Shown piece after piece: positions 1-64,000 of a stretch of 64,000 bases of DNA. Location of the stretch: contig NZ_JASISV010000001.1 of assembly GCF_030063305.1 (NCBI RefSeq), positions 186,001 to 250,000 on the forward strand, given 5' to 3'. Positions within the stretch are counted from its first letter, which is position 1. Each line of letters begins with the position of its first letter. Under the pieces are notes generated by a model. It saw only the letters and a list, made by a program, of their open reading frames with translations. It was not told where the DNA came from and made no database searches. Position numbers and translations under genes: made by a program. Origin of the DNA: Salinibacterium sp. G-O1 (GTDB taxonomy: Bacteria; Actinomycetota; Actinomycetes; Actinomycetales; Microbacteriaceae).

Positions 1-920
1 TCGCGATGCTTCTGGCCGGCGTATCCGCTGGCTGGTTCTTCGCGGGAGAGAGCAGGCCGGGGCGCTTTCTCGTTCTCGACACGGTTCCCCGTGTCGCGGG
101 AACCATCCTCGGGTTGGTGCTGGTCATCCTTACCCAAAACCTGCTGCTCTTCGCGCTCGCGCAGCTCCTCGGATCGCTGGTGGCACTCGCCGTATCCGCG
201 TGGGTGATTTTGCACGGGCGAGGACTCGACTTCCGAGCCGCAGCGCGGTTCAGGGTCATCGCCGGAAATCTTCTCGAGCAGCGCCATGGCGTCGTGGCGA
301 CGGGTATCTATTCCCTGTTTACTCCCGCCGTGCTCGGACTTGTGGCGGTCGTATCTCCCACGCTACTTCCCCAGTTCGTGTTGGCCGACAGGCTCTCCAA
401 ATTCGTCAGCATGGCGGCATCGCCGCTCGGCCAGGTTTTCCAGGGTTGGGTGCCAGCAGTCACCGGCCGGGAGCTCGCGCGCAGGCTGCGCGTCTCCGGC
501 ACCATCACGACGAGTCTCGCGCTCTCGGCTGGCGTGGGGTTCATGGTGTTCCTGCGCCCCTTCAGCGAATTAATGACCCATGGACAGGTCAATTACACCG
601 TCGCCGCGGCCGTGGCCTTCGGACTGGTCGCCATGACCCAAATCGCGTTTCCCTACCTCTCGAACGTCGGCCTGATGGCGGTCAATCGCCTCAGCGTCAT
701 CGTCACGTCGGTTGCGGTCGGTGTGCCGGTGGCGCTCGTGCTTCTCGTCGTCGTCGAATTCGTCGCTCCGGAACACACGGTCTGGGCGCTGGTGGCCGGC
801 AACGCAATAATGGTGGGCTGGCAGCTGGCGTCGCTGCGCGCGGCGACCCGGCAGCTCGCGGATGCCGAACGGCCGACGGCTCCCTCACAAACAGAGCCCG
901 TCCCCAGCGGCGGCAGGTGA
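1..920 (+). CDS. Wzx-like polysaccharide flippase / MATE-fold exporter, C-terminal part
   Basis: Only the last ~304 residues are in the window; the reading frame is open to the first base, so the true start lies upstream. The piece is almost wholly hydrophobic, with about eight predicted membrane segments, and contains a WFFAGE element near its start that resembles the W-F-G-E signature of Wzx/RfbX O-unit flippases. Members of that family move undecaprenyl-linked glycan repeat units across the membrane. The next gene is a chain-length/tyrosine-kinase type protein, so this is probably the end of an exopolysaccharide cluster. The C-terminal 20 residues are polar and look like a cytoplasmic tail. 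The exact substrate cannot be read from sequence; a general MATE-like exporter is the alternative. Confidence 0.75.
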   Translation, partial: AMLLAGVSAGWFFAGESRPGRFLVLDTVPRVAGTILGLVLVILTQNLLLFALAQLLGSLVALAVSAWVILHGRGLDFRAAARFRVIAGNLLEQRHGVVATGIYSLFTPAVLGLVAVVSPTLLPQFVLADRLSKFVSMAASPLGQVFQGWVPAVTGRELARRLRVSGTITTSLALSAGVGFMVFLRPFSELMTHGQVNYTVAAAVAFGLVAMTQIAFPYLSNVGLMAVNRLSVIVTSVAVGVPVALVLLVVVEFVAPEHTVWALVAGNAIMVGWQLASLRAATRQLADAERPTAPSQTEPVPSGGR

Positions 921-1054
921 GCGTTAACCCGTCTCTTAACCCTGCAGACCGCTGCTCGGTTACTCAAAGTGCGCGTTGGGCCGCTGGGGTAATATCCGTA
1001 GATTGAAACCTATCGACGACCGCTTTGCCCCCGAAAGCATCGCCCGCCGATATT

Positions 1055-1073
1055 GAGACCTACCCGAGGTCTC
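1055..1073. promoter_or_regulatory. Perfect inverted repeat GAGACC-7-GGTCTC before the Wzz/kinase gene
   Basis: Six-base perfect arms separated by 7 bases lie 40 bases ahead of the start codon of the polysaccharide co-polymerase gene, in the 192-base gap after the flippase. The position suits an operator or a 5' leader hairpin. No T-rich tail follows, so it does not look like a classical terminator. Function is inferred from place only. Confidence 0.3.
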
Positions 1074-1112
1074 TTACATCACACATAACCCGAATCCGGA
1101 GCCATCCACCCA

Positions 1113-3383
1113 ATGGACATCCACGAATACTTTGGCGTGCTTCGTCGCGGCTGGGCGCTCATCGCGCTCGGGCTGCTTGTCGGTCTCGTCGGGGCCGCCG
1201 GTGCGCAAACACTGCAGGTTCCGACCTACACGGCAACCTCCCGCGAGCTGTTGACCACGGACACCTCCGGCAACCTCGCTCAGTCGCTGCAGGCAACCAC
1301 GTTCGCGGAAGGGCGCATCGCCTCCTACGTGCTCGTCGCCTCGAGCGGTCTGGTGCTGCAGCCGGTTATCGACGAGCTCGGCCTCGACATGACCGTCGAG
1401 GAGCTGGCAGCAGACCTCGTCGTGACGGCGCCCGCCCAGACACTCGTGATCGACATCACCGCCACCGCGGCCACGCCCAGGCGCGCCCGGGACATCGCCA
1501 ACACCACAAGCCGGGTTTTCAGCGAGGTTGTGACCGCGCAGGTGCAGCCCCTGACAGTCGTTCCCGTCGATCCCGCAGCAGTCGTCGACCCGGCAGCGCC
1601 CCCGGTGGAGCCGGTGACCGTCGTCCCCATCCGCATCGTCAACATCGAGAAAGCGTCCCTGCCTCCAGCCGCCCCGAGTTCGACGGCGCTGATCCTGCTC
1701 CTCGGCAGCTTCCTGGGGCTCGCCGCGGGCCTGGTCGGCGCGTCGCTGCGTGAGTCGATGGATCGCCGCATCCGCAACCGCGCCGGAGTCGCCGCCATCA
1801 CTGCAGCTCCGGTCCTCGGCGCCATCCGGGGCGACCGCAAAGCCAGGATGTCGCCGCTCGTGGTTGCCGAAGCCCCAGACAGCGGCATCGCGGGATCGTT
1901 CCGGGCGCTGCGCGCCAACCTCGAGCACGTGCGCGTTCGCGGCGAGTTGAACAGCTTCGTCGTGACCGGCATCGCGTCGCGCCAGGGAACATCCACGGTG
2001 ACGGCAAACCTTGCGCTCGCTCTCGGCAACACCGCTGCATCGGTGGTCGTCATCGACGCGAACCTGGCCTCCCCGCGTCTCAGCACCATGTTCGGTGCCA
2101 GCGGCGCGCGCGGTCTGACCGATGTGCTCTCGGGTGAGGCCACCATCGACGATGTGCTGCGCTGGTCGGACTCGGGCGACGTCTGCGTGCTTCCCGTCGG
2201 AACACACCGGCCGCGCACGAGCGAGCTGCTCGCCACACCGGCCATGCGCGACCTGCTCGCAGAGTTGCAGGGCAGATTCGAGGTCGTGCTGATCGATGCG
2301 CCCGCCATCTCTGCGGCGACAGACGCCGCCATGTTTGCCCTCTTCGGCAGTGGCACGCTGCTGGTTGTGCCTGTTGGCTCCAGCCGCCCCGCCGTCGTGG
2401 ATGCACTCGCAGCACTCGAGCTCGGGGGAAGCGTTCCCGCCGGCATCGTGTTGAACAAGATTCCCACCGGCCGTCGCGGACGTCGCTCGTCTGCGGTGTC
2501 TGTCTCCACTCGTGTCGCCGTGTCGCTGGCGAAAGTGGCGCCGTCGACGTCGGAATCGTGGTCGCCCGTCGATCCGGCGTGGAAAGCCCCAACGGCAGCC
2601 GATGCGATCCCCGGAGCCACCCCCGCTCCGGTTGGCACCAGTCCCGTCATCCTGCGCTCGCGTCGCCCTGTGCAGCCCAGTTCAGCGCTCGAACGGCGAC
2701 TGGCCAGTGTGCAGGCATCCGGCGCAACTATCGCGCGTCGCTTCATCTCGGCAGCGCGGGATGTTGTCGGGGCCGTCAGAACCCCCACGGTGGTTGAGGC
2801 GGCGCCGACGCTCGCCGTGCGCCCCACAGCCCCGCGATCATCCCGCAAGGTCGTCGAGGTGCCCTCATCGCGTTTCGCCCCAGCGGAGAGCGCCGCGGTC
2901 CCGTCGGTCACTCCACGCGGCGCCACAGAGCTCGTCACGGCAATACCGCCGCTTGCGACGTCCGTGTCGTCCCGCCGCTCGACGAGACCGGAGGGCAGCC
3001 CTGGGGTTGCCCCAACGCCCACCTCGACGGTCGCCGAAACGCCGCCGTCGAGCGAAAATGTCGGTGAGGACACGTCCGCGCGTCAGGCGGCGCGCGCGAG
3101 GGATGCCCACCGCACCGGCCCACGGATGGTCACAGTGGGTGACTACTCCAACGTCACTGACATCACCGCGTCCGTGTCACGTGAGCGCATTGCGAGAGAG
3201 AGCTACGCACTCAAGTCGCGTGAACTCGAGCGGGCTGCAGACGAACGCCTCGCCTACGAGCAGCAGCTCGTGGAGCGCCGCATCCGGGAGCAACTCGAAT
3301 CACGTCAGCGGGAGCTGGATTCCAGCCTCGACGAGATTCTCGAAGACACCATCATCCTGCCGCGGTCGATCGTCAACCACTAG
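1113..3383 (+). CDS. Wzz-domain / BY-kinase-like polysaccharide co-polymerase with degenerate P-loop
   Basis: 756 residues. Membrane segments at ~12-32 and ~188-210 enclose an extracytoplasmic Wzz region; a MinD/BY-kinase fold follows (~255-455). Such proteins control chain length and export of capsule or exopolysaccharide. The Walker A' (VVVIDANL, ~311-318) and Walker B (VVLIDAP, ~391-397) are recognisable, but the P-loop reads ASRQGTSTVTANLA: the invariant Lys of GK(S/T) is Thr293 (codon ACA at 1989). ATP binding or kinase activity may therefore be lost. Residues ~460-660 are a long Pro/Ser/Ala/Arg-rich linker, and ~675-745 is a charged coiled coil rich in Arg/Glu/Gln, replacing the Tyr-rich tail of typical BY-kinases. 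GGAG lies ~10 bases before the ATG. It ends 10 bases from the convergent LuxR gene. Confidence 0.8.
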   Translation: MDIHEYFGVLRRGWALIALGLLVGLVGAAGAQTLQVPTYTATSRELLTTDTSGNLAQSLQATTFAEGRIASYVLVASSGLVLQPVIDELGLDMTVEELAADLVVTAPAQTLVIDITATAATPRRARDIANTTSRVFSEVVTAQVQPLTVVPVDPAAVVDPAAPPVEPVTVVPIRIVNIEKASLPPAAPSSTALILLLGSFLGLAAGLVGASLRESMDRRIRNRAGVAAITAAPVLGAIRGDRKARMSPLVVAEAPDSGIAGSFRALRANLEHVRVRGELNSFVVTGIASRQGTSTVTANLALALGNTAASVVVIDANLASPRLSTMFGASGARGLTDVLSGEATIDDVLRWSDSGDVCVLPVGTHRPRTSELLATPAMRDLLAELQGRFEVVLIDAPAISAATDAAMFALFGSGTLLVVPVGSSRPAVVDALAALELGGSVPAGIVLNKIPTGRRGRRSSAVSVSTRVAVSLAKVAPSTSESWSPVDPAWKAPTAADAIPGATPAPVGTSPVILRSRRPVQPSSALERRLASVQASGATIARRFISAARDVVGAVRTPTVVEAAPTLAVRPTAPRSSRKVVEVPSSRFAPAESAAVPSVTPRGATELVTAIPPLATSVSSRRSTRPEGSPGVAPTPTSTVAETPPSSENVGEDTSARQAARARDAHRTGPRMVTVGDYSNVTDITASVSRERIARESYALKSRELERAADERLAYEQQLVERRIREQLESRQRELDSSLDEILEDTIILPRSIVNH

Positions 3384-3392
3384 GCGGCCGAA

Positions 3393-5912
3393 TCAGGCGC
3401 TGCGGGAGTCCTCGTCGAGCAGGCCAAGCTCGGCAGCGACGAGTAGCGCCTCAGTGCGAGTGGAGACGTTGAGTTTGCGATAGATGCTGCGCAGCTGGGC
3501 TTTGACCGTATTGCTGGCGACGAACAGCTTGCGCGCGACCTGCTCGATGGTCGCACCGGGATCGAGGGCGCGCAGCACCACGAGTTCACGCTCGCTGAGT
3601 GCGCCTGCAAGCGTCTGGTAGGGCGCCAGATAGCTGGTTCCCCTCAGTTCGTGGCGAGCGATGAAGGCCCCCGCATCAGGATGCAGTTCCGCGAGAGAGC
3701 GCAGCGTCTCGAGCGGCAGCAGGTGGAACGGCACGATCACACCCGACTTGTTCGACTGGTTGATGGCACGCAGCAGAGAAGCCGCTGCGTCCTCCTTGCG
3801 GTCAAGTGCGTGTTCGGATGCCGCACGCAGGACGGCGAGATCGAGCTGGCCGTGGCGCTCGGTGCGCCCGCGACCCTGGCCCTCGAGTATGAACAGGAGG
3901 GCGTGCTTCGGGTTGCCCGCGAGAAGTGCGAGCCTCGCTCGGCACACCGAGATCCAGGTGTTGCGAACCGGGCTCTGGTCGAGTGCTGCCTCGGCCCTCG
4001 GCAGCTGGCCGAGAAGCAGAGCGAGGTCTGCAGCGTCGCTCGTGAGCAGCACCTGCGCCGTCGAGCCAGCGACAAGCTGGTCGCTGTGCTCGGCCCAGGC
4101 GCGATCAAGATTGGAATCGGTCTCGACGGGGTCGCCCCAGTACAGCCCGTAACGGTTGCCGGCGTGCACCGCGAACGCCCAGAACTCGTCGTTGTCGCGC
4201 ATGTCGGCGAGCTGTGCCAGCCAGTGGCGCGCACCCTTCGGGTCAAGCCGGCTGATGGCGACCAGCGCATTGGCGACGAGGCCTGCGCTGCCGGCGTTGT
4301 CATCATCATCGAGCGAGCGCAGAAGGTTGGAGGCCTGCTCCACCTCGCCTTCGAGGGCACGAGTCAGGGCGAATGCCTCCAGGGCCCGCGCGGACGACTG
4401 GCGGATCGCGTCGTCGAGCCCGTACGCCAGGTCGAAACTGCGCTGGAAGCTGTCGCGCGCACCCGCGAGATCGAGGCCGAGCAGCCGCGACATCCCGCTC
4501 TGGTAGTGCGCCTCGGCCAGCACAAGAGGCGGCCGATCGATCATGTCATCGCCAGCCAGCAACTCATCGAGCTCTTCGGCGGCCTCGAGCGCGCCGGTGT
4601 GGTCACTCTTCAGCCGATACACCAACGACTTTGCGAGATAGGTAATCAGCCGGTCCCATGACCGCATCACGTCGGGCATCCGGGTGAGCGTGGCCGGAGT
4701 TCTGCGGCTGAGCGAGAGATACGGGCGGGCCAGGGCGTCGCCATGGTTCCATTCGCACTCAATGTAGAGGCTCAACCGCGGATGTTCGTCGCGGACAGCT
4801 CGCGGGAGATCGAGGATGATGCGCTGCAGCGCCTGCTGATCCTCGGCGATGAACTTGACGAGCGAATCGTCGATGGCGCCTATCAGCGAGTCCCAGTCTT
4901 CTGCGAGCACGAAATGGGTGAGCGCCTCAAGCCCCTTGCCTGACGAGAGAAGACCGCGCGCGAGGGCGGAATGCAGCTCGGAAACGACGTCGGGGATGCG
5001 CGCACCCGCCTCGTCCAGCACCGCGCGGCGCAACGTCGGTTCCAGGTGGAAGCGGCCGTCGCGCAACAGCACCCGCGACTGTGCGAGTCGATCGAGGTCT
5101 CGGTCGTCGAAGGAACCCTGCGTCATGGCGGCGAGAGTCTTGTGGGTGAAAGTGCCAGCGATGGCGAGGGATGCGACCCGCTGCAGCTCGGCGGTCGACA
5201 TGGTCTGCGCCCTCAACTCGAGCACGTACGAGGTTTCTGCCCGCATGCGAATCGCGTAGGTTTCGGAGTCATCGCCAGCCTCGGCATCCGGTTCCATCAT
5301 GGCCAGAACCGCGGGCAGCACATCCGCCTGGGCGAGGGCCGTCTGGGCGAGCCCCGTCGCCGTGGACTCCGTCAGCAGGATGCCGGCCGCTGCCGCGGTC
5401 TCGCGAATCTCGTGAGGATTCAGCACGAGCGACGACGGTGCGGCCGTGACGGCACCGAACTCGATCCGCCCCCGTGCCATGAGAGCGCGCCGCGCGGAAC
5501 AGATCGCCACGATCGACAGGTGCGGGGATGAGGCGAGAAGGTCGAGGAGCCCGGTGTCGACAGACGACCGAACTGCCGAGGTCAGGCTGACGGCAAGCAG
5601 CAGCGGCCGCTCGAGGGCCCGGGTGACGTGTGCGACGGCGCCATAGGGGTCGCCGGTCATCGGAAGGCTGAAAGCGTCTGCGAGAGCGGCCCTGATCGTC
5701 TCCCACGGTTGTGCCTGGGGAGTCGGGAAGTCGATCCACACAACGTCCCGGTCGGAGGAGTCTGACACCAACGACGCAGCAAGGATCGCGCGCACGGGCA
5801 CGAGAGGAACATCGTGGATGATGTGGACGCGGCTCGATAGGGCGGCGCTGGCGAACGAGGTGGTGGCAACCGCGCCGAAACTGGGGATGCCGTGGCGGAT
5901 CGGGTGAGGCAT
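3393..5912 (-). CDS. Large LuxR-family transcriptional regulator (839 aa)
   Basis: The C-terminal ~65 residues form a clear LuxR/GerE helix-turn-helix (LSERELVVLRALDPGATIEQ then ASNTVKAQLRSIYRKLNV), preceded by a long alpha-helical region like the repeat arm of MalT/LAL regulators. Unlike MalT or LAL proteins, the N-terminal ~200 residues show no GxxxxGK(S/T) P-loop where the NTPase domain should be, so this is probably a non-ATP-binding relative. AAGGAG sits 5 bases before the ATG. It converges on the polysaccharide co-polymerase gene and diverges from the GNAT gene across 196 bases. A role in controlling the surface-polysaccharide locus is a guess from position. Confidence 0.8.
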   Translation of the reverse strand: MPHPIRHGIPSFGAVATTSFASAALSSRVHIIHDVPLVPVRAILAASLVSDSSDRDVVWIDFPTPQAQPWETIRAALADAFSLPMTGDPYGAVAHVTRALERPLLLAVSLTSAVRSSVDTGLLDLLASSPHLSIVAICSARRALMARGRIEFGAVTAAPSSLVLNPHEIRETAAAAGILLTESTATGLAQTALAQADVLPAVLAMMEPDAEAGDDSETYAIRMRAETSYVLELRAQTMSTAELQRVASLAIAGTFTHKTLAAMTQGSFDDRDLDRLAQSRVLLRDGRFHLEPTLRRAVLDEAGARIPDVVSELHSALARGLLSSGKGLEALTHFVLAEDWDSLIGAIDDSLVKFIAEDQQALQRIILDLPRAVRDEHPRLSLYIECEWNHGDALARPYLSLSRRTPATLTRMPDVMRSWDRLITYLAKSLVYRLKSDHTGALEAAEELDELLAGDDMIDRPPLVLAEAHYQSGMSRLLGLDLAGARDSFQRSFDLAYGLDDAIRQSSARALEAFALTRALEGEVEQASNLLRSLDDDDNAGSAGLVANALVAISRLDPKGARHWLAQLADMRDNDEFWAFAVHAGNRYGLYWGDPVETDSNLDRAWAEHSDQLVAGSTAQVLLTSDAADLALLLGQLPRAEAALDQSPVRNTWISVCRARLALLAGNPKHALLFILEGQGRGRTERHGQLDLAVLRAASEHALDRKEDAAASLLRAINQSNKSGVIVPFHLLPLETLRSLAELHPDAGAFIARHELRGTSYLAPYQTLAGALSERELVVLRALDPGATIEQVARKLFVASNTVKAQLRSIYRKLNVSTRTEALLVAAELGLLDEDSRSA

Positions 5913-6108
5913 CCGGTCTCCTTGGGCATGATGGTGCGGTCGTGGTGATGTGGCGTACTACTACAGCCCTATCCATTAACCCGTGCACTCACCCGCTCGG
6001 GTATCCCCTATTGGGGTGCACCTTTGCTCCACTTGGGGGGACAGGCGAGCAATCTTCATTCGCCTGACATTTTCTCAGCTGTCCGTAGGTTACCGGGATA
6101 ATGGGTCT
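5913..6108. other. Divergent intergenic region between LuxR and GNAT genes
   Basis: 196 bases without a gene. It must hold two outward promoters. A GATAAT box at 6097-6102 lies 6 bases before the GNAT ATG. A short CCCC-tatt-GGGG hairpin is at about 6007-6018. No other structure was seen. Confidence 0.5.
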
Positions 6109-6720
6109 ATGTCAGCCCAACGTCCGATGCCCCGCGTGCTCGAAGGAAACATCGTCAGATTGATTCCCCTCGAGGATGAACATCTACCGGCGCTCTACCG
6201 CGCAATCGGAACCGCGGAGGTCTTCGAATCCGGCTACGGCGGCGGCGTGGCGGGACTGCCAACCTCCGAGGTCGAGTTCGTCGACTTTGCGCACCGCTTC
6301 TACCGTCGAGACGCCGGCAACGTCTACGGCGTGTGGCTGCACGACGGAACGCTGGTGGGAACATCCACCCTCGCCGACTTCGATGAACCGCGAGAACGCG
6401 CTCACATCGGCTGGACCGCCTATTCGCCGACCGTGTGGGGCACAGGGGTCAATCCCGAGTCGAAATTACTCATGCTCACCGAGGCATTCGACCACGGCTT
6501 TGGCAGGGTCATGCTGCAGGCCGATGCCCAGAATGCGCGCTCACGGGCTGCGATCGCCAAACTCGGCGCCCGGTTCGAAGGGGTTACCAGGCGCGACCAG
6601 CGCCGGGCAGATGGAAGCTGGCGTGATGCCGCCGTCTACTCGATCATCGTGGATGAATGGCCCGCGGTCAGGGCGGCGCTCGCGGCCCGCGTTGCCGAGT
6701 TTGCGTCCGCCGCGGGTTGA
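6109..6720 (+). CDS. GNAT acetyltransferase, RimJ/RimL type
   Basis: 203 residues with the RimL-like start (RLIPLEDEHLPAL), a middle strand-rich part (GTSTLADF, HIGWTAYSPTVWGTGVNPES) where family members bind acetyl-CoA, and the C-terminal NARSRAAIAKLGARFEG segment typical of N-acyltransferases that act on protein N termini or small amines. The ATG at 6109 was chosen over upstream starts because homology begins there and a GATAAT -10 box ends 6 bases before it, suggesting a leaderless mRNA. The family is broad and the substrate unknown. Confidence 0.85.
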   Translation: MSAQRPMPRVLEGNIVRLIPLEDEHLPALYRAIGTAEVFESGYGGGVAGLPTSEVEFVDFAHRFYRRDAGNVYGVWLHDGTLVGTSTLADFDEPRERAHIGWTAYSPTVWGTGVNPESKLLMLTEAFDHGFGRVMLQADAQNARSRAAIAKLGARFEGVTRRDQRRADGSWRDAAVYSIIVDEWPAVRAALAARVAEFASAAG

Positions 6721-6762
6721 GCCGCGCTCGCCCGGTCGGCATCCGGCGCTAGATTTGACCGC

Positions 6763-7089
6763 ATGAGCATGAATGACGAACACCCAGAACCGTCGGAAGA
6801 GCTCACGAGCCTTCGACGCAGCATCGACAACATCGACGCCGCGCTGATCCACCTCCTGGCCGAGCGCTTCAAGTTCACCCAGAGTGTGGGCAGACTCAAA
6901 GCGTCGACCGGCCTGCCTGCGTCGGATCCGGGGCGTGAGAAGGTGCAGATCGCCCGGCTGCGGGCGCTCGCTGAAGATGCCCGCCTCGACCCGGCGTTTG
7001 CGGAGAAATTCCTGAACTTCATCGTGGCTGAGGTCATCCACCATCACGAACAGATCGCCTCAACCGGAACGACAGAAATTCAGAAGTAG
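6763..7089 (+). CDS. Chorismate mutase, AroQ type
   Basis: 108 residues, all-helical, with the AroQ pattern LRRSIDNIDAALIHLLAERF (helix 1 with the active-site Arg), then VGRLKA with the catalytic Lys, and a C-terminal helix ending FLNFIVAEVIHHHEQI. The family converts chorismate to prephenate for Phe/Tyr synthesis. The size fits a monofunctional enzyme without a prephenate dehydratase part. No signal peptide is present, so it is the cytoplasmic kind rather than the secreted *AroQ. TAGATT at 6750-6755 lies 7 bases before the ATG. No other aromatic-pathway gene is adjacent. Confidence 0.9.
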   Translation: MSMNDEHPEPSEELTSLRRSIDNIDAALIHLLAERFKFTQSVGRLKASTGLPASDPGREKVQIARLRALAEDARLDPAFAEKFLNFIVAEVIHHHEQIASTGTTEIQK

Positions 7090-7134
7090 CCAGAAGGTGG
7101 CCCGATGTCCAGAATCGCCACGTACGCTCGAAGT

Positions 7135-8070
7135 ATGAGCTGGAACCCCGCACACCCTCCTCGCCAGGATGGCCGCACCTTCGTCGTCACCGGCGGCAGC
7201 GCCGGCCTCGGATACTTCGCCGCCGAGCAGCTCGCGCGCGCGGGCGGCCACGTCGTGCTCGCCACACGCAGCCCCGAGCGGGCGGCGCGCGCTGAGGCAT
7301 CCATCCGCGGAAACGTGGCAGGGGCATCCGTCGACTCGCTCACTGTTGACCTCGCCTCGCTCGCGTCGGTGCGGGAGGCCGGGTCCAGGCTCGCCGACTA
7401 CGGCCGCATCGACGGACTCATCCTGAACGCGGGCGTCACCTCCGGCTCGAATGAGCGGCAGCACTCGGTCGACGGCTTCGAGCTCACCATGGCGACCAAC
7501 TTCATCGGCCACTTCGCGCTCACCGCCCTCGCCTGGCCCGCGCTCACCCGCACCGCCGGCAGCCGCGTCGTCGGCCTCGGAAGCCTGAGCACCTTCATGG
7601 TGCCGCCGCACCCCGGCGACATGCTCAGCCAGCGCAGCTACAACTTCTTCCGCGCGTACGCGTTCTCCAAGCACGCGATGCACGGCTTCATCCTTGAGCT
7701 CGATCGCCGCACCAATCAGTCGACCGTTTTCGGGAGGGTTCCGGATGTCGCGGCTCTGCTCGCGCATCCCGGCTACGCGATCGACGGGCTGACGCCGCTG
7801 CGCCCCGGCATCGCGGATCGAACCCCGCTCATGCGCGCCGCAGCCCTCGCCGCGTCGTTCGGAACTCAGGGCAAGAACCGCGGAGCGGCGCCCACCGTGC
7901 GGGCTGCCCTCGACCCGGCGCTCACGGGCGGCGAGTTCATCGGCCCGAAGTACCTGACGCACGGACGACCCGTGCTGGCGCATCCCGCCGGAACGAGCGC
8001 GTCGCCGGAGTTCGGCGGGCACATCTGGGCCCTCGCCGAGGAGTGGACCGGCCGCGACTTCGACGTGTAG
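7135..8070 (+). CDS. Short-chain dehydrogenase/reductase
   Basis: 311 residues. Rossmann motif TGGSAGLG close to the N terminus, NAG motif (LILNAGV), the YxxxK catalytic pair as YAFSK, and an upstream Ser in GSLS mark a classical/retinol-dehydrogenase-like SDR; the family oxidises or reduces alcohols and ketones with NAD(P). ATG 7135 is preferred because a TACGCT box ends 6 bases upstream; an in-frame ATG at 7105, with AGAAGGTGG before it, would add 10 residues. Start is therefore uncertain. Substrate cannot be named. Confidence 0.85.
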   Translation: MSWNPAHPPRQDGRTFVVTGGSAGLGYFAAEQLARAGGHVVLATRSPERAARAEASIRGNVAGASVDSLTVDLASLASVREAGSRLADYGRIDGLILNAGVTSGSNERQHSVDGFELTMATNFIGHFALTALAWPALTRTAGSRVVGLGSLSTFMVPPHPGDMLSQRSYNFFRAYAFSKHAMHGFILELDRRTNQSTVFGRVPDVAALLAHPGYAIDGLTPLRPGIADRTPLMRAAALAASFGTQGKNRGAAPTVRAALDPALTGGEFIGPKYLTHGRPVLAHPAGTSASPEFGGHIWALAEEWTGRDFDV

Positions 8071-8083
8071 CCGCCGCTCCCGT

Positions 8084-8118
8084 CCCGCTCCCGCTCCCGC
8101 TCCCGCTCCCGCTCCCCC
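8084..8118 (+). repeat. CCCGCT hexamer microsatellite
   Basis: About five to six tandem CCCGCT units followed by a run of eight C, in the gap after the SDR gene and just before palindrome P1. Such tracts are prone to slippage; nothing is encoded here. Confidence 0.8.
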
Positions 8119-8140
8119 CCCGTCCCGTCGTCCCCAAAAT

Positions 8141-8208
8141 CCCGCCGAGATTGCGCAAACTGCCGCTACGCCGGCAGCGATAGCGACAGTTTGCGCAAGG
8201 TCGGCGGG
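8141..8208. repeat. Palindrome P1 (66-68 bp), at the 3' end of the DUF559 gene
   Basis: Nested inverted repeat: outer arms CCCGCCGA/TCGGCGGG, then TTGCGCAAACTG matched by CAGTTTGCGCAA, and inner CGCTA/TAGCG around a GC-rich loop. It ends 3 bases from the stop codon of the DUF559 endonuclease gene. Aligned without gaps to P2 (9170-9235) it matches at 53 of 66 positions. The inner core recurs in P9 (48589). It could act as a terminator, but no T run follows and the pairwise likeness to P2 argues for a dispersed repeat element. Confidence 0.85.
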
Positions 8209-8211
8209 TGG

Positions 8212-9096
8212 TCATCCACCCTCGAGGGCTCGGTGGAGCTTCGCGAACAGGGTGGCCGGCCGGGCCAGGAGGAATTTGTCGACCCGGATGGCCCGCCATC
8301 CTTCCTCCATGATGTCGTCGAGCCGGTAGATGTCCCGAAAGTACTGGCGCTCCTCGCGATGGCCGCCACCGTCGTACTCGACCACGACCTTCTGAGCGCG
8401 GAACACGAGGTCACCGTGGGCGATTACCGCCCCGAAGTTGTTGCGGATCGGCCCGTTCACCTCCGGCTCGGGGAATCCGGCCCGCACGATGAGCAGCCGC
8501 AGGATGGTCTCCATGGCCGAGTCGGTGCGGCTGCGCATGAGCAGGACGGCCTCCCGCAGATTCACTACGCCGCGAGCGCCGCTCAGCGCCGCCACGAGAC
8601 TCTCGATCTCGCCCAGTGTTGCGATGGGGCTGTGCCGCTTCAGCAGCCCGTCGCCCATGACGATGAGCTCATCCAGGCTCAGGATGCCGGCGCACTGAGC
8701 CCACGCGTCGACCGGCCGCGCGACCCTGAGCCCGCCGACGATCGTGGGCACTAGCGCCGACTGGTGCCCGATCACCCCACGGCTTCGCGGCGCCGGATGG
8801 GGCGGGGCGGCCGACACGTGCAGCTGCAGTTCCACGAAATTGCGGGGCATCCTGAGCCCGTGGATGGCCGCCGCCGTCGTGTGCGTGAACAACTCGTGCC
8901 GTGGCATCCGTGCCGCATAGGCGTGGGCGAGCTGGTCGAGGGTGACCTGTGTGCCGGGCGCGCGCACGCCGTGAAACGGACGGCCGAGGTCCAGCGCGCG
9001 CAGGCGGCGATCGGTGAGCGCGAATTCGCGAGCCTCCGCCGTGGTGAAAGGGCGGTCGCGCAGGCCCGGCGGCAGCGGGGCGGGTTGCCGTGACAT
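8212..9096 (-). CDS. wHTH (AbiEi-like N terminus) - DUF559 / Vsr-like PD-(D/E)XK endonuclease
   Basis: 294 residues. The N-terminal ~120 residues resemble the winged-helix region of AbiEi-type antitoxin proteins (FTTAEAREFALTDRRLRAL, HELFTHTTAAAIHGL). The C-terminal ~105 residues are a DUF559/Vsr-like nuclease: E196 in SAMETILRLL, D229 in HGDLVF, E240-Y-D242-G then H246, and RDIYRLDDIMEEGWRAIRV. All expected acidic residues are present, so it should be active. In Vsr the fold nicks DNA at T:G mismatches; the role of this fusion is not established. CATACT lies 6 bases before the ATG. Palindromes P1 and P2 flank the gene on both sides, the same layout as REP-associated transposases, although this protein is no transposase. 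Confidence 0.8.
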   Translation of the reverse strand: MSRQPAPLPPGLRDRPFTTAEAREFALTDRRLRALDLGRPFHGVRAPGTQVTLDQLAHAYAARMPRHELFTHTTAAAIHGLRMPRNFVELQLHVSAAPPHPAPRSRGVIGHQSALVPTIVGGLRVARPVDAWAQCAGILSLDELIVMGDGLLKRHSPIATLGEIESLVAALSGARGVVNLREAVLLMRSRTDSAMETILRLLIVRAGFPEPEVNGPIRNNFGAVIAHGDLVFRAQKVVVEYDGGGHREERQYFRDIYRLDDIMEEGWRAIRVDKFLLARPATLFAKLHRALEGG

Positions 9097-9169
9097 CCGC
9101 AGAGTATGCCGTCACGGCGCCCCTCGCCGCCCAACTTCTCCCCAAGTGACTCTCCTCACCCCTCCCACC

Positions 9170-9235
9170 CCGCCGAGTTTGCGCAAACTGTCGCTACGGC
9201 GGTGGAAATAGCGGCGGAATGCGCAATCTCGGCGG
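9170..9235. repeat. Palindrome P2 (66 bp), 5' of the DUF559 gene
   Basis: Same length and register as P1: outer CCGCCGAG/CTCGGCGG, TGCGCA on both arms, inner GTCGCTACGGCGG facing AATAGCGGCGG. Pairing is less perfect than in P1. It lies 73 bases upstream of the DUF559 start codon and 71 bases upstream of the next gene on the plus strand, so it sits in a divergent promoter region where a terminator would make little sense. Confidence 0.8.
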
Positions 9236-9306
9236 AGTTAGACGCGTCGGGCGCGGCGGCGGCAGGCGGAGGCGCGGCGGCCGGCCGGCTGCGGCAGACT
9301 GGGGGG

Positions 9307-9807
9307 ATGGATGACGGCGGCCGGGGCCTGGGGGAACTGCTGCAGCGCACCGTCGCCGAGCTTGAGGCCCGCGGCATCCACGACGAGGCTCTCGGCACCG
9401 TGAAGGCGGGGCGGAGTTTCGGGCCGATCGGCACGTCGACGAAGATCCTGAGCGCCGGTCGCGCGTGGCGCCTGGGCGTACTGCTGATCGACCGGGATGC
9501 GCGGCTCTACGAGACCGGATCGGTCACCCGCGCGATCGTTCCGCTGCGCGCGGTCACGAACCGCTCACCCGAGGCGGAGTCCCGCCGTGACGACCGCCGG
9601 GCCGCCGCGCGTGGCAATTTCGCCGAGGGGGAGGTGGTGAACTTCGACTACAGCCCGATCGACCTCAGCGCCGAGGCGCTCGCCGATGGCCGCGGCATCC
9701 TGGGCCTGCAGGATGGGGCGATCATGGTGCGCTGGCACGCCACGGATCCGCCGCGCAGGCTCGACGCCTACCTCGCCGACAGGCTGAGCCTGCTGGACGA
9801 AAGCTAG
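9307..9807 (+). CDS. Conserved-looking hypothetical protein
   Basis: 166 residues, soluble, no signal or membrane segment. I do not recognise a domain. Visible traits: an N-terminal helix (LGELLQRTVAELEARGIHDE), a basic middle part around VTNRSPEAESRRDDRRAAAR, and a C-terminal alpha/beta part ending in LDAYLADRLSLLDES. ATG 9307 was chosen because CAGACT ends 6 bases before it; the longer open frame from 9106 runs through palindrome P2 and is not credible. It converges on purL with an 8-base gap. Codon use is like that of its neighbours, so it is probably real. Confidence 0.65.
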   Translation: MDDGGRGLGELLQRTVAELEARGIHDEALGTVKAGRSFGPIGTSTKILSAGRAWRLGVLLIDRDARLYETGSVTRAIVPLRAVTNRSPEAESRRDDRRAAARGNFAEGEVVNFDYSPIDLSAEALADGRGILGLQDGAIMVRWHATDPPRRLDAYLADRLSLLDES

Positions 9808-9815
9808 CGACCCGA

Positions 9816-12125
9816 CTACTGCCCGATGACCGCGCCGAACCGGTCCGACATGGTCGCCTGGTGCACGCCGCGAAGCTCGTCGAGCGAGATCGTGAACTCG
9901 TCCTGCACCTCAAGCACACCGCTATTCTCGGTGACGCCGATGCGCAGGAAGGGGTAGCCGCGGCCGTCGCACAGCCCCTGGAAGCGCACGTCATCTTCGC
10001 GCGGCACGCTCACGAGCATGCGAGCGGTGGATTCGCTGAACAGGGCTGCCGTGGCATCCACGCCGTCGCGTTCCATGATTTCGGAGATCCAGACGCGGGC
10101 GCCGATGCCGAAGCGCATGACCGCCTCCGCCAGGGCCTGGGCGAGACCGCCGTCGGCGAGGTCGTGGGCGGATGCCACGAGGCTCTGCTCCCCGCCGGCG
10201 CCGATCAGCGCCGCGAGCTTCATCTCGGCGCCGAGGTCGACGGTGGGCGGCATGCCGCCAAGGTGATCGTGCACCGTGCCGGCCCAGGCGGATCCGTCGA
10301 GCTCGTCACGGGTGATACCGAGCAGGTAGATGTTGTTGCCCTCGTCCTGCCAGCCGGACGGGATGCGGCGGGCGACGTCGTCGATGATTCCGAGCACGGC
10401 GATGACGGGGGTGGGGTGGATCGGCACGTCGCCGGTCTGGTTGTAGAACGACACGTTGCCGCCGGTGACCGGGATCTCGAGCTCGAGGCATCCGTCGGAA
10501 AGAGCTTCAACGGTCTTGGAGAACTGCCACATCACCTCGGGGTTTTCGGGGGAGCCGAAGTTGAGGCAGTCGCTGACGGCGACCGGCGTCGCACCGGTTG
10601 CCGCGACGTTACGGAAGGCCTCCGCGAGGGCGAGCTGCGCGCCGCGGTATGGGTCGAGCTGGCAGTAGCGGCCGTTGGCGTCGGTGGCGACGGCGAACCC
10701 GAGACCGGATTCCTCGTCGATGCGCACCATTCCGCCGTCGTCGGGGAAGCTGAGCGCGGTGTTTCCGAGCACGTACTTGTCGTACTGGTTGGTGATCCAG
10801 CTCTTGTCGCTGAGGTTGGCCGAGCCGAGCAGCGCGAGCACGTCGGCGCGCAGGTCGGTCGAGCGCGGCAGCGAGGCCGTGGTGTCGGCCTGCAGCGCGT
10901 CGATCCAACTGGGGTACGCCACCGGGCGGTCGTAGACAGGTCCGTCGACGGCCACGGTGCGCGGCTCGACGTTGACGATCTCTTCCCCGCGCCAGTTGAT
11001 AATGAGGCGCCCAGTGTCTGTCACCTCGCCGAGCACGGATGTCTCGACATCCCACTTCTTGACGACCGCGAGGAAGCCGTCGAGCTTCTCCGGGGTCACG
11101 ATCGCCATCATGCGCTCCTGGCTCTCCGACATCAGAATCTCTTCGGCGGTGAGGGTGGGGTCGCGCAGCAGCACCTGCTCGAGGTCGATGAACATGCCGC
11201 CGTCGCCGTTGGAGGCGAGCTCGCTGGTGGCGCACGAGATGCCGGCGGCGCCCAGATCCTGGATGCCCTCCACGAGCCCGAGGTTGAACAATTCGAGGCA
11301 GCACTCGATGAGCACCTTCTCGGCGAACGGGTCGCCGACCTGCACGGCCGGGCGCTTGGTGGGCCCGCCCTCGCTGAAGCTGTCGCTGGCGAGAATGGAT
11401 GCTCCGCCAATGCCATCACCGCCGGTGCGAGCCCCGAACAGCACCACCTTGTTGCCCACACCGCGCGCGTTCGCGAGGTGCAGGTCTTCGTGCCGCAGCA
11501 CGCCGACCGCGAGGGCGTTGACCAGCGGGTTGGCCTGGTACACGGAGTCAAAGTAGGTCTCGCCGCCGATGTTCGGCAGGCCGAGGCAGTTCGCGTAGAA
11601 CGAGATTCCCGAGACGACGCCGTGCACGATGCGCGCGGTATCGGCGTCATCGATGTGACCGAAGCGCAGGGCATCCATCACGGCAACCGGCCTGGCTCCC
11701 ATGGAGATGATGTCGCGGACGATGCCGCCGACACCCGTCGCTGCGCCCTGGAACGGCTCGATGAAGCTTGGGTGGTTGTGGCTTTCGATCTTGAAGGTGA
11801 CCGCCCAGCCCTCGCCGACATCCACGACGCCAGCGTTCTCGCCCATGCCGACCATGAGGTTCTTCTTCATCTTCGGGCTGACCTTCTGGCCGAACTGTCG
11901 AAGGTAGTTCTTGCTGCTCTTGTACGAGCAGTGCTCGCTCCACATCACCGAGTACATCGCGAGCTCGCCACTCGTGGGGCGACGACCGAGGATCTCGCGG
12001 ATCTTCAGGTACTCGTCCTCTTTGAGGCCGAGCGCCGCGTACGGCTGCTCCTTCTCGGGGGTCACTGCCGCGTTGGAGACGGTGTCTGGAACAGATGGGC
12101 TTGACATAGACGGCGAGGGGGTCAC
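9816..12125 (-). CDS. purL: Phosphoribosylformylglycinamidine synthase subunit PurL
   Basis: 769 residues, the usual size of the small PurL that works with PurS and PurQ in ATP-dependent conversion of FGAR to FGAM with ammonia from glutamine. Clear family segments: [57 protein letters not shown] and [11 protein letters not shown] at 12125 is supported by AGGAG 7 bases upstream. A TAGAAT -10 box at 12161-12166 is followed by CGTG exactly as in the purS promoter. purQ/purS, normally adjacent, are ~4.8 kb away behind a CPBP-like gene, VapBC, MscS and two membrane protein genes. Confidence 0.97.
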
Positions 12126-12160
12126 GAAGCTCCTGAAAAAAGGGGTGGCCGGATGCCACG

Positions 12161-12166
12161 ATTCTA
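12161..12166 (-). promoter_or_regulatory. -10 box TAGAAT of purL
   Basis: On the minus strand the sequence reads CGTAGAATCGTG, sharing 11 of 12 bases with the purS promoter region (CCGTAGAATCGTG at 17914 downwards). It lies 35 bases before the purL GTG, giving a ~30-base leader that holds the AGGAG ribosome site. Promoter assignment is by motif only. Confidence 0.5.
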
Positions 12167-12196
12167 CGCGAGAGGCGCTCGTGACAGAATCGGGGT

Positions 12197-13072
12197 GTGC
12201 CTCCCGCCCTCGCGCCCGACGTCAACGCTGCCGACGCCGCGCCGCTGCCCGCGCTGAGCTGGGGACTCATCCCCGCCGCGTTGCTGAGCAGCTCGGCGGT
12301 GCTGCTCTTCTCGCTGCGTGGCACGTCGATCGCGGTGACCGTCGCCGGCTACGGGATGCTCGCCGCCGCCCTGGTCATCGCGTGGCTGTTCGACCGCTCC
12401 CAGCGCAGCGACGGGCTGTTCCGCGATCTGCTGCTGATCGCCACCGGCATGGTGATCGTGTCGACGATCTCGGTCGAGGCGAACATCGGGTGGGGCAACT
12501 TCTTCCTGCTCGGGTTCGTGCTCGCGGCCGCGGTCGCAGTTCCGTACCTGATCTCGCGCTTCGTGTTCGGTGACCGGGTCATCCGGTTCCCGTGGCGGGG
12601 CGGCTGGCCCTGGAGCCGGGTGCAGTGGGGCTACATCGTCTTGGTGCTCTTCCTCGGCTGGCTCATCCTGCCGTTCTACTTCATCACCTCGAAGGTTTAT
12701 CTGAACTGGCCAGCGGTCACCGAGTGGCACGAGATTGCCAGGCTGTTCGTCGGGGTGAACGCGGTAGGAACCTGGGATGAGCTGTTCTTCATCCTGACCG
12801 TCTTCGTGCTCTTCAAACGACACTTCCCGGTGTGGCAGGCGAACCTGCTGCAGATGGTCATCTTCGTGTCGTTCCTGTGGGAGCTCGGCTACCAGGCGTG
12901 GGGCCCGCTGCTGACGATCCCGTTCGCCCTGCTGCAGGGCTGGATCTACTCGCGAACCCGGTCGCTGCCGTACGTGCTCACGGTGCACCTGCTGTTCGAC
13001 CTCGTCGTGTTCCTGGTCATTGTGCACGCGCGCAACGACGGCATCATCGGCTTCTTCCTCGTCTCGCCGTAG
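12197..13072 (+). CDS. CPBP-like intramembrane protease homolog, motifs partly degenerate
   Basis: 291 residues with about eight membrane helices. The C-terminal half has the order of CPBP/CAAX-protease motifs: [16 protein letters not shown] (motif 1 normally EExxxR, here DE), no clear FxxxH motif 2, and VHLLFD for motif 3. CPBP proteins are glutamic-type membrane proteases involved in prenyl-protein processing, bacteriocin self-immunity or lipid metabolism. The altered motif 1 and missing motif 2 His leave catalysis doubtful. Start is GTG 12197 with CAGAAT 6 bases upstream, divergent from purL across 71 bases. Confidence 0.6.
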
Positions 13073-13112
13073 GGCCGATTGGTCACGCGAGATCCGTCGT
13101 CAAAATCGTCGA

Positions 13113-13130
13113 GTGCTACAGTGTGCTACA
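13113..13130 (+). promoter_or_regulatory. Direct repeat GTGCTACA x2 over the vapB promoter
   Basis: Two copies of GTGCTACA, 10 bases apart start to start (one helical turn), directly precede the antitoxin ATG. The first copy supplies TACAGT, a good -10 box ending 7 bases before the ATG, so the operon mRNA is probably leaderless. Binding of an antitoxin/toxin complex here would block transcription, the usual autoregulation of type II modules; that binding is inferred. Confidence 0.55.
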
Positions 13131-13396
13131 TGGATATGGTGACGCACCGCGAGATGCGCAATCGCAGCGGCGAGATCCTGCGGCGAGTAGCAGCGGGAGA
13201 GTCGGTGCAGGTGAGCAACAACGGGCGCCCGACCGCGATCATCGTCCCGGTGGGCGGCAGCGAGCTGGACGGGCTGCTCGCCCGTGGGGAGGCGCGGCCG
13301 GCTCGTACCGGGTTGGAGGCTTTGCTGTCGATCAAGCGGGTGGTTTCGCTGAAGACCTCTGCGGAGCTGATCGCTGACAGCAGGGGCCGCTGGTGA
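13130..13396 (+). CDS. Phd/YefM-type antitoxin of a VapBC module
   Basis: 88 residues. N-terminal Phd fold: THREMRNRSGEILRRVAAGE then VQVSNNGRPTAIIVPVG, the dimerising DNA-binding half. The C-terminal tail, likely unstructured until bound, would wrap the toxin. The stop TGA overlaps the toxin GTG by 4 bases (GTGA), so translation is coupled. ATG 13130 was chosen for homology and the TACAGT box 7 bases upstream. It forms with the next gene a complete type II toxin-antitoxin pair. Confidence 0.9.
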   Translation: MDMVTHREMRNRSGEILRRVAAGESVQVSNNGRPTAIIVPVGGSELDGLLARGEARPARTGLEALLSIKRVVSLKTSAELIADSRGRW

Positions 13397-13779
13397 CGAT
13401 CGCGTACTTAGACACCTCTGCAGCGATGAAGCTGTTGGTTGAGGAGCCGGAGTCCGAAGCGCTGCTGCTCGAGTTGACTGGCTCGGATCGTCGGCTCGCG
13501 GCGTCGTGGCTTCTGCACACCGAGTTGCATTGCGCTGCCGGCAGGAATCCAACCATCATCGCCATCGAGGCCGTGACCACGGTGCTGGATGCGATCGATC
13601 TGGTGGATGTCACGCGAGGGGACCTGTTGGCTGCGGGTACACATGCGCCGCTGCGCTCTAACGACGCGATCCACCTGGCGACGGCTCTTCGGCTGGGCGT
13701 CGACGAGATCGTCACCTACGACCTCGAACTCAGTCGAGCTGCCGCAGCGGCCGGCGTTCGGGTGACTGCGCCTGCTTAG
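13393..13779 (+). CDS. VapC-like PIN-domain ribonuclease toxin
   Basis: 128 residues with the four acidic PIN residues in order: D7 in AYLDTSAAMKLL, E44 in HTELHCA, D91 in SNDAIHLATALRLG and D110 in TYDLEL. VapC toxins are Mg-dependent endoribonucleases cutting tRNA or rRNA to stop growth. Start GTG overlaps the antitoxin stop. The pair sits between purL and the MscS gene and interrupts the usual purS-purQ-purL order, compatible with insertion, though base composition does not stand out. Confidence 0.9.
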   Translation: MTIAYLDTSAAMKLLVEEPESEALLLELTGSDRRLAASWLLHTELHCAAGRNPTIIAIEAVTTVLDAIDLVDVTRGDLLAAGTHAPLRSNDAIHLATALRLGVDEIVTYDLELSRAAAAAGVRVTAPA

Positions 13780-13869
13780 CGCAGAGAGCATCCCAGAAGA
13801 CGCACGCTCTCCCATGCGGCGTTCAGGGCCGTGTCGTAGGCTGAACGTTTTGCCGTCGCAGGAGGTTTT

Positions 13870-15042
13870 GTGCTCGAAGATTTCGTCTGGCAGTCGTGGC
13901 TCGGTCTCGGCCTCGCCGTGCTCATCGCCCTCATCGTGGTGGTGATCATCATCGGCGCCGTGTCCATCGGGGTGCGTGCAGTCTCCGGTAGATATCCCGG
14001 ACTTCGGCCCGCGATCGGCAGCGTGCGCCGCCGTTCGCGCCTCATGCTCGCGATCGTTGGGGTGTGGATCGCTGTCTCGCAGACGCTCCCCGCGCCTGAC
14101 TGGCAGCCCGTGGTGGACCATGGATTCCGTATCCTCGCGATCTCCACCGGTGCGTGGTTGCTGGCAGGGGTGATCGGGCTGCTCGTCGACCATTCACTCA
14201 CCCGATACCCCATCGACGTTCCCGACAATCGGGTCGCTCGTCGGGTGCGCACCCAGGTGATGATCATCCGGCGTCTCGGTCTAGCCGTGATCGTGCTCAT
14301 CGCGGTCGGCTCGATCCTGCTGACCTTCCCGTCGGTCCAGGCCGTGGGCGCAAGTCTGCTGGCCTCGGCCGGTGTGGCCAGCATCGTCGCCGGTCTCGCC
14401 GCCCAGTCCACCCTCGCCAGCGTGTTCGCCGGCATGCAGCTCGCCTTCAGTGACGCCATCCGGGTGGATGACGTGGTCGTCGCCAACTCGGAGTGGGGAC
14501 GCATCGAGGAGCTCACCCTCACCTACGTCGTGCTGCGCACCTGGGATGAGCGGCGTGTGGTGCTGCCATCCACCTACTTCACGACGACGCCGTTCGAGAA
14601 CTGGACCCGCAAGGGCAGTGCCCTCACCGGGGCCATCCTGTTCGATCTCGACTGGCGGGTCAACATCGGGCGACTGCGGGATCAGCTCGACGTGGTGCTC
14701 AGCGAGACAGAACTGTTCGACGGTCGCGTCGCGAACGTGCAGGTGACGGATGCCACGGGCGGCCTCGTGAGCGTGCGGGTTCTGGTCAGCGCATCCGACG
14801 CCGGTCGCCTGTGGGATCTGCGGTGCCTCGTGCGCGAACAGCTGGTCGACTGGCTGCAGAAGACGGGCCCGGCGGCCCTGCCACGCAACCGGGTCATGAT
14901 GGTCGAGCAGGAGCCGACGCCGCGTTCCCGCGCTACCGCAGACACCTCGACCAAATCCGGGCTGTTCAGCGGAACCCCGGAGGCCGAGGCGCGCGGTCAG
15001 GAGTTCACCGGCGCCATCACCGTGCCGGTTCCGACGCAGTAG
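13870..15042 (+). CDS. MscS-family small-conductance mechanosensitive channel
   Basis: 390 residues. Four or five N-terminal membrane helices precede the MscS pore helix, visible as LLASAGVASIVAGLAAQSTL followed by ASVFAGMQLAFSDAIRVDD, then the beta domain with PSTYFTTTPFENWTRKGSA. The family releases solutes on hypo-osmotic shock. The C terminus carries a ~50-residue polar tail. Start is GTG 13870 with GGAGG 4 bases before it; a TAGGCT at 13836 may be the -10 box. It converges on the DUF3817 gene. Confidence 0.9.
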   Translation: MLEDFVWQSWLGLGLAVLIALIVVVIIIGAVSIGVRAVSGRYPGLRPAIGSVRRRSRLMLAIVGVWIAVSQTLPAPDWQPVVDHGFRILAISTGAWLLAGVIGLLVDHSLTRYPIDVPDNRVARRVRTQVMIIRRLGLAVIVLIAVGSILLTFPSVQAVGASLLASAGVASIVAGLAAQSTLASVFAGMQLAFSDAIRVDDVVVANSEWGRIEELTLTYVVLRTWDERRVVLPSTYFTTTPFENWTRKGSALTGAILFDLDWRVNIGRLRDQLDVVLSETELFDGRVANVQVTDATGGLVSVRVLVSASDAGRLWDLRCLVREQLVDWLQKTGPAALPRNRVMMVEQEPTPRSRATADTSTKSGLFSGTPEAEARGQEFTGAITVPVPTQ

Positions 15043-15046
15043 CGGC

Positions 15047-15106
15047 CGCGAACCGCGGCGAATGTTGCGGACGGCGTCTCCCGCGCGCGATATGGCGCGG
15101 TTCGCG
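15047..15106. repeat. Palindrome P3 between convergent genes
   Basis: Arms CGCGAACCGCG and CGCGGTTCGCG (11 of 11 bases) enclose ~38 bases. It lies 5 bases after the mscS stop and 6 bases before the DUF3817 stop, so it could be a two-way terminator. The segment GCGAATGTTGC just inside the left arm also occurs on the minus strand of palindrome P9, hinting at a common origin. Confidence 0.7.
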
Positions 15107-15111
15107 CGCGG

Positions 15112-15573
15112 TTAGCCGAGTTTCGGTGGGCCAACCGTCAGCAGCACCCCGAATACGGTGGCGACGGCGACAGCAGCGACGGCGGCGAACACCACGGGGC
15201 GCGCCAGAACGACGCGCAGGATGCGATCTGTGACGCGGCTGTCGCGCGGGTCGCCGGTCGCCGCGGGACGCCAGGCTCCGTCGAGGCGACCGGTGCGAGC
15301 GAGCCACAGCTCGACGGGGATCGTTGCGTACGGGATGACCGCGCTGCCGATCGCGAGCAACGAAGTGCCCACGCCCCAGCGCTGGTTCACCGCGACCAGA
15401 ACGGCGGTAACGCCGTAGGCCAGGAACACGAAACCGTGGATTCCCCCACCGATCGACACGGCAACATCCAGTCCGGCGGTGGCCCGCAGGATGAGCCCGC
15501 CGATGAGCAGCGTCCAGGTGATCGCCTCGGCGACTGCGAACGTACGGAACAGGGAGCGTGGGGTGATCGTCAT
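15112..15573 (-). CDS. DUF3817 membrane protein
   Basis: 153 residues with four or five membrane helices; the FRTFAVAEAITWTLLIGGL start and the GIHGFVFLAYGV segment are typical of DUF3817, an actinobacterial and bacillar inner-membrane family without known function. Its ATG overlaps the stop of the DUF2254 gene by 4 bases, so it is the last gene of the purS-purQ-DUF2254-DUF3817 operon. A C-terminal extension past residue ~110 includes another membrane helix. Confidence 0.85.
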   Translation of the reverse strand: MTITPRSLFRTFAVAEAITWTLLIGGLILRATAGLDVAVSIGGGIHGFVFLAYGVTAVLVAVNQRWGVGTSLLAIGSAVIPYATIPVELWLARTGRLDGAWRPAATGDPRDSRVTDRILRVVLARPVVFAAVAAVAVATVFGVLLTVGPPKLG

Positions 15574-16931
15574 GAGGCTTTCGGGTTGTGTGCGGCGAGC
15601 GTGAGCCCAGCTTTGGCGGCAAGCCCGGCGAAGCGTGCTCGCTCGGTCGGGTCGTAATCTGCGGCGTCGATGGATGCCACCATCCGGCCCAGTTGCGCGC
15701 GCACCGCCTCGCGCTGCCCAGGGGTGCGCGCGACGTAGCCGACTTCGTCCAGCAGTGCGAGCATCCGAGCCGCGACATCCGGATCACCGGCCCCGTACCG
15801 CCGTGGCTGCTGCAGGGCGACCTCCAGGAGATCATCGAACTCGTGAATTCCGCGGATCACCCGCAGGTTGCCATCCTCGTCGACAAGCCCAGGGCGCTGC
15901 TCAGGCAGCTCCGTCAGCGCCCCGAGGATCGCCGACAGGTGGCTGAGCGCGTGCACCGCCGTGGTGGGGTCATTGACGCCAGGCGAGAGCGCTTTGCTCG
16001 CGATGTCGGCGATCTGACGGATGCCGAATCCCACGTCCTGAGCGGCAGTGCGCTCGTACTCGAAGCTGTATGCGTCGTTTACCGCCGCTTGCAGGGCATC
16101 CGCGTCGACAAGTTCGCCGGTATCAGACCACCATGACACGAGCACCGTTCCGGCAATCACGCTGCTACCGACGGTGTGCTCTTCGGCGAAGACGACCGAA
16201 TACCGGCGCGCGGTGTCCACGAGGCTGCTGTGGTCGACTGCGCTGATGAATCCGGATCGTTGTGCGGTGAGGATGTGAGGCTCCCCGAGCGCCGAGCGGT
16301 CGACGGCGACGGCATCACCTGGCTCCGTCGAGCTCACCAGCGCGATGGTGCCGCTGGTCTCGTCGTGCACCTCCCGCAGCATGGTTTCCACGCGCAACTG
16401 CCTCGAAAGGTGTGCCAGGAACAGCGTCAGCGTGACGATGCTCGCGAGCGTCAGCACGGATGCCACGGTCACCCCGATGCGCGGCACGAAGCCGCCCCCG
16501 GCCTCCGTCTCGTCACGGACGGTCCTCAGCACCGTCAGGGCGAAGGCAAACGTGGCAAGAAACATCGCCAGCGTCGCGTGCACAGCCCGATCACTCGCGA
16601 ACAGGCGCAGCAGCCTCGGACTGGCCTGGCTGCTCGCCAACTGCAGCGCGACCACGGTGAGCGAGAAGGTCAGCGAGGTAGCGGTGATCAGCGAGCCAGC
16701 GATCGCCCCCAGCACAGCGCGTGCCGCAGGGGCGCCGCCGCTGAACAGGATGCCCTGCAGGAATCCTGCAATGTCCTGGTCGACGAGACGATCCAGGATC
16801 GGGATCGCAACACCGGCAGCGACGGCGATGACGATCCAAAACACGGGAACCGGCCATAGTTCGGTCGAGATGGACTCGCGCAGGCTTGCTACGCGTCGAC
16901 TCCAGCGGTGCCCCCGGGCGGCGCTTGCCAT
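15570..16931 (-). CDS. DUF2254 membrane protein
   Basis: 453 residues from ATG 16931, which lies 1 base after the purQ stop; a longer frame from 17003 would overlap purQ by 71 bases and is rejected. Four N-terminal membrane helices include the family segment SLTFSLTVVALQLASSQASPRLLR. The second half is soluble and acidic, with SLVDTARRYSVVFAEEHTVG and SPGVNDPTTAVHALSHL, the latter highly typical of DUF2254. Function unknown; probably an integral membrane protein with a cytoplasmic domain. It is co-transcribed with purSQ, although no link to purine synthesis is known. Confidence 0.9.
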   Translation of the reverse strand: MASAARGHRWSRRVASLRESISTELWPVPVFWIVIAVAAGVAIPILDRLVDQDIAGFLQGILFSGGAPAARAVLGAIAGSLITATSLTFSLTVVALQLASSQASPRLLRLFASDRAVHATLAMFLATFAFALTVLRTVRDETEAGGGFVPRIGVTVASVLTLASIVTLTLFLAHLSRQLRVETMLREVHDETSGTIALVSSTEPGDAVAVDRSALGEPHILTAQRSGFISAVDHSSLVDTARRYSVVFAEEHTVGSSVIAGTVLVSWWSDTGELVDADALQAAVNDAYSFEYERTAAQDVGFGIRQIADIASKALSPGVNDPTTAVHALSHLSAILGALTELPEQRPGLVDEDGNLRVIRGIHEFDDLLEVALQQPRRYGAGDPDVAARMLALLDEVGYVARTPGQREAVRAQLGRMVASIDAADYDPTERARFAGLAAKAGLTLAAHNPKAS

Positions 16932-16932
16932 G

Positions 16933-17628
16933 TCAGATCCTGGCGAGGGCCGAAATCGCGCTCGTGAAGAAGGCGAGGCCGTCGGTGCCGGAGCGCATCG
17001 CATCCGTCATGTCGGGGCCGAATCCCGGCTCGGTGGCATGCTCGGGATGCGGCATCAACCCGACCACGTTTCCGCGCTCGTTCGATACCCCCGCGATGTC
17101 GTTCATCGACCCGTTGGGGTTCACGTCGACGTAGCGGAACACCACCTGGCCGTTGCCTTCGATGCGCTTGATGGTCTCGTCGTCGGCCACGTAGCGACCG
17201 TCGGCGTTCTTGAGCGGGATGATGATCTCGGCGCCCGTCGCGTACTCGTTGGTCCACGCCGTGTCGGCGTTCTCGACGGTCAGCTTCTGGTCGCGGCGGA
17301 TGAACTGCTGGTGTGCGTTGCGGGTGTGCGCGCCGGGGAGCAGGCGGGCCTCCGCCAGCATCTGGAATCCGTTGCAGATACCGAGGACGGGCATCCCGGC
17401 GTTGGCCGCGTCGATGACCTCGGCCATGATCGGCGCATGGCTGGCGATCGCGCCAGCGCGCAGGTAATCGCCGTAACTGAAACCGCCGGGAAGCACGATG
17501 GCGTCGACGCCGTGCAGGTCGTGATCACCGTGCCACAGCGCTACCGGCTCGGCTCCGGCGAGACGGATGGCGCGCTGGGCGTCCCGGTCGTCGAGTGAGC
17601 CGGGGAACGTGATGACACCGATCTTCAT
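16933..17628 (-). CDS. purQ: Phosphoribosylformylglycinamidine synthase glutaminase subunit PurQ
   Basis: 231 residues, full length for PurQ. Class I glutamine amidotransferase: the Cys nucleophile in GICNGFQML, and the His-Glu pair in MPHPEHATE. The start [20 protein letters not shown] is standard. It hydrolyses Gln to feed ammonia to PurL. The ATG overlaps the purS stop by 4 bases (ATGA). PurL is encoded separately at 9816-12125. Confidence 0.97.
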
Positions 17629-17873
17629 TCTGTGACCGTGATGCTGACGACATCCTCGATGACGGTATTGGCGAGCATGTCTTCGGCGATCTCGCGAACC
17701 TCGGCGAGCATCGCGTCATCCACCGGCCCGTCAACCGTCAGCTCGAAACGCTTGCCGATGCGAACGCCGGTGTAGCGCTCTTTACCGAGACGGGTGAGGG
17801 CGCCGGCAACAGCCTTGCCCTGTGGATCGAGAATCTCTGCCTTGGGCATGACCTCAACAAGAATTGTGGGCAC
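17625..17873 (-). CDS. purS: Phosphoribosylformylglycinamidine synthase subunit PurS
   Basis: 82 residues, the usual PurS size, with [17 protein letters not shown] and ALTRLG...[12 protein letters not shown]. PurS is a small beta-alpha-beta protein that bridges PurL and PurQ and helps ammonia transfer. Start GTG at 17873; a TAGAAT box lies ~35 bases upstream. First gene of a four-gene operon with overlaps. Confidence 0.95.
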
Positions 17874-17908
17874 CGAAACACTCCAGGAGTTCGTGGGCGA
17901 ATAACACG

Positions 17909-17914
17909 ATTCTA
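17909..17914 (-). promoter_or_regulatory. -10 box TAGAAT of the purS operon
   Basis: Minus-strand reading is CGTAGAATCGTG, the same 12 bases seen at the purL promoter except for the first flanks. It overlaps the stop codon of the upstream membrane-protein gene, so that gene and the pur operon are separated by no spacer and may be partly co-transcribed. Confidence 0.5.
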
Positions 17915-18298
17915 CGGGACGAAGAGAACCACGACTGAGGCGACCACCGCGAGCGCGCCGATGCCCGCGAAAACTATGCCGAGAGTGCGAAGAAGTTTTT
18001 CATCGGGGGACGACCTGGTGAAGTGGCAGTGGCTACTGCGCCTGCGGTGGAACACCTCGAGGCTGTCGTGGTCGTGGGCCAGTGCGAGCTCGGTGTCTGT
18101 GAGCGGTCGCGATCGCACATCTCCCGCAGGCGTGAGCCAGTTGAGGGAGTCGCCGGAGATGGCCGCCGGTGCGGCCTGCCACGGTCCGCGAACGAGGAGC
18201 ATGCAGCAAAGGATGACGAAGCACAGTGCGGCACACGAGAAACCGACGATCGTGAAGACCTCGGCGAGAAGGCCGATCGTCTCAGGGCCGCTCGTCAT
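17912..18298 (-). CDS. Small two-helix membrane protein, unknown
   Basis: 128 residues from ATG 18298 (longer frames start before the homologous-looking hydrophobic segment). Two membrane helices, one at ~8-32 (VFTIVGFSCAALCFVILCCM) and one at the C terminus, bracket a polar middle part with several His, Ser and Asp. I recognise no family. It precedes purS on the same strand with 38 bases between. Codon use is normal for this genome. Confidence 0.6.
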   Translation of the reverse strand: MTSGPETIGLLAEVFTIVGFSCAALCFVILCCMLLVRGPWQAAPAAISGDSLNWLTPAGDVRSRPLTDTELALAHDHDSLEVFHRRRSSHCHFTRSSPDEKLLRTLGIVFAGIGALAVVASVVVLFVP

Positions 18299-18408
18299 AC
18301 CCCCACAATACGGGCGCCGGGGTGCCCGATGCGGCGAACCATAGGCCTCCTGTCGGCCGCGCTGCAAGCCCCTAGTCGCTGAGGGCGAGGCGACCCAAGC
18401 TGGATGAC

Positions 18409-19401
18409 ATGTACGTTGCCTTTTCTGCTGTTCCCGTGGCGCCTGGACCGCTCACGGCGGCCGTCGTCATGAAGCGACCGGCCGACGTGGAAACCGCGCT
18501 GCAACTCGCGCGTGCACTGGGTGCGTCGCGGCCGGTGCCGGGCGATGCATCCACCCGTGACCTCTGGGAGGCCTTCGCAACGGTTGCCGCCCACGACCTC
18601 GGCGCGGTGCGTGCCATGGAACCGCATCTCGATGCCATCGGAATTCTGGCTCAGGCCGGGATCGAAGACGCCCCAGGAACCTGGGGTGTGTTCGCTGCCG
18701 AGGGCGGCGACGAACCGCTGACGGCATCGACAGACGGAACCCTCTCCGGAACCAAGCAGTGGTGTTCCCTCGCCGATCGTCTCGACTCTGCGCTGGTCAC
18801 CGCCACCACCAGCACCGGCAGCCGCCACCTGTTCGCGGTCGACCTCAGGCAACCAGGGGTGCAGGTGCAGCCGTCGACGTGGATGGCGCGGGGTCTCCGC
18901 GAGATTCCCAGTGGACCCGTGACGTTCACCGCTGTGCCCGCCACCCCCGTCGGTGAGCCGGGCTGGTACCTCGACCGCCCGGGGTTCGCGTTCGGCGGCA
19001 TTGGGGTGGCCGCGTGCTGGTTCGGCGGCGCGGTAGGTATCGGCCGCACCGTGCACGCGGCCGCGGTGGCAAAGCCGAACCCGTTTCTGCTGGCGCATCT
19101 CGGAGCGATCGACGAGCTGCTGCACTCCTGCCGGCGCGCGCTGCTTGAGGCAACCCAGCTGGTGGGGTACCCATCGACCGACGGGCGCCTGCTCGCCAAA
19201 CGGGTTCGTGCGACGGTCGCCAGGGCGAGCGAAGAGATCATTGTGCGCGCGGGGCACGCGCTCGGGCCGGCGCCGCTCGCCCTCGACCCTGCGCATGCGA
19301 AGCGGGTCGCAGACCTCCAGCTCTACGTCAGGCAGCACCACGCCGAGCGCGACGACGAGTCACTCGGCCGCGCCATCGCGGAAGGGCCAGCGCCATGGTG
19401 A
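18409..19401 (+). CDS. Acyl-CoA dehydrogenase-like protein, shortened
   Basis: 330 residues, against ~380-400 for acyl-CoA dehydrogenases. The FAD-contact segment is visible as SGTKQWCSLADRLDSALVTA and the C-terminal domain as RQHHAERDDESLGRAIAEG. No Y-E-G catalytic base motif is evident and the N-terminal helical domain is short, so standard beta-oxidation chemistry is doubtful. Its last 7 bases overlap the PIG-L gene, and that gene overlaps the glycosyltransferase: a three-gene coupled operon. The set suggests synthesis of a modified amino-sugar or glycolipid, but no product is known to me. Confidence 0.75.
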   Translation: MYVAFSAVPVAPGPLTAAVVMKRPADVETALQLARALGASRPVPGDASTRDLWEAFATVAAHDLGAVRAMEPHLDAIGILAQAGIEDAPGTWGVFAAEGGDEPLTASTDGTLSGTKQWCSLADRLDSALVTATTSTGSRHLFAVDLRQPGVQVQPSTWMARGLREIPSGPVTFTAVPATPVGEPGWYLDRPGFAFGGIGVAACWFGGAVGIGRTVHAAAVAKPNPFLLAHLGAIDELLHSCRRALLEATQLVGYPSTDGRLLAKRVRATVARASEEIIVRAGHALGPAPLALDPAHAKRVADLQLYVRQHHAERDDESLGRAIAEGPAPW

Positions 19402-20690
19402 TGTTCGACGCGAGCCTGGCCGGTACCCCCACCGCGACCTGGGAGGCAGACTCCCGCATGCGTGACCGCCCGTCGCTGAGCCTGCACGGGGTGGATGAGC
19501 TGATCGTCGTGGCCGCCCACCCCGACGACGAGACCCTGGGGGCTGGCGGCCTGATCGCGCTCTGCTCGCGCCGAGGCATCCCGGTCACCGTTGTGGTGGT
19601 GACGGACGGCGGGGCCAGCGGCGAGCCCGGAATCGTGGCAGAACGCTCCCGGGAGTTGGCGGCAGCCACCGACATCCTCGCGGCGGGTGGCCGGGACATC
19701 ACGGTCATCGAGTTTGGTTTCGCCGATGGTGGCACGCGGGAGAACATCGCGGAGATCACCGCGGCGCTCGGCCCGCACATCGCCGGCTCATCCCGGAACG
19801 CGCTCATCGTGGCGCCCTGGCGGGGAGACGGGCACCGCGATCACCGTGTCGTCGGCGAGATCGTCGCAGAGCTTGTCGGGGGTCGTAGGTTTGCGGAGTA
19901 CCCGATCTGGATGTGGCACTGGGCGCATCCGGACGCCGAGGCCACCCCGTGGCAGACCATGGCGACCATCGACGTGGATGCCACGAAGCAGCGCGCCCTC
20001 GCCAGCTTCCGCTCGCAGACGCGCGGCGAGCATCCCGTGCTGCTGCCCGACTTTCTCGAGCACTTCGCCGGCGACAAGGAGTACCTCATCGTGGAAGACG
20101 GCGCGCTGCCTGCCGAATATTTTGACGCGACCTATCAGCGTCACGACGACCCGTGGGGTTTGGCAACGCGCTGGTACGAAACACGGAAGCGGGAGCTTCT
20201 GCTCGCATCGCTGCCGCTGCAGGAGTACGGAACCGCGCTCGAGATCGGCTCATCCATCGGGGTCACGACCGAGGCTCTCGCCGGTCGCTGCCGCGAACTG
20301 CTGGCCTTGGACGTCTCGGCGGCGGCCGTCCAGCGCGCTCGCGAGCGGGTGGGCGAGGCGGCGACCGTAGAAGTGCGGGATGTCACGCGTGACTTCCCGG
20401 GCGGAGAATTCGACCTCGTGGTGTTGTCCGAGGTCGGATACTATTTCGGCGCCTCGGGGCTGGCGACAGTCCTCGCGTCGATTGGGGCGGCACTGTCGAC
20501 CCACGGCACCCTCGTCGCGTGCCACTGGCGGCACCCCGTCGCCGACTATCCCCTCACCGGCGATGACGTGCATGCCGCCATTGACGGGATCGGTCTTCAC
20601 CGGATCGTGCGTCACGAGGAGGAGGACTTCATTCTCGAGGTCTTCAGTCGCGACCCCCGGTCGGTTGCCCGGACGACGGGACTGCTGTGA
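19395..20690 (+). CDS. Bifunctional PIG-L deacetylase / SAM-dependent methyltransferase
   Basis: 431 residues. Residues ~35-215 are a PIG-L (LmbE/MshB) Zn deacetylase: AHPDDETLGAGG (42-45 HPDD) and the second metal motif HRDH (147-150). Residues ~240-410 are a NodS-like class I methyltransferase: motif I as ALEIGSSIGVTTEAL and the acidic LALDVS strand end. PIG-L enzymes remove N-acetyl groups from amino sugars such as GlcNAc-inositol; NodS N-methylates the freed amine in Nod factors. Thus one protein may deacetylate and N-methylate the same amino sugar (inference). ATG 19395 overlaps the previous stop; stop overlaps the next GTG. Confidence 0.88.
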   Translation: MVMFDASLAGTPTATWEADSRMRDRPSLSLHGVDELIVVAAHPDDETLGAGGLIALCSRRGIPVTVVVVTDGGASGEPGIVAERSRELAAATDILAAGGRDITVIEFGFADGGTRENIAEITAALGPHIAGSSRNALIVAPWRGDGHRDHRVVGEIVAELVGGRRFAEYPIWMWHWAHPDAEATPWQTMATIDVDATKQRALASFRSQTRGEHPVLLPDFLEHFAGDKEYLIVEDGALPAEYFDATYQRHDDPWGLATRWYETRKRELLLASLPLQEYGTALEIGSSIGVTTEALAGRCRELLALDVSAAAVQRARERVGEAATVEVRDVTRDFPGGEFDLVVLSEVGYYFGASGLATVLASIGAALSTHGTLVACHWRHPVADYPLTGDDVHAAIDGIGLHRIVRHEEEDFILEVFSRDPRSVARTTGLL

Positions 20691-21397
20691 CCCAGGTAGC
20701 TGAGCTCGTGGTGTTGATTCCCGCGCGAGACGAAGAGGCGCTCATCGCGCGTTGCCTCGAATCTGTGCTTGCGGCTCGGGCGAACGTTGACATTCCGGTG
20801 ACCGTGGTTGTCGCCGCCGATGGATGCCTCGACGCCACCGCCGAGATCGCGCGAAGTTTCGACGGAGTTGTCGTCGTGGAGATCGACTCGTCCAATGTCG
20901 GCACGGCACGGGGGATTGCGGCTCGGACGGCGCTGGAGCTGATCGCGTGCGACCCGGGACGGGTGTGGATGGCGAACACCGACGCCGATTCCGTCGTGCC
21001 GCCGAACTGGCTGAGCGAGCAGGTGCGTCTGGCGAACTCGGGCGTGGACGTGATGATCGGTACCGTGCGACCCGAGTTCGACGAACTCTCTGTCGAACAG
21101 GAGCGGGCGTGGCGGGCGCGGCACGTTCCTGGCCAGCCCAATGGCCACGTGCACGGTGCGAACCTCGGAGTGCGGGCATCCACCTACTTGGAGGCGGGCG
21201 GATACGAAGCGCTGCCGGAGCACGAAGACGTCGACCTCGTCGCGCGTCTGAAGGCGGTGAGCCGCGTTGTGGCGAGCGACGACTGCGAGGTCGTGACATC
21301 CGGCCGAAAGTTCGGGCGGACGCCCGGCGGGTACGCCCGATATCTGCGCGAGGATCTGCTGTATGCCGCTGAAGGCATGGAAGCGCCCGTCGCGTAA
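20687..21397 (+). CDS. Family 2 glycosyltransferase
   Basis: 236 residues with the GT-A start ELVVLIPARDEEALIARCLE, AADGCLDATAEIA, and the metal-binding acidic motif in ANTDADSVVP; later HGANLGVRASTYLEAGGYE and HEDVDLVARL are typical acceptor-side motifs. No membrane helices. It should transfer a sugar from a nucleotide donor. GTG 20687 overlaps the stop of the PIG-L/methyltransferase gene by 4 bases. It closes the operon. Confidence 0.88.
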   Translation: MTQVAELVVLIPARDEEALIARCLESVLAARANVDIPVTVVVAADGCLDATAEIARSFDGVVVVEIDSSNVGTARGIAARTALELIACDPGRVWMANTDADSVVPPNWLSEQVRLANSGVDVMIGTVRPEFDELSVEQERAWRARHVPGQPNGHVHGANLGVRASTYLEAGGYEALPEHEDVDLVARLKAVSRVVASDDCEVVTSGRKFGRTPGGYARYLREDLLYAAEGMEAPVA

Positions 21398-21467
21398 CCG
21401 GGTGCGTGGATAGTCGACTACTCGCGACGGTTCACGAACTCTGACGCGGCGGTGCAAGACTGTGGTG

Positions 21468-22223
21468 ATGCGAAAAGCCGTGGGGATCGTGACCGTTGCT
21501 GTTGTGATGCTCACCGGGTGCAGTGCGCTCGGCTTTGAGCCGTCGCCGACGACCACGTACATCGACGAAGCCGGTACCGAGGTCACGGTGGATTGGGTCG
21601 ACTACCCGGCGTATGAGGGAATCGACGGGGAGAGGCTACTGGGCCACCCGGATCAGGCAGACCTGGAGCCCGTGGCTCGCGACCTCGTCAAGCAGTTACG
21701 AACCGCGATTGCCGATGCTTCCGGGTATGCGATGACCTCGAGCGAACCCGAAGGTCGCTGGTTCGATGACGACAACTGGCACGAGCAAGGGGGCAACGGC
21801 TACGGTGGGCGCTCGATGCTCACGACCGTCAACTGTTGTGACTTGTCGTCGGAGGGTGCTCCGGAGGCAAGCGAATGGCAGCGCGTCTTTGATGCGGCGA
21901 ACCAGGCCGTTCAAGCCGAAGGGCTGGGAGAATTCGTGCTCGACGATCCACTCGAATGGTGCGGGACCACCGCCGAGGAGTGCTGGCGGTGGACTGGTTT
22001 TGCGACCGACGGTGTGCAGTGGGTGTCGCTCCTGATTCAGGACGGCGCGCTTGACCCGACGGGTGACGCCGTGCGAGAGGCAGAAGAGCTCGATCGGCCG
22101 GTCGCCACCATTCAATTCGGATACGGCGCCACGGTCGTGCCGACCGGAAGATCGGATGAGTACGCGCGTGCTCTCGACCCCTTCGTCGGACTGAAACAGC
22201 CTCGGGCCACCGCCTCGAACTGA
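21468..22223 (+). CDS. Putative lipoprotein, unknown function
   Basis: 251 residues. Signal peptide with a lipobox: KAVGIVTVAVVMLTGCSALG, with Cys at ~18 as the lipidated residue. The mature part is acidic, Trp-rich and contains a Cys pair (NCCDLS) plus two later Cys (WCGTTAEECW), so a disulfide-stabilised exported domain is likely. I recognise no family. ATG 21468 is used; GTG codons at 21462 and 21465 are alternatives. Confidence 0.7.
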   Translation: MRKAVGIVTVAVVMLTGCSALGFEPSPTTTYIDEAGTEVTVDWVDYPAYEGIDGERLLGHPDQADLEPVARDLVKQLRTAIADASGYAMTSSEPEGRWFDDDNWHEQGGNGYGGRSMLTTVNCCDLSSEGAPEASEWQRVFDAANQAVQAEGLGEFVLDDPLEWCGTTAEECWRWTGFATDGVQWVSLLIQDGALDPTGDAVREAEELDRPVATIQFGYGATVVPTGRSDEYARALDPFVGLKQPRATASN

Positions 22224-22305
22224 CGCGCGCTGCGCGGCAAGCCGTAAGGGGCACCCATGCGGTCATCGCCATTCGCCCACACCCCGGATGCGACAGACTG
22301 AGGGG

Positions 22306-23517
22306 ATGAGCACCGACACCGCGATCCAATCGCGCATCGTACGAGTGCTCGTCGCCGGTCAGGTTCTCGCGGGGCTCGGGCAGGGGGCGACCATTGCCAT
22401 CGGCGCTGTGATCGCGAACGAGGTGGCTGGCGAGGCATTTTCGGGGGCAGCCGCCACCGCGAGCACCCTCGGTGCCGCCATCGCGGCGATCCCGCTCGCA
22501 AGGCTCGCGCAACGAATGGGCCGCCGCCCGGCACTCGCGCTCGGCGCGGCGACGGCTGCCGGCGGCTCGATCGTCACGGTGGTGGCCACCGGGCTGGTCT
22601 TCTTCCCGTTGCTCGTCATCGGGTTCGCCATGCTCGGGGTCGGCACCGCTGTGGGGCTTCAGGCGCGCTTCGCGGCAACGGATGTCGCGGCCCCGACGCG
22701 GCGCGGACGTGACCTCTCGCTCGTGGTCTGGTCGACCGCGATTGGCGCTGTCGTCGGCCCCAACCTCTTCGGCCCGGGGGTGGTGATCCAGGACGCGCTC
22801 GACCTTCCCGAACATACGGGCTCATTCGTCATCGCGATCGTCGCCCAGCTGGCTGCGGCCCTGCTCTACGTCATTGCGCTGCGCCCGGATCCGCTGCTGC
22901 TCGCGCGCGAGCGCGCGCTGCTCGCCACGCCCGTCACGGAGGTCGGAGCAGTGCGCGGCCGGTCGGCGCTCGTGTTCGCTATTGGGACGATCGCCATCAG
23001 CCACGCCGTGATGGTGTCCGTGATGTCGATGACGCCGGTGCACCTGACCCACTACGGCGCGAGTCTCACGATCATCGGCTTCACGATCAGCCTGCACGTG
23101 GCGGGAATGTTCGGACTCTCGCCCGCCTTCGGCTGGGCGAGCGACCGGTGGGGTCGGCTGCCGGTCATCCTCGGCGGCCAGGCGATGCTCGGCGCCGCGG
23201 TGATACTGATTGGCTTCGGTTCGGAAAGCACCCTCGTCGTAACGGTGGCCCTCGTGCTGTTGGGGCTCGGATGGAGCGCGACAACCGTCGCCGGGTCTGC
23301 GCTGGTCTCCGACCTGGTCACCGGCGCGACCCGTGTGCGGGTGCAGGGTCGCACTGACACGATCATGAGCCTCGCGGGCGCGGTCGGCGGAGGTGCGGCC
23401 GGCCCGGTGCTCGCGCTGATTGGGTACGCCGGGCTTGCGTGGGCCGCGGGGGTGCTCGTACTCGTGGTGTTGGGCGCCGCTGGCGTCATCCGTCCGCGCG
23501 TGGCCCGCTTCGTCTGA
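22306..23517 (+). CDS. Major facilitator superfamily transporter
   Basis: 403 residues, twelve predicted helices. MFS loop 2-3 motif is visible as ARLAQRMGRRPAL after helix 2, and GFASDRWGR-like FGWASDRWGRLPV between helices 8 and 9. Likely a drug or metabolite exporter. ATG 22306 follows GAGGGG; a CAGACT box 6 bases upstream also fits a leaderless start. It converges on the small kinase gene with 3 bases between. Confidence 0.88.
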   Translation: MSTDTAIQSRIVRVLVAGQVLAGLGQGATIAIGAVIANEVAGEAFSGAAATASTLGAAIAAIPLARLAQRMGRRPALALGAATAAGGSIVTVVATGLVFFPLLVIGFAMLGVGTAVGLQARFAATDVAAPTRRGRDLSLVVWSTAIGAVVGPNLFGPGVVIQDALDLPEHTGSFVIAIVAQLAAALLYVIALRPDPLLLARERALLATPVTEVGAVRGRSALVFAIGTIAISHAVMVSVMSMTPVHLTHYGASLTIIGFTISLHVAGMFGLSPAFGWASDRWGRLPVILGGQAMLGAAVILIGFGSESTLVVTVALVLLGLGWSATTVAGSALVSDLVTGATRVRVQGRTDTIMSLAGAVGGGAAGPVLALIGYAGLAWAAGVLVLVVLGAAGVIRPRVARFV

Positions 23518-23520
23518 GGA

Positions 23521-24132
23521 TCACAGCCGGATGACGTGGTCGGCGCTCGCCGCCGTGGCCGCGATAACAGTCGCATTCGCTTCATCCGGGCCCAGCGCCC
23601 ATGCTCTCGCCTGCTCGGACGTCTTGCCAAACCGCTCGTGGCGCTCCACCAGTCGATCGATCCGGGTGTCGTGCTCAACCTCAACGAAGAATGTCAGGTC
23701 GAGCAGCTCGGCGGCCCGCTCCCACAGCAGGAGGTAGTTGCCATCGACCACCACGGTTGATAACTCCTGCGGAATGGTGATCGCGCCCGCAACCGGCTCC
23801 TCGATTCCGCGGTCGAAGCCCGGTGCCGCAACCGAATTGCAGGAGTTACGAACATCGGCGAGGGTGGCCACGAAGCCGTCGACGTCGAAGGTGTCTGGCG
23901 CGCCCATCCGCTCTCGGCGGCCGAGCCGGCGCAGCTCGGCCTGGGGCAGGTGGAAGCCGTCCATCGGAAGCAGCGCCGCCGTCGGCAGCCGCTCGACGAT
24001 GGCCGCGGCGATGGTCGATTTACCGGCGCCCGGAGGTCCGACGATTCCCACGAGAAGGCGCCGCGCGGCAGGAGTCGCCGCGCGCGCCTGGAGCACGAGA
24101 TCGACGACCTCGGTGAACGAGCTGAGGATCAC
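23521..24132 (-). CDS. P-loop nucleoside/sugar kinase, uridine-kinase-like
   Basis: 203 residues. Walker A VGPPGAGKST (31-40), then LPMDGFHLP, the DGFH motif of uridine-kinase/phosphoribulokinase/pantothenate-kinase relatives, VDGNYLLL as Walker B strand, and a lid with RHERFGKTSEQARAW. The family phosphorylates nucleosides, fructose or related hydroxyls; the substrate here is unknown. Its start overlaps the SGNH esterase stop by 4 bases, so both genes form an operon. Confidence 0.85.
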   Translation of the reverse strand: MILSSFTEVVDLVLQARAATPAARRLLVGIVGPPGAGKSTIAAAIVERLPTAALLPMDGFHLPQAELRRLGRRERMGAPDTFDVDGFVATLADVRNSCNSVAAPGFDRGIEEPVAGAITIPQELSTVVVDGNYLLLWERAAELLDLTFFVEVEHDTRIDRLVERHERFGKTSEQARAWALGPDEANATVIAATAASADHVIRL

Positions 24133-24854
24133 AGCACACCGTTGGCCGCGGCATCCGCGATCACGAAGTCGGCCCAGTCGCGGTACCCGAGCGCGCTCGG
24201 ATGGAACAGGTCTGTCGCGAAGAAGCCGTCGGTGTACGGCGGCGGAGGCGGCGACATGTGCACGGTGTCGAACGTGGCGACCACCGATCGCGCCGCATCC
24301 TCGAGGCTGCGCGAGTGCAGGTACAGGTTGAAGCGCAGGGGGTTCGGCAACAGCTCGAACCTGAAGAACGCCGGCAGCGACGACATCAGCACGAGCGGGC
24401 TGACCGCGGTGAGGGCGTTCAGGATGACCCGGATGTCACGCGCAAAGCTCGCGCGACGCCGAAGCCCGAGCGCATCGTTGGCTCCGACCGTGAGAAACAC
24501 GACATCCCACCGCTGGGCTGCCACAGTGTCGAGGTAGTCCGTGACGATGTCGCGCGTTGTTGCGCCGTTTCGGCCGGCCGCCGTCCACTGGACGCCCCGT
24601 CCGGTGCGCTCCGCGAGGAGCCGCGCGAGGTTGCCCGGCAGAGCGTCGTCCTGGGTCGCGGCTCCGACCCCCGCCGCCGTGGAGTCGCCGAGCACGAGCA
24701 GCCGCAGCGGGTCGGGGCCGTCGAGTGATCCCTGCCAGGGCTGGGCGGCATCCGGAAGTCTGGGGGTATCCCGTCGGAGGCGCCGGCCCTGCGCAACGAG
24801 CACGGGTGCCGCCGGCAGCATCGCGACCCTGCTCAGCCTGCGGAAAGCATTCAT
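24129..24854 (-). CDS. SGNH/GDSL hydrolase
   Basis: 241 residues. Block I LLVLGDSTAAGVGA with the Ser nucleophile, block II GRNGATT, block III TVGANDALG, and block V DLFHPSALGY with the catalytic Asp and His are all present. The N terminus has a weak hydrophobic stretch (LPAAPVLVAQG) and may be an anchor or signal. The family hydrolyses esters of lipids or acetylated glycans. A TAGCAT box ends 6 bases before the ATG. First gene of a two-gene operon with the kinase. Confidence 0.88.
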   Translation of the reverse strand: MNAFRRLSRVAMLPAAPVLVAQGRRLRRDTPRLPDAAQPWQGSLDGPDPLRLLVLGDSTAAGVGAATQDDALPGNLARLLAERTGRGVQWTAAGRNGATTRDIVTDYLDTVAAQRWDVVFLTVGANDALGLRRRASFARDIRVILNALTAVSPLVLMSSLPAFFRFELLPNPLRFNLYLHSRSLEDAARSVVATFDTVHMSPPPPPYTDGFFATDLFHPSALGYRDWADFVIADAAANGVL

Positions 24855-24918
24855 TGCCCCATGCTAGATCGCCACGCATGCTCAATCGCTGGGCATTCTC
24901 ACTGGGTAGGCTCGTGCC

Positions 24919-25929
24919 ATGGATACCTCCGGCCTCGATGACTTTCTCGCCGACCAGGATTTCTCGGGGGTGGTGCTGATTCGCGATGGCAATCGCACGG
25001 TCTACGAGGCCGCGACCGGGCTCGCGACCCAGCGCTGGGGCATCCACAACACTCTGAACACCCGCTTCGACACCGCGTCGATCACGAAGCTGTTCACCAG
25101 CGTCGCAGTGCTGCAGCAGGTGGCTAAAGGCAACCTTGACCTCGAAACGTCGATCCACCACTACGTCGACCTTGAGGGCACGAGCATCGGCATCGACGTG
25201 ACGCTGCTGCACCTGCTGACCCACACGAGCGGCATCGCGGATGATGCCGACGAGGAGGCCGGCGAGGACTACGCGGACCTGTGGCGCGAAACCCCCAATT
25301 ACTCGGTGCTTGAGACTCGCGACTTCCTGCCGCAGTTCGTGAACAAGCCCCCGCTGGCTGCCCCCGGCGTCGACTGCCGGTACAACAACGCCGGATACAT
25401 CCTCGCCGGGCTCGCGCTCGAAAAGGTCACGGGCGTTCCGTTCCGCCAGTACGTGTTCGACGAGGTCTTCACGAAGGCCCGGATGGACGATTCCGGGTTC
25501 TACGACCGCCGCGACGCAGCTCCCCGGGTCGCCGAGGGCTGGGATCTCGTCGACGGCACCTGGGTGCAGAACATCTACAGCTACCCGCCGATCGGCTCGC
25601 CGGACGGCGGCGCGCAGGCAACGGCCGCCGACCTCGTGACGTTCCTGAGGGCCGTGCGTTCCGGTGAACTGCTCAACAGCGAGTTCACCGACGAGTTCCT
25701 TTCCCCGCAGGTCGAGCATGACGAGGCCACCTGGTACGGGTTCGGCCTCGAGTTCGACATGAACGAAGACGGCACCGTGCGCTCGTACTACAAGGACGGC
25801 ATCAACCCCGGGGCCTCCGGCATCGTGCGTCACTACCTCGAGGAGGGGCTCGACGTGGTCGTGCTCTCCAACTCCGAGGATGGCGCGTGGGAGGTCATCC
25901 AGCAGATCGACGAGCGCCTCGGCGGCTGA
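24919..25929 (+). CDS. Serine hydrolase, class C beta-lactamase fold
   Basis: 336 residues. SxxK motif as S54-I-T-K57 in FDTASITKLFTS and YxN as Y155-N156-N157 in CRYNNAGYI mark the PF00144 fold shared by AmpC, DD-peptidases and EstB esterases. No signal peptide is seen, so a cytoplasmic esterase/peptidase is more likely than a secreted beta-lactamase. TAGGCT ends 6 bases before the ATG. It faces the VOC gene with 8 bases between. Confidence 0.88.
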   Translation: MDTSGLDDFLADQDFSGVVLIRDGNRTVYEAATGLATQRWGIHNTLNTRFDTASITKLFTSVAVLQQVAKGNLDLETSIHHYVDLEGTSIGIDVTLLHLLTHTSGIADDADEEAGEDYADLWRETPNYSVLETRDFLPQFVNKPPLAAPGVDCRYNNAGYILAGLALEKVTGVPFRQYVFDEVFTKARMDDSGFYDRRDAAPRVAEGWDLVDGTWVQNIYSYPPIGSPDGGAQATAADLVTFLRAVRSGELLNSEFTDEFLSPQVEHDEATWYGFGLEFDMNEDGTVRSYYKDGINPGASGIVRHYLEEGLDVVVLSNSEDGAWEVIQQIDERLGG

Positions 25930-25937
25930 ATCCGCGC

Positions 25938-26804
25938 TTAGGCCGGTGCGACGCCGACCCTGATGAGATTCGCCCACGGGTCGTCGAACGACAGGCTCTG
26001 ACCGTCATCTCTGGTCTGGATGCCGAAATGCGTCATCCGCTCGGCCAGAGTCCCGAGGTCGTCTGCGGCTGGCACCTCGATGTCCACCCGCGCGAGCCCG
26101 AGGGCTGGAAGCCGCGGGCCGGCGCCACGCGAGTTCCAGGTGTTCATCGCCATGTGGTGGTGGTAGCCGCCGGCGCTGACGAACAGCGCCTGGTCGCCGA
26201 TCGCGACAGTCTCGTCGAAGCCGAGACGACCCACGTAGAACTCGCGCGCCGTCGCAACATCGCCGACCTGGAGGTGCACGTGTCCGACCTGCGCGCCACC
26301 GATCATCGGCGCGCTGACGGATGCTTCGGTGAGGTTCTGTTGCAGGAACAGGTTGGGGTCGAGGTAGAGCGTGCCCATCTCGAGGGTTCCGTGTACCCAG
26401 CTCCAGGCGCTGCGCTCGCGGTCCCAGTACAGCTCGACACCATTGCCCTCGGGATCGGTGAAGTAGAACGCTTTGCTGACGAGATGGTCTGAGCTGCCGG
26501 TGAAGGTCGCCGGATATTTTTGCGCGACGGAGTAGACGGAGGCAGCAAGGGCTTCTTCCGTGTCGAAGAGGATCGCGGTGTGGAAGAGCCCGGCGTCGCG
26601 GGGGCTGGCGTGCTTCAGCTCGGGCGAGTGCTGCAGGATCACGACGGGAGTGGCGCCCCGGCCGAGCGTGACGGTGTCGGTGGTGGCATCCAGCACCTCA
26701 AGCGCCACAGCATCACGGTAGTAGGCCGTCATGGCGTCGAGGTTGCCGACGCTGAGGGTGACGGGCCCCATCGCGGTGTCTGCCGCGAGAGTGTGTTCGA
26801 CCAT
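25938..26804 (-). CDS. VOC-family ring-cleavage dioxygenase, CatE-like
   Basis: 288 residues with two vicinal-oxygen-chelate modules. First: GPVTLSVGNLDAMTAYYRDA to GNGVELYWDRERSAW; second: VGHVHLQVGDVATAREFYVG to the C terminus with SAGGYHHHMAMNTWNSRG. The overall order matches CatE-type catechol-2,3-dioxygenases (extradiol cleavage, Fe-dependent). The metal ligands His and Glu are conserved in kind. ATG 26804 is preferred; a GTG at 26819 would add five residues. No aromatic-degradation genes are adjacent, so the true substrate is open. Confidence 0.82.
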   Translation of the reverse strand: MVEHTLAADTAMGPVTLSVGNLDAMTAYYRDAVALEVLDATTDTVTLGRGATPVVILQHSPELKHASPRDAGLFHTAILFDTEEALAASVYSVAQKYPATFTGSSDHLVSKAFYFTDPEGNGVELYWDRERSAWSWVHGTLEMGTLYLDPNLFLQQNLTEASVSAPMIGGAQVGHVHLQVGDVATAREFYVGRLGFDETVAIGDQALFVSAGGYHHHMAMNTWNSRGAGPRLPALGLARVDIEVPAADDLGTLAERMTHFGIQTRDDGQSLSFDDPWANLIRVGVAPA

Positions 26805-26852
26805 GGTCGTCACAACCACGTTGTCGCCGCGGGTATTCCGCGGCGCGCATGG

Positions 26853-26885
26853 CGATGGCCCGCCGTCTGGGCCAGCGGGCCATCG
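26853..26885. terminator. Hairpin CGATGGCCCGC-11-GCGGGCCATCG
   Basis: Perfect 11-base arms with an 11-base loop, between the GNAT gene end and the VOC gene start (both on the minus strand). No strong T run on either strand, which is usual for GC-rich actinobacterial terminators. It and the hairpin at 26903 may act together. Confidence 0.5.
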
Positions 26886-26902
26886 TTACAGGATTCGGAG
26901 CA

Positions 26903-26928
26903 TGACGCCGTTCGGTTTGGCGGCGTCA
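26903..26928 (-). terminator. Terminator hairpin at the end of purD-purC-GNAT
   Basis: TGACGCCG, 10-base loop, CGGCGTCA: perfect 8-base arms. The stop codon of the GNAT gene is inside the stem. Position at the operon end supports a terminator. Confidence 0.55.
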
Positions 26929-27375
26929 GAGCACCTTCTCGAAGCAGAGCGAGTTCGGGCTGTCGACGTAGTAGCCGAACTTCGGGATGCCGCTGTACCC
27001 CTCCCGCTCGTAGAACCGCACGGCATCCGGCTGCCGGTGGCCGGTCTCGAGCACGAGGCGTTTCCACTGCCGGTCCCGGGCGAACTGTTCCAGTCGGGCC
27101 AGGATGGCGGGCCCTGCACCGGATCCGCGGTGGGCTGGATGCACGAACATCCGCTTGATCTCCGCATGCTCGTCGTCGAGCTTCCTCAGTGCGCCGCTGC
27201 CGATGGGCTCACCGTCGTCGGCGTACGCGACGAAGAACATGGTGATATCGGCTGCCGTTGGGTGCGGGCCCGGCTCGGAATCGGGGCTGCCGTAGCGCTG
27301 GTCCAGGTCCAGTCGCTGGCCTTTGCGCATCGCGACGGAGTCAGGATGCCCCCACTCGACCTCGCGGACGATCAC
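26926..27375 (-). CDS. GNAT acetyltransferase, third gene of the purD-purC operon
   Basis: 149 residues from GTG 27375, overlapping the purC stop by 4 bases. Core GNAT motif A: EIKRMFVHPAHRGSGAGPAI (V-x-P-x-x-R-G-x-G variant), then LVLETGHRQPDAVRFYEREG and C-terminal IPKFGYYVDSPNSLCFEK. The same C-terminal pattern (GY..IP.FG.Y.DS..S.C.E) recurs in the GNAT gene at 45329, so the two are paralogs. Such proteins acetylate small amines or amino acids; a link to purine synthesis is only positional. Confidence 0.85.
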   Translation of the reverse strand: MIVREVEWGHPDSVAMRKGQRLDLDQRYGSPDSEPGPHPTAADITMFFVAYADDGEPIGSGALRKLDDEHAEIKRMFVHPAHRGSGAGPAILARLEQFARDRQWKRLVLETGHRQPDAVRFYEREGYSGIPKFGYYVDSPNSLCFEKVL

Positions 27376-28214
27376 GCCCCGGTCAGGCGTTCGATCAGCT
27401 CGCGGTAGCGGGCGGCCGTGCGCTCCACGATCTCGGCGGGAAGCTCGGGCGGTGTGCCGGTCTTGTCCCAGTTCGCCGAAAGCCAGTTGCGCACGATCTG
27501 CTTGTCGAAGCTCGCCGTGCGGTCGCCGGTCTCGTACAGGGCCGCATCCCAGTAGCGGCTGCTGTCGCTCGTCAGCACCTCGTCGGCGAGGGTCAGTTCG
27601 CCGGTCATCGGGTCTGCGCCGAACTCGAACTTCGTGTCGGCCAGGATGATGCCGCGCTTCTCGGCGATCGCCGACGCCGCGGTGAAGATCGCCAGCGACG
27701 TGTCGCGCAGGGCCGCGGCGGCCTCGGCGCCGACCAGCTCGACTGTGCGCTCGAAAGTGATGTTCTCGTCGTGCTCGCCAAGCGGGGCTTTCCACGCCGG
27801 GGTGTAGATCGGCTCGGGCAGGCGGTCGCCATCGCTGAGCCCGGCGGGGAGCGGCACTCCACAGACGCTCTGCGACTGCTGGTATTCGAGCCAGCCGCTG
27901 CCAGACAGGTAGCCGCGCACGACGCACTCGACGGGGTACATCTCGAGGGTCTTCACGAGCATCGCGCTCGCGGGAAGGTCGGTCGCGCCATCCTGCGCCA
28001 GATGATTCGGCACTTCCAACTGATCGAACCACCAGAGACTCAGGCTGGTCAGCAGGGCACCCTTGCCCGGGATGCCCGGCTCGAGCACGTGGTCGAACGC
28101 ACTCACGCGATCGCTGGCGACCATCAGCACGCGGCCCTCATGCTCGGCAGAGCGGTACAGGTCACGCACCTTGCCCGAGTAGAACAGCTCCCAGCCGGCG
28201 GGGACGGTGCTCAC
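27372..28214 (-). CDS. purC: SAICAR synthase
   Basis: 280 residues. It joins CAIR and Asp with ATP. Family signatures: [15 protein letters not shown] at the start, [33 protein letters not shown], and LADTKFEFG followed by [20 protein letters not shown] overlaps the purD stop by 4 bases and its own stop overlaps the GNAT start, so purD-purC-GNAT is one unit. Confidence 0.97.
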
Positions 28215-29452
28215 TGCGCGACCCGCAACGCGATGTCGGTGCGGTACTGGCCGCCCTCGAGAGTGATCGTGTCGAGCGCCGCGTAGGCCCGGGCCCTTGC
28301 CTCGGCGAAGTCCGCTCCGAGCGCGACGACGCTGAGCACGCGTCCACCCGTCGCGACGAATTCGCCGCCGACGAGAGCGGTGGCGGCATGCGCGATGGTC
28401 ACGTTCTCGACGTCGGCAAGGCCGGTGATGGGCCGGTTGGTGATCGGATTCTCGGGGTAACCCTCACTCGCGAGAACCACGGTCACCGCAACATCCGTCG
28501 AGAACTCCGGGCGGGGCAGGGTTCCGAGTTCGCCCGACGCCGCTGCCAGCAGCAGCCCGCTGAGCGGGGTGATGAGTCGCGGCAGCACGACCTGCGTCTC
28601 GGGGTCGCCGAAGCGCGCGTTGAACTCGATCACGCGCACGCCGTCGTCGGTGACGATCAGGCCGCAGTAGAGCAGCCCGATGAACGGGGTGTCTTCGCTG
28701 GCCAATAGACGGATGGTGGGCAGCGCTACTGACTCGATCACGTCATCCACGAAGGATTCGGGCAGCCACGGCAGCGGCGAATATGCGCCCATCCCACCGG
28801 TGTTTGGCCCCTCGTCGCCGTCGAAGATGCGCTTGTAATCCTGCGCTGGCGACAGCGGAAGCACGTTGTGGCCGTCGCTCAGGAGGAAGAGCGAGACCTC
28901 CTGCCCAGAGAGGAACTCCTCGACGAGCACGCTGCCGTGCGCGAGCCAGAAGGTGGCATGCGCGATGGCTTCGTCGCGGTTGGGGGTGACCAGCACGCCC
29001 TTGCCGGCGGCCAGGCCGTCTGCCTTCACCACGTAGGGGGCACCGAACTCGTCGATGGCCGCGATGGCCTCCTCGAGCGATCCCGCCCTGGTCGCGCGAC
29101 CGGTCGGAACGCCCGCGTCATCCATGATCCGCTTGGCGAAGGTCTTGCTGCCCTCGAGCGCCGCGGCGGCCTTGCCGGGGCCGAACACCGGGATTCCGCG
29201 CTGGCGCAGCTTGTCGGCGACGCCCGCCACGAGCGGTGCCTCCGGCCCGATGACGACCAGCTCGATGTCGTTGTCGAGCGCGTACTGCGAGACGATGTCG
29301 CCACGCGTCGGGTCAAGCGCCACGACGGGCACGACCGCGGCGATGCCGGCATTGCCGGGGGCCGCGGTGATGTGATGAGCGGGGCTCTCCCGCAGGAGAG
29401 ACGTGATGATGGCGTGCTCGCGCGCACCGGAGCCGAGAACCAGAATTCGCAC
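28211..29452 (-). CDS. purD: Phosphoribosylamine-glycine ligase
   Basis: 413 residues, ATP-grasp enzyme making GAR. Signatures: [13 protein letters not shown] at the start, [40 protein letters not shown] and [18 protein letters not shown]. Start GTG 29452 has TAGTGT (minus strand, 29459-29464) ending 6 bases upstream, so the mRNA is probably leaderless. First gene of the purD-purC-GNAT operon. Confidence 0.97.
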
Positions 29453-29485
29453 GGGTCAACACTACCCAGCCCGTACCGTATGGGT

Positions 29486-29878
29486 ATGCCTCCCAAACGG
29501 ATAGCCGACGCCGCCGGCCGTGCCGCGGTCGCCGCAGCACTGCTCGACGCGCCGACGCGGGATGCCACAGCCACCGCCGTCCGCTACCTTCTGCAGCTTC
29601 TCGCCGACAGCGCCGAGGGCAACACCGTCGAGATCAGGGTGCCGCCGTTCGGGGCCGTGCAGGCCATTCAGGGACCGCGGCACACCCGCGGGACTCCGCC
29701 CAACGTCGTAGAGATGGATGCCGCCACCTGGCTCGCCCTGGCCACCGGAGCGCTGGCGTGGGCAGATGCCGTACGTGCCGGCCGTGTTGCGGCATCCGGT
29801 CAAAGAGCCGACCTCACGGACTACCTGCCGATTGTGTGGCGCGAGATCTCCACTTCTGCTGGCCCCGAGCCGGTCTAG
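29486..29878 (+). CDS. Sterol-carrier family protein (bacterial SCP ortholog)
   Basis: 130 residues. [20 protein letters not shown] start, middle strand [22 protein letters not shown] and a C-terminal helix pattern match the small actinobacterial SCP-2-like family, possibly lipid-binding; function unproven. ATG 29486 follows a TACCGT box by 6 bases; ATG 29480 is the alternative. The last ~12 codons ([12 protein letters not shown]) and the stop lie inside palindrome P4, so the C terminus is shaped by that repeat. Confidence 0.8.
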
Positions 29879-29899
29879 GCAGCAGAAGTGGAGGTCTCG
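29842..29899. repeat. Palindrome P4 spanning the 3' end of the SCP gene
   Basis: Arms CGAGATCTCCACTTCTGCTG (29842-29861) and its complement at 29880-29899 match at 19 of 20 bases, with an 18-base loop that contains the TAG stop. No T run follows and the next gene starts only 37 bases further on. Could be a terminator, but the stem is long and half of it is coding. Confidence 0.85.
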
Positions 29900-29935
29900 G
29901 CGGCAGCGCCCAGCGTGGTGAGGGAGAATGGACGC

Positions 29936-30274
29936 GTGAGCGACGCAACCCCCGAGATTCCCGAGCCAGAGTCTGGCACCGAGAGGGTGACCGTGCGCCG
30001 CGCGCCCAAGATCCCGGCCTTCCTGATCGTGGGTGGCGGGGTCGGTGCGATCGTGACCTTCATCCTCACCGCGCTGTTCCCGGTCGATCCGCTGGTCGGA
30101 TTCGGGCCGCTTTTCGCCTACTTCGCGCTCTTCGGGGTCACCGCCGGCGTGCTGCTCGGCGCGATCCTCGCCCTGATCGTGGACCGTCGCTCGAAGCTGC
30201 GCGCGCAGTCGGCAGAAGCCGAATTCATCACCGAGCGTGAGCCCGGACCCTCAGAAGAGCCGCCGGCTAACTGA
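29936..30274 (+). CDS. Small two-helix membrane protein, unknown
   Basis: 112 residues from GTG 29936; GAGAAT ends 6 bases before and GAGGGA offers a ribosome site. Polar N terminus rich in Glu/Pro, two membrane helices (IPAFLIVGGGVGAIVTFILT and FAYFALFGVTAGVLLGAIL) and a charged C terminus ending REPGPSEEPPAN. It overlaps the convergent purF end by 8 bases. Looks like a conserved actinobacterial membrane protein, but I cannot name it. Confidence 0.7.
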   Translation: MSDATPEIPEPESGTERVTVRRAPKIPAFLIVGGGVGAIVTFILTALFPVDPLVGFGPLFAYFALFGVTAGVLLGAILALIVDRRSKLRAQSAEAEFITEREPGPSEEPPAN

Positions 30275-31724
30275 GCTGAGTGCGCTCGACCCAGTTGAGG
30301 TACTCCGATGAGACGGAGCCTGTGACGTAGTCGCCGGTGAAGCAGCTCATCTCGAGCGCCGAGACGTCGGACCCCTCGATGATGGCGGCCTGCATGTCGG
30401 CAACCTCCTGGTAGATCAGGTAGTCACTGCCGAGCTCGATGTTGATCTCCGGGATCTTGCGGCCATGGGCCACCAGCTCCTGCCGTGAGGGCATGTTGAT
30501 TCCGTACACGTGCGGGTAGCGCACCGGGGGCGCGGCGGAGGTGAACGTGACCTTGTTGGCGCCGGCCTCGCGTGCCATCTGCACGATCTCTTTCGAGGTC
30601 GTGCCACGAACGATCGAATCATCCACAATCAGGATGTTCTTGCCCTTGAACTCGCTGCCCATGGCGTTCAGCTTCTGCTTCACGCTCTTCTTGCGTTCGG
30701 CCTGGCCGGGCATGATGAAGGTTCGGCCCACGTAGCGGTTCTTGTAGAAACCTTCGCGGTATTCGACCCCGAGCTTCTGCGCGACCTGCATGGCGGCGGG
30801 CCTGGACGAGTCCGGGATCGGCATGACGACGTCGATGTCACCCATCGGCGTGAACTTCGCGATCGTGTCTGCGAGCTTGTTGCCGAGGCGGAGGCGGGCC
30901 TCGTAAACCGAGATTCCGTTCATGATCGAGTCTGGGCGGGCGAGGTAGACGTACTCGAACGAGCACGGAATAAGGGTGGGGTTTGCCGCGCACTGCCGGC
31001 TCGTCATCTCACCGTTCGGCGCGATGAAGACGGCCTCGCCCGGGGCGATATCGCGCACGAACTCGTACCCGGCACTCTCGAGCACCAGCGATTCGGATGC
31101 CACGATCCACTCGTCCCCGGTGAAACCGGCCTGACGGCGCCCGAGCACCAGCGGCCTGATGCCGAACGGATCGCGGAAGGCGAGCAGGCCGTGACCCGCG
31201 ATGAGGGCGATGGCAGCGTACGAACCCTCGACGCGCTCGTGCACACGCGAGATGGCGTTGAACACCTGGTCGGGGTCGAGATCGGAGCCAGACACCTGCG
31301 ACTGCAGTTCGTTCGCGAGAACGTTCACGAGCAGCTCGGTGTCGCTGGACGTGTTGAGATGGCGGCGGTCGATGTGGAACAGCTGCTTGGTCAGCTCACG
31401 CGTGTTGGTGAGGTTTCCGTTGTGGATGAGCGTGATGCCGTATGGCGCGTTGACGTAGAACGGCTGCGCCTCCTGCTCATCCGCTGCGTTGCCCTTGGTG
31501 GCGTAGCGCACGTGGCCGAGGCCCATGGTGCCGAGCAGGTTGCGCATGTCCCTGGTGCGGTACGCCTCGCGAACCTGGCCGCGGGCCTTCTGCATGTGCA
31601 GGGTGTTGCCATCAGCAGTGGCGATGCCGGTGGAGTCCTGACCGCGGTGCTGCAGCAGCAGCAGGGCGTCGTAGACCTGCTGGTTGACAGGCTGGGATGA
31701 CACGATTCCGACGATGCCGCACAT
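30267..31724 (-). CDS. purF: Amidophosphoribosyltransferase
   Basis: 485 residues. First enzyme of purine synthesis: PRPP + Gln to phosphoribosylamine. Starts MCGIVGIV, so Cys2 is the N-terminal nucleophile once Met is removed. The PRPP-binding loop is KNILIVDDSIVRGTTSKEIV. SRPAAMQVAQKLG and NRYVGRTFIMPGQ are further family marks. The gene is on the opposite strand from purM, and a two-component system lies between them, unlike the usual purF-purM order. Confidence 0.97.
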   Translation of the reverse strand: MCGIVGIVSSQPVNQQVYDALLLLQHRGQDSTGIATADGNTLHMQKARGQVREAYRTRDMRNLLGTMGLGHVRYATKGNAADEQEAQPFYVNAPYGITLIHNGNLTNTRELTKQLFHIDRRHLNTSSDTELLVNVLANELQSQVSGSDLDPDQVFNAISRVHERVEGSYAAIALIAGHGLLAFRDPFGIRPLVLGRRQAGFTGDEWIVASESLVLESAGYEFVRDIAPGEAVFIAPNGEMTSRQCAANPTLIPCSFEYVYLARPDSIMNGISVYEARLRLGNKLADTIAKFTPMGDIDVVMPIPDSSRPAAMQVAQKLGVEYREGFYKNRYVGRTFIMPGQAERKKSVKQKLNAMGSEFKGKNILIVDDSIVRGTTSKEIVQMAREAGANKVTFTSAAPPVRYPHVYGINMPSRQELVAHGRKIPEINIELGSDYLIYQEVADMQAAIIEGSDVSALEMSCFTGDYVTGSVSSEYLNWVERTQLS

Positions 31725-31752
31725 GAATAAGCGGGGCTCCCGAGCTAGAGGG

Positions 31753-31775
31753 GACGTACCCGGCGCGAGTACGTC
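31753..31775. promoter_or_regulatory. Perfect inverted repeat GACGTAC-9-GTACGTC in the purF leader
   Basis: Seven-base perfect arms with 9 bases between, about 30-50 bases upstream of the purF ATG. Likely an operator or leader hairpin. A GAGAAT-like box (minus strand) lies just upstream near 31777-31783. No match to the firmicute PurR box is evident. Confidence 0.4.
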
Positions 31776-31865
31776 TTATTCTCCCACAGGTTCGCGGTCA
31801 TCACTTGGGATGAAAGAGACGGCCGTCGATGGTGCGGGGTGGATGCACGACCTAGCGTTGCTGAC

Positions 31866-33098
31866 ATGAGCAATCTTTCGGCGCACATCTCAAGGAACGT
31901 CACCGCGTACTTCCGATGGATCCCCGTCCTGGGGGCATCGGTCTACCTCACCCTCTGGTCAATTGGTGAAGCGTCACGCATGACGGGTGGCGGGGCATTC
32001 GTGATGGTTCTGTTCACGATCGCCATCGGCCTCTCGGGATTCTTCCCCCTCGTGTCCTTGACGCTCGTCACGCTCATCCCGGCGCTTCAGCTGTTCAATG
32101 TGCTGTATCCCCCGTCGGCCAATGGCTGGGCGATGTATCAGGCGGTAGGAATCGTCGGGCTCGTTGTCGCGTTCGGTGCCGAGGGGCGTGTTCGCAGGTT
32201 CGTGCTGCCCATGGGTGCATTGGCGTCGATCTTGTTAGCGGCTCGCATGATGTTGCCGAGCCAGCAGGGTTACTGGACCTCATGGGTGGGCACGACCTCG
32301 AACGTGACTAACCGCCCACATTGGGAAGGGTTCATATTTCTGGTGCTGGTCGCGTTCGGCTTCTTCTTCGGGATGTGGGCGATCGGCGTCGCCGGGCGCA
32401 GCCGGCTGCGCGAGCGCGCCATCGGGTTCAGGCTGCACAAGTCCAACTTCGATTTGAGACTCGCCGATGACCGCGCCAGGATTTCACGGGACGTTCACGA
32501 CGCCCTCGCGCACTCACTGGCGGTGATTCTCTCCCAGGCCGAGGGCGCGCTCGCGCTGCAGGGGAAGCGGCCCGACGTTGCAACCGAGGCGCTGACGAAC
32601 ATTGCGTCAGTGGGGCGGGTGGCGCTGACCGATGTGCGCAGCCTGGTGGAGAGCATCCACGATGATGACCTCACCCTGACCAGGCCGGTGATTCTCGATC
32701 TCGATGCTGTGGTCAGCCGGATGCGCAAGGTCGGCATGGATGCAACCATGCAGAGTCTGGGGATTCCGCGGGAGCTGACGCCATCACGCGAACTTGCTGT
32801 GTTCCGTATTGTCCAGGAGAGCCTCACGAACGCGCTGAAACACGGCGGATCGACTTCTACGGCCCGGGTGACTCTCGATTGGCAGGGACGGGGGCTCGCT
32901 CTGCTCATCACCTCGAGGTCGGTGGGGGATGCGGGAATGTCGGTCGTCAGTCCGGGCGTAGGCATCGTCGGCATGAAGGAGCGGGCACGACTCGCTGGTG
33001 GCTGGCTGACGGCGGAGCGTGACGGGCATGAATTTTTGGTGACCGCCTTCATCCCCGCTCAACCTGTCGCGGCCACGCCGGAGCCCGCCGGTGTGTGA
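31866..33098 (+). CDS. Two-component sensor histidine kinase, NarL/DesK type
   Basis: 410 residues. About five N-terminal membrane helices (residues ~17-175) with little extracellular part, then HisKA_3 with phospho-acceptor H211 in ARISRDVHDALAHSLAVIL, and a HATPase with RIVQESLTNALKHG (N box) and GVGIVGMKERARLAGG (G box). Short loops suggest it senses membrane state rather than a soluble ligand. ATG 31866 is preceded by TAGCGT 7 bases upstream. The stop overlaps the response-regulator start by 8 bases. Confidence 0.92.
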   Translation: MSNLSAHISRNVTAYFRWIPVLGASVYLTLWSIGEASRMTGGGAFVMVLFTIAIGLSGFFPLVSLTLVTLIPALQLFNVLYPPSANGWAMYQAVGIVGLVVAFGAEGRVRRFVLPMGALASILLAARMMLPSQQGYWTSWVGTTSNVTNRPHWEGFIFLVLVAFGFFFGMWAIGVAGRSRLRERAIGFRLHKSNFDLRLADDRARISRDVHDALAHSLAVILSQAEGALALQGKRPDVATEALTNIASVGRVALTDVRSLVESIHDDDLTLTRPVILDLDAVVSRMRKVGMDATMQSLGIPRELTPSRELAVFRIVQESLTNALKHGGSTSTARVTLDWQGRGLALLITSRSVGDAGMSVVSPGVGIVGMKERARLAGGWLTAERDGHEFLVTAFIPAQPVAATPEPAGV

Positions 33099-33753
33099 GC
33101 GCATTTCGGTTCTCGTCGTCGACGACCAGCCGCTCTTCGCCTCGGGCATCTCCATGATCATCGACGCCCAGGACGACATGGAGTGTGTCGACACCGCCAG
33201 CGATGGTCGCGACGCCTTATCCAAGGCCGCTAACCTCGCGCCAGACATCGTCATGATGGATCTCAGGATGCCCGGGCTCAACGGCATCGACGCGACGCGT
33301 GAGATGCTCGGCCGCGGAACGGCCGACGATCGCCCCCGCGTCATCGCGTTGACGACGCTGCGCCGGGACGAGGTTGTCGTGCGCGCCTTCGAGGCTGGGG
33401 CGAGTGCCTTTCTGACGAAAGACGCCACCACCGAGCAGGTGCTGGCGAGCATCCGGACGGTTCATGCTGGGGATGCGATTCCTGACATCGCGGCCACCCT
33501 CACTCTCATTGCCGGGGTCGCCGCGGCGACATCCACGCCGAGACAGCGGGCCATCGAGGCGCTGAGCCCGCGGGAGCGCGAGGTGTTTCTCCTGGTTGCG
33601 CGGGGGCTGTCGAACACCGAGATCGCGACGGCCGCCTATGTCAGCGATGCGACGGTAAAAACTCATGTCGGGGCCATACTCCGCAAGCTCAACCTCCGCA
33701 GTCGGCTGCAGGTCGTCGTTTTCGCGCACGCCAATGACCTGGTCGTGTTGTGA
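33091..33753 (+). CDS. Response regulator, NarL/FixJ type
   Basis: 220 residues. Receiver with acidic pair D11-D12, phospho-site D57 in DIVMMDLRMPG, Thr in IALTTLRRDE and Lys in FLTKD. The C-terminal LuxR helix-turn-helix is LSPREREVFLLVARGLSNTE with VKTHVGAILRKLNLRSR. Start GTG overlaps the kinase gene, so this is its cognate partner. Target genes are unknown; adjacent purM and purF are the simplest guesses but unsupported. Confidence 0.92.
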   Translation: MCERISVLVVDDQPLFASGISMIIDAQDDMECVDTASDGRDALSKAANLAPDIVMMDLRMPGLNGIDATREMLGRGTADDRPRVIALTTLRRDEVVVRAFEAGASAFLTKDATTEQVLASIRTVHAGDAIPDIAATLTLIAGVAAATSTPRQRAIEALSPREREVFLLVARGLSNTEIATAAYVSDATVKTHVGAILRKLNLRSRLQVVVFAHANDLVVL

Positions 33754-33792
33754 CCGCCGTCTGTGCACTTGGTGGCCGGGTACTCTTGTTGC

Positions 33793-34893
33793 GTGACTGA
33801 CGACTCAACTTCCAGCTACCGCGACGCCGGAGTCGACACAGCAGCAGGCGACCTCGCGGTCGAGCTGATGAAGTCTGCTGTGTCTGCGACACACGGGCCC
33901 AACGTTTTCGGTGGGGTTGGCGGCTTCGCCGGGCTCTTCGATGTGTCGTTCCTTAAGAGCTTCGAGCGGCCGCTGCTGGCGACATCCACCGACGGGGTGG
34001 GCACGAAGGTCGCGATCGCGCAGGTGCTCGACAAGCACGACACCATCGGCCAGGACCTCGTGGGCATGGTTGTCGACGACATCGTGGTCGTGGGCGCGCA
34101 ACCGCTTTTTATGACGGACTACATCGCGTGCGGTCGCGTGGTGCCCTCCCGCATCGCCGACATCGTCGCCGGAATCGCGCGGGCGTGCTCTGCCACCGGA
34201 ACTGCGTTGGTCGGGGGCGAGACTGCCGAGCATCCCGGGCTTCTGGGTCCTGACGACTATGACGTCGCCGGCGCAGCTGTCGGGGCCGTCGAGGCCGACG
34301 CCCAGCTTGGCGCGCACCTGGTGCAGGATGGCGATGTCGTCATCGCGATGGAATCTTCGGGCCTGCACAGCAACGGTTTCTCACTCGTGCGGCACATCCT
34401 CGCGTCGCGCGACATCGGCTACCTGGACAGGTCTGACGACCTCGGCGGCACAGTCGGTGAGGTTCTGCTCGAGCCGACACGCCTGTACACGGCACCCCTG
34501 CTTCGCGTGCTGCCCACCGGGGGAGTCCACGCGCTCAGCCATGTCACCGGTGGCGGTATCGCCGCCAACCTCGCCCGGGTGCTCCCTGTCGGATCCTGGG
34601 TCGAGGTCGAACGGTCAACCTGGTCGCCGCCGCCGGTCTTCCGGGTGCTGTCTGATCTCGCCGGCTCCACGCTTGAGAGCGCTGAGGGCACCTGGAACCT
34701 CGGGATCGGCATGATCGCGGTGGTCAGCCCCGGCGCGGCGGACGGCGTCATTGCCCAGCTGGCGGCTGACGGCATCCCGTCATGGGAGATTGGCCGCGTC
34801 GGTATGACCGCACGCGACCTGACCGGCTTCGAGCAGGGTGCCAAGGGTGTCAACGGCGGCGCAGTGCGCCTGACCGGAACCTACGCAGGCTGA
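33793..34893 (+). CDS. purM: Phosphoribosylformylglycinamidine cyclo-ligase
   Basis: 366 residues. Makes AIR from FGAM with ATP. Signatures: YRDAGVDTAAGDLAVELMK, TSTDGVGTKVAIAQ, GQDLVGMVVDDIVVVGAQPL, LVGGETAEHPGL and HVTGGGIAANLARVLP. Start GTG 33793 has TACTCT 6 bases upstream (likely leaderless). The frame from 33763 starts before homology and is rejected. Confidence 0.96.
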   Translation: MTDDSTSSYRDAGVDTAAGDLAVELMKSAVSATHGPNVFGGVGGFAGLFDVSFLKSFERPLLATSTDGVGTKVAIAQVLDKHDTIGQDLVGMVVDDIVVVGAQPLFMTDYIACGRVVPSRIADIVAGIARACSATGTALVGGETAEHPGLLGPDDYDVAGAAVGAVEADAQLGAHLVQDGDVVIAMESSGLHSNGFSLVRHILASRDIGYLDRSDDLGGTVGEVLLEPTRLYTAPLLRVLPTGGVHALSHVTGGGIAANLARVLPVGSWVEVERSTWSPPPVFRVLSDLAGSTLESAEGTWNLGIGMIAVVSPGAADGVIAQLAADGIPSWEIGRVGMTARDLTGFEQGAKGVNGGAVRLTGTYAG

Positions 34894-34911
34894 CGCCGGC
34901 GCACGCAACGC

Positions 34912-35166
34912 TTAGGCGCTCTTCGACTCGTCTTCGTCGTCTTCGTCGGTCGCGTAGCGATCCACGTAGAGGTCGTCGTCATCATCCGCGGGTGCAGCGC
35001 CTGCGAACTCTGGCCACTTCTCGAGGTCTTCCTCGAGTCTGGGGTCGATCGCAGAGCCCGGCGTGCCGAGCTCCTTTGCGAGAGCACCGTAGTTGGTATC
35101 CGGGCTGAAGTACTTGAGGTCGCGTGCGACCTTCGTGTGCTTCGCCTTTTGACGGCCGCGTCCCAT
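34912..35166 (-). CDS. DUF3073 protein
   Basis: 84 residues from ATG 35166. Basic N terminus MGRGRQKAKHTKVARDLKY followed by FSPDTNYGALAKELG is the DUF3073 signature, an actinobacterial family of unknown role. The C terminus is extremely acidic (DDDDDLYVDRYATDEDDEDES). A highly basic head with an acidic tail suggests nucleic-acid or ribosome contact, unproven. It converges on purM with 18 bases between. Confidence 0.92.
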   Translation of the reverse strand: MGRGRQKAKHTKVARDLKYFSPDTNYGALAKELGTPGSAIDPRLEEDLEKWPEFAGAAPADDDDDLYVDRYATDEDDEDESKSA

Positions 35167-35336
35167 GCGAGACCCCCTCAGATGTCTGTCCCGGTGCACC
35201 AGCCTTCGCGCTAAACAACGCGGCCGGCGAACGAGCGAACAGGGATGGATGAAAACCAACCGCCAGTTTAGCATGCGACCCATCCCACATTGCTGCAGAT
35301 ATGCCCCATCCCCGCTGCGACGAGTAACGTGGTCGG

Positions 35337-36446
35337 GTGACCACTGCCAACACCGATACCTCCGTGGTTGTCATCGGTGCGGGTCAGGCCGGATTGTCCG
35401 TCGCCTACTACCTCAGGCGCCTCGGGCTCGATCCCGGAAATGACTTCGTTCTTCTCGATCGCGGGCCGGGAACCGGCGGCGCCTGGCAGTTCCGCTGGGA
35501 AGCTCTACGCATCGGTTCCGCGCACAAAATCAACGATCTTCCCGGGCTCGACGAGCTCGGGATCAGCTTCGAGACGGCCGATCGCCAGGCGCCGGCGAAA
35601 GATGTCGTCGCCGACTATTACCAGCGCTATGAAGAGCACTACGGCTTCCAGGTCGTCAGGCCAGCGGATGTCACGGCGGTCGAGAATCACAACGCCGATC
35701 TGATCGTGACCCTCGCCGACGGTGATCACGTGCAGCAGGTCACGACCGAGACTGTCGTCAACGCAACGGGAACCTGGGGAGCCCCCTTTGTCCCGTGGTA
35801 CCCCGGGCTTCGCTCCTTCGAGGGCAGGCACGTGCACACCAACGACTACGTCTCGGCTCAAGAATTCGAGGGCGAGCGCGTCGTCGTGGTCGGGGGCGGC
35901 ACCTCCGCCATCGGCTTCCTCCTCGAACTCGAACATGTCGCTTCCGAGATCGCCTGGGTCAGCCGACGTCCCATCGACTTCCTCGAAGACGGCGGCCTCA
36001 ACCTCGAGGCGCGCGTCGAGGCCGTGAAGTTGCAGGATGAGGCGGCTCGGGCCGGTCGTGCTCTGCCGAGCATCGTCAGCGGCACGGGCGTGCCGCGCAC
36101 CCGACGCATCCAGGCCGGCATCGACCGCGGCCTGCTGAAGCCGCGGCCCATGTTCAGCGCCATCGAGCCGCGGGGTGTGAGGTGGGCGGACGGCAGCTTC
36201 CAGGAGGCCGACGCGATCATCTGGTCTACGGGTTTCCGGCCCGAACTCCGGCACCTTTCCTCCCTGAAGCTGCGCGAGAAGGAGGGCGGGATGTCGGTGG
36301 CGGCGGGCGTCGCCCTCGGTGACTCCCGGGTGTTCTTCGCGGGCTACGGCCCCCAGGCCAGCACGATCGGCGCCAACCGGGCTGGCCGCATGATCGCCCG
36401 CCAGGTGATCGCCACCCTCAGCAAGCTGCAGGCGCTGCGCGGATAG
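35337..36446 (+). CDS. FAD/NAD(P)-dependent flavoprotein monooxygenase-like (CzcO family)
   Basis: 369 residues with two Rossmann motifs: VVVIGAGQAGLSVAYYL (FAD) and VVVVGGGTSAIGFLLEL (NADPH), and the late IIWSTGFRPELRHL motif. The FxGxxxHxxxW-like BVMO site is reduced to FEGRHVHTNDY, so it may be a flavin-containing monooxygenase-like or oxidoreductase of unknown substrate. Start GTG 35337 lies 6 bases after a TAACGT box (leaderless). Confidence 0.88.
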   Translation: MTTANTDTSVVVIGAGQAGLSVAYYLRRLGLDPGNDFVLLDRGPGTGGAWQFRWEALRIGSAHKINDLPGLDELGISFETADRQAPAKDVVADYYQRYEEHYGFQVVRPADVTAVENHNADLIVTLADGDHVQQVTTETVVNATGTWGAPFVPWYPGLRSFEGRHVHTNDYVSAQEFEGERVVVVGGGTSAIGFLLELEHVASEIAWVSRRPIDFLEDGGLNLEARVEAVKLQDEAARAGRALPSIVSGTGVPRTRRIQAGIDRGLLKPRPMFSAIEPRGVRWADGSFQEADAIIWSTGFRPELRHLSSLKLREKEGGMSVAAGVALGDSRVFFAGYGPQASTIGANRAGRMIARQVIATLSKLQALRG

Positions 36447-36567
36447 CCCGCTGCGCTCGCCCCTCCCGTCGCGCCGCGCAACCCTGTCCCGCGCGCTCCC
36501 GTGTGGCCGCGCAACCGTGTGCCGCGCGCTCCCGTGTCGCCGCGGCATCCCTGTCCCCCCGCGGCAT

Positions 36568-36646
36568 CCAAATGAAGGAGATTTCTGGCTGAAGGCACGT
36601 TTTGCCAGCAAACTTCGCGGGTGGATGCCATATCTCCTTCATTTGG
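36568..36646. repeat. Palindrome P5 (79 bp, AAATGAAGGAGAT arms)
   Basis: Outer arms CCAAATGAAGGAGAT and ATCTCCTTCATTTGG are perfectly complementary over 15 bases. Inside, CTGGC faces GCCAG around GCACG. Identical outer arms occur in P6 and near-identical ones in P8 at 45816. Confidence 0.9.
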
Positions 36647-36728
36647 GAGTGGCAGGCGGGGCGCCGAGTCCCGCGCGCTCCCGTGTGGCTGCGCGACCGT
36701 GTGCCGCGCTCCCGTCGCGCCGCGGCAT

Positions 36729-36807
36729 CCAAATGAAGGAGATTTCTGGCTGAAGGCACGTTTTGCCAGCAAACTTCGCCCGCGGATGCCATATCTCCTT
36801 CATTTGG
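36729..36807. repeat. Palindrome P6 (79 bp), second copy of P5
   Basis: Same length as P5 and same sequence except for a few bases near the right inner part (GCCCGCGGATGCC in place of GCGGGTGGATGCC). Together with its upstream GC-rich flank it forms a tandem duplication of the P5 unit, offset 161 bases. Confidence 0.9.
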
Positions 36808-36854
36808 GAGCGAGGGAGCGAGGGAGCGAGGGAGCAAGGGAGCGAGGGAGCGAG
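36806..36854. repeat. GGGAGCGA octamer microsatellite
   Basis: About six tandem GGGAGCGA units with one GGGAGCAA variant, overlapping the right end of P6 and ending ~13 bases before the crcB stop codon. A likely slippage hotspot. Confidence 0.85.
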
Positions 36855-36867
36855 TGGGCGGGGCGCC

Positions 36868-37227
36868 TCAGCGCGCGAGCAGGTACCCGGCGGCGGCGGC
36901 GGCAACGCCCAGCACGAGGTTCAGGCCCACACTTAGTGCGGCGACGCGCCACTTTCCCTCGTGCACGAGCTGGATCGTCTCGACGCTGAAAGTGCTGAAG
37001 GTCGTCAGCCCGCCGCACAGGCCGGTGAGCAGGATGAGCCGGATGTCGTCACTCATGCCGCCACTGGCAGCGAGCCCCACGATCACTCCGCCGGCGGCCG
37101 AGCCGACCACGTTCACGATCAGCACCGCCCAGGGCAGCGCGCTGCGTCCCGCGAACGCAAGCACGACGAGGTAGCGGATCACAGCTCCGGCCGCGCCGGC
37201 CAGCATGGTGACGAGGATGACGATCAC
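36868..37227 (-). CDS. crcB: Fluoride channel CrcB/Fluc, second subunit
   Basis: 119 residues, four membrane helices. GAVIRY near the start, NVVGSAAGG, and GGLTTFSTFSVE with the Phe-box motif are Fluc hallmarks. These channels expel fluoride as dual-topology dimers; two tandem genes usually mean an antiparallel heterodimer. Start GTG 37227, 13 bases after the upstream crcB stop. No fluoride riboswitch was seen. Confidence 0.93.
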   Translation of the reverse strand: MIVILVTMLAGAAGAVIRYLVVLAFAGRSALPWAVLIVNVVGSAAGGVIVGLAASGGMSDDIRLILLTGLCGGLTTFSTFSVETIQLVHEGKWRVAALSVGLNLVLGVAAAAAGYLLAR

Positions 37228-37240
37228 GCGGGATGCCCGT

Positions 37241-37621
37241 TCATTCGTTGACCTCGTCGATCGGGGCCCACCGTGCGCGACCGCGGCCGACGGTGAGGCC
37301 AGCGGCAGCGGCACCGAAGCCGAGCAGCAGGGTCAGCGCGAGGTAGAGGGCCGCGGTCATCCACTGGGCTGATGTGGAAAGCGTGACGAGCGAGACCGCC
37401 AACGCCGAGAAGGTGGTGAACGATCCGAGGAGGCCGACGCCGAGCCCGGCGCGAAGCCAGACCGGCGCCCGCTCCCACAGCCGGGCAACAAGTAGGCCAA
37501 GAAGAAACGCGCCGACCACGTTTGCGATGAGCGTCGACACGGGGAACGAGCCGTCGGTGTGGGGGATGACCGCATCCAGGCCGAGGCGCAGTCCGGTGCC
37601 GACCATGCCACCCACGATCAC
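37241..37621 (-). CDS. crcB: Fluoride channel CrcB/Fluc, first subunit
   Basis: 126 residues, four membrane helices. GMVGTGLRLGLD matches the G-x-G-A-x-x-R start region, NVVGAFLLG and GSFTTFSALAVS the pore motifs. The C terminus is short and charged. Start GTG 37621, 23 bases after the stop of the transporter gene on the same strand, so both crcB genes may share its transcript. Partner of the next gene. Confidence 0.93.
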   Translation of the reverse strand: MIVGGMVGTGLRLGLDAVIPHTDGSFPVSTLIANVVGAFLLGLLVARLWERAPVWLRAGLGVGLLGSFTTFSALAVSLVTLSTSAQWMTAALYLALTLLLGFGAAAAGLTVGRGRARWAPIDEVNE

Positions 37622-37644
37622 GGAGGCAAGGTCGCGCGCGGCAC

Positions 37645-39813
37645 CTACTGGGGCGGCGATTCCGGTGCCTTCTTCGGCTTGGCGGAGGGCTTGGCGGCGG
37701 GCTTGGCGGCAGCGGCAGGCTTCGTCGCAGCGGCAGGCCGAGCGGCAGCGGGCTTCGAGGCTGCGGCCTTACCGGCACCCACCGGGGTCTTCGGCCGCAC
37801 AACGGCGGCGGCGGGGGGCATCGGCTTTCTGGCAACCGGTCGCCGGAGCTCGCCGCGCCGATCCTGTCCGGGCAGTGGGCGCGAGCGGCGGCCGTAGATG
37901 AGCGTCGAGGAGTCGAGCAGCCACGGAACGAGCGCGATGACGACGCCGTGGGTGAGGGCGAGCTTGTGACGGATGCGCCTCGACGTGTGGTTGTGCAGCA
38001 GGTTCTCCCACCAGTGACCCACGATGTAGTGCGGTGTGTAGATGGTGATGACCTCGGGGCCGTTGTGCTCCCGGCGGAACCGGATGTACTTGGCCAAGGG
38101 TGCGCTGATGTCCCGGTATGGCGACTCGAGGATGTTCAGCGGAACCTTGATGTTCTGGGCGATCCAGTCCTTCTCGAGCTGGTCTGTCGCGGCGTCGTCG
38201 ATGGAGACGTGCACGGCTTCGATCGAGTTGTGGCGGGCGGCGATCGCGTAGTCGAGGGCTTTCAGCACGGGCTTCTGCATCCGGCCGACGAGCACGATCG
38301 CGTGGTCGCCCTCCGAACCGAACATGGTGGTCGGGTCGGCCGCGATCTCCTTGTCGACGTCACGGTAATACCGGTTCACGCCGAGCATCAGGGTGAACAG
38401 GATGGGCATGATCAGGTAGACGAGCCAGGCGCCGTGAGTGAACTTGGTGACCGTGACGACGATCAGCACCATCGCGGTCATGGTCGCCCCGAGCGCGTTG
38501 ATGACGAGACTCCGCCACACGCCGACGGGATCCGCGCAGCCGTCGCGCAGCATCCTGAGCCAGTGCCGCACCATGCCGATCTGGCCGAGCGTGAACGAGA
38601 TGAACACCCCGATGATGTACAGCTGGATAAGCGCCGTGACATCGGCCTGGTACACCACCAGAATCACTGCGGCAACGACCGCGAGGATGATCACGCCGTT
38701 GGAGAAGATCAGTCGGTCGCCGCGCGTGGAGAGCGATTTGGGGGCGTAGCGGTCGGTGGCGAGCACCGAACCCAGAAGCGGGAAGCCGTTGAAGGCGGTG
38801 TTGGCGGCGAGCAGCAGCACGGCTGCCGTTGCGCCCTGGATCAGGAAGAACAGGATGCTGTTGTTGCCGAAGGTGGATGACGCCAGCTGCGCGACGAGAC
38901 TGCGCTGCGGGATGTCCTCACAGTTTGCGTAGCCGACGAGATGGCACGCGTCTTCGGCGTAGTGCACTCCGGCGATCAGTGCCAGGGCGACGAGACCGAC
39001 GAACAGGGTGATGGCGATCGCGCCCATCGCGACGAGAGTCTTCTGCGCGTTTTGTATATGCGGCTTGCGGAATGCAGGCACGCCGTTGGAGATGGCCTCG
39101 ACGCCCGTGAGGGCGGCGCATCCACTGGCGAAGGAGCGCAGCAGCAGCAGGATGATGCCGGCCTGGGTGAGGTTCTCGGCCTGCACGACGTAGCCAGCGC
39201 TCTCGGCAACGGGCGGGTCGCCGGCGATGGTGCGACCGAGACCGACCACGACCATCACCGCGATGCTGCCGATGAACAGGTAGGTGGGAACCGCGAACGC
39301 CTTGCTCGATTCACGCACACCACGCAGGTTCACGGCGGCCAGCAGGATGATGAAACCCACCGCGATCTCGATCCGGAACGGGTTGAGGGAGGGGATCGCC
39401 GAAATGATGTTGTCGACACCGGATGCCACAGACACCGCGACCGTCAGCACGTAGTCGACCAGCAGGGCAGACGCCACGACCAGCCCGGCCTTCTCGCCGA
39501 GGTTCTTCGACGCGACCTCGTAGTCGCCGCCGCCGCTCGGATACGCCTTGATGAGCTGCCGGTACGACAACACCACCACGATGAGCAGGATCACGACTGC
39601 CGCGGCAACCCACGGCGCGAACGAGAGGAAGGCGAGCCCGCCGATCAGGAGAATCATCAGCAGTTCCTGCGGCGCGTAGGCCACCGACGAGAGCGGGTCG
39701 CTCGCGAAGATGGGCAGCGCAAGGTGCTTCGGCAGCAGCTGGCCCTCAAGTTTTTCGGAGGCGAGAGGCTCCCCGATGATCCACCTCTTGGGCGACCGTG
39801 CTTCACTCGTCAC
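37645..39813 (-). CDS. APC/KUP-type transporter resembling potassium importer KimA
   Basis: 722 residues: about twelve membrane helices (~25-500), a soluble universal-stress-like domain (~500-650: GDHAIVLVGRMQKPVLKALDYA to VITIYTPHYIVGHWWENLLHN) and an Ala/Lys/Pro-rich tail (last ~65). PKHLALPIFASDPLSSVAYA and AYPSGGGDYEVASKNLGEKAG resemble KimA (YdaO), the c-di-AMP-controlled K+ importer of firmicutes; an amino-acid permease is the alternative. GTG 39813 starts the conserved VTSEARSPKRW part; TTG 39849 would add 12 residues. The ~110-base gap upstream holds palindrome P7 and no room for a ydaO riboswitch. Confidence 0.8.
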   Translation of the reverse strand: MTSEARSPKRWIIGEPLASEKLEGQLLPKHLALPIFASDPLSSVAYAPQELLMILLIGGLAFLSFAPWVAAAVVILLIVVVLSYRQLIKAYPSGGGDYEVASKNLGEKAGLVVASALLVDYVLTVAVSVASGVDNIISAIPSLNPFRIEIAVGFIILLAAVNLRGVRESSKAFAVPTYLFIGSIAVMVVVGLGRTIAGDPPVAESAGYVVQAENLTQAGIILLLLRSFASGCAALTGVEAISNGVPAFRKPHIQNAQKTLVAMGAIAITLFVGLVALALIAGVHYAEDACHLVGYANCEDIPQRSLVAQLASSTFGNNSILFFLIQGATAAVLLLAANTAFNGFPLLGSVLATDRYAPKSLSTRGDRLIFSNGVIILAVVAAVILVVYQADVTALIQLYIIGVFISFTLGQIGMVRHWLRMLRDGCADPVGVWRSLVINALGATMTAMVLIVVTVTKFTHGAWLVYLIMPILFTLMLGVNRYYRDVDKEIAADPTTMFGSEGDHAIVLVGRMQKPVLKALDYAIAARHNSIEAVHVSIDDAATDQLEKDWIAQNIKVPLNILESPYRDISAPLAKYIRFRREHNGPEVITIYTPHYIVGHWWENLLHNHTSRRIRHKLALTHGVVIALVPWLLDSSTLIYGRRSRPLPGQDRRGELRRPVARKPMPPAAAVVRPKTPVGAGKAAASKPAAARPAAATKPAAAAKPAAKPSAKPKKAPESPPQ

Positions 39814-39902
39814 GAGGGATGACCCTACTCCTCGCCACGGGGCTGTCAACGCCTAGCGCGTGACCGTTATCTGCGGCACGTGCGCCAGCCCCTCCCTCCT
39901 TC

Positions 39903-39981
39903 GGAAATTCAGGAAATCCTGACGCTACGGACGAGCTTGCGCGCCCAGGGCAGGGTTCGGCAGCGGATCTCCTGAATTTCC
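39903..39981. repeat. Palindrome P7 overlapping the yczE-like stop
   Basis: Arms GGAAATTCAGGAAATCC (39903-39919) and GGATCTCCTGAATTTCC (39965-39981) pair at 16 of 17 bases. Just inside the left arm is TGACGCTACGG, close to the left core of P1/P2. The stop codon TAG of the YczE-like gene lies in that core, so ~19 C-terminal residues are repeat-encoded. Confidence 0.8.
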
Positions 39982-40608
39982 AACGGTTGGGGAGGTCGCC
40001 GGCGCGCGCCCGGCCGCGGTGTCTCCGCCCGGCACCCGCAGCAGGGGCAGTGCAACGTTGACCATCGGCCCGATCAGCAGCGCGAATGCGAGAGTGCCGA
40101 GCCCGACGGTGCCGCCGAGAGCCCAGCCGATCGCAAGAACCGTCACCTCGATCGAGGTGCGCACGGCCCAGATGGGCCAGCCGGTACGCCGATGGATGCC
40201 CGTCATGAGTCCGTCGCGAGGGCCGGGCCCGAACCGCGCCCCGATGTACAGGCCCGTGGCGATGGCCAGCAGGACCAGTCCGCCCGCGAGCAGCAGGATC
40301 TGGGCCACGAGTGAGTCTGGCTCCGGCAGCATCCACAGGCCGACCTCGATGGACGGGCCGATCAGCAGCACGTTGGCGACGGTGCCGACCCCGGGTTTCT
40401 GCCGGATGGGGATCCACAGCAGCAGCACCACAACTCCGATGGCGTTGGTCACGATCGCGAAGTTGAGGCCGGTGTGCAGCACGACCCCCTGGCTGAGCAC
40501 GTCCCAGGGCGAGGCGCCGAGCGCGCCTTCGAGCATCATCGCAATGGCGAAGCCGTAGAGGAACAGGCCGACGAGCAGTTGCGCGACGCGGCGGGACATG
40601 AGGAGCAT
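39925..40608 (-). CDS. YczE/YitT-type membrane protein
   Basis: 227 residues with five or six membrane helices: MSRRVAQLLVGLFLYGFAIA start, GASPWDVLSQGVVLHTG and GARFGPGPRDGLMTGIHRR motifs are typical of YczE, a membrane family tied in Bacillus to surfactin regulation, activity unknown. Start ATG 40608 (40599 also possible). Divergent from the MocR regulator, the classic yczR-yczE layout. Its C terminus after ~205 is encoded by palindrome P7 and looks unstructured (NSGDPLPNPALGAQARP). Confidence 0.82.
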   Translation of the reverse strand: MLLMSRRVAQLLVGLFLYGFAIAMMLEGALGASPWDVLSQGVVLHTGLNFAIVTNAIGVVVLLLWIPIRQKPGVGTVANVLLIGPSIEVGLWMLPEPDSLVAQILLLAGGLVLLAIATGLYIGARFGPGPRDGLMTGIHRRTGWPIWAVRTSIEVTVLAIGWALGGTVGLGTLAFALLIGPMVNVALPLLRVPGGDTAAGRAPATSPTVGNSGDPLPNPALGAQARP

Positions 40609-40669
40609 GACTGCAATCCAATTGCACGATTGGACTGTGAACAAGATGCCAATTCCGTATAGTGGCGTC
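40609..40669. promoter_or_regulatory. Divergent operator/promoter between YczE-like and MocR genes
   Basis: 61 bases. CCAAT at 40618 faces ATTGG at 40629-40633, and a third CCAATT lies at 40649-40654, giving repeated CCAAT boxes fit for a MocR dimer. TATAGT at 40658-40663 ends 6 bases before the MocR ATG, so that mRNA is likely leaderless. Confidence 0.55.
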
Positions 40670-42082
40670 ATGACTCTGGTTTCCGCGCGCGTATTGGCCT
40701 CGATGCTGACCGGATGGCGGGACGGCGGGGTCGCGTACACGGCGCTTGCAGGCCGCATCCGGCTGCTCGCGCTCGACGGCAGGGTGGCGGCCGGCACCCG
40801 TCTGCCGGCCGAACGCGAACTGGCCGCGCAACTTCAGATCAGCCGCACCACCGTGACTGCCGCCTACGCCGAGCTTCGGGATGCCGGCTACCTCACCAGC
40901 GTGCGCGGTTCCGGCAGCGTGGTGCAGCTTCCGTACCGGGTTCCCGTGCAGAGCGAGTTCCAGCCCGGATATCTGGACTTCAGCAAGGCCACCCTCCCGG
41001 CAATCCCCGGAATCGTCGCCGCTGCACAGGAGGCCGTTGAGCAGCTCCCCGCTTACCTCGGCGATTCCGGATTCGATCCCGTGGGCATCCCGGCCCTGAG
41101 AGAAGCGCTCGCCGACCGCTACACGGCCAGGGGCCTGCCCACAGATCCCGACCAGATCATGGTGACCATCGGCGCCCAGCACGCGATCTCGCTGGTGGCC
41201 CGCACGATCATGGCGCGCGGCGATCGCGCCCTCATCGAGAACCCCACATACCCGCACGCGATCGACTCGCTGAAGGCGGCCGGTGCGCGCCTCGTGCCCG
41301 TGAGCGTGACTTCGGATGGCGGCTGGGACGAACTCGCGCTCGAGCAGGCCATCCAGCGCACCAGCCCCTCGCTCGGCTACCTCATGCCAGACCACCACAA
41401 CCCGACCGGCGTCTCGATGTCGGTCGAACTGAAGCAGCGCGTGCTCGCGCTCGCGGCCAGGCACGGCACGACGCTCATCGCCGACGAGACGATGGGCGAG
41501 CTCGGGCTCGACACCGGGCCGGTGCTTCCCTTCGCGGCGCACGGCAGCGCGATCCTGGTCGGCTCGGTCGGCAAGACCGTGTGGGGCGGGGTGCGGGTCG
41601 GGTGGATCCGGGCGGATCGCACGGTCATCCAGCGGCTGGTCAGGGCCCGGTCGGCCGGCGATCTCGGCACGCCCCTGATCGAACAGCTGATCGTGCTGAA
41701 CCTGCTGCGCGACTTCGACTCGATTCTCGACTCACGACGGGCCTACCTGCGCGAGGGCCGCGAGCGGCTCGAACGACTGCTGGTCGAGCGCCTGCCGGAA
41801 TGGACGGTTCCGCACGTCGGCGGCGGTCTCACGACCTGGGTGAACCTCGGGCACGCGGTCAGCTCGCAACTCGCCCTCGCCGCGCGAAACGAGGGCCTGG
41901 TCATCGCGGCGGGCCCCCGCTTCGGTGTCGACGGCGCCTTCGAGAGATTCCTGCGCATCCCGTTCTCGTATTCGGCCGACGAGACAGAACGAGGGGTGGA
42001 TGCCCTTGCGCGCGCCTGGGCGTCGGTGGGCCGCCATCCGATCGCGGAGCCGGTGCACGACTTCGCCGCGAGCGTGGTGTGA
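40670..42082 (+). CDS. MocR-family regulator (GntR HTH + aminotransferase-like domain)
   Basis: 470 residues. N-terminal GntR winged helix (AGRIRLLALDGRVAAGTRLP, AERELAAQLQISRTTVTAAY), a linker, then a fold-type I PLP domain; DHHNPTGVSM, LIADETMGELGLD and SVGKTVWGGVRVGW (with the expected PLP Lys) are visible. MocR proteins sense PLP or amines through this domain. ATG 40670 fits the TATAGT box. The likely target is the divergent yczE-like gene and itself. Confidence 0.93.
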   Translation: MTLVSARVLASMLTGWRDGGVAYTALAGRIRLLALDGRVAAGTRLPAERELAAQLQISRTTVTAAYAELRDAGYLTSVRGSGSVVQLPYRVPVQSEFQPGYLDFSKATLPAIPGIVAAAQEAVEQLPAYLGDSGFDPVGIPALREALADRYTARGLPTDPDQIMVTIGAQHAISLVARTIMARGDRALIENPTYPHAIDSLKAAGARLVPVSVTSDGGWDELALEQAIQRTSPSLGYLMPDHHNPTGVSMSVELKQRVLALAARHGTTLIADETMGELGLDTGPVLPFAAHGSAILVGSVGKTVWGGVRVGWIRADRTVIQRLVRARSAGDLGTPLIEQLIVLNLLRDFDSILDSRRAYLREGRERLERLLVERLPEWTVPHVGGGLTTWVNLGHAVSSQLALAARNEGLVIAAGPRFGVDGAFERFLRIPFSYSADETERGVDALARAWASVGRHPIAEPVHDFAASVV

Positions 42083-42213
42083 CCCGAAGGATGGCCGAAT
42101 AATCCGCTCGGAGTACGTAATTCAAAGCGGACGCGGGGATAATCCATAGCAGGCACACAGCAGTGCTGACTGTCGTCAACCATCTGGCCACCCCCAGCAG
42201 CAGAGAGTTCTCC

Positions 42214-45200
42214 GTGCATCTTTTCTCCGTGTTCAGCCTGCGAAACCGGGCGCTCATCGCCCTGGTGACCATCGTCATCGGCGTTTTCGGCGGCATCTCG
42301 CTGACCTCCCTGAAGCAGGAGCTGATCCCGAGCCTGTCGCTGCCGCAGATTTTCATCATCACGACATACCCGGGCGCCGCCCCCGCCGTCGTCGACAAGG
42401 ATGTGTCGACCCCGATCGAGGCTGCGATCCAGGGGGTTGCCGGCCTCGAGTCAAGCCGCTCCACGTCGAGCGCGAACGTCTCCAGCGTGACCGCGTCGTT
42501 CACCTACGGCACCAACATCGCGACGGCGGAGCAGAAGGTCCAGCTGGCCATCAACCGGCTCTCCAACCTGCCGGATGCTGCCCAAACCCAGGTTCTGACG
42601 TTCAACTTCTCGGACCTTCCGGTCATCCAGATCGCCGTGTCGAGCGACATGAACCCGGACGACCTCTCGGCGAAGCTCGAGAACTCGACCATCGTCGACC
42701 TGAAGAAGCTCAACGATGTGAGCGACGTCAGTCTGCTGGGCAGCACGGCGAAGCGCGTGGTGATCACACCCAATCAGGATGAGCTGTTCGCGCGTGGCCT
42801 GAGCAACCAGGCGCTCCGGGACGCCCTCGACGCCAACGGCGTGCTGCTGCCGGCGGGTCAGATCACCGAAGACGACAAGACCCTGACCGTTCAGGCCGGA
42901 TCCAGGCTGTCGACCGTCGAGCAGATCGCGGCGCTCCCGCTCCTCGGCGGCAATACCGGCGGCGTCGTCACCATGACGGATGTCGCGACCGTCGAACTGC
43001 GGGACGACCCCGTTACCGGCATTTCACGCGTCAACGGCGAACCCGCCCTCACGATCGCGATCACCAAGACCCCCGCCGGCAACACGGTCGCGGTGTCTCA
43101 GGATGTGCGTGACCTTATCCCCGAACTCGAGAAGTCGCTCGGGCAGAACACGAAGTTCACGACCGCCTTCGATCAGGCGCCCTTCATCGAGGAGTCCATC
43201 AACTCGCTCGCCACCGAGGGCCTTCTCGGGCTCGTCTTCGCGGTGCTCGTCATCCTGTTGTTCCTGCTGTCGGTGCGATCGACGCTCGTCACGGCGATCT
43301 CGATCCCGGCATCCGTTCTCATCACCTTCATCGGGATGCAGGCCTCCGGGTACTCGCTCAACATCATTACGCTCGGGGCGCTGACGATCTCGATCGGTCG
43401 TGTCGTGGACGACTCGATCGTGGTGATCGAGAACATCAAGCGGCACATCGGACTCGGCGAGGAGAAGCTTCCCGCCATCCTCGCCGCCGTCAAGGAGGTC
43501 GCCGGGGCGATCACGGCATCGACGGCCACCACGATCGCGGTGTTCCTGCCCCTCGCCCTCGTCGGCGACATCACGGGCGAGCTGTTCCGACCGTTCGCCC
43601 TCACGGTGACGATCGCGCTCGCGGCATCCCTCTTCGTCTCGCTCACCATCGTGCCCGTGCTGGCTTACTGGTTCCTCGGCAACAAGCAGCCCAGCAAGCA
43701 CGCCGGCTCGATGCCGGTTGGCGGCCAGCCCTCAGACCTGGCCGAGGCGCCCAATCGACTGCAGCGGGGCTACCTCCCGGTGCTGAACTTCACGCTCAAG
43801 CGCCCTGTCGCGGTCATTCTTGCCGCGGTGCTGCTGCTCGGCGGAACCGTCGCGCTGCTGCCCTTCATGAAGACCAACTTCATTGGCGACAGCGGGCAGA
43901 ACACGCTGACGGTGAGCCAGACCCTTCCCCTCGGCGCGAGCCTGCAGGCCAAGGATGACGCGGCGATGAAGGTCGAGTCAGCGCTGGCCGACATCGACGG
44001 GGTCGAGACTGTGCAGCTCTCGATCGGCTCGAGCGGAAGCTCGCTGCGCTCCGCATTCACCGGATCAGGCGGAGCCACCTTCTCACTCACGACCGACCCC
44101 GACGTCGACCAGGTGAAGCTGCAGGCCGACGTGCGCGAGGCGGTGGCCAAAATCGCAGACTCCGGCGAAATCACCCTGCAGGCCGCTGGCGGAGGGTTCG
44201 CGTCATCCACCATCGACGTCAACATCACCGCAACAGGCGAGACAGAGCTGCGGGATGCCGCCGACGCCGTTCTCGCGAAGATGCAGGGTCTCGACGTGGT
44301 TGCCGAGGCATCCAGCAACCTGTCCAACGACCAGCCGTTCATCTCCATTGCCGTCGACCGTGACAAGGCGGCGCAGTCCGGGCTGAGCGAGATCGCCGTC
44401 GGCGGCATCGTCACCGCGGCGATGAACCCGTCATCGGTGGGTTCGGTGGTCATCGATGAGAAGACACTCTCGATCTACATTCTCAACGATGCTGCGCCGA
44501 CGACGGTGCAGCAGCTGCGGGACTTCTCGATCCCGACCGCGACCGGCCTCGTGCCGCTCTCCGATCTCGCGACCGTGGAGGAGCAGAACGGCCCGGCCAA
44601 CATCACCGCGATCAAGGGTCAGCGCAGCGCGACAGTCAGCGTGACGCCCAACAGTGACGACGTCGGAACCGCGTCAGCGCAGGTCTCACAGGCGCTCGAC
44701 TCGCTGACGCTCCCGGCCGGGGCGGACGCGACCCTCGGTGGGGTCACCTCGCAGCAGGCCGACGCGTTCAGCCAGCTGGGGCTCGCGCTGCTCGTCGCCA
44801 TCCTCATCGTCTACGTGGTGATGGTTGCGACGTTCAAGAGCCTCCGCCAGCCGCTGCTGCTGCTGGTGTCTGTGCCGTTCGCGGCGACCGGTGCGATCGT
44901 GCTTCAGGTGCTGTCTGGCATCCCGCTCGGCGTCGCATCGCTCATCGGTGTGCTGATGCTCATCGGAATCGTCGTCACCAACGCCATCGTGCTCGTCGAC
45001 CTGATCAACCAGTACCGGGCGCGAGGGATGAAGGTGCGCGAGGCGATCCTGCAGGGCGCGTCTCGTCGTCTGCGTCCGATCCTGATGACGGCGGCGGCCA
45101 CCATCTTCGCGCTGCTGCCACTCGGGATCGGGTTCACCGGCAACGGCGGCTTCATCTCGCAGCCGCTCGCGATCATCGTGATCGGCGGACTCGTGTCATC

Positions 45201-45321
45201 CACGCTGCTCACGCTCGTGGTGTTGCCGGTGCTTTACTACCTCGTGGAGGGCGCGAAGGAGCGACGCGACGACAAGCGCGCGGCGCTGGCTGCGGCCGAA
45301 CCGGAGGTTGTGGGGGCGTAG
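42214..45321 (+). CDS. RND efflux permease, AcrB/SwrC type
   Basis: 1035 residues, the full HAE-type length with twelve helices and two large extracytoplasmic loops. SLRNRALIALVTIVIG start, GAAPAVVDKDVSTPIEAAIQ, ALTISIGRVVDDSIVVIEN (with the proton-relay Asp pair) and the C-terminal VTNAIVLVDLINQYRARGM match AcrB; in Gram-positives SwrC is the relative, exporting surfactants or toxins. No adaptor (MFP) gene is nearby. Start GTG 42214 is chosen because homology starts there; GTG/ATG upstream at 42163 would add 17 residues. GATAAT at 42138-42143 is a likely -10. Confidence 0.92.
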   Translation: MHLFSVFSLRNRALIALVTIVIGVFGGISLTSLKQELIPSLSLPQIFIITTYPGAAPAVVDKDVSTPIEAAIQGVAGLESSRSTSSANVSSVTASFTYGTNIATAEQKVQLAINRLSNLPDAAQTQVLTFNFSDLPVIQIAVSSDMNPDDLSAKLENSTIVDLKKLNDVSDVSLLGSTAKRVVITPNQDELFARGLSNQALRDALDANGVLLPAGQITEDDKTLTVQAGSRLSTVEQIAALPLLGGNTGGVVTMTDVATVELRDDPVTGISRVNGEPALTIAITKTPAGNTVAVSQDVRDLIPELEKSLGQNTKFTTAFDQAPFIEESINSLATEGLLGLVFAVLVILLFLLSVRSTLVTAISIPASVLITFIGMQASGYSLNIITLGALTISIGRVVDDSIVVIENIKRHIGLGEEKLPAILAAVKEVAGAITASTATTIAVFLPLALVGDITGELFRPFALTVTIALAASLFVSLTIVPVLAYWFLGNKQPSKHAGSMPVGGQPSDLAEAPNRLQRGYLPVLNFTLKRPVAVILAAVLLLGGTVALLPFMKTNFIGDSGQNTLTVSQTLPLGASLQAKDDAAMKVESALADIDGVETVQLSIGSSGSSLRSAFTGSGGATFSLTTDPDVDQVKLQADVREAVAKIADSGEITLQAAGGGFASSTIDVNITATGETELRDAADAVLAKMQGLDVVAEASSNLSNDQPFISIAVDRDKAAQSGLSEIAVGGIVTAAMNPSSVGSVVIDEKTLSIYILNDAAPTTVQQLRDFSIPTATGLVPLSDLATVEEQNGPANITAIKGQRSATVSVTPNSDDVGTASAQVSQALDSLTLPAGADATLGGVTSQQADAFSQLGLALLVAILIVYVVMVATFKSLRQPLLLLVSVPFAATGAIVLQVLSGIPLGVASLIGVLMLIGIVVTNAIVLVDLINQYRARGMKVREAILQGASRRLRPILMTAAATIFALLPLGIGFTGNGGFISQPLAIIVIGGLVSSTLLTLVVLPVLYYLVEGAKERRDDKRAALAAAEPEVVGA

Positions 45322-45328
45322 CGGGAGG

Positions 45329-45775
45329 CTACAGGGTCAACTCCATGCAGACACTCGACGCCGAATCCGCGTACTCGCCGAAACGGGGGATGTGCCGGTA
45401 GCCGCGCTTCTCGTAGAGGGCGACAGCAGCGTCGGACCGATCACCGGTTTCGAGCCGGATGACGCCTGCCGAGGCATCCCGGGCATGCTTCTCGACGACG
45501 TCGAGCAGGTCGCCCGCGACCCCGGCGCCTCGGGCGTGATCGTGCACGAACAGCCGCTTCAGCTCGGGGAATTCGCGACCCGTGACCAGCGTCGCCATGC
45601 CCAGCGCCACCCCGTCACGACGCGCCACCCACACGGTCACGCCCGGCCGGTCGAGCTCGCCGATGTCGAGCATGAAGCACTCCTCGGCGGGGTAAACACT
45701 CAGGGCGTACTGCTCGCCCGCGCGCAGCATCTCCTCCACGTCTGGCTGCCTGGCAGGCTCGATCGCGATCTGCAT
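45329..45775 (-). CDS. GNAT acetyltransferase, paralog of the 26926 gene
   Basis: 148 residues. Motif A ELKRLFVHDHARGAGVAGDL, VIRLETGDRSDAAVALYEKRGY and C-terminal IPRFGEYADSASSVCMELTL. The last part matches the GNAT at 26926-27375 in pattern. ATG 45775 has CAGACT 6 bases upstream; the larger open frame to 46045 crosses palindrome P8 and is rejected. Converges on the RND gene with 7 bases between. Confidence 0.85.
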   Translation of the reverse strand: MQIAIEPARQPDVEEMLRAGEQYALSVYPAEECFMLDIGELDRPGVTVWVARRDGVALGMATLVTGREFPELKRLFVHDHARGAGVAGDLLDVVEKHARDASAGVIRLETGDRSDAAVALYEKRGYRHIPRFGEYADSASSVCMELTL

Positions 45776-46213
45776 TCCAACAGTCTGGCGCACCGCCCCC
45801 TCCCGCCCATTCCCGCCCAAATGAAGGAGAAACCTCGAATGGATGCGGCCCAGCGGCCCACGGCGGGGGTCTGGGCCGAAATTTCCTTCACTTGGGTGGG
45901 GACGAGAGCAGCTCGCCCTAGCCGTATCGGCCCGCATGGAGTAACGTGGGTAAGTCGGCTCAAGACAGCGCGAGCGTTCGCGCATGGGTTTGTAGTCTTG
46001 CGGGCCGGTTTGCCAACTACTGCCGAGAGCAGGGGTTGGTGACAATCACACGAATGTATGTGACGGCCCCGGTCAAAGATCGCCCGGGTTCAGTAAGGCA
46101 TGGCGCGTCTATCCAACGCAGTCGGTGCTCTACCTTCATGCGCTCTGTGTTTGCTCACGCGTGACGTATTCACGCGGGTTAATACACGACAACATCAGAA
46201 CCCAGGAAGAACT
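45776..46213. other. 438-base gap: palindrome P8 and long leader of the DEAD-box gene
   Basis: After P8 (45816-45896) about 315 bases precede the helicase ATG. A TAACGT box at ~45942 would give a ~260-base leader, similar in length to cold-induced deaD/csdA leaders. AGGAAG at 46204-46209 is the ribosome site. Short frames here are not credible genes. Confidence 0.5.
45816..45896. repeat. Palindrome P8 (81 bp, AAATGAAGGA arms)
   Basis: CCCAAATGAAGGA faces TCCTTCACTTGGG (one mismatch); inside, CGGCCCAG faces CTGGGCCG. Outer arms are those of P5/P6, but the centre is unrelated, as if the ends are conserved and the middle free. Confidence 0.85.
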
Positions 46214-48442
46214 ATGCCCAATTACTCCAAGCCGCCCGCTGGCGGCAAGAAGCCCTACAAGTCCACACCATCATCCAGCGCCCGCGGCGGCGCAACCGGT
46301 GCGCCCAAGAAGCGTTGGACCGGGGATGACCGTGCCGCTCGCACGGGCGACCGCTCAACCGGTTCGGCCCGCCCTGCGCGCGACGACCGTCGCCCAGACT
46401 GGAGCCCCCGCGACTCCAAGCCTTCGTACCAGGACCGCCAGGCGCAGGAACGTGGCGCCCGCCCGTCCTACGGCGACCGCAAGCCCGCGCGTCCCTCATA
46501 CGGTGACCGTCCCGCAGTAGAGCGTCCGTCATACGGCGACCGCCCGGGCCGCACCGAGCGTCCCGCCTACAACGCGGACCGTCCGGCCCGCCCGTCATAC
46601 GGCGACCGCAACGACCGTCCGGCGCGCAGCAATGACCGCCCGGCGTACAACGACCGCGCTCCGCGCACCGAGCGCCCGGCATACGGCAACGACCGTCCCG
46701 CCCGCAGCAACGACCGCCCGAGCTACAACTCGGATCGTCCGGCTCGCCCGTCATACGGCGACCGCAACGACCGTCCGGCGCGCAGCAATGACCGCCCGGC
46801 GTACAACGACCGCGCTCCGCGCACCGAGCGCCCGGCGTACGGTAACGACCGTCCGAGCTACGGCAGCGACCGTCCGGCACGCACCGAGCGCCCCGCGTAC
46901 AACTCGGATCGCGCACCCCGCACGGAGCGCCCGTCGTACGGCAACGACCGCCCGGCTCGCAGCGACCGCCCGGCGTACAACTCGGACCGTCCGGCCCGCA
47001 GCAACGACCGTCCGGCATACAACGCCGACCGTCCCGCCCGCACCGAGCGTCCCGCGTACAACGACCGCGCCCCGCGCACCGAGCGCCCGTCGTACAACAG
47101 CGCTCGCACCGAGCGCCCGAGCTACGACCGCGCAGACCGCGCTCCCCGTCGTGACTTCGACGACCGCGCCCCCAAGCGCGAGAGCGACTACTACACGGCT
47201 CGCACCACGACCGGACCGGTCGAGGATGTCGTGCTTGAGCGCCTCGAAGCCGCCGTCATCACTGCGACTGACGTCGAGGGTGTGACCTTCGCCGACCTCG
47301 GTCTGGGAAGCAACATCGTTCGCCAGCTGGCCAGCATGGGTGCCGAGGCCCCCTTCGCCATCCAGGCAGCGACAATCCCGGATGTGCTCTCGGGCCGCGA
47401 CGTTCTCGGACGCGGCAAGACCGGCTCAGGTAAGACGATCGCCTTCGGCGCGCCCCTCGTGGAGCGCCTCATGGAGAACAACGGTGGCAAGGACCGCCAG
47501 ATGGGACGCAAACCTCGCGCCCTCATCCTGGCCCCGACCCGCGAGCTTGCCATGCAGATCGACCGCACCGTGCAGCCGATCGCACGCTCCGTCGGCCTGT
47601 TCACCACCACGATCGTCGGTGGTGTGCCCCAGTTCAAGCAGGTTTCCGCTCTGCAGCGTGGCGTCGACATCATCATCGCGACCCCGGGCCGCGTCGAGGA
47701 CCTCATCGAGCAGGGTCGTCTCGACCTCAGCAACGTCATCGTGACGGTGCTCGACGAGGCAGACCACATGTGCGACCTCGGGTTCCTCGAGCCGGTCCAG
47801 CGCATTCTGAAGGAGACGAGCAACGGCGGCCAGAAGCTGCTGTTCTCGGCCACCCTCGACAAGGGTGTCGCCACCCTCGTCAAGCAGTTCCTCGTTGACC
47901 CTGCAGTGCACGAGGTCGCCGGTGAAGACCAGGCGTCATCCACCATCGATCACAAGGTGCTCCTCATCGAGCAGCGCGACAAGCGCGAGATCATCCAGGA
48001 GCTCGCACGGGGCGAGGGCAAGACCCTCATCTTCACGCGCACCCGTGCGTTCGCCGAAGAGATGAGCGACTACCTGGAGGACGCCGGTATTCCGGCCACC
48101 AGCCTCCACGGTGACCTCAACCAGTCGCGCCGCACGCGCAACCTGCAGCTGCTCACCAGCGGCCGGGTCAACGTGCTCGTCGCGACGGACGTCGCCGCCC
48201 GTGGCATCCACGTGGATGACATCTCGCTGGTCATCCAGGCTGACGCGCCCGAGGAGTACAAGACCTACCTGCACCGTTCGGGCCGCACCGGCCGCGCCGG
48301 CAAGGTCGGAACCGTCGTCACGCTGATCAACCGCAACCGCCGTCGCAAGATGGACGAGCTGCTCGGCCGCGCCGAGATCGAGGCCACCTCGGTCTTCGCG
48401 GCTCCGGGCGACGCGATGCTCTCCGAGCTCGCAGCGCTGTAG
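46214..48442 (+). CDS. DEAD-box RNA helicase with long repetitive Arg/Tyr/Asp-rich N terminus
   Basis: 742 residues. Residues ~1-345 are disordered repeats of RP(A/S)Y-(G/N)-DR type (NDRPAYNDRAPRTERPAYG and variants). The helicase core follows: Q motif FADLGLGSNIVRQLASMG, motif I GRGKTGSGKT, Ia PTRELAMQ, II VLDEADHM, III FSATLD, VI HRSGRTGRAGK. DEAD helicases unwind rRNA and mRNA duplexes, often in the cold. A Tyr/Arg-rich tail of this kind can drive phase separation in other proteins (known in general, inferred here). Start ATG 46214 with AGGAAG. Confidence 0.93.
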   Translation: MPNYSKPPAGGKKPYKSTPSSSARGGATGAPKKRWTGDDRAARTGDRSTGSARPARDDRRPDWSPRDSKPSYQDRQAQERGARPSYGDRKPARPSYGDRPAVERPSYGDRPGRTERPAYNADRPARPSYGDRNDRPARSNDRPAYNDRAPRTERPAYGNDRPARSNDRPSYNSDRPARPSYGDRNDRPARSNDRPAYNDRAPRTERPAYGNDRPSYGSDRPARTERPAYNSDRAPRTERPSYGNDRPARSDRPAYNSDRPARSNDRPAYNADRPARTERPAYNDRAPRTERPSYNSARTERPSYDRADRAPRRDFDDRAPKRESDYYTARTTTGPVEDVVLERLEAAVITATDVEGVTFADLGLGSNIVRQLASMGAEAPFAIQAATIPDVLSGRDVLGRGKTGSGKTIAFGAPLVERLMENNGGKDRQMGRKPRALILAPTRELAMQIDRTVQPIARSVGLFTTTIVGGVPQFKQVSALQRGVDIIIATPGRVEDLIEQGRLDLSNVIVTVLDEADHMCDLGFLEPVQRILKETSNGGQKLLFSATLDKGVATLVKQFLVDPAVHEVAGEDQASSTIDHKVLLIEQRDKREIIQELARGEGKTLIFTRTRAFAEEMSDYLEDAGIPATSLHGDLNQSRRTRNLQLLTSGRVNVLVATDVAARGIHVDDISLVIQADAPEEYKTYLHRSGRTGRAGKVGTVVTLINRNRRRKMDELLGRAEIEATSVFAAPGDAMLSELAAL
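46595..46846 (+). repeat. 156-base direct repeat inside the helicase N terminus
   Basis: The sequence from 46595 recurs from 46751 almost base for base for ~95 bases (offset 156 bases, 52 codons). Near-identity at synonymous positions points to recent duplication and possible length variation between strains. Reading frame is kept. Confidence 0.8.
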
Positions 48443-48493
48443 TTCCAGCACCAACGTACTCACACCCGCACGACTGCACAGCATGCAGTAGAT

Positions 48494-48527
48494 CGATGGC
48501 ACTCACCCGAGAGGGTGGGTGCCATCG
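48494..48527 (+). terminator. Terminator of the DEAD-box helicase gene
   Basis: CGATGGCACTCACCC, loop GAGA, GGGTGGGTGCCATCG: 14 of 15 pairs. It lies 50 bases after the stop and is followed by TCAGTT. Confidence 0.75.
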
Positions 48528-48588
48528 TCAGTTAAGCGCTACACCGGGCGCGGCCGCCGCGGCCGCCCCTTCGGCCTCTCCGGCCGCG

Positions 48589-48647
48589 TCGAGAGTGCGG
48601 AGAGTGTCGTTATGGCTCCCCGATAGCGGCAACATTCGCACTCTCGA
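48589..48647. repeat. Palindrome P9 (59 bp), core shared with P1/P2
   Basis: Outer arms TCGAGAGTGCG/CGCACTCTCGA (perfect, 11 bases). Inner part TGTCGTTATGG, 6 bases, GATAGCGGCA fits the same core as P1 (TGCCGCTACGC, 7 bases, GATAGCGACA) although the outer arms are unrelated. Confidence 0.85.
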
Positions 48648-48764
48648 TCGCAGTTTGGGCGTCGTCGGGAATACTGGGCGCCGGTCATTCGCTGTAACCG
48701 GAGGACTCACCCAGGGCCAAGTGCCTAGTCTGGTGACCACCGGTTTCTTACGAAAGGCGCCCTC

Positions 48765-49697
48765 ATGGCTCGCATCCACAACGACATCACCGAGGTTTTC
48801 GGCAACACGCCACTCGTGCGCCTGAACAAGGTGGCCGAAGGCCTCGGGGCGACGGTGCTCGCGAAGCTCGAGTTCTACAACCCCTCGGCTAGCGTCAAAG
48901 ACCGCCTGGGAGTAGCAATTGTGGATGCCGCCGAGAAGTCGGGCGAGCTGAAGCCCGGCGGCACCCTCGTCGAGGGCACCAGCGGCAACACCGGCATCGC
49001 GCTCGCGATGGTCGGCGCCGCACGCGGGTACAAGGTCATCCTGACCATGCCGGAGAGCATGAGCCAGGAGCGCAAGACTCTGCTCAAGGCCTATGGCGCC
49101 GAACTCATCCTCACCCCAGCGGGCGAGGGCATGAAGGGTGCGGTCGCGAAGGCCGCCGAGATCGTCGCGAACACCCCGGGTGCCGTGCTCACGAAACAGT
49201 TCGAGAACGCCGCGAATCCGGCCATCCACTTCGCTACGACCGGCCCCGAAATCTGGAACGACACCGATGGTGCCGTCGACATCTTCGTGTCTGGCATCGG
49301 TACGGGAGGAACCCTGTCCGGCACCGGTAACTACCTCAAGCAGCAGAAGCCCGGCGTTGTTGTCGTGGGCGTCGAGCCCGAGGAGTCCCCGATTCTCAAC
49401 GGTGGCGCCCCCGGCCCGCACAAGATCGCCGGCATCGGCGCCAACTTCGTTCCCGAGATTCTTGACCGCGACGTCTACGACGAGATCATCGACGTCAACA
49501 TTGCGCAGTCCGTCTCGATGGCTCGTCGCCTCGCCACCGAGGAGGGAATCCTCGCGGGCATCTCGTCCGGTGCGACCGTCGAGGCGGCGGTGCAGCTTGC
49601 GGGTCGTCCCGAGAACGCCGGCAAGACGATCGTCGTCATCATCGCCAGCTACGGCGAGCGTTACCTGTCGACCGTCCTGTACGAAGACCTCGCCTGA
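48765..49697 (+). CDS. cysK: Cysteine synthase (O-acetylserine sulfhydrylase)
   Basis: 310 residues, PLP enzyme. [10 protein letters not shown] start, SASVKDRLG with the PLP Lys, [20 protein letters not shown] (substrate Asn/Thr loop) and [12 protein letters not shown] (phosphate loop) are all present. It makes Cys from O-acetylserine and sulfide. The stop overlaps the cysE ATG by 1 base, so the pair is co-translated and probably forms the CysK-CysE complex. Confidence 0.97.
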
Positions 49698-50263
49698 TGG
49701 CGCCGTTCTCCCGCGCCCGGGAGGACATCGCCAATGCTCGACGTCGTGACCCCGCTGCGCGATCCAACTTCGAGATCTGGCTGACCTACTCGGGCCTCCA
49801 CGCCGTGTGGGGCTACCGGGTCGCCCACTGGCTGTGGACTCACCGGCTCCACACCGCCGGCCGCGCTGTCTCGCAGTTCACGAGATTCCTGACCGGCATC
49901 GAGATCCACCCCGGCGCCGTCATCGGTCGGCGGTTTTTCATCGACCACGGAATGGGCGTCGTGATCGGTGAGACAGCGGTCATCGGCGACGACGTGCTGA
50001 TGTACCACGGGGTGACGCTTGGCGGCACGAGCGTGAAGCATGAGAAGCGGCATCCCACCCTGGGCAACGACATCGTGGTCGGGGCCGGGTCGACGGTGCT
50101 CGGCAACGTGACCGTCGGTTCGCATTCGATGATCGGGGCGAACGCGGTCGTGGTGTCGGATGCGCCCGAAGGGTCGCTGCTCGTGGGTGCACCCGCGGTG
50201 CCACGCCCTCGGGCCTCCGCCGCAACCGATTCGTATGCGGACTCGGCGATCTACTACATCTGA
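49697..50263 (+). CDS. cysE: Serine O-acetyltransferase
   Basis: 188 residues, the short EpsC-type form. Left-handed beta-helix hexapeptides: [40 protein letters not shown] and [19 protein letters not shown]. Catalytic His in DHGM and YHGV. The C terminus ends IYYI, agreeing with the Ile-terminated tail that docks in CysK. It abuts the convergent TetR gene by 0 bases. Confidence 0.96.
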
Positions 50264-50872
50264 TCAGAACTCTGTCTTGCTCACTGCGTCCACAACGACA
50301 TCGACAGCCAGAGAAAACCCGTCGTTCGCCCTCTGAAGGTTGTCTGCGGATGCGATCGCGTGAAGTTCCGGCAAATCGAAACCTTCGGAGCGCCACAGCG
50401 GGATGGGTGAGCCCGCGTCAACCGCGGAACCCAGGATAACCGCGTCGATCATCGCGGAGTATGCGGCGCGGCGGGCTGCGGGAACCCCTGCATCCTTCAA
50501 AATGACGAACAGCGCCTCATAGATCTCCAGTGTTCGCAGATCTTCCACGGGAGCTGCGACGAGGATGGGGGCTATCGCGGGCACCCGTGCGAGCGCTGAT
50601 CGGATCTCGAACATCCATTCACGAAGGCGGTCAAGTGCTGGCGTGGATGGATCGACTAACGGAGTCAAGTCAACTTCGGCATACAGCTCTTCACGAATTC
50701 GATGCACGATGGCGATCCGGCCACCCGGCAGATGGTGGTAAAGAGATGACGCGTTTACTCCAAGCGCAGCCGCCACACCGGGAATGGTGAAGTTGCCTTT
50801 CTCGTCGACGAGAGCGAGCGCAGCCAATGCGATCGTTTTCGACGACAGGATGTTCTTCGACGGCCTACCCAT
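50264..50872 (-). CDS. TetR-family regulator
   Basis: 202 residues. N-terminal HTH (IALAALALVDEKGNFTIPGV, AAALGVNASSLYHHLPG) and a helical ligand domain like TetR_C. It lies 4 bases after the alcohol dehydrogenase stop as the last gene of the 53649-50264 operon and likely controls the divergent promoter at ~53650-53750. Ligand unknown, probably the compound handled by the cluster. Confidence 0.88.
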   Translation of the reverse strand: MGRPSKNILSSKTIALAALALVDEKGNFTIPGVAAALGVNASSLYHHLPGGRIAIVHRIREELYAEVDLTPLVDPSTPALDRLREWMFEIRSALARVPAIAPILVAAPVEDLRTLEIYEALFVILKDAGVPAARRAAYSAMIDAVILGSAVDAGSPIPLWRSEGFDLPELHAIASADNLQRANDGFSLAVDVVVDAVSKTEF

Positions 50873-50876
50873 GTGT

Positions 50877-51974
50877 TCAAAAGATCAGGACGCTGCGGCC
50901 CTTGGCACCGGCACGCATCAGGTCGAACGCGTCGTTCACCTCGTCGAGTGAAAACCGGTTGGTAATCAGGCGATCGATGGGCAACCGCCCGTTGAGGTAG
51001 AGGCGCGCGAGCATGGGGAAGTCGCGCGCCGGCACCGTCGCGCCGTAGTTCGACCCGAGCAAGGACTTGCCCTCTTCGGCGAGCGCCAGAACGTCGATCG
51101 GCACTGGCTGCCCTTCCGGGGGCAACCCTACGACCACGGCGGTACCGCCGCGTTGCAACGTGGCTGGCATGAGCGCGATGGTCTCGGGGCGCCCGATCGC
51201 TTCGAATGCGAAGTCCGCCCCATCCTGCACAATTTCGCGCACCCGCTCGGGCAGATCGGCTCCGGATCGAACGGTGTGTGTGGCGCCGAACGATCGGGCC
51301 AACTCGAGGGCATCGTCGTTGACATCGACGGCAATGATGGGGCTTGCCCCGGCCAAGGCGAGCCCCATGATGATGCTGAGCCCAACGCCACCGGCTCCGA
51401 TCACGACGGCGGAGCGCCCCGGCTGCACTCGTGCATCGTTGACCACCGCGCCCACACCCGTGGCAATGGAGCAGCCAATGAGCGCGGCAACGTCGAAGGG
51501 GACCTCATCTGGCACCCGGATGGCGGCTTGTTCCGCTACGACGACGTACTCGCTCATCGACCCGACCGCGAGGTAGGGATAAGCGGGGGCGCCGTCGAGC
51601 TCAAGCGGCGAGGTGCCGTCGGGCAGCAGGCAGGCTTCTGAGTTTGAGCCCGTGCACACCCAGGTTCGGCCTTGGCGACAACTCGTGCAGCTGCCGCACG
51701 GGTAGAACCAGGTCATGATGACGTGGTCGCCGGCTTCCAGCGACGTGACGCCCTCACCCACAGCGTCGACAACCCCAGCGCCCTCGTGGCCCATGATTGT
51801 GGGGCTTGGCATTTGCCACTCGCCGTCGATCACGTGCCGGTCAGAACCGCAGACGCCGGATGCTCCGATCCGCACCCGCACCTCACCGGGACCGGGCTCA
51901 CGCAGCGTCACATCGCGGATCTGAAGTTGATTCGTTCCGATGTAAACGGCCGCGCGGGTAGTGGTTGTCGTCAC
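50877..51974 (-). CDS. Zinc-dependent alcohol dehydrogenase (MDR)
   Basis: 365 residues. Catalytic Zn site C in GVCGSDRHV, GHEGAGVV and later Cys; structural Zn Cys cluster PCGSCTSCRQGRTWVC; NAD site VIGAGGVGLSIIMGLALAG. This matches class III-like/NDMA-type alcohol dehydrogenases oxidising alcohols or formaldehyde adducts. GTG overlaps the NCS1 stop by 4 bases. Likely oxidises an intermediate from the imported compound. Confidence 0.92.
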   Translation of the reverse strand: MTTTTTRAAVYIGTNQLQIRDVTLREPGPGEVRVRIGASGVCGSDRHVIDGEWQMPSPTIMGHEGAGVVDAVGEGVTSLEAGDHVIMTWFYPCGSCTSCRQGRTWVCTGSNSEACLLPDGTSPLELDGAPAYPYLAVGSMSEYVVVAEQAAIRVPDEVPFDVAALIGCSIATGVGAVVNDARVQPGRSAVVIGAGGVGLSIIMGLALAGASPIIAVDVNDDALELARSFGATHTVRSGADLPERVREIVQDGADFAFEAIGRPETIALMPATLQRGGTAVVVGLPPEGQPVPIDVLALAEEGKSLLGSNYGATVPARDFPMLARLYLNGRLPIDRLITNRFSLDEVNDAFDLMRAGAKGRSVLIF

Positions 51975-53413
51975 TGTCGAGCCTCACTGAGGCGCTTGCC
52001 GTACAGCAGTTTCGATGCCACGAGATACACGACCCCGGCGACCACCGCTGCTGGCAGCGATGCCGAGATCACCAGGAAAAGCGGCTGAGTCTCCAGCGTC
52101 ATCGGGTTGTAGATCCACAGGTAGAACGTGGCTCCCGCGGCGAGTGCCACCAGACCAGCCCAGTTGATCCCCAACGGGTAGGAGTACAGCGTGCCGCGTT
52201 GGCCGAGGTGAAGCTCGCGCAGGTCGAACCGTTGCTTGCGCAAGAAGAAGTAGTCAACCAGCGCGATGCCGCAGACCGCGGTGAGGAAGGCACCAGAGAG
52301 CGCGACGAAGATCATGAACTGCTCGTACATGAACTGCGGGAAGAACGTCATGATTGCGGGCAGTACGAAGAAGGCCGCCGTGAGCACCTTCCAGGGCACT
52401 TTAGTAAGCAATCGTCCCGATGACTGTCTTATGGCCAGAATCGTGGAATAGACGATGGATGACATCGAGGTGATGTTCGCGAACGCAATAAAGATGAGCA
52501 CGATCACGCCGAGGATTGATCCTCCGAACGGCACCATCCAGACTGTGGGGTCAGAATCACCGAGCGTGAGGGCTGCGGCCAATCCGACCATTTGGGCAAC
52601 CATGGTGGCGATCAAGAGCCCGCCGAAGGCGGGCCACAGCGCAGCTTTGCGGGATCGGGTCAGTCGGGAGAGCGAGCCCATCACGGGGTACCACGACACA
52701 CCGACTCCGACGTTGAACTCCACCGCGATCACGAAGTTGAGTGCGCTGTCATCGAAGGGCGCGATCGGTGACGCGCTCAGCAGGGCATCCCATGACGTGT
52801 TGGCGATCAGGAAAATCATCATGCCGACCGTGACGACCGCAAGCCCTGGGGCGATGACGGAGTTGAGGCGGCCGATGGTCACGGGCCCCCGTGAGAGCAC
52901 CCACCAAGCCAGCAGGATTGCGAGCAACCCTCCGATGGTCACCACCGGGCCGTATTGGCCGAGGTCAGCGCCGACCATGGTCGAGGCAACCTGACTCGTC
53001 GCCCGACCGGCCATCACTGCCAGCAGCGACGACCATCCCATCTCAGTGATCAGGATGACGGTGAACACCAGCACACCGACCCCGACGACACCGAAGGCGC
53101 CCCGCAGCAACGTGTACTGCTCTGATCCCCAGCGTTGAGAGGCCACCACTGACGCCAACACCATGAAGCACAGGCCAATCGCATTGCCAATGAGCATGGC
53201 CGCTACACCGGCTTGGAAGCCGACCAACAGAGCCGTGGAACCGCCGACGAGGAAGGCCCAGGTAGCGATGGCCAGAGCGGTGTTCACCCAGGTGAAGTCG
53301 CGCGCGCTCCACGTGCGTTCACCCTTAAGCAGCGGGAAGGTGCCGAACAGGTACTCCTTCGACAGTTTCGGGTCGCTGGTGACGTCCACCACGCCGCGGC
53401 CATCGGCGCTCAC
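51971..53413 (-). CDS. NCS1 family permease (purine/cytosine/allantoin type)
   Basis: 480 residues, twelve helices. Start KGERTWSARDFTWVNTALAIATWAFL-type (RTW..D near helix 1) and GVGVSWYPVMGSLSRLTRSR, VDYFFLRKQRFDL near helix 10-11 are NCS1 marks. The family imports nucleobases, hydantoins, allantoin or related N-compounds with Na+ or H+. GTG overlaps the small-protein stop by 4 bases. Confidence 0.92.
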   Translation of the reverse strand: MSADGRGVVDVTSDPKLSKEYLFGTFPLLKGERTWSARDFTWVNTALAIATWAFLVGGSTALLVGFQAGVAAMLIGNAIGLCFMVLASVVASQRWGSEQYTLLRGAFGVVGVGVLVFTVILITEMGWSSLLAVMAGRATSQVASTMVGADLGQYGPVVTIGGLLAILLAWWVLSRGPVTIGRLNSVIAPGLAVVTVGMMIFLIANTSWDALLSASPIAPFDDSALNFVIAVEFNVGVGVSWYPVMGSLSRLTRSRKAALWPAFGGLLIATMVAQMVGLAAALTLGDSDPTVWMVPFGGSILGVIVLIFIAFANITSMSSIVYSTILAIRQSSGRLLTKVPWKVLTAAFFVLPAIMTFFPQFMYEQFMIFVALSGAFLTAVCGIALVDYFFLRKQRFDLRELHLGQRGTLYSYPLGINWAGLVALAAGATFYLWIYNPMTLETQPLFLVISASLPAAVVAGVVYLVASKLLYGKRLSEARQ

Positions 53414-53649
53414 AGTGCCACGACCAATGCGCCGATGGCGACAGCGAGCACCGTGACGCCGACGTAGACGGCTATCTCTCGTCCGGAGAGCGGCCGACGG
53501 GATTCATCGTCAAACTCTTCCCGTTCGATCACCCCAATGCGGCGCTCGAGTTCGGCAGCGACGGCGGGCTGCATCCCACTCTCGATCAGCTGGCTCTGGA
53601 AGCGCTCAGAGATGCCACTATCGGCGGCGGATTTGTCTGTCGGGGTCAT
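53410..53649 (-). CDS. Small single-helix membrane protein next to NCS1 permease
   Basis: 79 residues. A helical soluble part (ISERFQSQLIESGMQPAVAAELERRIG) is followed by one C-terminal membrane helix (EIAVYVGVTVLAVAIGALVV). GGAG precedes ATG 53649. Overlap with the permease start suggests an accessory subunit, by analogy with small partners of other transporters. Not a recognised family to me. Confidence 0.7.
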   Translation of the reverse strand: MTPTDKSAADSGISERFQSQLIESGMQPAVAAELERRIGVIEREEFDDESRRPLSGREIAVYVGVTVLAVAIGALVVAL

Positions 53650-53750
53650 GAGAATTCTCCTGCCGGTCAGGTGCGACGTCCTTGTCGCGTAAACCAAATT
53701 CGATTCGATTGTGTCATCATTGGGCACCGCAGAGTCTCGTGTCAACCCCG
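53650..53750. promoter_or_regulatory. Divergent promoter of the guanidino/amide gene cluster
   Basis: About 100 bases between the small membrane protein and the amidase. AT-richer than surroundings, with AAATTCGATTCGATTGTG and repeated TTCGAT units that could serve the TetR protein. The exact binding site cannot be named. Confidence 0.4.
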
Positions 53751-54641
53751 ATGTCGAGGCGGGTCCTAGTGAAGGGACGCAGGTTGGACGGCGAACGAAT
53801 CCACACGATTGCTGTCGCACAGGGCGCCGCCATCATCGACGACGTCGACCAGAATCTCGCGACGTTGCGCCGGTTGGCGTCTCGCGCGCAGGCCGAGGGC
53901 GCCGACGTGGTGGTCACACCGGAACTCTTTGCCACCGGGTATGCCCCGGATCGGGCCTGGAAGCATGACGGAGTGGAGATCCGCGCCGCTCTCTCGCAGA
54001 TCGCCCGAGATCTGAACATCGCGCTGGTCGCCTCCACGATCGACACCGTGGCCGCGAGCCCCGGGGGCGCGGGAGCGCGCCATCACGTTGCTGCCTCGTT
54101 CATGGATAACAGCGGCACAGAGACAGCGCGGGTGCACAAACGTCACCTTTTCGGCGGTGAAGAGCAGCTCTGGCTTACCGCTGCCGAGAACTACGGAGAA
54201 TCCTGGGAGTGGCGCGACGCACGCTGGGGAATGGGCATCTGCTACGACGTTGAATTCCCGGAATTCGCCCGTGCCCTGGCGCGCGGCGGCGTCGACGTCA
54301 TGCTTGTTCCTACCGCCGTCCCTCAGTCGGAGCAAGGTATCGAAGGGATGGGAGAGGCGTGGCACTACTCGGCCACCCAGACTTCGATGCTGCAGGTGCC
54401 AGCCCGAGCGCTCGAGAACGGTGTTGTCATCGCCTACGCGAACCACTGTGGGCCCGGCTTCACGGGCCACAGTTGCATCGCGACACCTTTCGGTCGACAC
54501 GCCGCGCTGCTCGACGATCGCGAAGGTGTCGCGGTCGTCACGGTGCCCATCGACGCCATCCACGCCTCCAGGCGGGTTAACACCTACCTAAACGACCTCG
54601 ACAGAGCATTCCCGCCTGCACAACCCAAGGAGCTTCCATGA
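53751..54641 (+). CDS. Nitrilase-superfamily carbon-nitrogen hydrolase (amidase)
   Basis: 296 residues from ATG 53751; GTG 53769 or TTG 53787 may be the real start. Catalytic triad Glu in [12 protein letters not shown], Lys in VHKRHLFG, Cys in [15 protein letters not shown], plus Glu of GIEGMGEAW. The family hydrolyses amides or carbamoyl groups. The stop overlaps the ureohydrolase ATG by 4 bases. Together they could convert 4-guanidinobutyramide to GABA and urea (inference). Confidence 0.88.
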
Positions 54642-55579
54642 GTAAGCCTGTTGGCCCCATCGACGCGAGTCTCGTGCCACGCTATGCGGGCATCGCCACG
54701 TTCGCGCGGCTGCCGCGCATCGAGGATGTCGAGAGTGCTGACATCATTGTCGTCGGTATTCCCTTCGACTCCGGCGTGAGTTTCCGCCCTGGCGCACGGT
54801 TCGGCCCGAGCCACATTCGGGAGATCTCTCGACTGCTGCGCCCATACAATCCGGCGCAGGATGTGCATCCGTTCGACGCACAGCAGGTGGTAGACGCTGG
54901 CGACTTAGCGGTCAATCCATTTTCGATCGACGAGGCCGTCGAAGAAATCGAGCGACAGTCCGATGCCTTGCGGGCATCTGGAGCTCGGCTCGTGGTGCTC
55001 GGCGGTGACCATACTGTGGCATTGCCATTGCTTCGCAGTGTGTTCAAGCAACACGGACCCGTCGCGGTCGTGCACTTCGACGCACACCTTGACACCTGGG
55101 ATACCTATTTCGGCGCACCCGTCACTCACGGCACACCGTTCCGAAGGGCCAGCGAAGAGGGTCTGATCGATCTTTACGCGAGTTGCCATGTCGGCATCCG
55201 TGGGCCGCTCTACAGTGCGCAGGACCTGCGCGACGATGAGCGACTGGGATTCAGCGTTATCTCGACGGTAGAGATCGAGACTGAGGGTGTGCAGCCGGCC
55301 ATCGATCGTCTGCTGGCACGGGTCGGTGACCGGCCCGTTTATATCTCGGTAGACATCGACGTTCTCGATCCAGCGCACGCACCGGGCACCGGTACGCCCG
55401 AGGCGGGCGGCCTCACCAGTCGAGAATTGCTGCGCATTCTTCGCTCCATGGCACATCTCAACATCGTGGGAGCAGACGTCGTCGAGGTCGCGCCAGCGTA
55501 CGATCACGCGCAGATCACGGGAGTCGCCGCGGCACATGTCGCCTACGAGCTGGTGTCGGCCATGGCGCCCCGGCGATGA
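54638..55579 (+). CDS. Ureohydrolase (agmatinase/guanidinobutyrase family)
   Basis: 313 residues. All six binuclear metal ligands are visible: H125 (GGDHT), D148-H150-D152 (FDAHLDTWD), D239 and D241 ([14 protein letters not shown]). HGTPF and [14 protein letters not shown] agree with agmatinase and guanidinobutyrase rather than arginase. It releases urea from a guanidino compound. Neighbouring amidase and NCS1 permease make 4-guanidinobutyrate or a related compound a better guess than agmatine. Guanidine hydrolase is an alternative. Confidence 0.9.
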
Positions 55580-55616
55580 TGTTTCCCCACTAAATGGCGC
55601 GGTCGGCAATCGATTC

Positions 55617-56480
55617 TCAGCTGAGCGCGAGCATCGCCCCGGCCGTCACGGCCACGGCGAGTCCCGCGTACTGCACGGGCGCGATGCGCTCCTTCAGCAC
55701 GATGGCGGCCAGGATGATCGTGCCCGCCGGGTAGAGCGCAGTGAGCACGGCCATCACTGACAGGTCGCCGATGCGCAGACCGATGAGCAGTCCCACGTTG
55801 GCGGTCGCGTCGATGACGCCGCACGCTACGGCGAGTGTGAGTCCCCCGCGCCACGACCCGAGCGGGGAGCCGATGTCTCGGCGTCGCGCCACGATCACCA
55901 TGACGGCCACGATGCTGAACATGATGGTGGCGTTGACGGTCCGGTTCACGACGAGGGGGACGAGCCCCGAATCATCCGGAGCAGCGTCGATGATGATGAG
56001 GAACGCGCCGATCGCCGCCCCCGAACCGACCGCCATGAGCACCGCCTTGAGTGACGGGCGTACCGCGCCTTTCTCAGGCACGAAGCCGACCATGATGATC
56101 GCGACAAAGGCGAGGCCCAGCGCCACGTAGCCGAGAGTGCCGAGACGGTCACCGCCGATGAGGCCGACCGTCACCGGGACGATCGCCGAGACGACCGCGG
56201 TGAGCGGCGACAGAATGCTCATCGGCCCGACCGCGAGGCACGCGTACAGGAGCCCGATGGCGATCGCTCCGGTCACTCCGGATGCCGCACCCAGCAGCAC
56301 GGCTGGCACCGACCAGTTTCCGCCGAAAAACGGCAGCCCAATCAACAGCACGACGAGGCCCGCGAGGGCCACAATCGCGGTCACCAGCACCGCGCTCATC
56401 CGCTTGGCGGCGAGTCCGCCCAGGAAATCTGCGGCGCCGTAAACCAACGCGCTCGACAGCCCGATGATGACAGTGAGCAT
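55617..56480 (-). CDS. DMT/EamA-type transporter
   Basis: 287 residues, ten membrane helices in two EamA repeats; start LTVIIGLSSALVYGAADFLGGL and second half AVACGVIDATANVGLLIGLR with C-terminal PVQYAGLAVAVTAGAML. Likely exports or imports a metabolite. ATG 56480 was preferred over 56489. Divergent from the large nuclease gene over 171 bases. Confidence 0.88.
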   Translation of the reverse strand: MLTVIIGLSSALVYGAADFLGGLAAKRMSAVLVTAIVALAGLVVLLIGLPFFGGNWSVPAVLLGAASGVTGAIAIGLLYACLAVGPMSILSPLTAVVSAIVPVTVGLIGGDRLGTLGYVALGLAFVAIIMVGFVPEKGAVRPSLKAVLMAVGSGAAIGAFLIIIDAAPDDSGLVPLVVNRTVNATIMFSIVAVMVIVARRRDIGSPLGSWRGGLTLAVACGVIDATANVGLLIGLRIGDLSVMAVLTALYPAGTIILAAIVLKERIAPVQYAGLAVAVTAGAMLALS

Positions 56481-56526
56481 GGCAACCAATCAGACGAGAA
56501 CGCCCCACACTATCCGGTTGCCAACT

Positions 56527-56544
56527 GGTGACCGTAGGGTGACC
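56527..56544. promoter_or_regulatory. Possible PHO box: GGTGACC direct repeat, period 11
   Basis: GGTGACC at 56527-56533 and 56538-56544, spaced exactly 11 bases. On the minus strand GGTCACC resembles the Streptomyces PHO-box unit G(G/T)TCAYY, also arranged as 11-base direct repeats. It sits ~110 bases before a secreted nuclease-nucleotidase, a typical Pho-type target. Binding is inferred. Confidence 0.45.
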
Positions 56545-56651
56545 ACTTCGTACGGACTGTCGACTTTTGCTCGGGACCCCCCTAGGGTGACAACATTGCC
56601 CCCAAAAGGGGGTAGAACGCTGCACCCCCCCAAAAAGGAGACTGCCCGGTC

Positions 56652-59600
56652 ATGCGCGCTTTTACATTCAGGCAGGGTGAGCAGACGCTCCCCAGCACCC
56701 CTCGCAGAACAGCGGCCGTCGCGATAGCGACCGCCCTCGCTCTCGCCGTCACCAGCCTCTCCGCGGTGCCCGCGGGCGCCGCCGAAGTGACCACCACCAT
56801 CGCCGACGTGCAGGGCTCCGGCGCCTCCACGACGCTTCCCCCAACAACCGTTGTGACGGTGCAGGGCGTGGTCACTGGCGACTACCGCAATGCCACAGGC
56901 AGCGGCTACAAGGGCTTCTACCTGCAGGATCCTGCAGGGGACCCAGCCGATGACCGTTCAGACGGCATCTTCGTCTTCTCGTCCAACGCGAACCCCGCGG
57001 TCTCGATCGGTGACCTCATCACCGTCACCGGAACCGCCAGCGAGTTCAACGGGCAAACCCAGATCACGGCCACAACCGACGCGGCGTACGAGGTTGTCAC
57101 CGCAGGGGTCGGCGTTCCCGCCGCGACCGTGCTCCCCGACAGTGTGACAGGCAACGCCCGCGAGCCATTCGAGGGGATGCTCGTCACCCCCGAATCGGCA
57201 CTCATTTCGTCGAGCCACCAGCTCTACAACTTCGGCACCCTGTGGCTGAACGTCGGCGCCCTCGCCGTCAAGGCCACAGAGACGACGGATGCTGGCGATG
57301 CCGCCAACGCCATCGCGGCAGCCAACCGCGCCAACCGCCTGCTGGTCGACGACGGCTACAGCATCCAGGTGAGCAATGCGGCCCACCCCGGCACGCAGCC
57401 GTACTTCGACACCGCCTCCGTGGTGCGCAACGGCGACAAATTCGTCTCGCCCGCCGGCGGCATGATCCTCGGCTGGGGCTTCTCCGACTGGCGCCTGCAG
57501 CCGCAGCGACCACTGAGCAGCACCTCGCCCGCCGAATACTCGGCGCTCAAGCCCACCTTCGAAACCCTAAATCCGCGCACCAATGCGCCGGCTGAGGTCG
57601 GAGGCGACTTCTCGGTCGGCGCGTTCAACGTCTTCAACTACTTCACCACGTTCGGTGGGGATGCCCGTGGGGCCGACAACGCCGAATACTTCGCCATCCA
57701 GCAGTCGAAGATCGTCGCGGCCATCAACGCTCTCGACGCAGATGTTGTCGCGCTGATGGAGATCGAGAACTCCGTCAAGCTCGGCGAACCAGCTGACGAG
57801 GCGCTCGGCAACCTGGTCGACGCGCTCAACGCGGCCGCCGGGTCGACGGTCTGGGCCTTCGTTCCCACGCCGACCACGCTGCTCGATGCCGCAACCACCG
57901 ACTTCATCACCAACGCGATCATCTACAAAAAGGCGACAGCCACCCCGGTCGGGGCAAGCGTCGCTGACGTGGACGAGACAGTGTGGAACATCGCACGCGA
58001 GCCGATCGCCCAGACCTTCACGGTCGACGGCAAGACCATCACTGTCGTTGCGAACCACTTCAAGTCGAAGAGTCCGCCCTCGACCGGCGGAACCGAGCCG
58101 GCCGACCTGCAGGGCTTCTTCAACACCGAACGTGTTGCCCAGGCCAACCGCCTGAAGCTGTTCGTCGATGGTCTCATCGCCGACCCGGCCAAGGGCCCGA
58201 ACGTCATGCTTCTCGGTGACTTCAACGCCTACGCGCAGGAGGATCCTTCCCAGGTTCTGACCGCCGCCGGCTACGTCGACCTGATCCCCACCAAGACCAC
58301 CGAGTACACCTACACGTTTGATGGCGAGCTCGGCTCGCTCGACCACGCGTTCACCTCACCCGCGCTCGCCGAGTACGTCACCGGTGTCGACGTGTGGAAC
58401 ATCAACTCACCAGAGTGGTCTGACCGTGGATACGAGTTCGGCGCCGCCGAGGCCGGCACACCGTTCCGCTCGAGCGACCACGACCCGATCAAGGTCGGGC
58501 TGAGCTCGGCTGTGGCGCCCGTCACCATCGATTTGCTGAGCATCAACGACTTCCACGGGCGCCTCGAGGCGTCGGGAGCCGCTGCAGGCGCGGCAGTTCT
58601 CGCGGGCACGGTGAACAAGTACCGCGCGGCGAACCCGAACACGGTGTTCGTGGGTGCGGGTGACCTCATCGGGGCATCCACCTTCACATCGTTCATTCAG
58701 AACGACCAGCCGACAATCGACGCGTTCAACGCGATGGGACTGGATGCGAGTGCGCTGGGTAACCACGAGTTCGACCAGGGTCGTGCAGATCTCGACAACC
58801 GCATCCTGAAGGCGGTCGACTGGGACTACCTCTCGGCGAACGTCTACGACAAGACCACGGGCAAGCCGGCATACCCCGAGTACTCACTCGAGAAGTTCGG
58901 TGACGTCACGATCGGATTCATCGGTGCGACAACGGAGGAGCTGCCCAGCCTGGTCAGCCCGGCCGGTATTGCGTCGCTCGACGTGAGGCCGGTGGTGCCG
59001 GAGGTCAACCGCGTTGCGAACGCCCTCAGCGACGGCGACCCGTCGAACGGCGAGGCCGATGTGATCGTGCTTCTGGTGCACGAAGGTGCGGCTACCACCA
59101 ACATCACCAGCGCCACAGACAACTCGGCGTTCGGCCGAATTGTCAACGGCGCCAACGAGAAGGTGGATGCCATCGTCTCCGGGCACACCCACCTCGCGTA
59201 CAACCACCTGATCCCGATCGCAGGCACAGACAAGCTGCGTCCGGTGATCTCATCTGGCCAGTACGGCGAGAAGTACGCCAGCAGCGTGCTCACGGTCGAT
59301 CCGAAGACGGGTGAGCTGCTCTCGATGACCACCGAGATCCTGGATCTCGTCGGCGCTGCGGCTCCCGACCCCGAGGTTGCGGCCATCGTCGCCGACGCCG
59401 TGGCAGTCGCCAAGGTGCTCGGAGCCGTGAAGGTCGGTGACATCACCGGCTCATTCACGCGTGGCAAGCAGACCTCGGGCAGCGAGAACCGCGGTGGCGA
59501 GTCGACGCTGGGCAACTTCGTTGCTGACGTGCAGCTCGAGGCGACCAAGGATGCGGGCTCCCAGATCGCCTTCATGAACCCGGGCGGTCTTCGTGCCGAC

Positions 59601-60935
59601 CTGACGTTCGCGTCGACCGGTGCGACCGATCCAGACGGCAACGTGACCTTCGCCGAGGCAGCGGCCGTGCAGCCGTTCGCCAACACGCTGATCACGATGC
59701 GGCTCACCGGAGCGCAGATCAAGACCGTGCTTGAGCAGCAGTGGCAGCCAACCGCAGCGTCTCGACCGTTCCTGAAGCTCGGCGTCTCTGACGGCTTCGA
59801 GTACACCTACGTGGTGAACCCGCTCGTGGAAGGACAGCCGGTCACGGGTACCGTCACGGGAATGTACCTGAACGATGTGCGGATCGCCCCCACCGATGTT
59901 TTCACCGTCACGGCCAACTCATTCCTGGCCTCCGGTGGCGACAACTTCGGGGAATTCGCACTCGGCGCCAGCGTGACGGACTCGGGGAAGATCGACCTGC
60001 AGAGCATGGTCGACTACTTCAAGGCCAACCCGGTCGCCAGCCCCGACCCCGCGCAGCGAGCCGTGGGTGTGAGCCTGTCGGCCCCTGACGCCGACGGATA
60101 CTCGCCGGGCGACCAGGTCACCCTGGATCTGTCGTCGCTGCTGTTCAGCAACTCGGCTCCCCTGACGGGGACCGTGGTGGTGAGCGCTGGTGACGTCGAA
60201 CTCGGCAGCGCCCCGATCGACCCTGCGATCGTCGACACCACGGATGAGGGTGGTCGGTCATCCGTCGCCATCACCATCCCGGCGGGAACCCCCGGTGGCG
60301 CCCTGGTGCTCACGGTGAGCGTGCCGGAGGCGGGAACGTCGATCCAGGTCCCGATCGAGATCACGGTGAACGGGATCCAGATCGAGAACGTCAAGCAGCC
60401 CGAGATCAACGGGAAGGCCGCCGTCGGTCACAAGTTGAACGCGAAGTCGGGCAAGTGGAGCGTCAAGAAGCCGGACATCTCGTACCAGTGGAACCGGAAC
60501 GGTGAGGCGATCGTCGGTGCAACCTCAGCGAAGTACACCGTCGTTGCCGCGGATATCGGAGCGAAGATCACGGTGACGGTCACGGCCAGCAAGGAGGGCT
60601 TCGCCGATGGGGTCGCCACCTCGGCCGAGGTGACCGTTGCGAAGAGCAGCAGCTCCACGTCCGGTTCGACCAACCGCACATTCGTGTTCGGCAACCAGCC
60701 CATCACGTACACCGTCACGGTGCGCGGGGAGGGCGGCGCGGTTCCGACCGGGGACGTCGCGATCTACGACGGAACCAGCAAGCTCACCACGGTCACCCTG
60801 ACGGCGGCCGACAAGGGGCGCATTGCGGTTCCGGTCGACCTCGGTCGCGGCATCCACGTGCTGACGGCTCGCTACCTCGGAAGCGACACCGTGGACGGTT
60901 CGACCTCCCGCCCGAGCCTGGTGATCAGGTTCTAG
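56652..60935 (+). CDS. Secreted ExeM/NucH-type nuclease fused to 5'-nucleotidase with Ig-like domains
   Basis: 1427 residues. Sec signal at 1-43 (AVAIATALALAVTSLSAVPAGA). ~45-165: OB-fold/LTD-like region of ExeM nucleases. ~320-620: endonuclease/exonuclease/phosphatase fold (FSVGAFNVFNYFTTF, LMEIENSV, LLGDFNAY, DHDPIKVG). ~626-920: UshA metallophosphoesterase (LLSINDFHGR, GAGDLIG, GNHEFDQGR, SGHTHLAY). ~945-1115: 5'-nucleotidase C domain. ~1250-1427: two Ig-like domains. No LPXTG is seen. It could degrade extracellular DNA to nucleosides and phosphate in one protein. Start ATG follows AAAAAGGAG. Confidence 0.95.
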   Translation: MRAFTFRQGEQTLPSTPRRTAAVAIATALALAVTSLSAVPAGAAEVTTTIADVQGSGASTTLPPTTVVTVQGVVTGDYRNATGSGYKGFYLQDPAGDPADDRSDGIFVFSSNANPAVSIGDLITVTGTASEFNGQTQITATTDAAYEVVTAGVGVPAATVLPDSVTGNAREPFEGMLVTPESALISSSHQLYNFGTLWLNVGALAVKATETTDAGDAANAIAAANRANRLLVDDGYSIQVSNAAHPGTQPYFDTASVVRNGDKFVSPAGGMILGWGFSDWRLQPQRPLSSTSPAEYSALKPTFETLNPRTNAPAEVGGDFSVGAFNVFNYFTTFGGDARGADNAEYFAIQQSKIVAAINALDADVVALMEIENSVKLGEPADEALGNLVDALNAAAGSTVWAFVPTPTTLLDAATTDFITNAIIYKKATATPVGASVADVDETVWNIAREPIAQTFTVDGKTITVVANHFKSKSPPSTGGTEPADLQGFFNTERVAQANRLKLFVDGLIADPAKGPNVMLLGDFNAYAQEDPSQVLTAAGYVDLIPTKTTEYTYTFDGELGSLDHAFTSPALAEYVTGVDVWNINSPEWSDRGYEFGAAEAGTPFRSSDHDPIKVGLSSAVAPVTIDLLSINDFHGRLEASGAAAGAAVLAGTVNKYRAANPNTVFVGAGDLIGASTFTSFIQNDQPTIDAFNAMGLDASALGNHEFDQGRADLDNRILKAVDWDYLSANVYDKTTGKPAYPEYSLEKFGDVTIGFIGATTEELPSLVSPAGIASLDVRPVVPEVNRVANALSDGDPSNGEADVIVLLVHEGAATTNITSATDNSAFGRIVNGANEKVDAIVSGHTHLAYNHLIPIAGTDKLRPVISSGQYGEKYASSVLTVDPKTGELLSMTTEILDLVGAAAPDPEVAAIVADAVAVAKVLGAVKVGDITGSFTRGKQTSGSENRGGESTLGNFVADVQLEATKDAGSQIAFMNPGGLRADLTFASTGATDPDGNVTFAEAAAVQPFANTLITMRLTGAQIKTVLEQQWQPTAASRPFLKLGVSDGFEYTYVVNPLVEGQPVTGTVTGMYLNDVRIAPTDVFTVTANSFLASGGDNFGEFALGASVTDSGKIDLQSMVDYFKANPVASPDPAQRAVGVSLSAPDADGYSPGDQVTLDLSSLLFSNSAPLTGTVVVSAGDVELGSAPIDPAIVDTTDEGGRSSVAITIPAGTPGGALVLTVSVPEAGTSIQVPIEITVNGIQIENVKQPEINGKAAVGHKLNAKSGKWSVKKPDISYQWNRNGEAIVGATSAKYTVVAADIGAKITVTVTASKEGFADGVATSAEVTVAKSSSSTSGSTNRTFVFGNQPITYTVTVRGEGGAVPTGDVAIYDGTSKLTTVTLTAADKGRIAVPVDLGRGIHVLTARYLGSDTVDGSTSRPSLVIRF

Positions 60936-60960
60936 TCAGGCAGATCTAGACACCGCCGGG

Positions 60961-60986
60961 GGCGGGCCAGTTCGCGCTGGTCCGCC
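60961..60986 (+). terminator. Terminator of the nuclease-nucleotidase gene
   Basis: GGCGGGCCAG, loop TTCGCG, CTGGTCCGCC: 9 of 10 pairs, 26 bases after the stop, followed by a CT/TT-rich stretch (CTTCGTGGTTTCT). Confidence 0.7.
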
Positions 60987-61028
60987 CTTCGTGGTTTCTG
61001 CGTCAGCCGTCGCTCGTACACTCGTGGG

Positions 61029-62828
61029 GTGACTCCTGCCCTCAGCGTTCTCGAGAAGACCTTCGGATACGACAGTTTCCGGGGGCAGCAGGCAGAGATC
61101 ATCCAGACCATGATCGACGGCGGCGACGCGCTCGTGCTCATGCCGACCGGCGGCGGTAAGTCGCTCTGCTACCAGATCCCCGCCCTGGTGCGCGAGGGCA
61201 CCGGCATAGTCATCTCGCCGCTCATCGCCCTGATGCAAGACCAGGTGGATGCCCTTACCGCCGTCGGGGCGCGCGCCGAGTTCCTCAACTCGACCCAGTC
61301 GTCCGACGAGAGGCTGCGCGTCGAAACAGCGTTCCTTGCCGGCGAGCTCGACCTGCTCTACCTGGCGCCGGAGAGACTGCGAGTCTCGACCACCACCGAC
61401 CTGCTCGACCGCGGCCGGATCGCCCTGTTCGCGATCGACGAAGCCCATTGCGTGTCGCAGTGGGGGCACGACTTCAGGCCCGACTACCTGCAACTTTCTG
61501 TGCTGCACGAGCGGTGGCCGAGCATCCCGCGTATCGCACTCACGGCGACGGCGACGGAGACGACCCGACGCGAGATCGCGCAGCGGCTCGACCTGGCGGA
61601 TGCGCGGCAGTTTGTGTCGAGCTTCGACAGGCCGAACATCCAGTACCGCATCGAGAGCAAGCAGCAGCCGTTGCAGCAACTGCTGTCGCTGCTGTCGAGC
61701 GAGCACGCCGGCGACGCCGGGATCGTGTACTGCCTGTCGCGTGCGTCGGTCGAGAAGACCGCCGAGTTTCTGGTGCAGAACGGGATCACCGCGCTGCCGT
61801 ACCACGCGGGCCTCGACGCGAGGGTGCGGGCATCCAATCAGAGCCGCTTCCTGAGGGAAGAGGGCATGGTGATGGTCGCGACGATCGCGTTCGGCATGGG
61901 CATCGACAAGCCGGATGTGCGGTTCGTCGCTCATCTCGACCTGCCGAAGAGCGTCGAGGGCTACTACCAGGAGACCGGTCGCGCCGGCCGCGACGGTCTG
62001 CCCGCGACCGCGTGGCTCGCCTACGGGCTTCAGGATGTGGTGCAGCAGCGCCGCATGATCGACCAGTCGGAGGGTGAACTCGCCCACCGCCGCAACCTCA
62101 CGGCTCACCTCGACGCGATGCTCGCCCTGTGCGAGACGATCCAGTGCCGACGCGTGCAGTTGCTCGGCTATTTCGGTCAGCAGTCCAGCCCGTGCGGCAA
62201 CTGCGACACCTGCCTCTCGCCGCCCGAAACCTGGGACGGCACGGTCCCGGCGCAGAAACTGCTGTCGACCATCGTGCGGCTCAAGCGCGAGCGCAACCAG
62301 AGCTTCGGCGCCGGGCACCTGATCGACATCCTGGTGGGCAAGCAGACTCCACGCGTCGCGCAACATGGGCACGATGCGCTGGCGACGTGGGGCATCGGTC
62401 AGGATGTGAGCGACCAGGAGTGGCGCGGCGTCGTGCGGCAGCTGCTCGCCCAGGGGTTGCTGGCCGTCGAAGGTGAGTACGGCATCCTGGTGCTGACCGA
62501 GGCATCGGCGTCGGTGCTGGGCGGGTCGCGCACAGTGCTGCTGCGCCGCGAGGCTCCCAAGCGGTCGAAGGCGGCCAAGCGGGCGGTCGTTGCCCAGCTT
62601 CCCGAGGCCGCGATCGGCCTGTTCGAGCAGCTGCGAACGTGGCGTTCGGCCGAGGCCCAGGCCCAGGGCGTGCCGGCCTACATTGTGTTCGGGGATGCCA
62701 CGCTCCGCGGCATCTCGGTGACGAAGCCGTCGACCCTGGCCGAGCTCGGCACGATCAGCGGCGTCGGGGAGAAGAAGCTCGAGCAGTACGGCGAGGCGCT
62801 GCTGAAGGTCGTGGCATCCGACGCCTGA
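61029..62828 (+). CDS. recQ: ATP-dependent DNA helicase RecQ
   Basis: 599 residues with the full RecQ layout: motif 0 [14 protein letters not shown], Walker [35 protein letters not shown], motif [16 protein letters not shown], Zn-binding CGNCDTC in the RecQ-C part, winged helix, and an HRDC-like C terminus (YGEALLKVV). It unwinds forks and recombination intermediates. Start GTG 61029 with TACACT 6 bases upstream. It converges on the thioredoxin gene with 7 bases between. Confidence 0.95.
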
Positions 62829-62835
62829 TGGCGTC

Positions 62836-63219
62836 CTACTGAGCGGCGGCTTCTGCTGCGGCCTGCTGCTCCGCGACCTTCTTGTGCACGTCGTCCATGT
62901 CGAGCGCACGCACCGCGGCGATCACCTGGTCGAGCGCGGGAGCGGGAAGCGCCCCTGGCTGCGAGAAGACGAGCACTCCGTCGCGGAACGCCATGAGCGT
63001 CGGGATCGAGCTGATGCCGGCGGCGCTGGACAGTTCGCGCTCCGCCTCGGTGTCGACCTTTCCGAACGTGACGTCGGGGTTGGCCTCGCTTGCTGCCTCG
63101 AAGACGGGAGCGAACTGGCGGCACGGGCCGCACCATTCCGCCCAGAAATCCACGAGGGTGATGCCGGACTTCGCGACGGTGTCGCCGAATGCTTCAGAAG
63201 TAAGTGTGACGGTAGCCAT
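62836..63219 (-). CDS. Thioredoxin
   Basis: 127 residues with FWAEWCGPCRQFAPVFE (redox Cys pair), FGKVDTEAERELS and the cis-Pro motif SIPTLMAFRDG. A C-terminal ~20-residue Ala/Glu/Gln tail is extra. A cytoplasmic disulfide reductase. Start ATG 63219; upstream 60 bases separate it from the antiporter. Confidence 0.95.
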   Translation of the reverse strand: MATVTLTSEAFGDTVAKSGITLVDFWAEWCGPCRQFAPVFEAASEANPDVTFGKVDTEAERELSSAAGISSIPTLMAFRDGVLVFSQPGALPAPALDQVIAAVRALDMDDVHKKVAEQQAAAEAAAQ

Positions 63220-63279
63220 GAATCCACCCTACGTTGGCAATCGCGGCCACGTTTGGATGTTCGCTCCCCGCGATCCTCG

Positions 63280-64000
63280 TCACAGCCGTCGGCGGGTGGG
63301 CATCTCCTCGACTTCCCTCAACTCCGGTGCGGATGCCGGCGCTGAAGCCAGACGGCGGGCGAGGCGCGACGTCCACGGGCTGGCTGTCGCCCCGTGGGCG
63401 AAGACGCTGACCAGGATGGTCCACACCGCGACCGAGAACACCGTGTCTGCGACGGCCCCGCTCAACCGGTCGAAGACCAACAGAGCGAACAGGATGGATG
63501 CCAACCCTCGGGGACCGAACCAGCCGATATACAGGCGCGTCTCGAACCGGGTGCGCGACCACGCCAGCGCGATGAGCACGGGAACCATGCGCACGACGGT
63601 CAACGAGAGCGCCACGTACAGGGCGATCTGCCAGGTCAGCGATCCAAGCACTGGGGCCGCGAGGACTGCCCCGAAGATCAGGAAGGTGATCGAGCCGAGA
63701 AGCTCGCCCTCGTCTTCAGTGAAGTCCTGCACATTTCGGCATTCATCGCGCGCTACGTAGCTGAACGCGAGTCCGGCAGCGAACGCGGCGATGAACCCGT
63801 TGCCTCCCACCACCCCGGCGCTGGCGTATGCGGCGACGGCAATGGCGATGGTTGCGAGCTGGCGGTAGATGCCGTCCACGAACCCGGCCCGCGCAAAGTG
63901 ATTGAGCGCCCAGGCGCCGAGCGCTCCGACCAGCACGCCGAACAGAATTCCGAAGCCGATCTGCTGGGCCGCGAACACGCCCCAGTTGGTTGCTCCCGCC
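63280..64000 (-). CDS. CPA-type cation/proton antiporter, C-terminal part
   Basis: The frame stays open to the window edge, so the N terminus lies beyond it. ~240 residues with seven or so membrane helices: FGILFGVLVGALGAWALNHF, GGNGFIAAFAAGLAF and RLYIGWFGPRGLASILFALL, the last a typical CPA1 (NhaP-like) segment. A polar tail (VEEMPTRRRL) follows. Likely exchanges Na+ or K+ for H+. Next to thioredoxin on the same strand. Confidence 0.85.
   Translation of the reverse strand, partial: AGATNWGVFAAQQIGFGILFGVLVGALGAWALNHFARAGFVDGIYRQLATIAIAVAAYASAGVVGGNGFIAAFAAGLAFSYVARDECRNVQDFTEDEGELLGSITFLIFGAVLAAPVLGSLTWQIALYVALSLTVVRMVPVLIALAWSRTRFETRLYIGWFGPRGLASILFALLVFDRLSGAVADTVFSVAVWTILVSVFAHGATASPWTSRLARRLASAPASAPELREVEEMPTRRRL

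Follow-up and report, generated by a model that had tools for sequence, protein, structure and literature searches.

Salinibacterium sp. G-O1 carries a nuclease gene enclosed by two matching palindromes, and many related genes across the class are enclosed in the same way, by pairs that agree within a locus, differ from gene to gene and, in the genomes checked, also occur dispersed as solo copies. We think that an unrelated enzyme, homing-endonuclease-like in type, runs a REP/RAYT-like system here, and that the unit found in the window (the whole stretch of 64,000 nucleotides analysed here) is the resident, gene-bearing member of a palindrome family of the REP kind, a reading to which we give a probability of about 0.6. 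Its core, a partnership of the REP/RAYT kind with an enzyme of a different fold, was put forward in the original prediction and is now strongly supported by the gene-specific pairs, the concentration of solo copies and the covariation of palindrome and protein.

The window unit and its enzyme

The two palindromes P1 and P2 (Table 1) are identical at 53 of 66 positions in their best ungapped 66-base alignment (8142 against 9170), which reproduces the match first reported, and they bound the gene as had been claimed, P1 lying 3 bases past its stop and P2 73 bases before its start. Folded as single-stranded DNA, P1 reaches -33.4 kcal/mol and P2 -25.0 kcal/mol, values that none of 200 shuffles equalled in either case; these shuffle folds, with the arm counts across genomes given below, rule out a chance hairpin as the origin of the pair. 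P1 stands at the top of the window's inverted-repeat list of 16 pairs, and P2, missing from that list, was recovered by a more tolerant scan.

Table 1. Features of the window, in window coordinates (G000 is the Salinibacterium sp. G-O1 genome, G026 a second genome compared with it)
Feature	Position	Strand	Description
Short-chain dehydrogenase gene	7105..8070	+	Flank used in the empty/filled comparison
P1, palindrome 3' (downstream) of the nuclease gene	8141..8208	.	A family; 28-nt arms, 25/28 complementary; z -9.6
Nuclease gene, 294 aa	8212..9096	-	Open frame; N-terminal part AbiEi/wHTH-like, nuclease part of Vsr/DUF559 (MTES_1575) type
P2, palindrome 5' (upstream) of the nuclease gene	9167..9238, core 9170-9235	.	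A family; 24/30 arm pairs; z -6.8
Hypothetical gene	9307..9807	+	Flank used in the empty/filled comparison; no Pfam or NCBIfam match
purL	9816..12125	-	NCBIfam PurL equivalog, 989 bits; also adjoins related elements in Cryobacterium and others
Solo C-family palindrome	29842..29899	.	Family's gene is G000:C4:93553-94422; corresponding G026 gap without palindrome
Solo palindrome, B family by eye	48589..48647	.	Family's gene is G000:C3:70805-71695

The window holds other repeats as well. A (CCCGCT)n short tandem repeat directly adjoins P1 at 8075-8130; two adjacent, similar inverted repeats with 49-nt loops (CCAAATGAAGGAGAT / ATCTCCTTCATTTGG) lie at 36555-36659 and 36712-36824 and represent another palindromic family; and inverted repeats with TTCGGAAATTCAGGAAATC arms, at 39889-39995 and again on contig C2 (L047:285-375), form a further dispersed family.

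That the nuclease is intact, as had been claimed, is borne out by its uninterrupted frame and by its conserved residues: E196, D229, E240 and H246 are invariant in 40 aligned relatives, and D255 and R258 are kept in at least 90% of them. The DUF559 label has to be qualified, since the protein has a Vsr/DUF559-like nuclease part but the window copy stays below the Pfam cut-off for DUF559 (PF04480; 16.7 bits against 20.6), a cut-off that its paralog on contig C4 passes. At E<=0.1, MTES_1575 (PF18741) matches 29 and DUF559 matches 28 of the 40 aligned members, and PADLOC models of AbiEi match up to 11. The AlphaFold model (pLDDT 95.5) gave nothing at E<=0.001 in Foldseek; the top three rows are Toxoplasma mitoribosomal chains (E 0.0019-0.029, rmsd over 15), and the fourth, on the nuclease domain, is I-Bth0305I (3r3p; a weak E of 0.13, probability 0.98, TM 0.67 by target length, rmsd 3.5). 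I-Bth0305I is a Vsr-like homing endonuclease, and the nuclease domain, as modelled, may resemble it.

Of 296 genomes sampled from the class, 205 gave profile matches to the family (E<=1e-15). With the window protein as query (E<=1e-5), 3 of 72,556 plasmid records and 1 of 50,697 phage records matched, so that the family seems to be chromosomal, although the plasmid and phage collections hold few records from such hosts. One may see in this scarcity a trace of self-marking or defence, in which the nuclease attacks DNA that lacks, or carries, the palindrome, whose copies serve as marks on the chromosome or keep the enzyme occupied; the portion of PMC3710099 covered here does describe the Vsr-type MTES_1575 nuclease domain in giant proteins with a proposed defence role. 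We consider this quite unlikely: no second convincing gene was seen between P1 and P2, where the other frames overlap the nuclease gene, and marking leaves unexplained both the matching pair around the gene and the differences between relatives.

Matched pairs across the class

We examined 47 congener loci, 80 named loci and two class-wide sets of 29 and 20 loci; the named set comprises Microbacteriaceae and other actinobacterial groups, which we take to be Micrococcaceae, Intrasporangiaceae, Cellulomonas and Ruania. For each locus the best pair was compared with the D (downstream) palindromes of random other loci, and a pair was counted as matched above the 99% level of this null; the test left out L056, L059, L063 and L057, and contig ends made 3 of 172 loci untestable. 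A matched pair was found at 107 of the 169 testable loci, related loci not being independent in these counts (congeners 30 of 42, named loci 47 of 78, class-wide sets 20 of 29 and 10 of 20). The original prediction had named orthologs regularly without palindromes as evidence against it, and the outcome is divided, the 107 loci speaking for it and the 62 without a matched pair against it; of these 62, some are visibly decayed and others are perhaps truly without.

Hairpins themselves are frequent beside the gene: in the named set, 54 of 76 loci have one with a score >=12 in the 260 bp upstream and 46 of 74 have one in the 260 bp downstream, compared with 2.8% of the 1091 control windows, which are mostly coding, and in the class-wide sets 19 of 29 and 6 of 20 loci have one with a score >=11 on both sides. 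Both palindromes score >=10 in 59 of 117 loci, from which partial or broken loci (L069, L095, L051, L080, L079, L096) and those on contigs shared with named loci (again L056, L059, L063 and L057) had been left out. The median similarity of the upstream (U) and downstream palindromes in these 59 is 0.60 when both come from one locus and 0.185 when they come from different loci (permutations: mean 0.20, sd 0.011), and the best match of a palindrome is its own partner in 52 of them. The idea that the palindromes are moved in trans by another enzyme, and that the nuclease gene came to lie between two copies by accident, is difficult to reconcile with this repeated enclosure of one gene family by differing palindromes.

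Agreement between the two ends can be followed at one chromosomal site. purL was found in 18 of the 80 named loci, 141-436 bp from the nuclease gene in 16, and in 13 of the 16 the gene lies behind purL in the same direction, an arrangement which the window shares apart from its intervening hypothetical gene. Seven of the 13 have both palindromes, with a median U-D similarity of 0.59 within a locus; between these loci the U-U median is 0.27 (maximum 0.61) and the U-D median 0.26 (maximum 0.77). A wider set of ten gives 0.59 within against 0.17, with one locus at 0.20. The ends agree while the loci differ, as homogenisation within each genome would have it, provided that the purL site was inherited from an ancestor rather than being a hot spot.

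The genome of the window contains further copies of the gene. The window protein has five matches in it, corresponding to four loci, one of them split over two frames; a profile search gave six matches, and the four loci from the window-protein query were those examined. The copy on contig C3 (L049 4306-5196) has palindromes at 4178-4238 and 5244-5304, that on C4 (L050 4554-5423) at 4486-4543 and 5482-5539, and the split copy (L051), a broken gene, has a decayed pair visible by eye, on which the scanner is silent and which falls under the matched-pair threshold. The four gene loci have four different pair sequences, three detected by the scanner and the fourth by eye. Palindromes cannot be taken as a trait of DUF559 genes in general: a canonical DUF559 gene of this genome (L036, C1:635955), missed by the window-protein query, has none, which is also unfavourable to an accidental enclosure, and of two weak DUF559 matches one (L039, E 0.13) lies near a C-family palindrome, whereas the other, L040, has no palindrome.

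The window protein shares 33 and 39% identity with the full-length paralogs, and therefore no recent whole-unit copy of the window unit exists in this genome. This bears on the second option of the original prediction, a selfish element in which palindrome, gene and palindrome move as one transposon. Such an element would account for the presence of the unit in G000 and G026 and for its absence from G002, whose neighbouring genes overlap with nothing between them; but the 16 named copies close to purL are where an ancestral place (or a hot spot) would put them, and the part that is dispersed is the solo palindrome. We found this option less well supported and regard it as highly improbable.

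The palindromes, different as their arms are, share an architecture. Among 107 palindromes with a score >=11, a GAG foot and its CTC partner could be measured in 57, and the span from GAG to CTC is 54-56 bp in 44 of these; by distance from the centre, the most conserved parts are the foot and an inner GC-rich block. Palindrome similarity follows protein identity (Mantel 0.22, above all 300 permutations), with partial correlations of 0.18 for residues 1-60, 0.21 for 61-120, 0.12 for 121-190 and 0.01 for the nuclease part, 191-294. From these comparisons palindrome specificity appears to track the N-terminal parts to a modest degree and the nuclease part not at all, and this covariation, which may come from shared ancestry, supports recognition by the N-terminal parts.

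In 57 named loci the median distance from the end of the upstream palindrome to the matched start is 86 bp (10th to 90th percentile 57-139), and between the two many copies have a motif CTGTGGA(TAA), which resembles a DnaA box; within 110 bp upstream of the gene, TGTGGA occurs in 44 of 78 named loci against 1.9 in shuffles. The window gene has no exact copy of CTGTGGA(TAA) between P2 and its start. A palindrome placed where a promoter would be, the AbiEi matches and a specificity that tracks the N-terminal parts would all suit a regulatory reading, in which the palindromes would serve an AbiEi-like protein as operators or terminators, both at its own gene and in a regulon. The dispersed copies would then be regulatory sites, and the nuclease would have a separate job. 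On this reading one would not expect a palindrome at either end of the gene, nor the near-identical loops of solo copies and the more than 100 arm matches per genome described below, and no T-run is visible beside P1 or P2; we hold it to be unlikely.

Solo palindromes and their dispersal

Solo palindromes outnumber the genes. A-family hairpins stand alone at C1:3-51, 147-210, 316031, 316148, 348406, 672727 and 889365 and at C2:1005337, and one further A-family arm lies at the end of contig C4. The copies at 316031, 316148, 348406 and 672727 have near-identical loops, which suggests recent copying among them. Since two contigs of this genome begin at A-family palindromes (C1, L041:3-51, and C4:17-33), these repeats probably break the assembly. 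In the C family the arms group into 16 clusters; 14 of these have both arms, two of the 14 lying at the gene.

The arms are concentrated in the genomes of their own genes. The A arm has 18 matches in G000, two of them in B-family copies (C1:930653 and 930820), and 2 in total in 26 congeners, one each in G018 and G023. The C arm has 30 matches in G000, 14 of them exact, and 0-9 in other genomes, all with at least two mismatches; four gene-negative genomes (G011-G014) have 5-9 matches at 2-3 mismatches, against 0-2 in their controls. An arm of another genome, G010, has 28 matches there, 8 exact, and 0-7 elsewhere, all with at least two mismatches and near the reversed-pattern controls. Exact matches of the C and G010 arms thus occur in the cognate genome only. 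An arm of genus g49 (family f26) has 4 to 125 matches per genome in 12 genomes and 0-3 in nearly all others; in other families, G086 has 10 and G238 33.

One genome, G160, has 114 arm matches and a gene relative that is only distant (best E 2.3e-25), possibly the outcome of gene loss after the palindrome had spread. This case, with the excess of solo copies over genes, is what mobilisation in trans would lead one to expect. A RAYT acting in trans was rejected as a candidate: the search for Y1 (HUH) transposases (PF01797) found none in the 27 congeners, the genome of the window included, and was positive in 5 of 14 control genomes. With the enclosure data, this makes mobilisation in trans by another enzyme very unlikely in our opinion.

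To look for clean insertion sites, we aligned two long stretches, 404 kb from G000 and 400 kb from G026, and scanned the 80 named loci for palindromic indels. Hairpins of 50-80 bp with a score >=12 number 12 in the G000 stretch, 6 in that of G026, 13 in 200 kb of the gene-rich G010 and 1 in 200 kb of G005, the sole gene-negative genome scanned, not every one of these hairpins belonging to the families described here. Of those in G026, a pair encloses its own gene and a third is similar to the palindrome of its second gene. Around three of the solo sites in G000 (the pair 316031/316148, 328435 and 215842) the alignment picks up again on both sides. The unaligned stretches measure 403, 555 and 51 bp in G000 and 104, 84 and 111 bp in G026, and no hairpin was found in these G026 gaps; at a further site (234589, window 48589) G026 may carry a decayed relative of the palindrome.

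The comparison of empty and filled sites proposed at the window's syntenic place was carried through in part: the unit is present in G000 and G026, with genes 66% identical and diverged palindromes, and is absent from G002, but neither a clean empty site nor a target duplication was found in the alignment or in the 80 named loci, the intergenic sequence being too diverged for a clean empty site to be read. The scan of the named loci gave 11 indels, one of them a candidate, the Cryobacterium loci L120/L124 against L135, a close case and yet no simple insertion. This Cryobacterium intergenic site carries palindromes of different families according to species (L108:5320-5680, L119:5355-5690, L120:5370-5580, L124:5360-5562) and none in L135. 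Two palindromes seen by eye in L099, at the window's junction, received no support from the scanner.

Proposed mechanism and comparison with known systems

In the REP/RAYT-like reading that we favour, the AbiEi/wHTH-like N-terminal part would recognise its own palindrome of about 55 bp, made of the GAG foot, a variable arm, a GC-rich inner stem and a loop, and the C-terminal Vsr/homing-endonuclease-like domain would cut DNA at the palindrome or at some target related to it; it would probably act on the extruded palindrome or at a replication fork. With another copy as template, repair would homogenise the palindromes of one genome and at times seed solo copies, so that gene and palindromes would evolve together. 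The sequence comparisons show association and dispersal; binding, cutting, mobilisation and spread by repair are what we infer from them. It is possible, and to us an evenly balanced question, that the Actinomycetia possess a class-wide, independently evolved mode of palindrome propagation by an AbiEi-wHTH plus homing-endonuclease-like nuclease in place of a transposase, one that would recognise and cut its own 55-bp palindrome and copy it about the chromosome, and would thereby "home" a non-coding palindrome and not the endonuclease gene.

In the open-access literature covered, RAYTs are the only dedicated enzyme tied to REP-type palindromes. Palindromes tied to DUF559/Vsr-like genes were not found in open-access titles and abstract openings, among the matches listed, and neither "RAYT" nor "nuclease" occurs in the part of PMC12306157 that was covered. 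Should a second enzyme, unrelated to RAYTs, prove to share their anatomy, this would mean convergent evolution of a palindrome-maintaining system; a nuclease family that is very widespread but uncharacterised would gain a function, and one kind of palindromic repeat in these genomes would be accounted for. The many natural pairs of enzyme and palindrome make the recognition code directly testable.

Several known systems resemble this one in part. The fold match at E 0.13 makes I-Bth0305I a possible relative of the nuclease domain, but here the domain follows an AbiEi-like N-terminal part and the gene has palindromes at its ends. Profile matches relate the protein to DUF559/REase_MTES_1575 and to AbiEi regulators; unlike the canonical DUF559 gene, the window gene is enclosed, and unlike AbiEi it has no toxin partner that could be seen between P1 and P2. 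According to the sections of Di Nocera 2013 covered here (PMC3733652), TIRYT genes likewise lie between repeats and can be a repeated family, and CGTC REPs are likewise palindromes without a dedicated transposase; TIRYTs, however, are tyrosine transposases and the CGTC repeats have another tag.

The closest parallel is REP/RAYT itself, for which the covered part of PMC2817692 reports the same order of palindrome, gene and palindrome, gene-specific palindromes that are also dispersed, and orthologous genes that keep their position while their palindromes change together. It differs in several ways: our nuclease has another fold, its palindromes of about 55-60 bp have a GAG foot on both sides, whereas REPs, in the covered part of PMC3733652, are 20-40 bp long and tagged GTAG/GTRG or CGTC at one end, and U and D are direct as often as inverted (22 direct, 23 inverted and 14 ties in the 59 loci), unlike the inverted order of RAYTs. 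The system of the window has the anatomy of REP/RAYT but is no member of it, because no Y1 transposase was found in the 27 congeners and the foot, the length and the orientation of the palindromes are its own.
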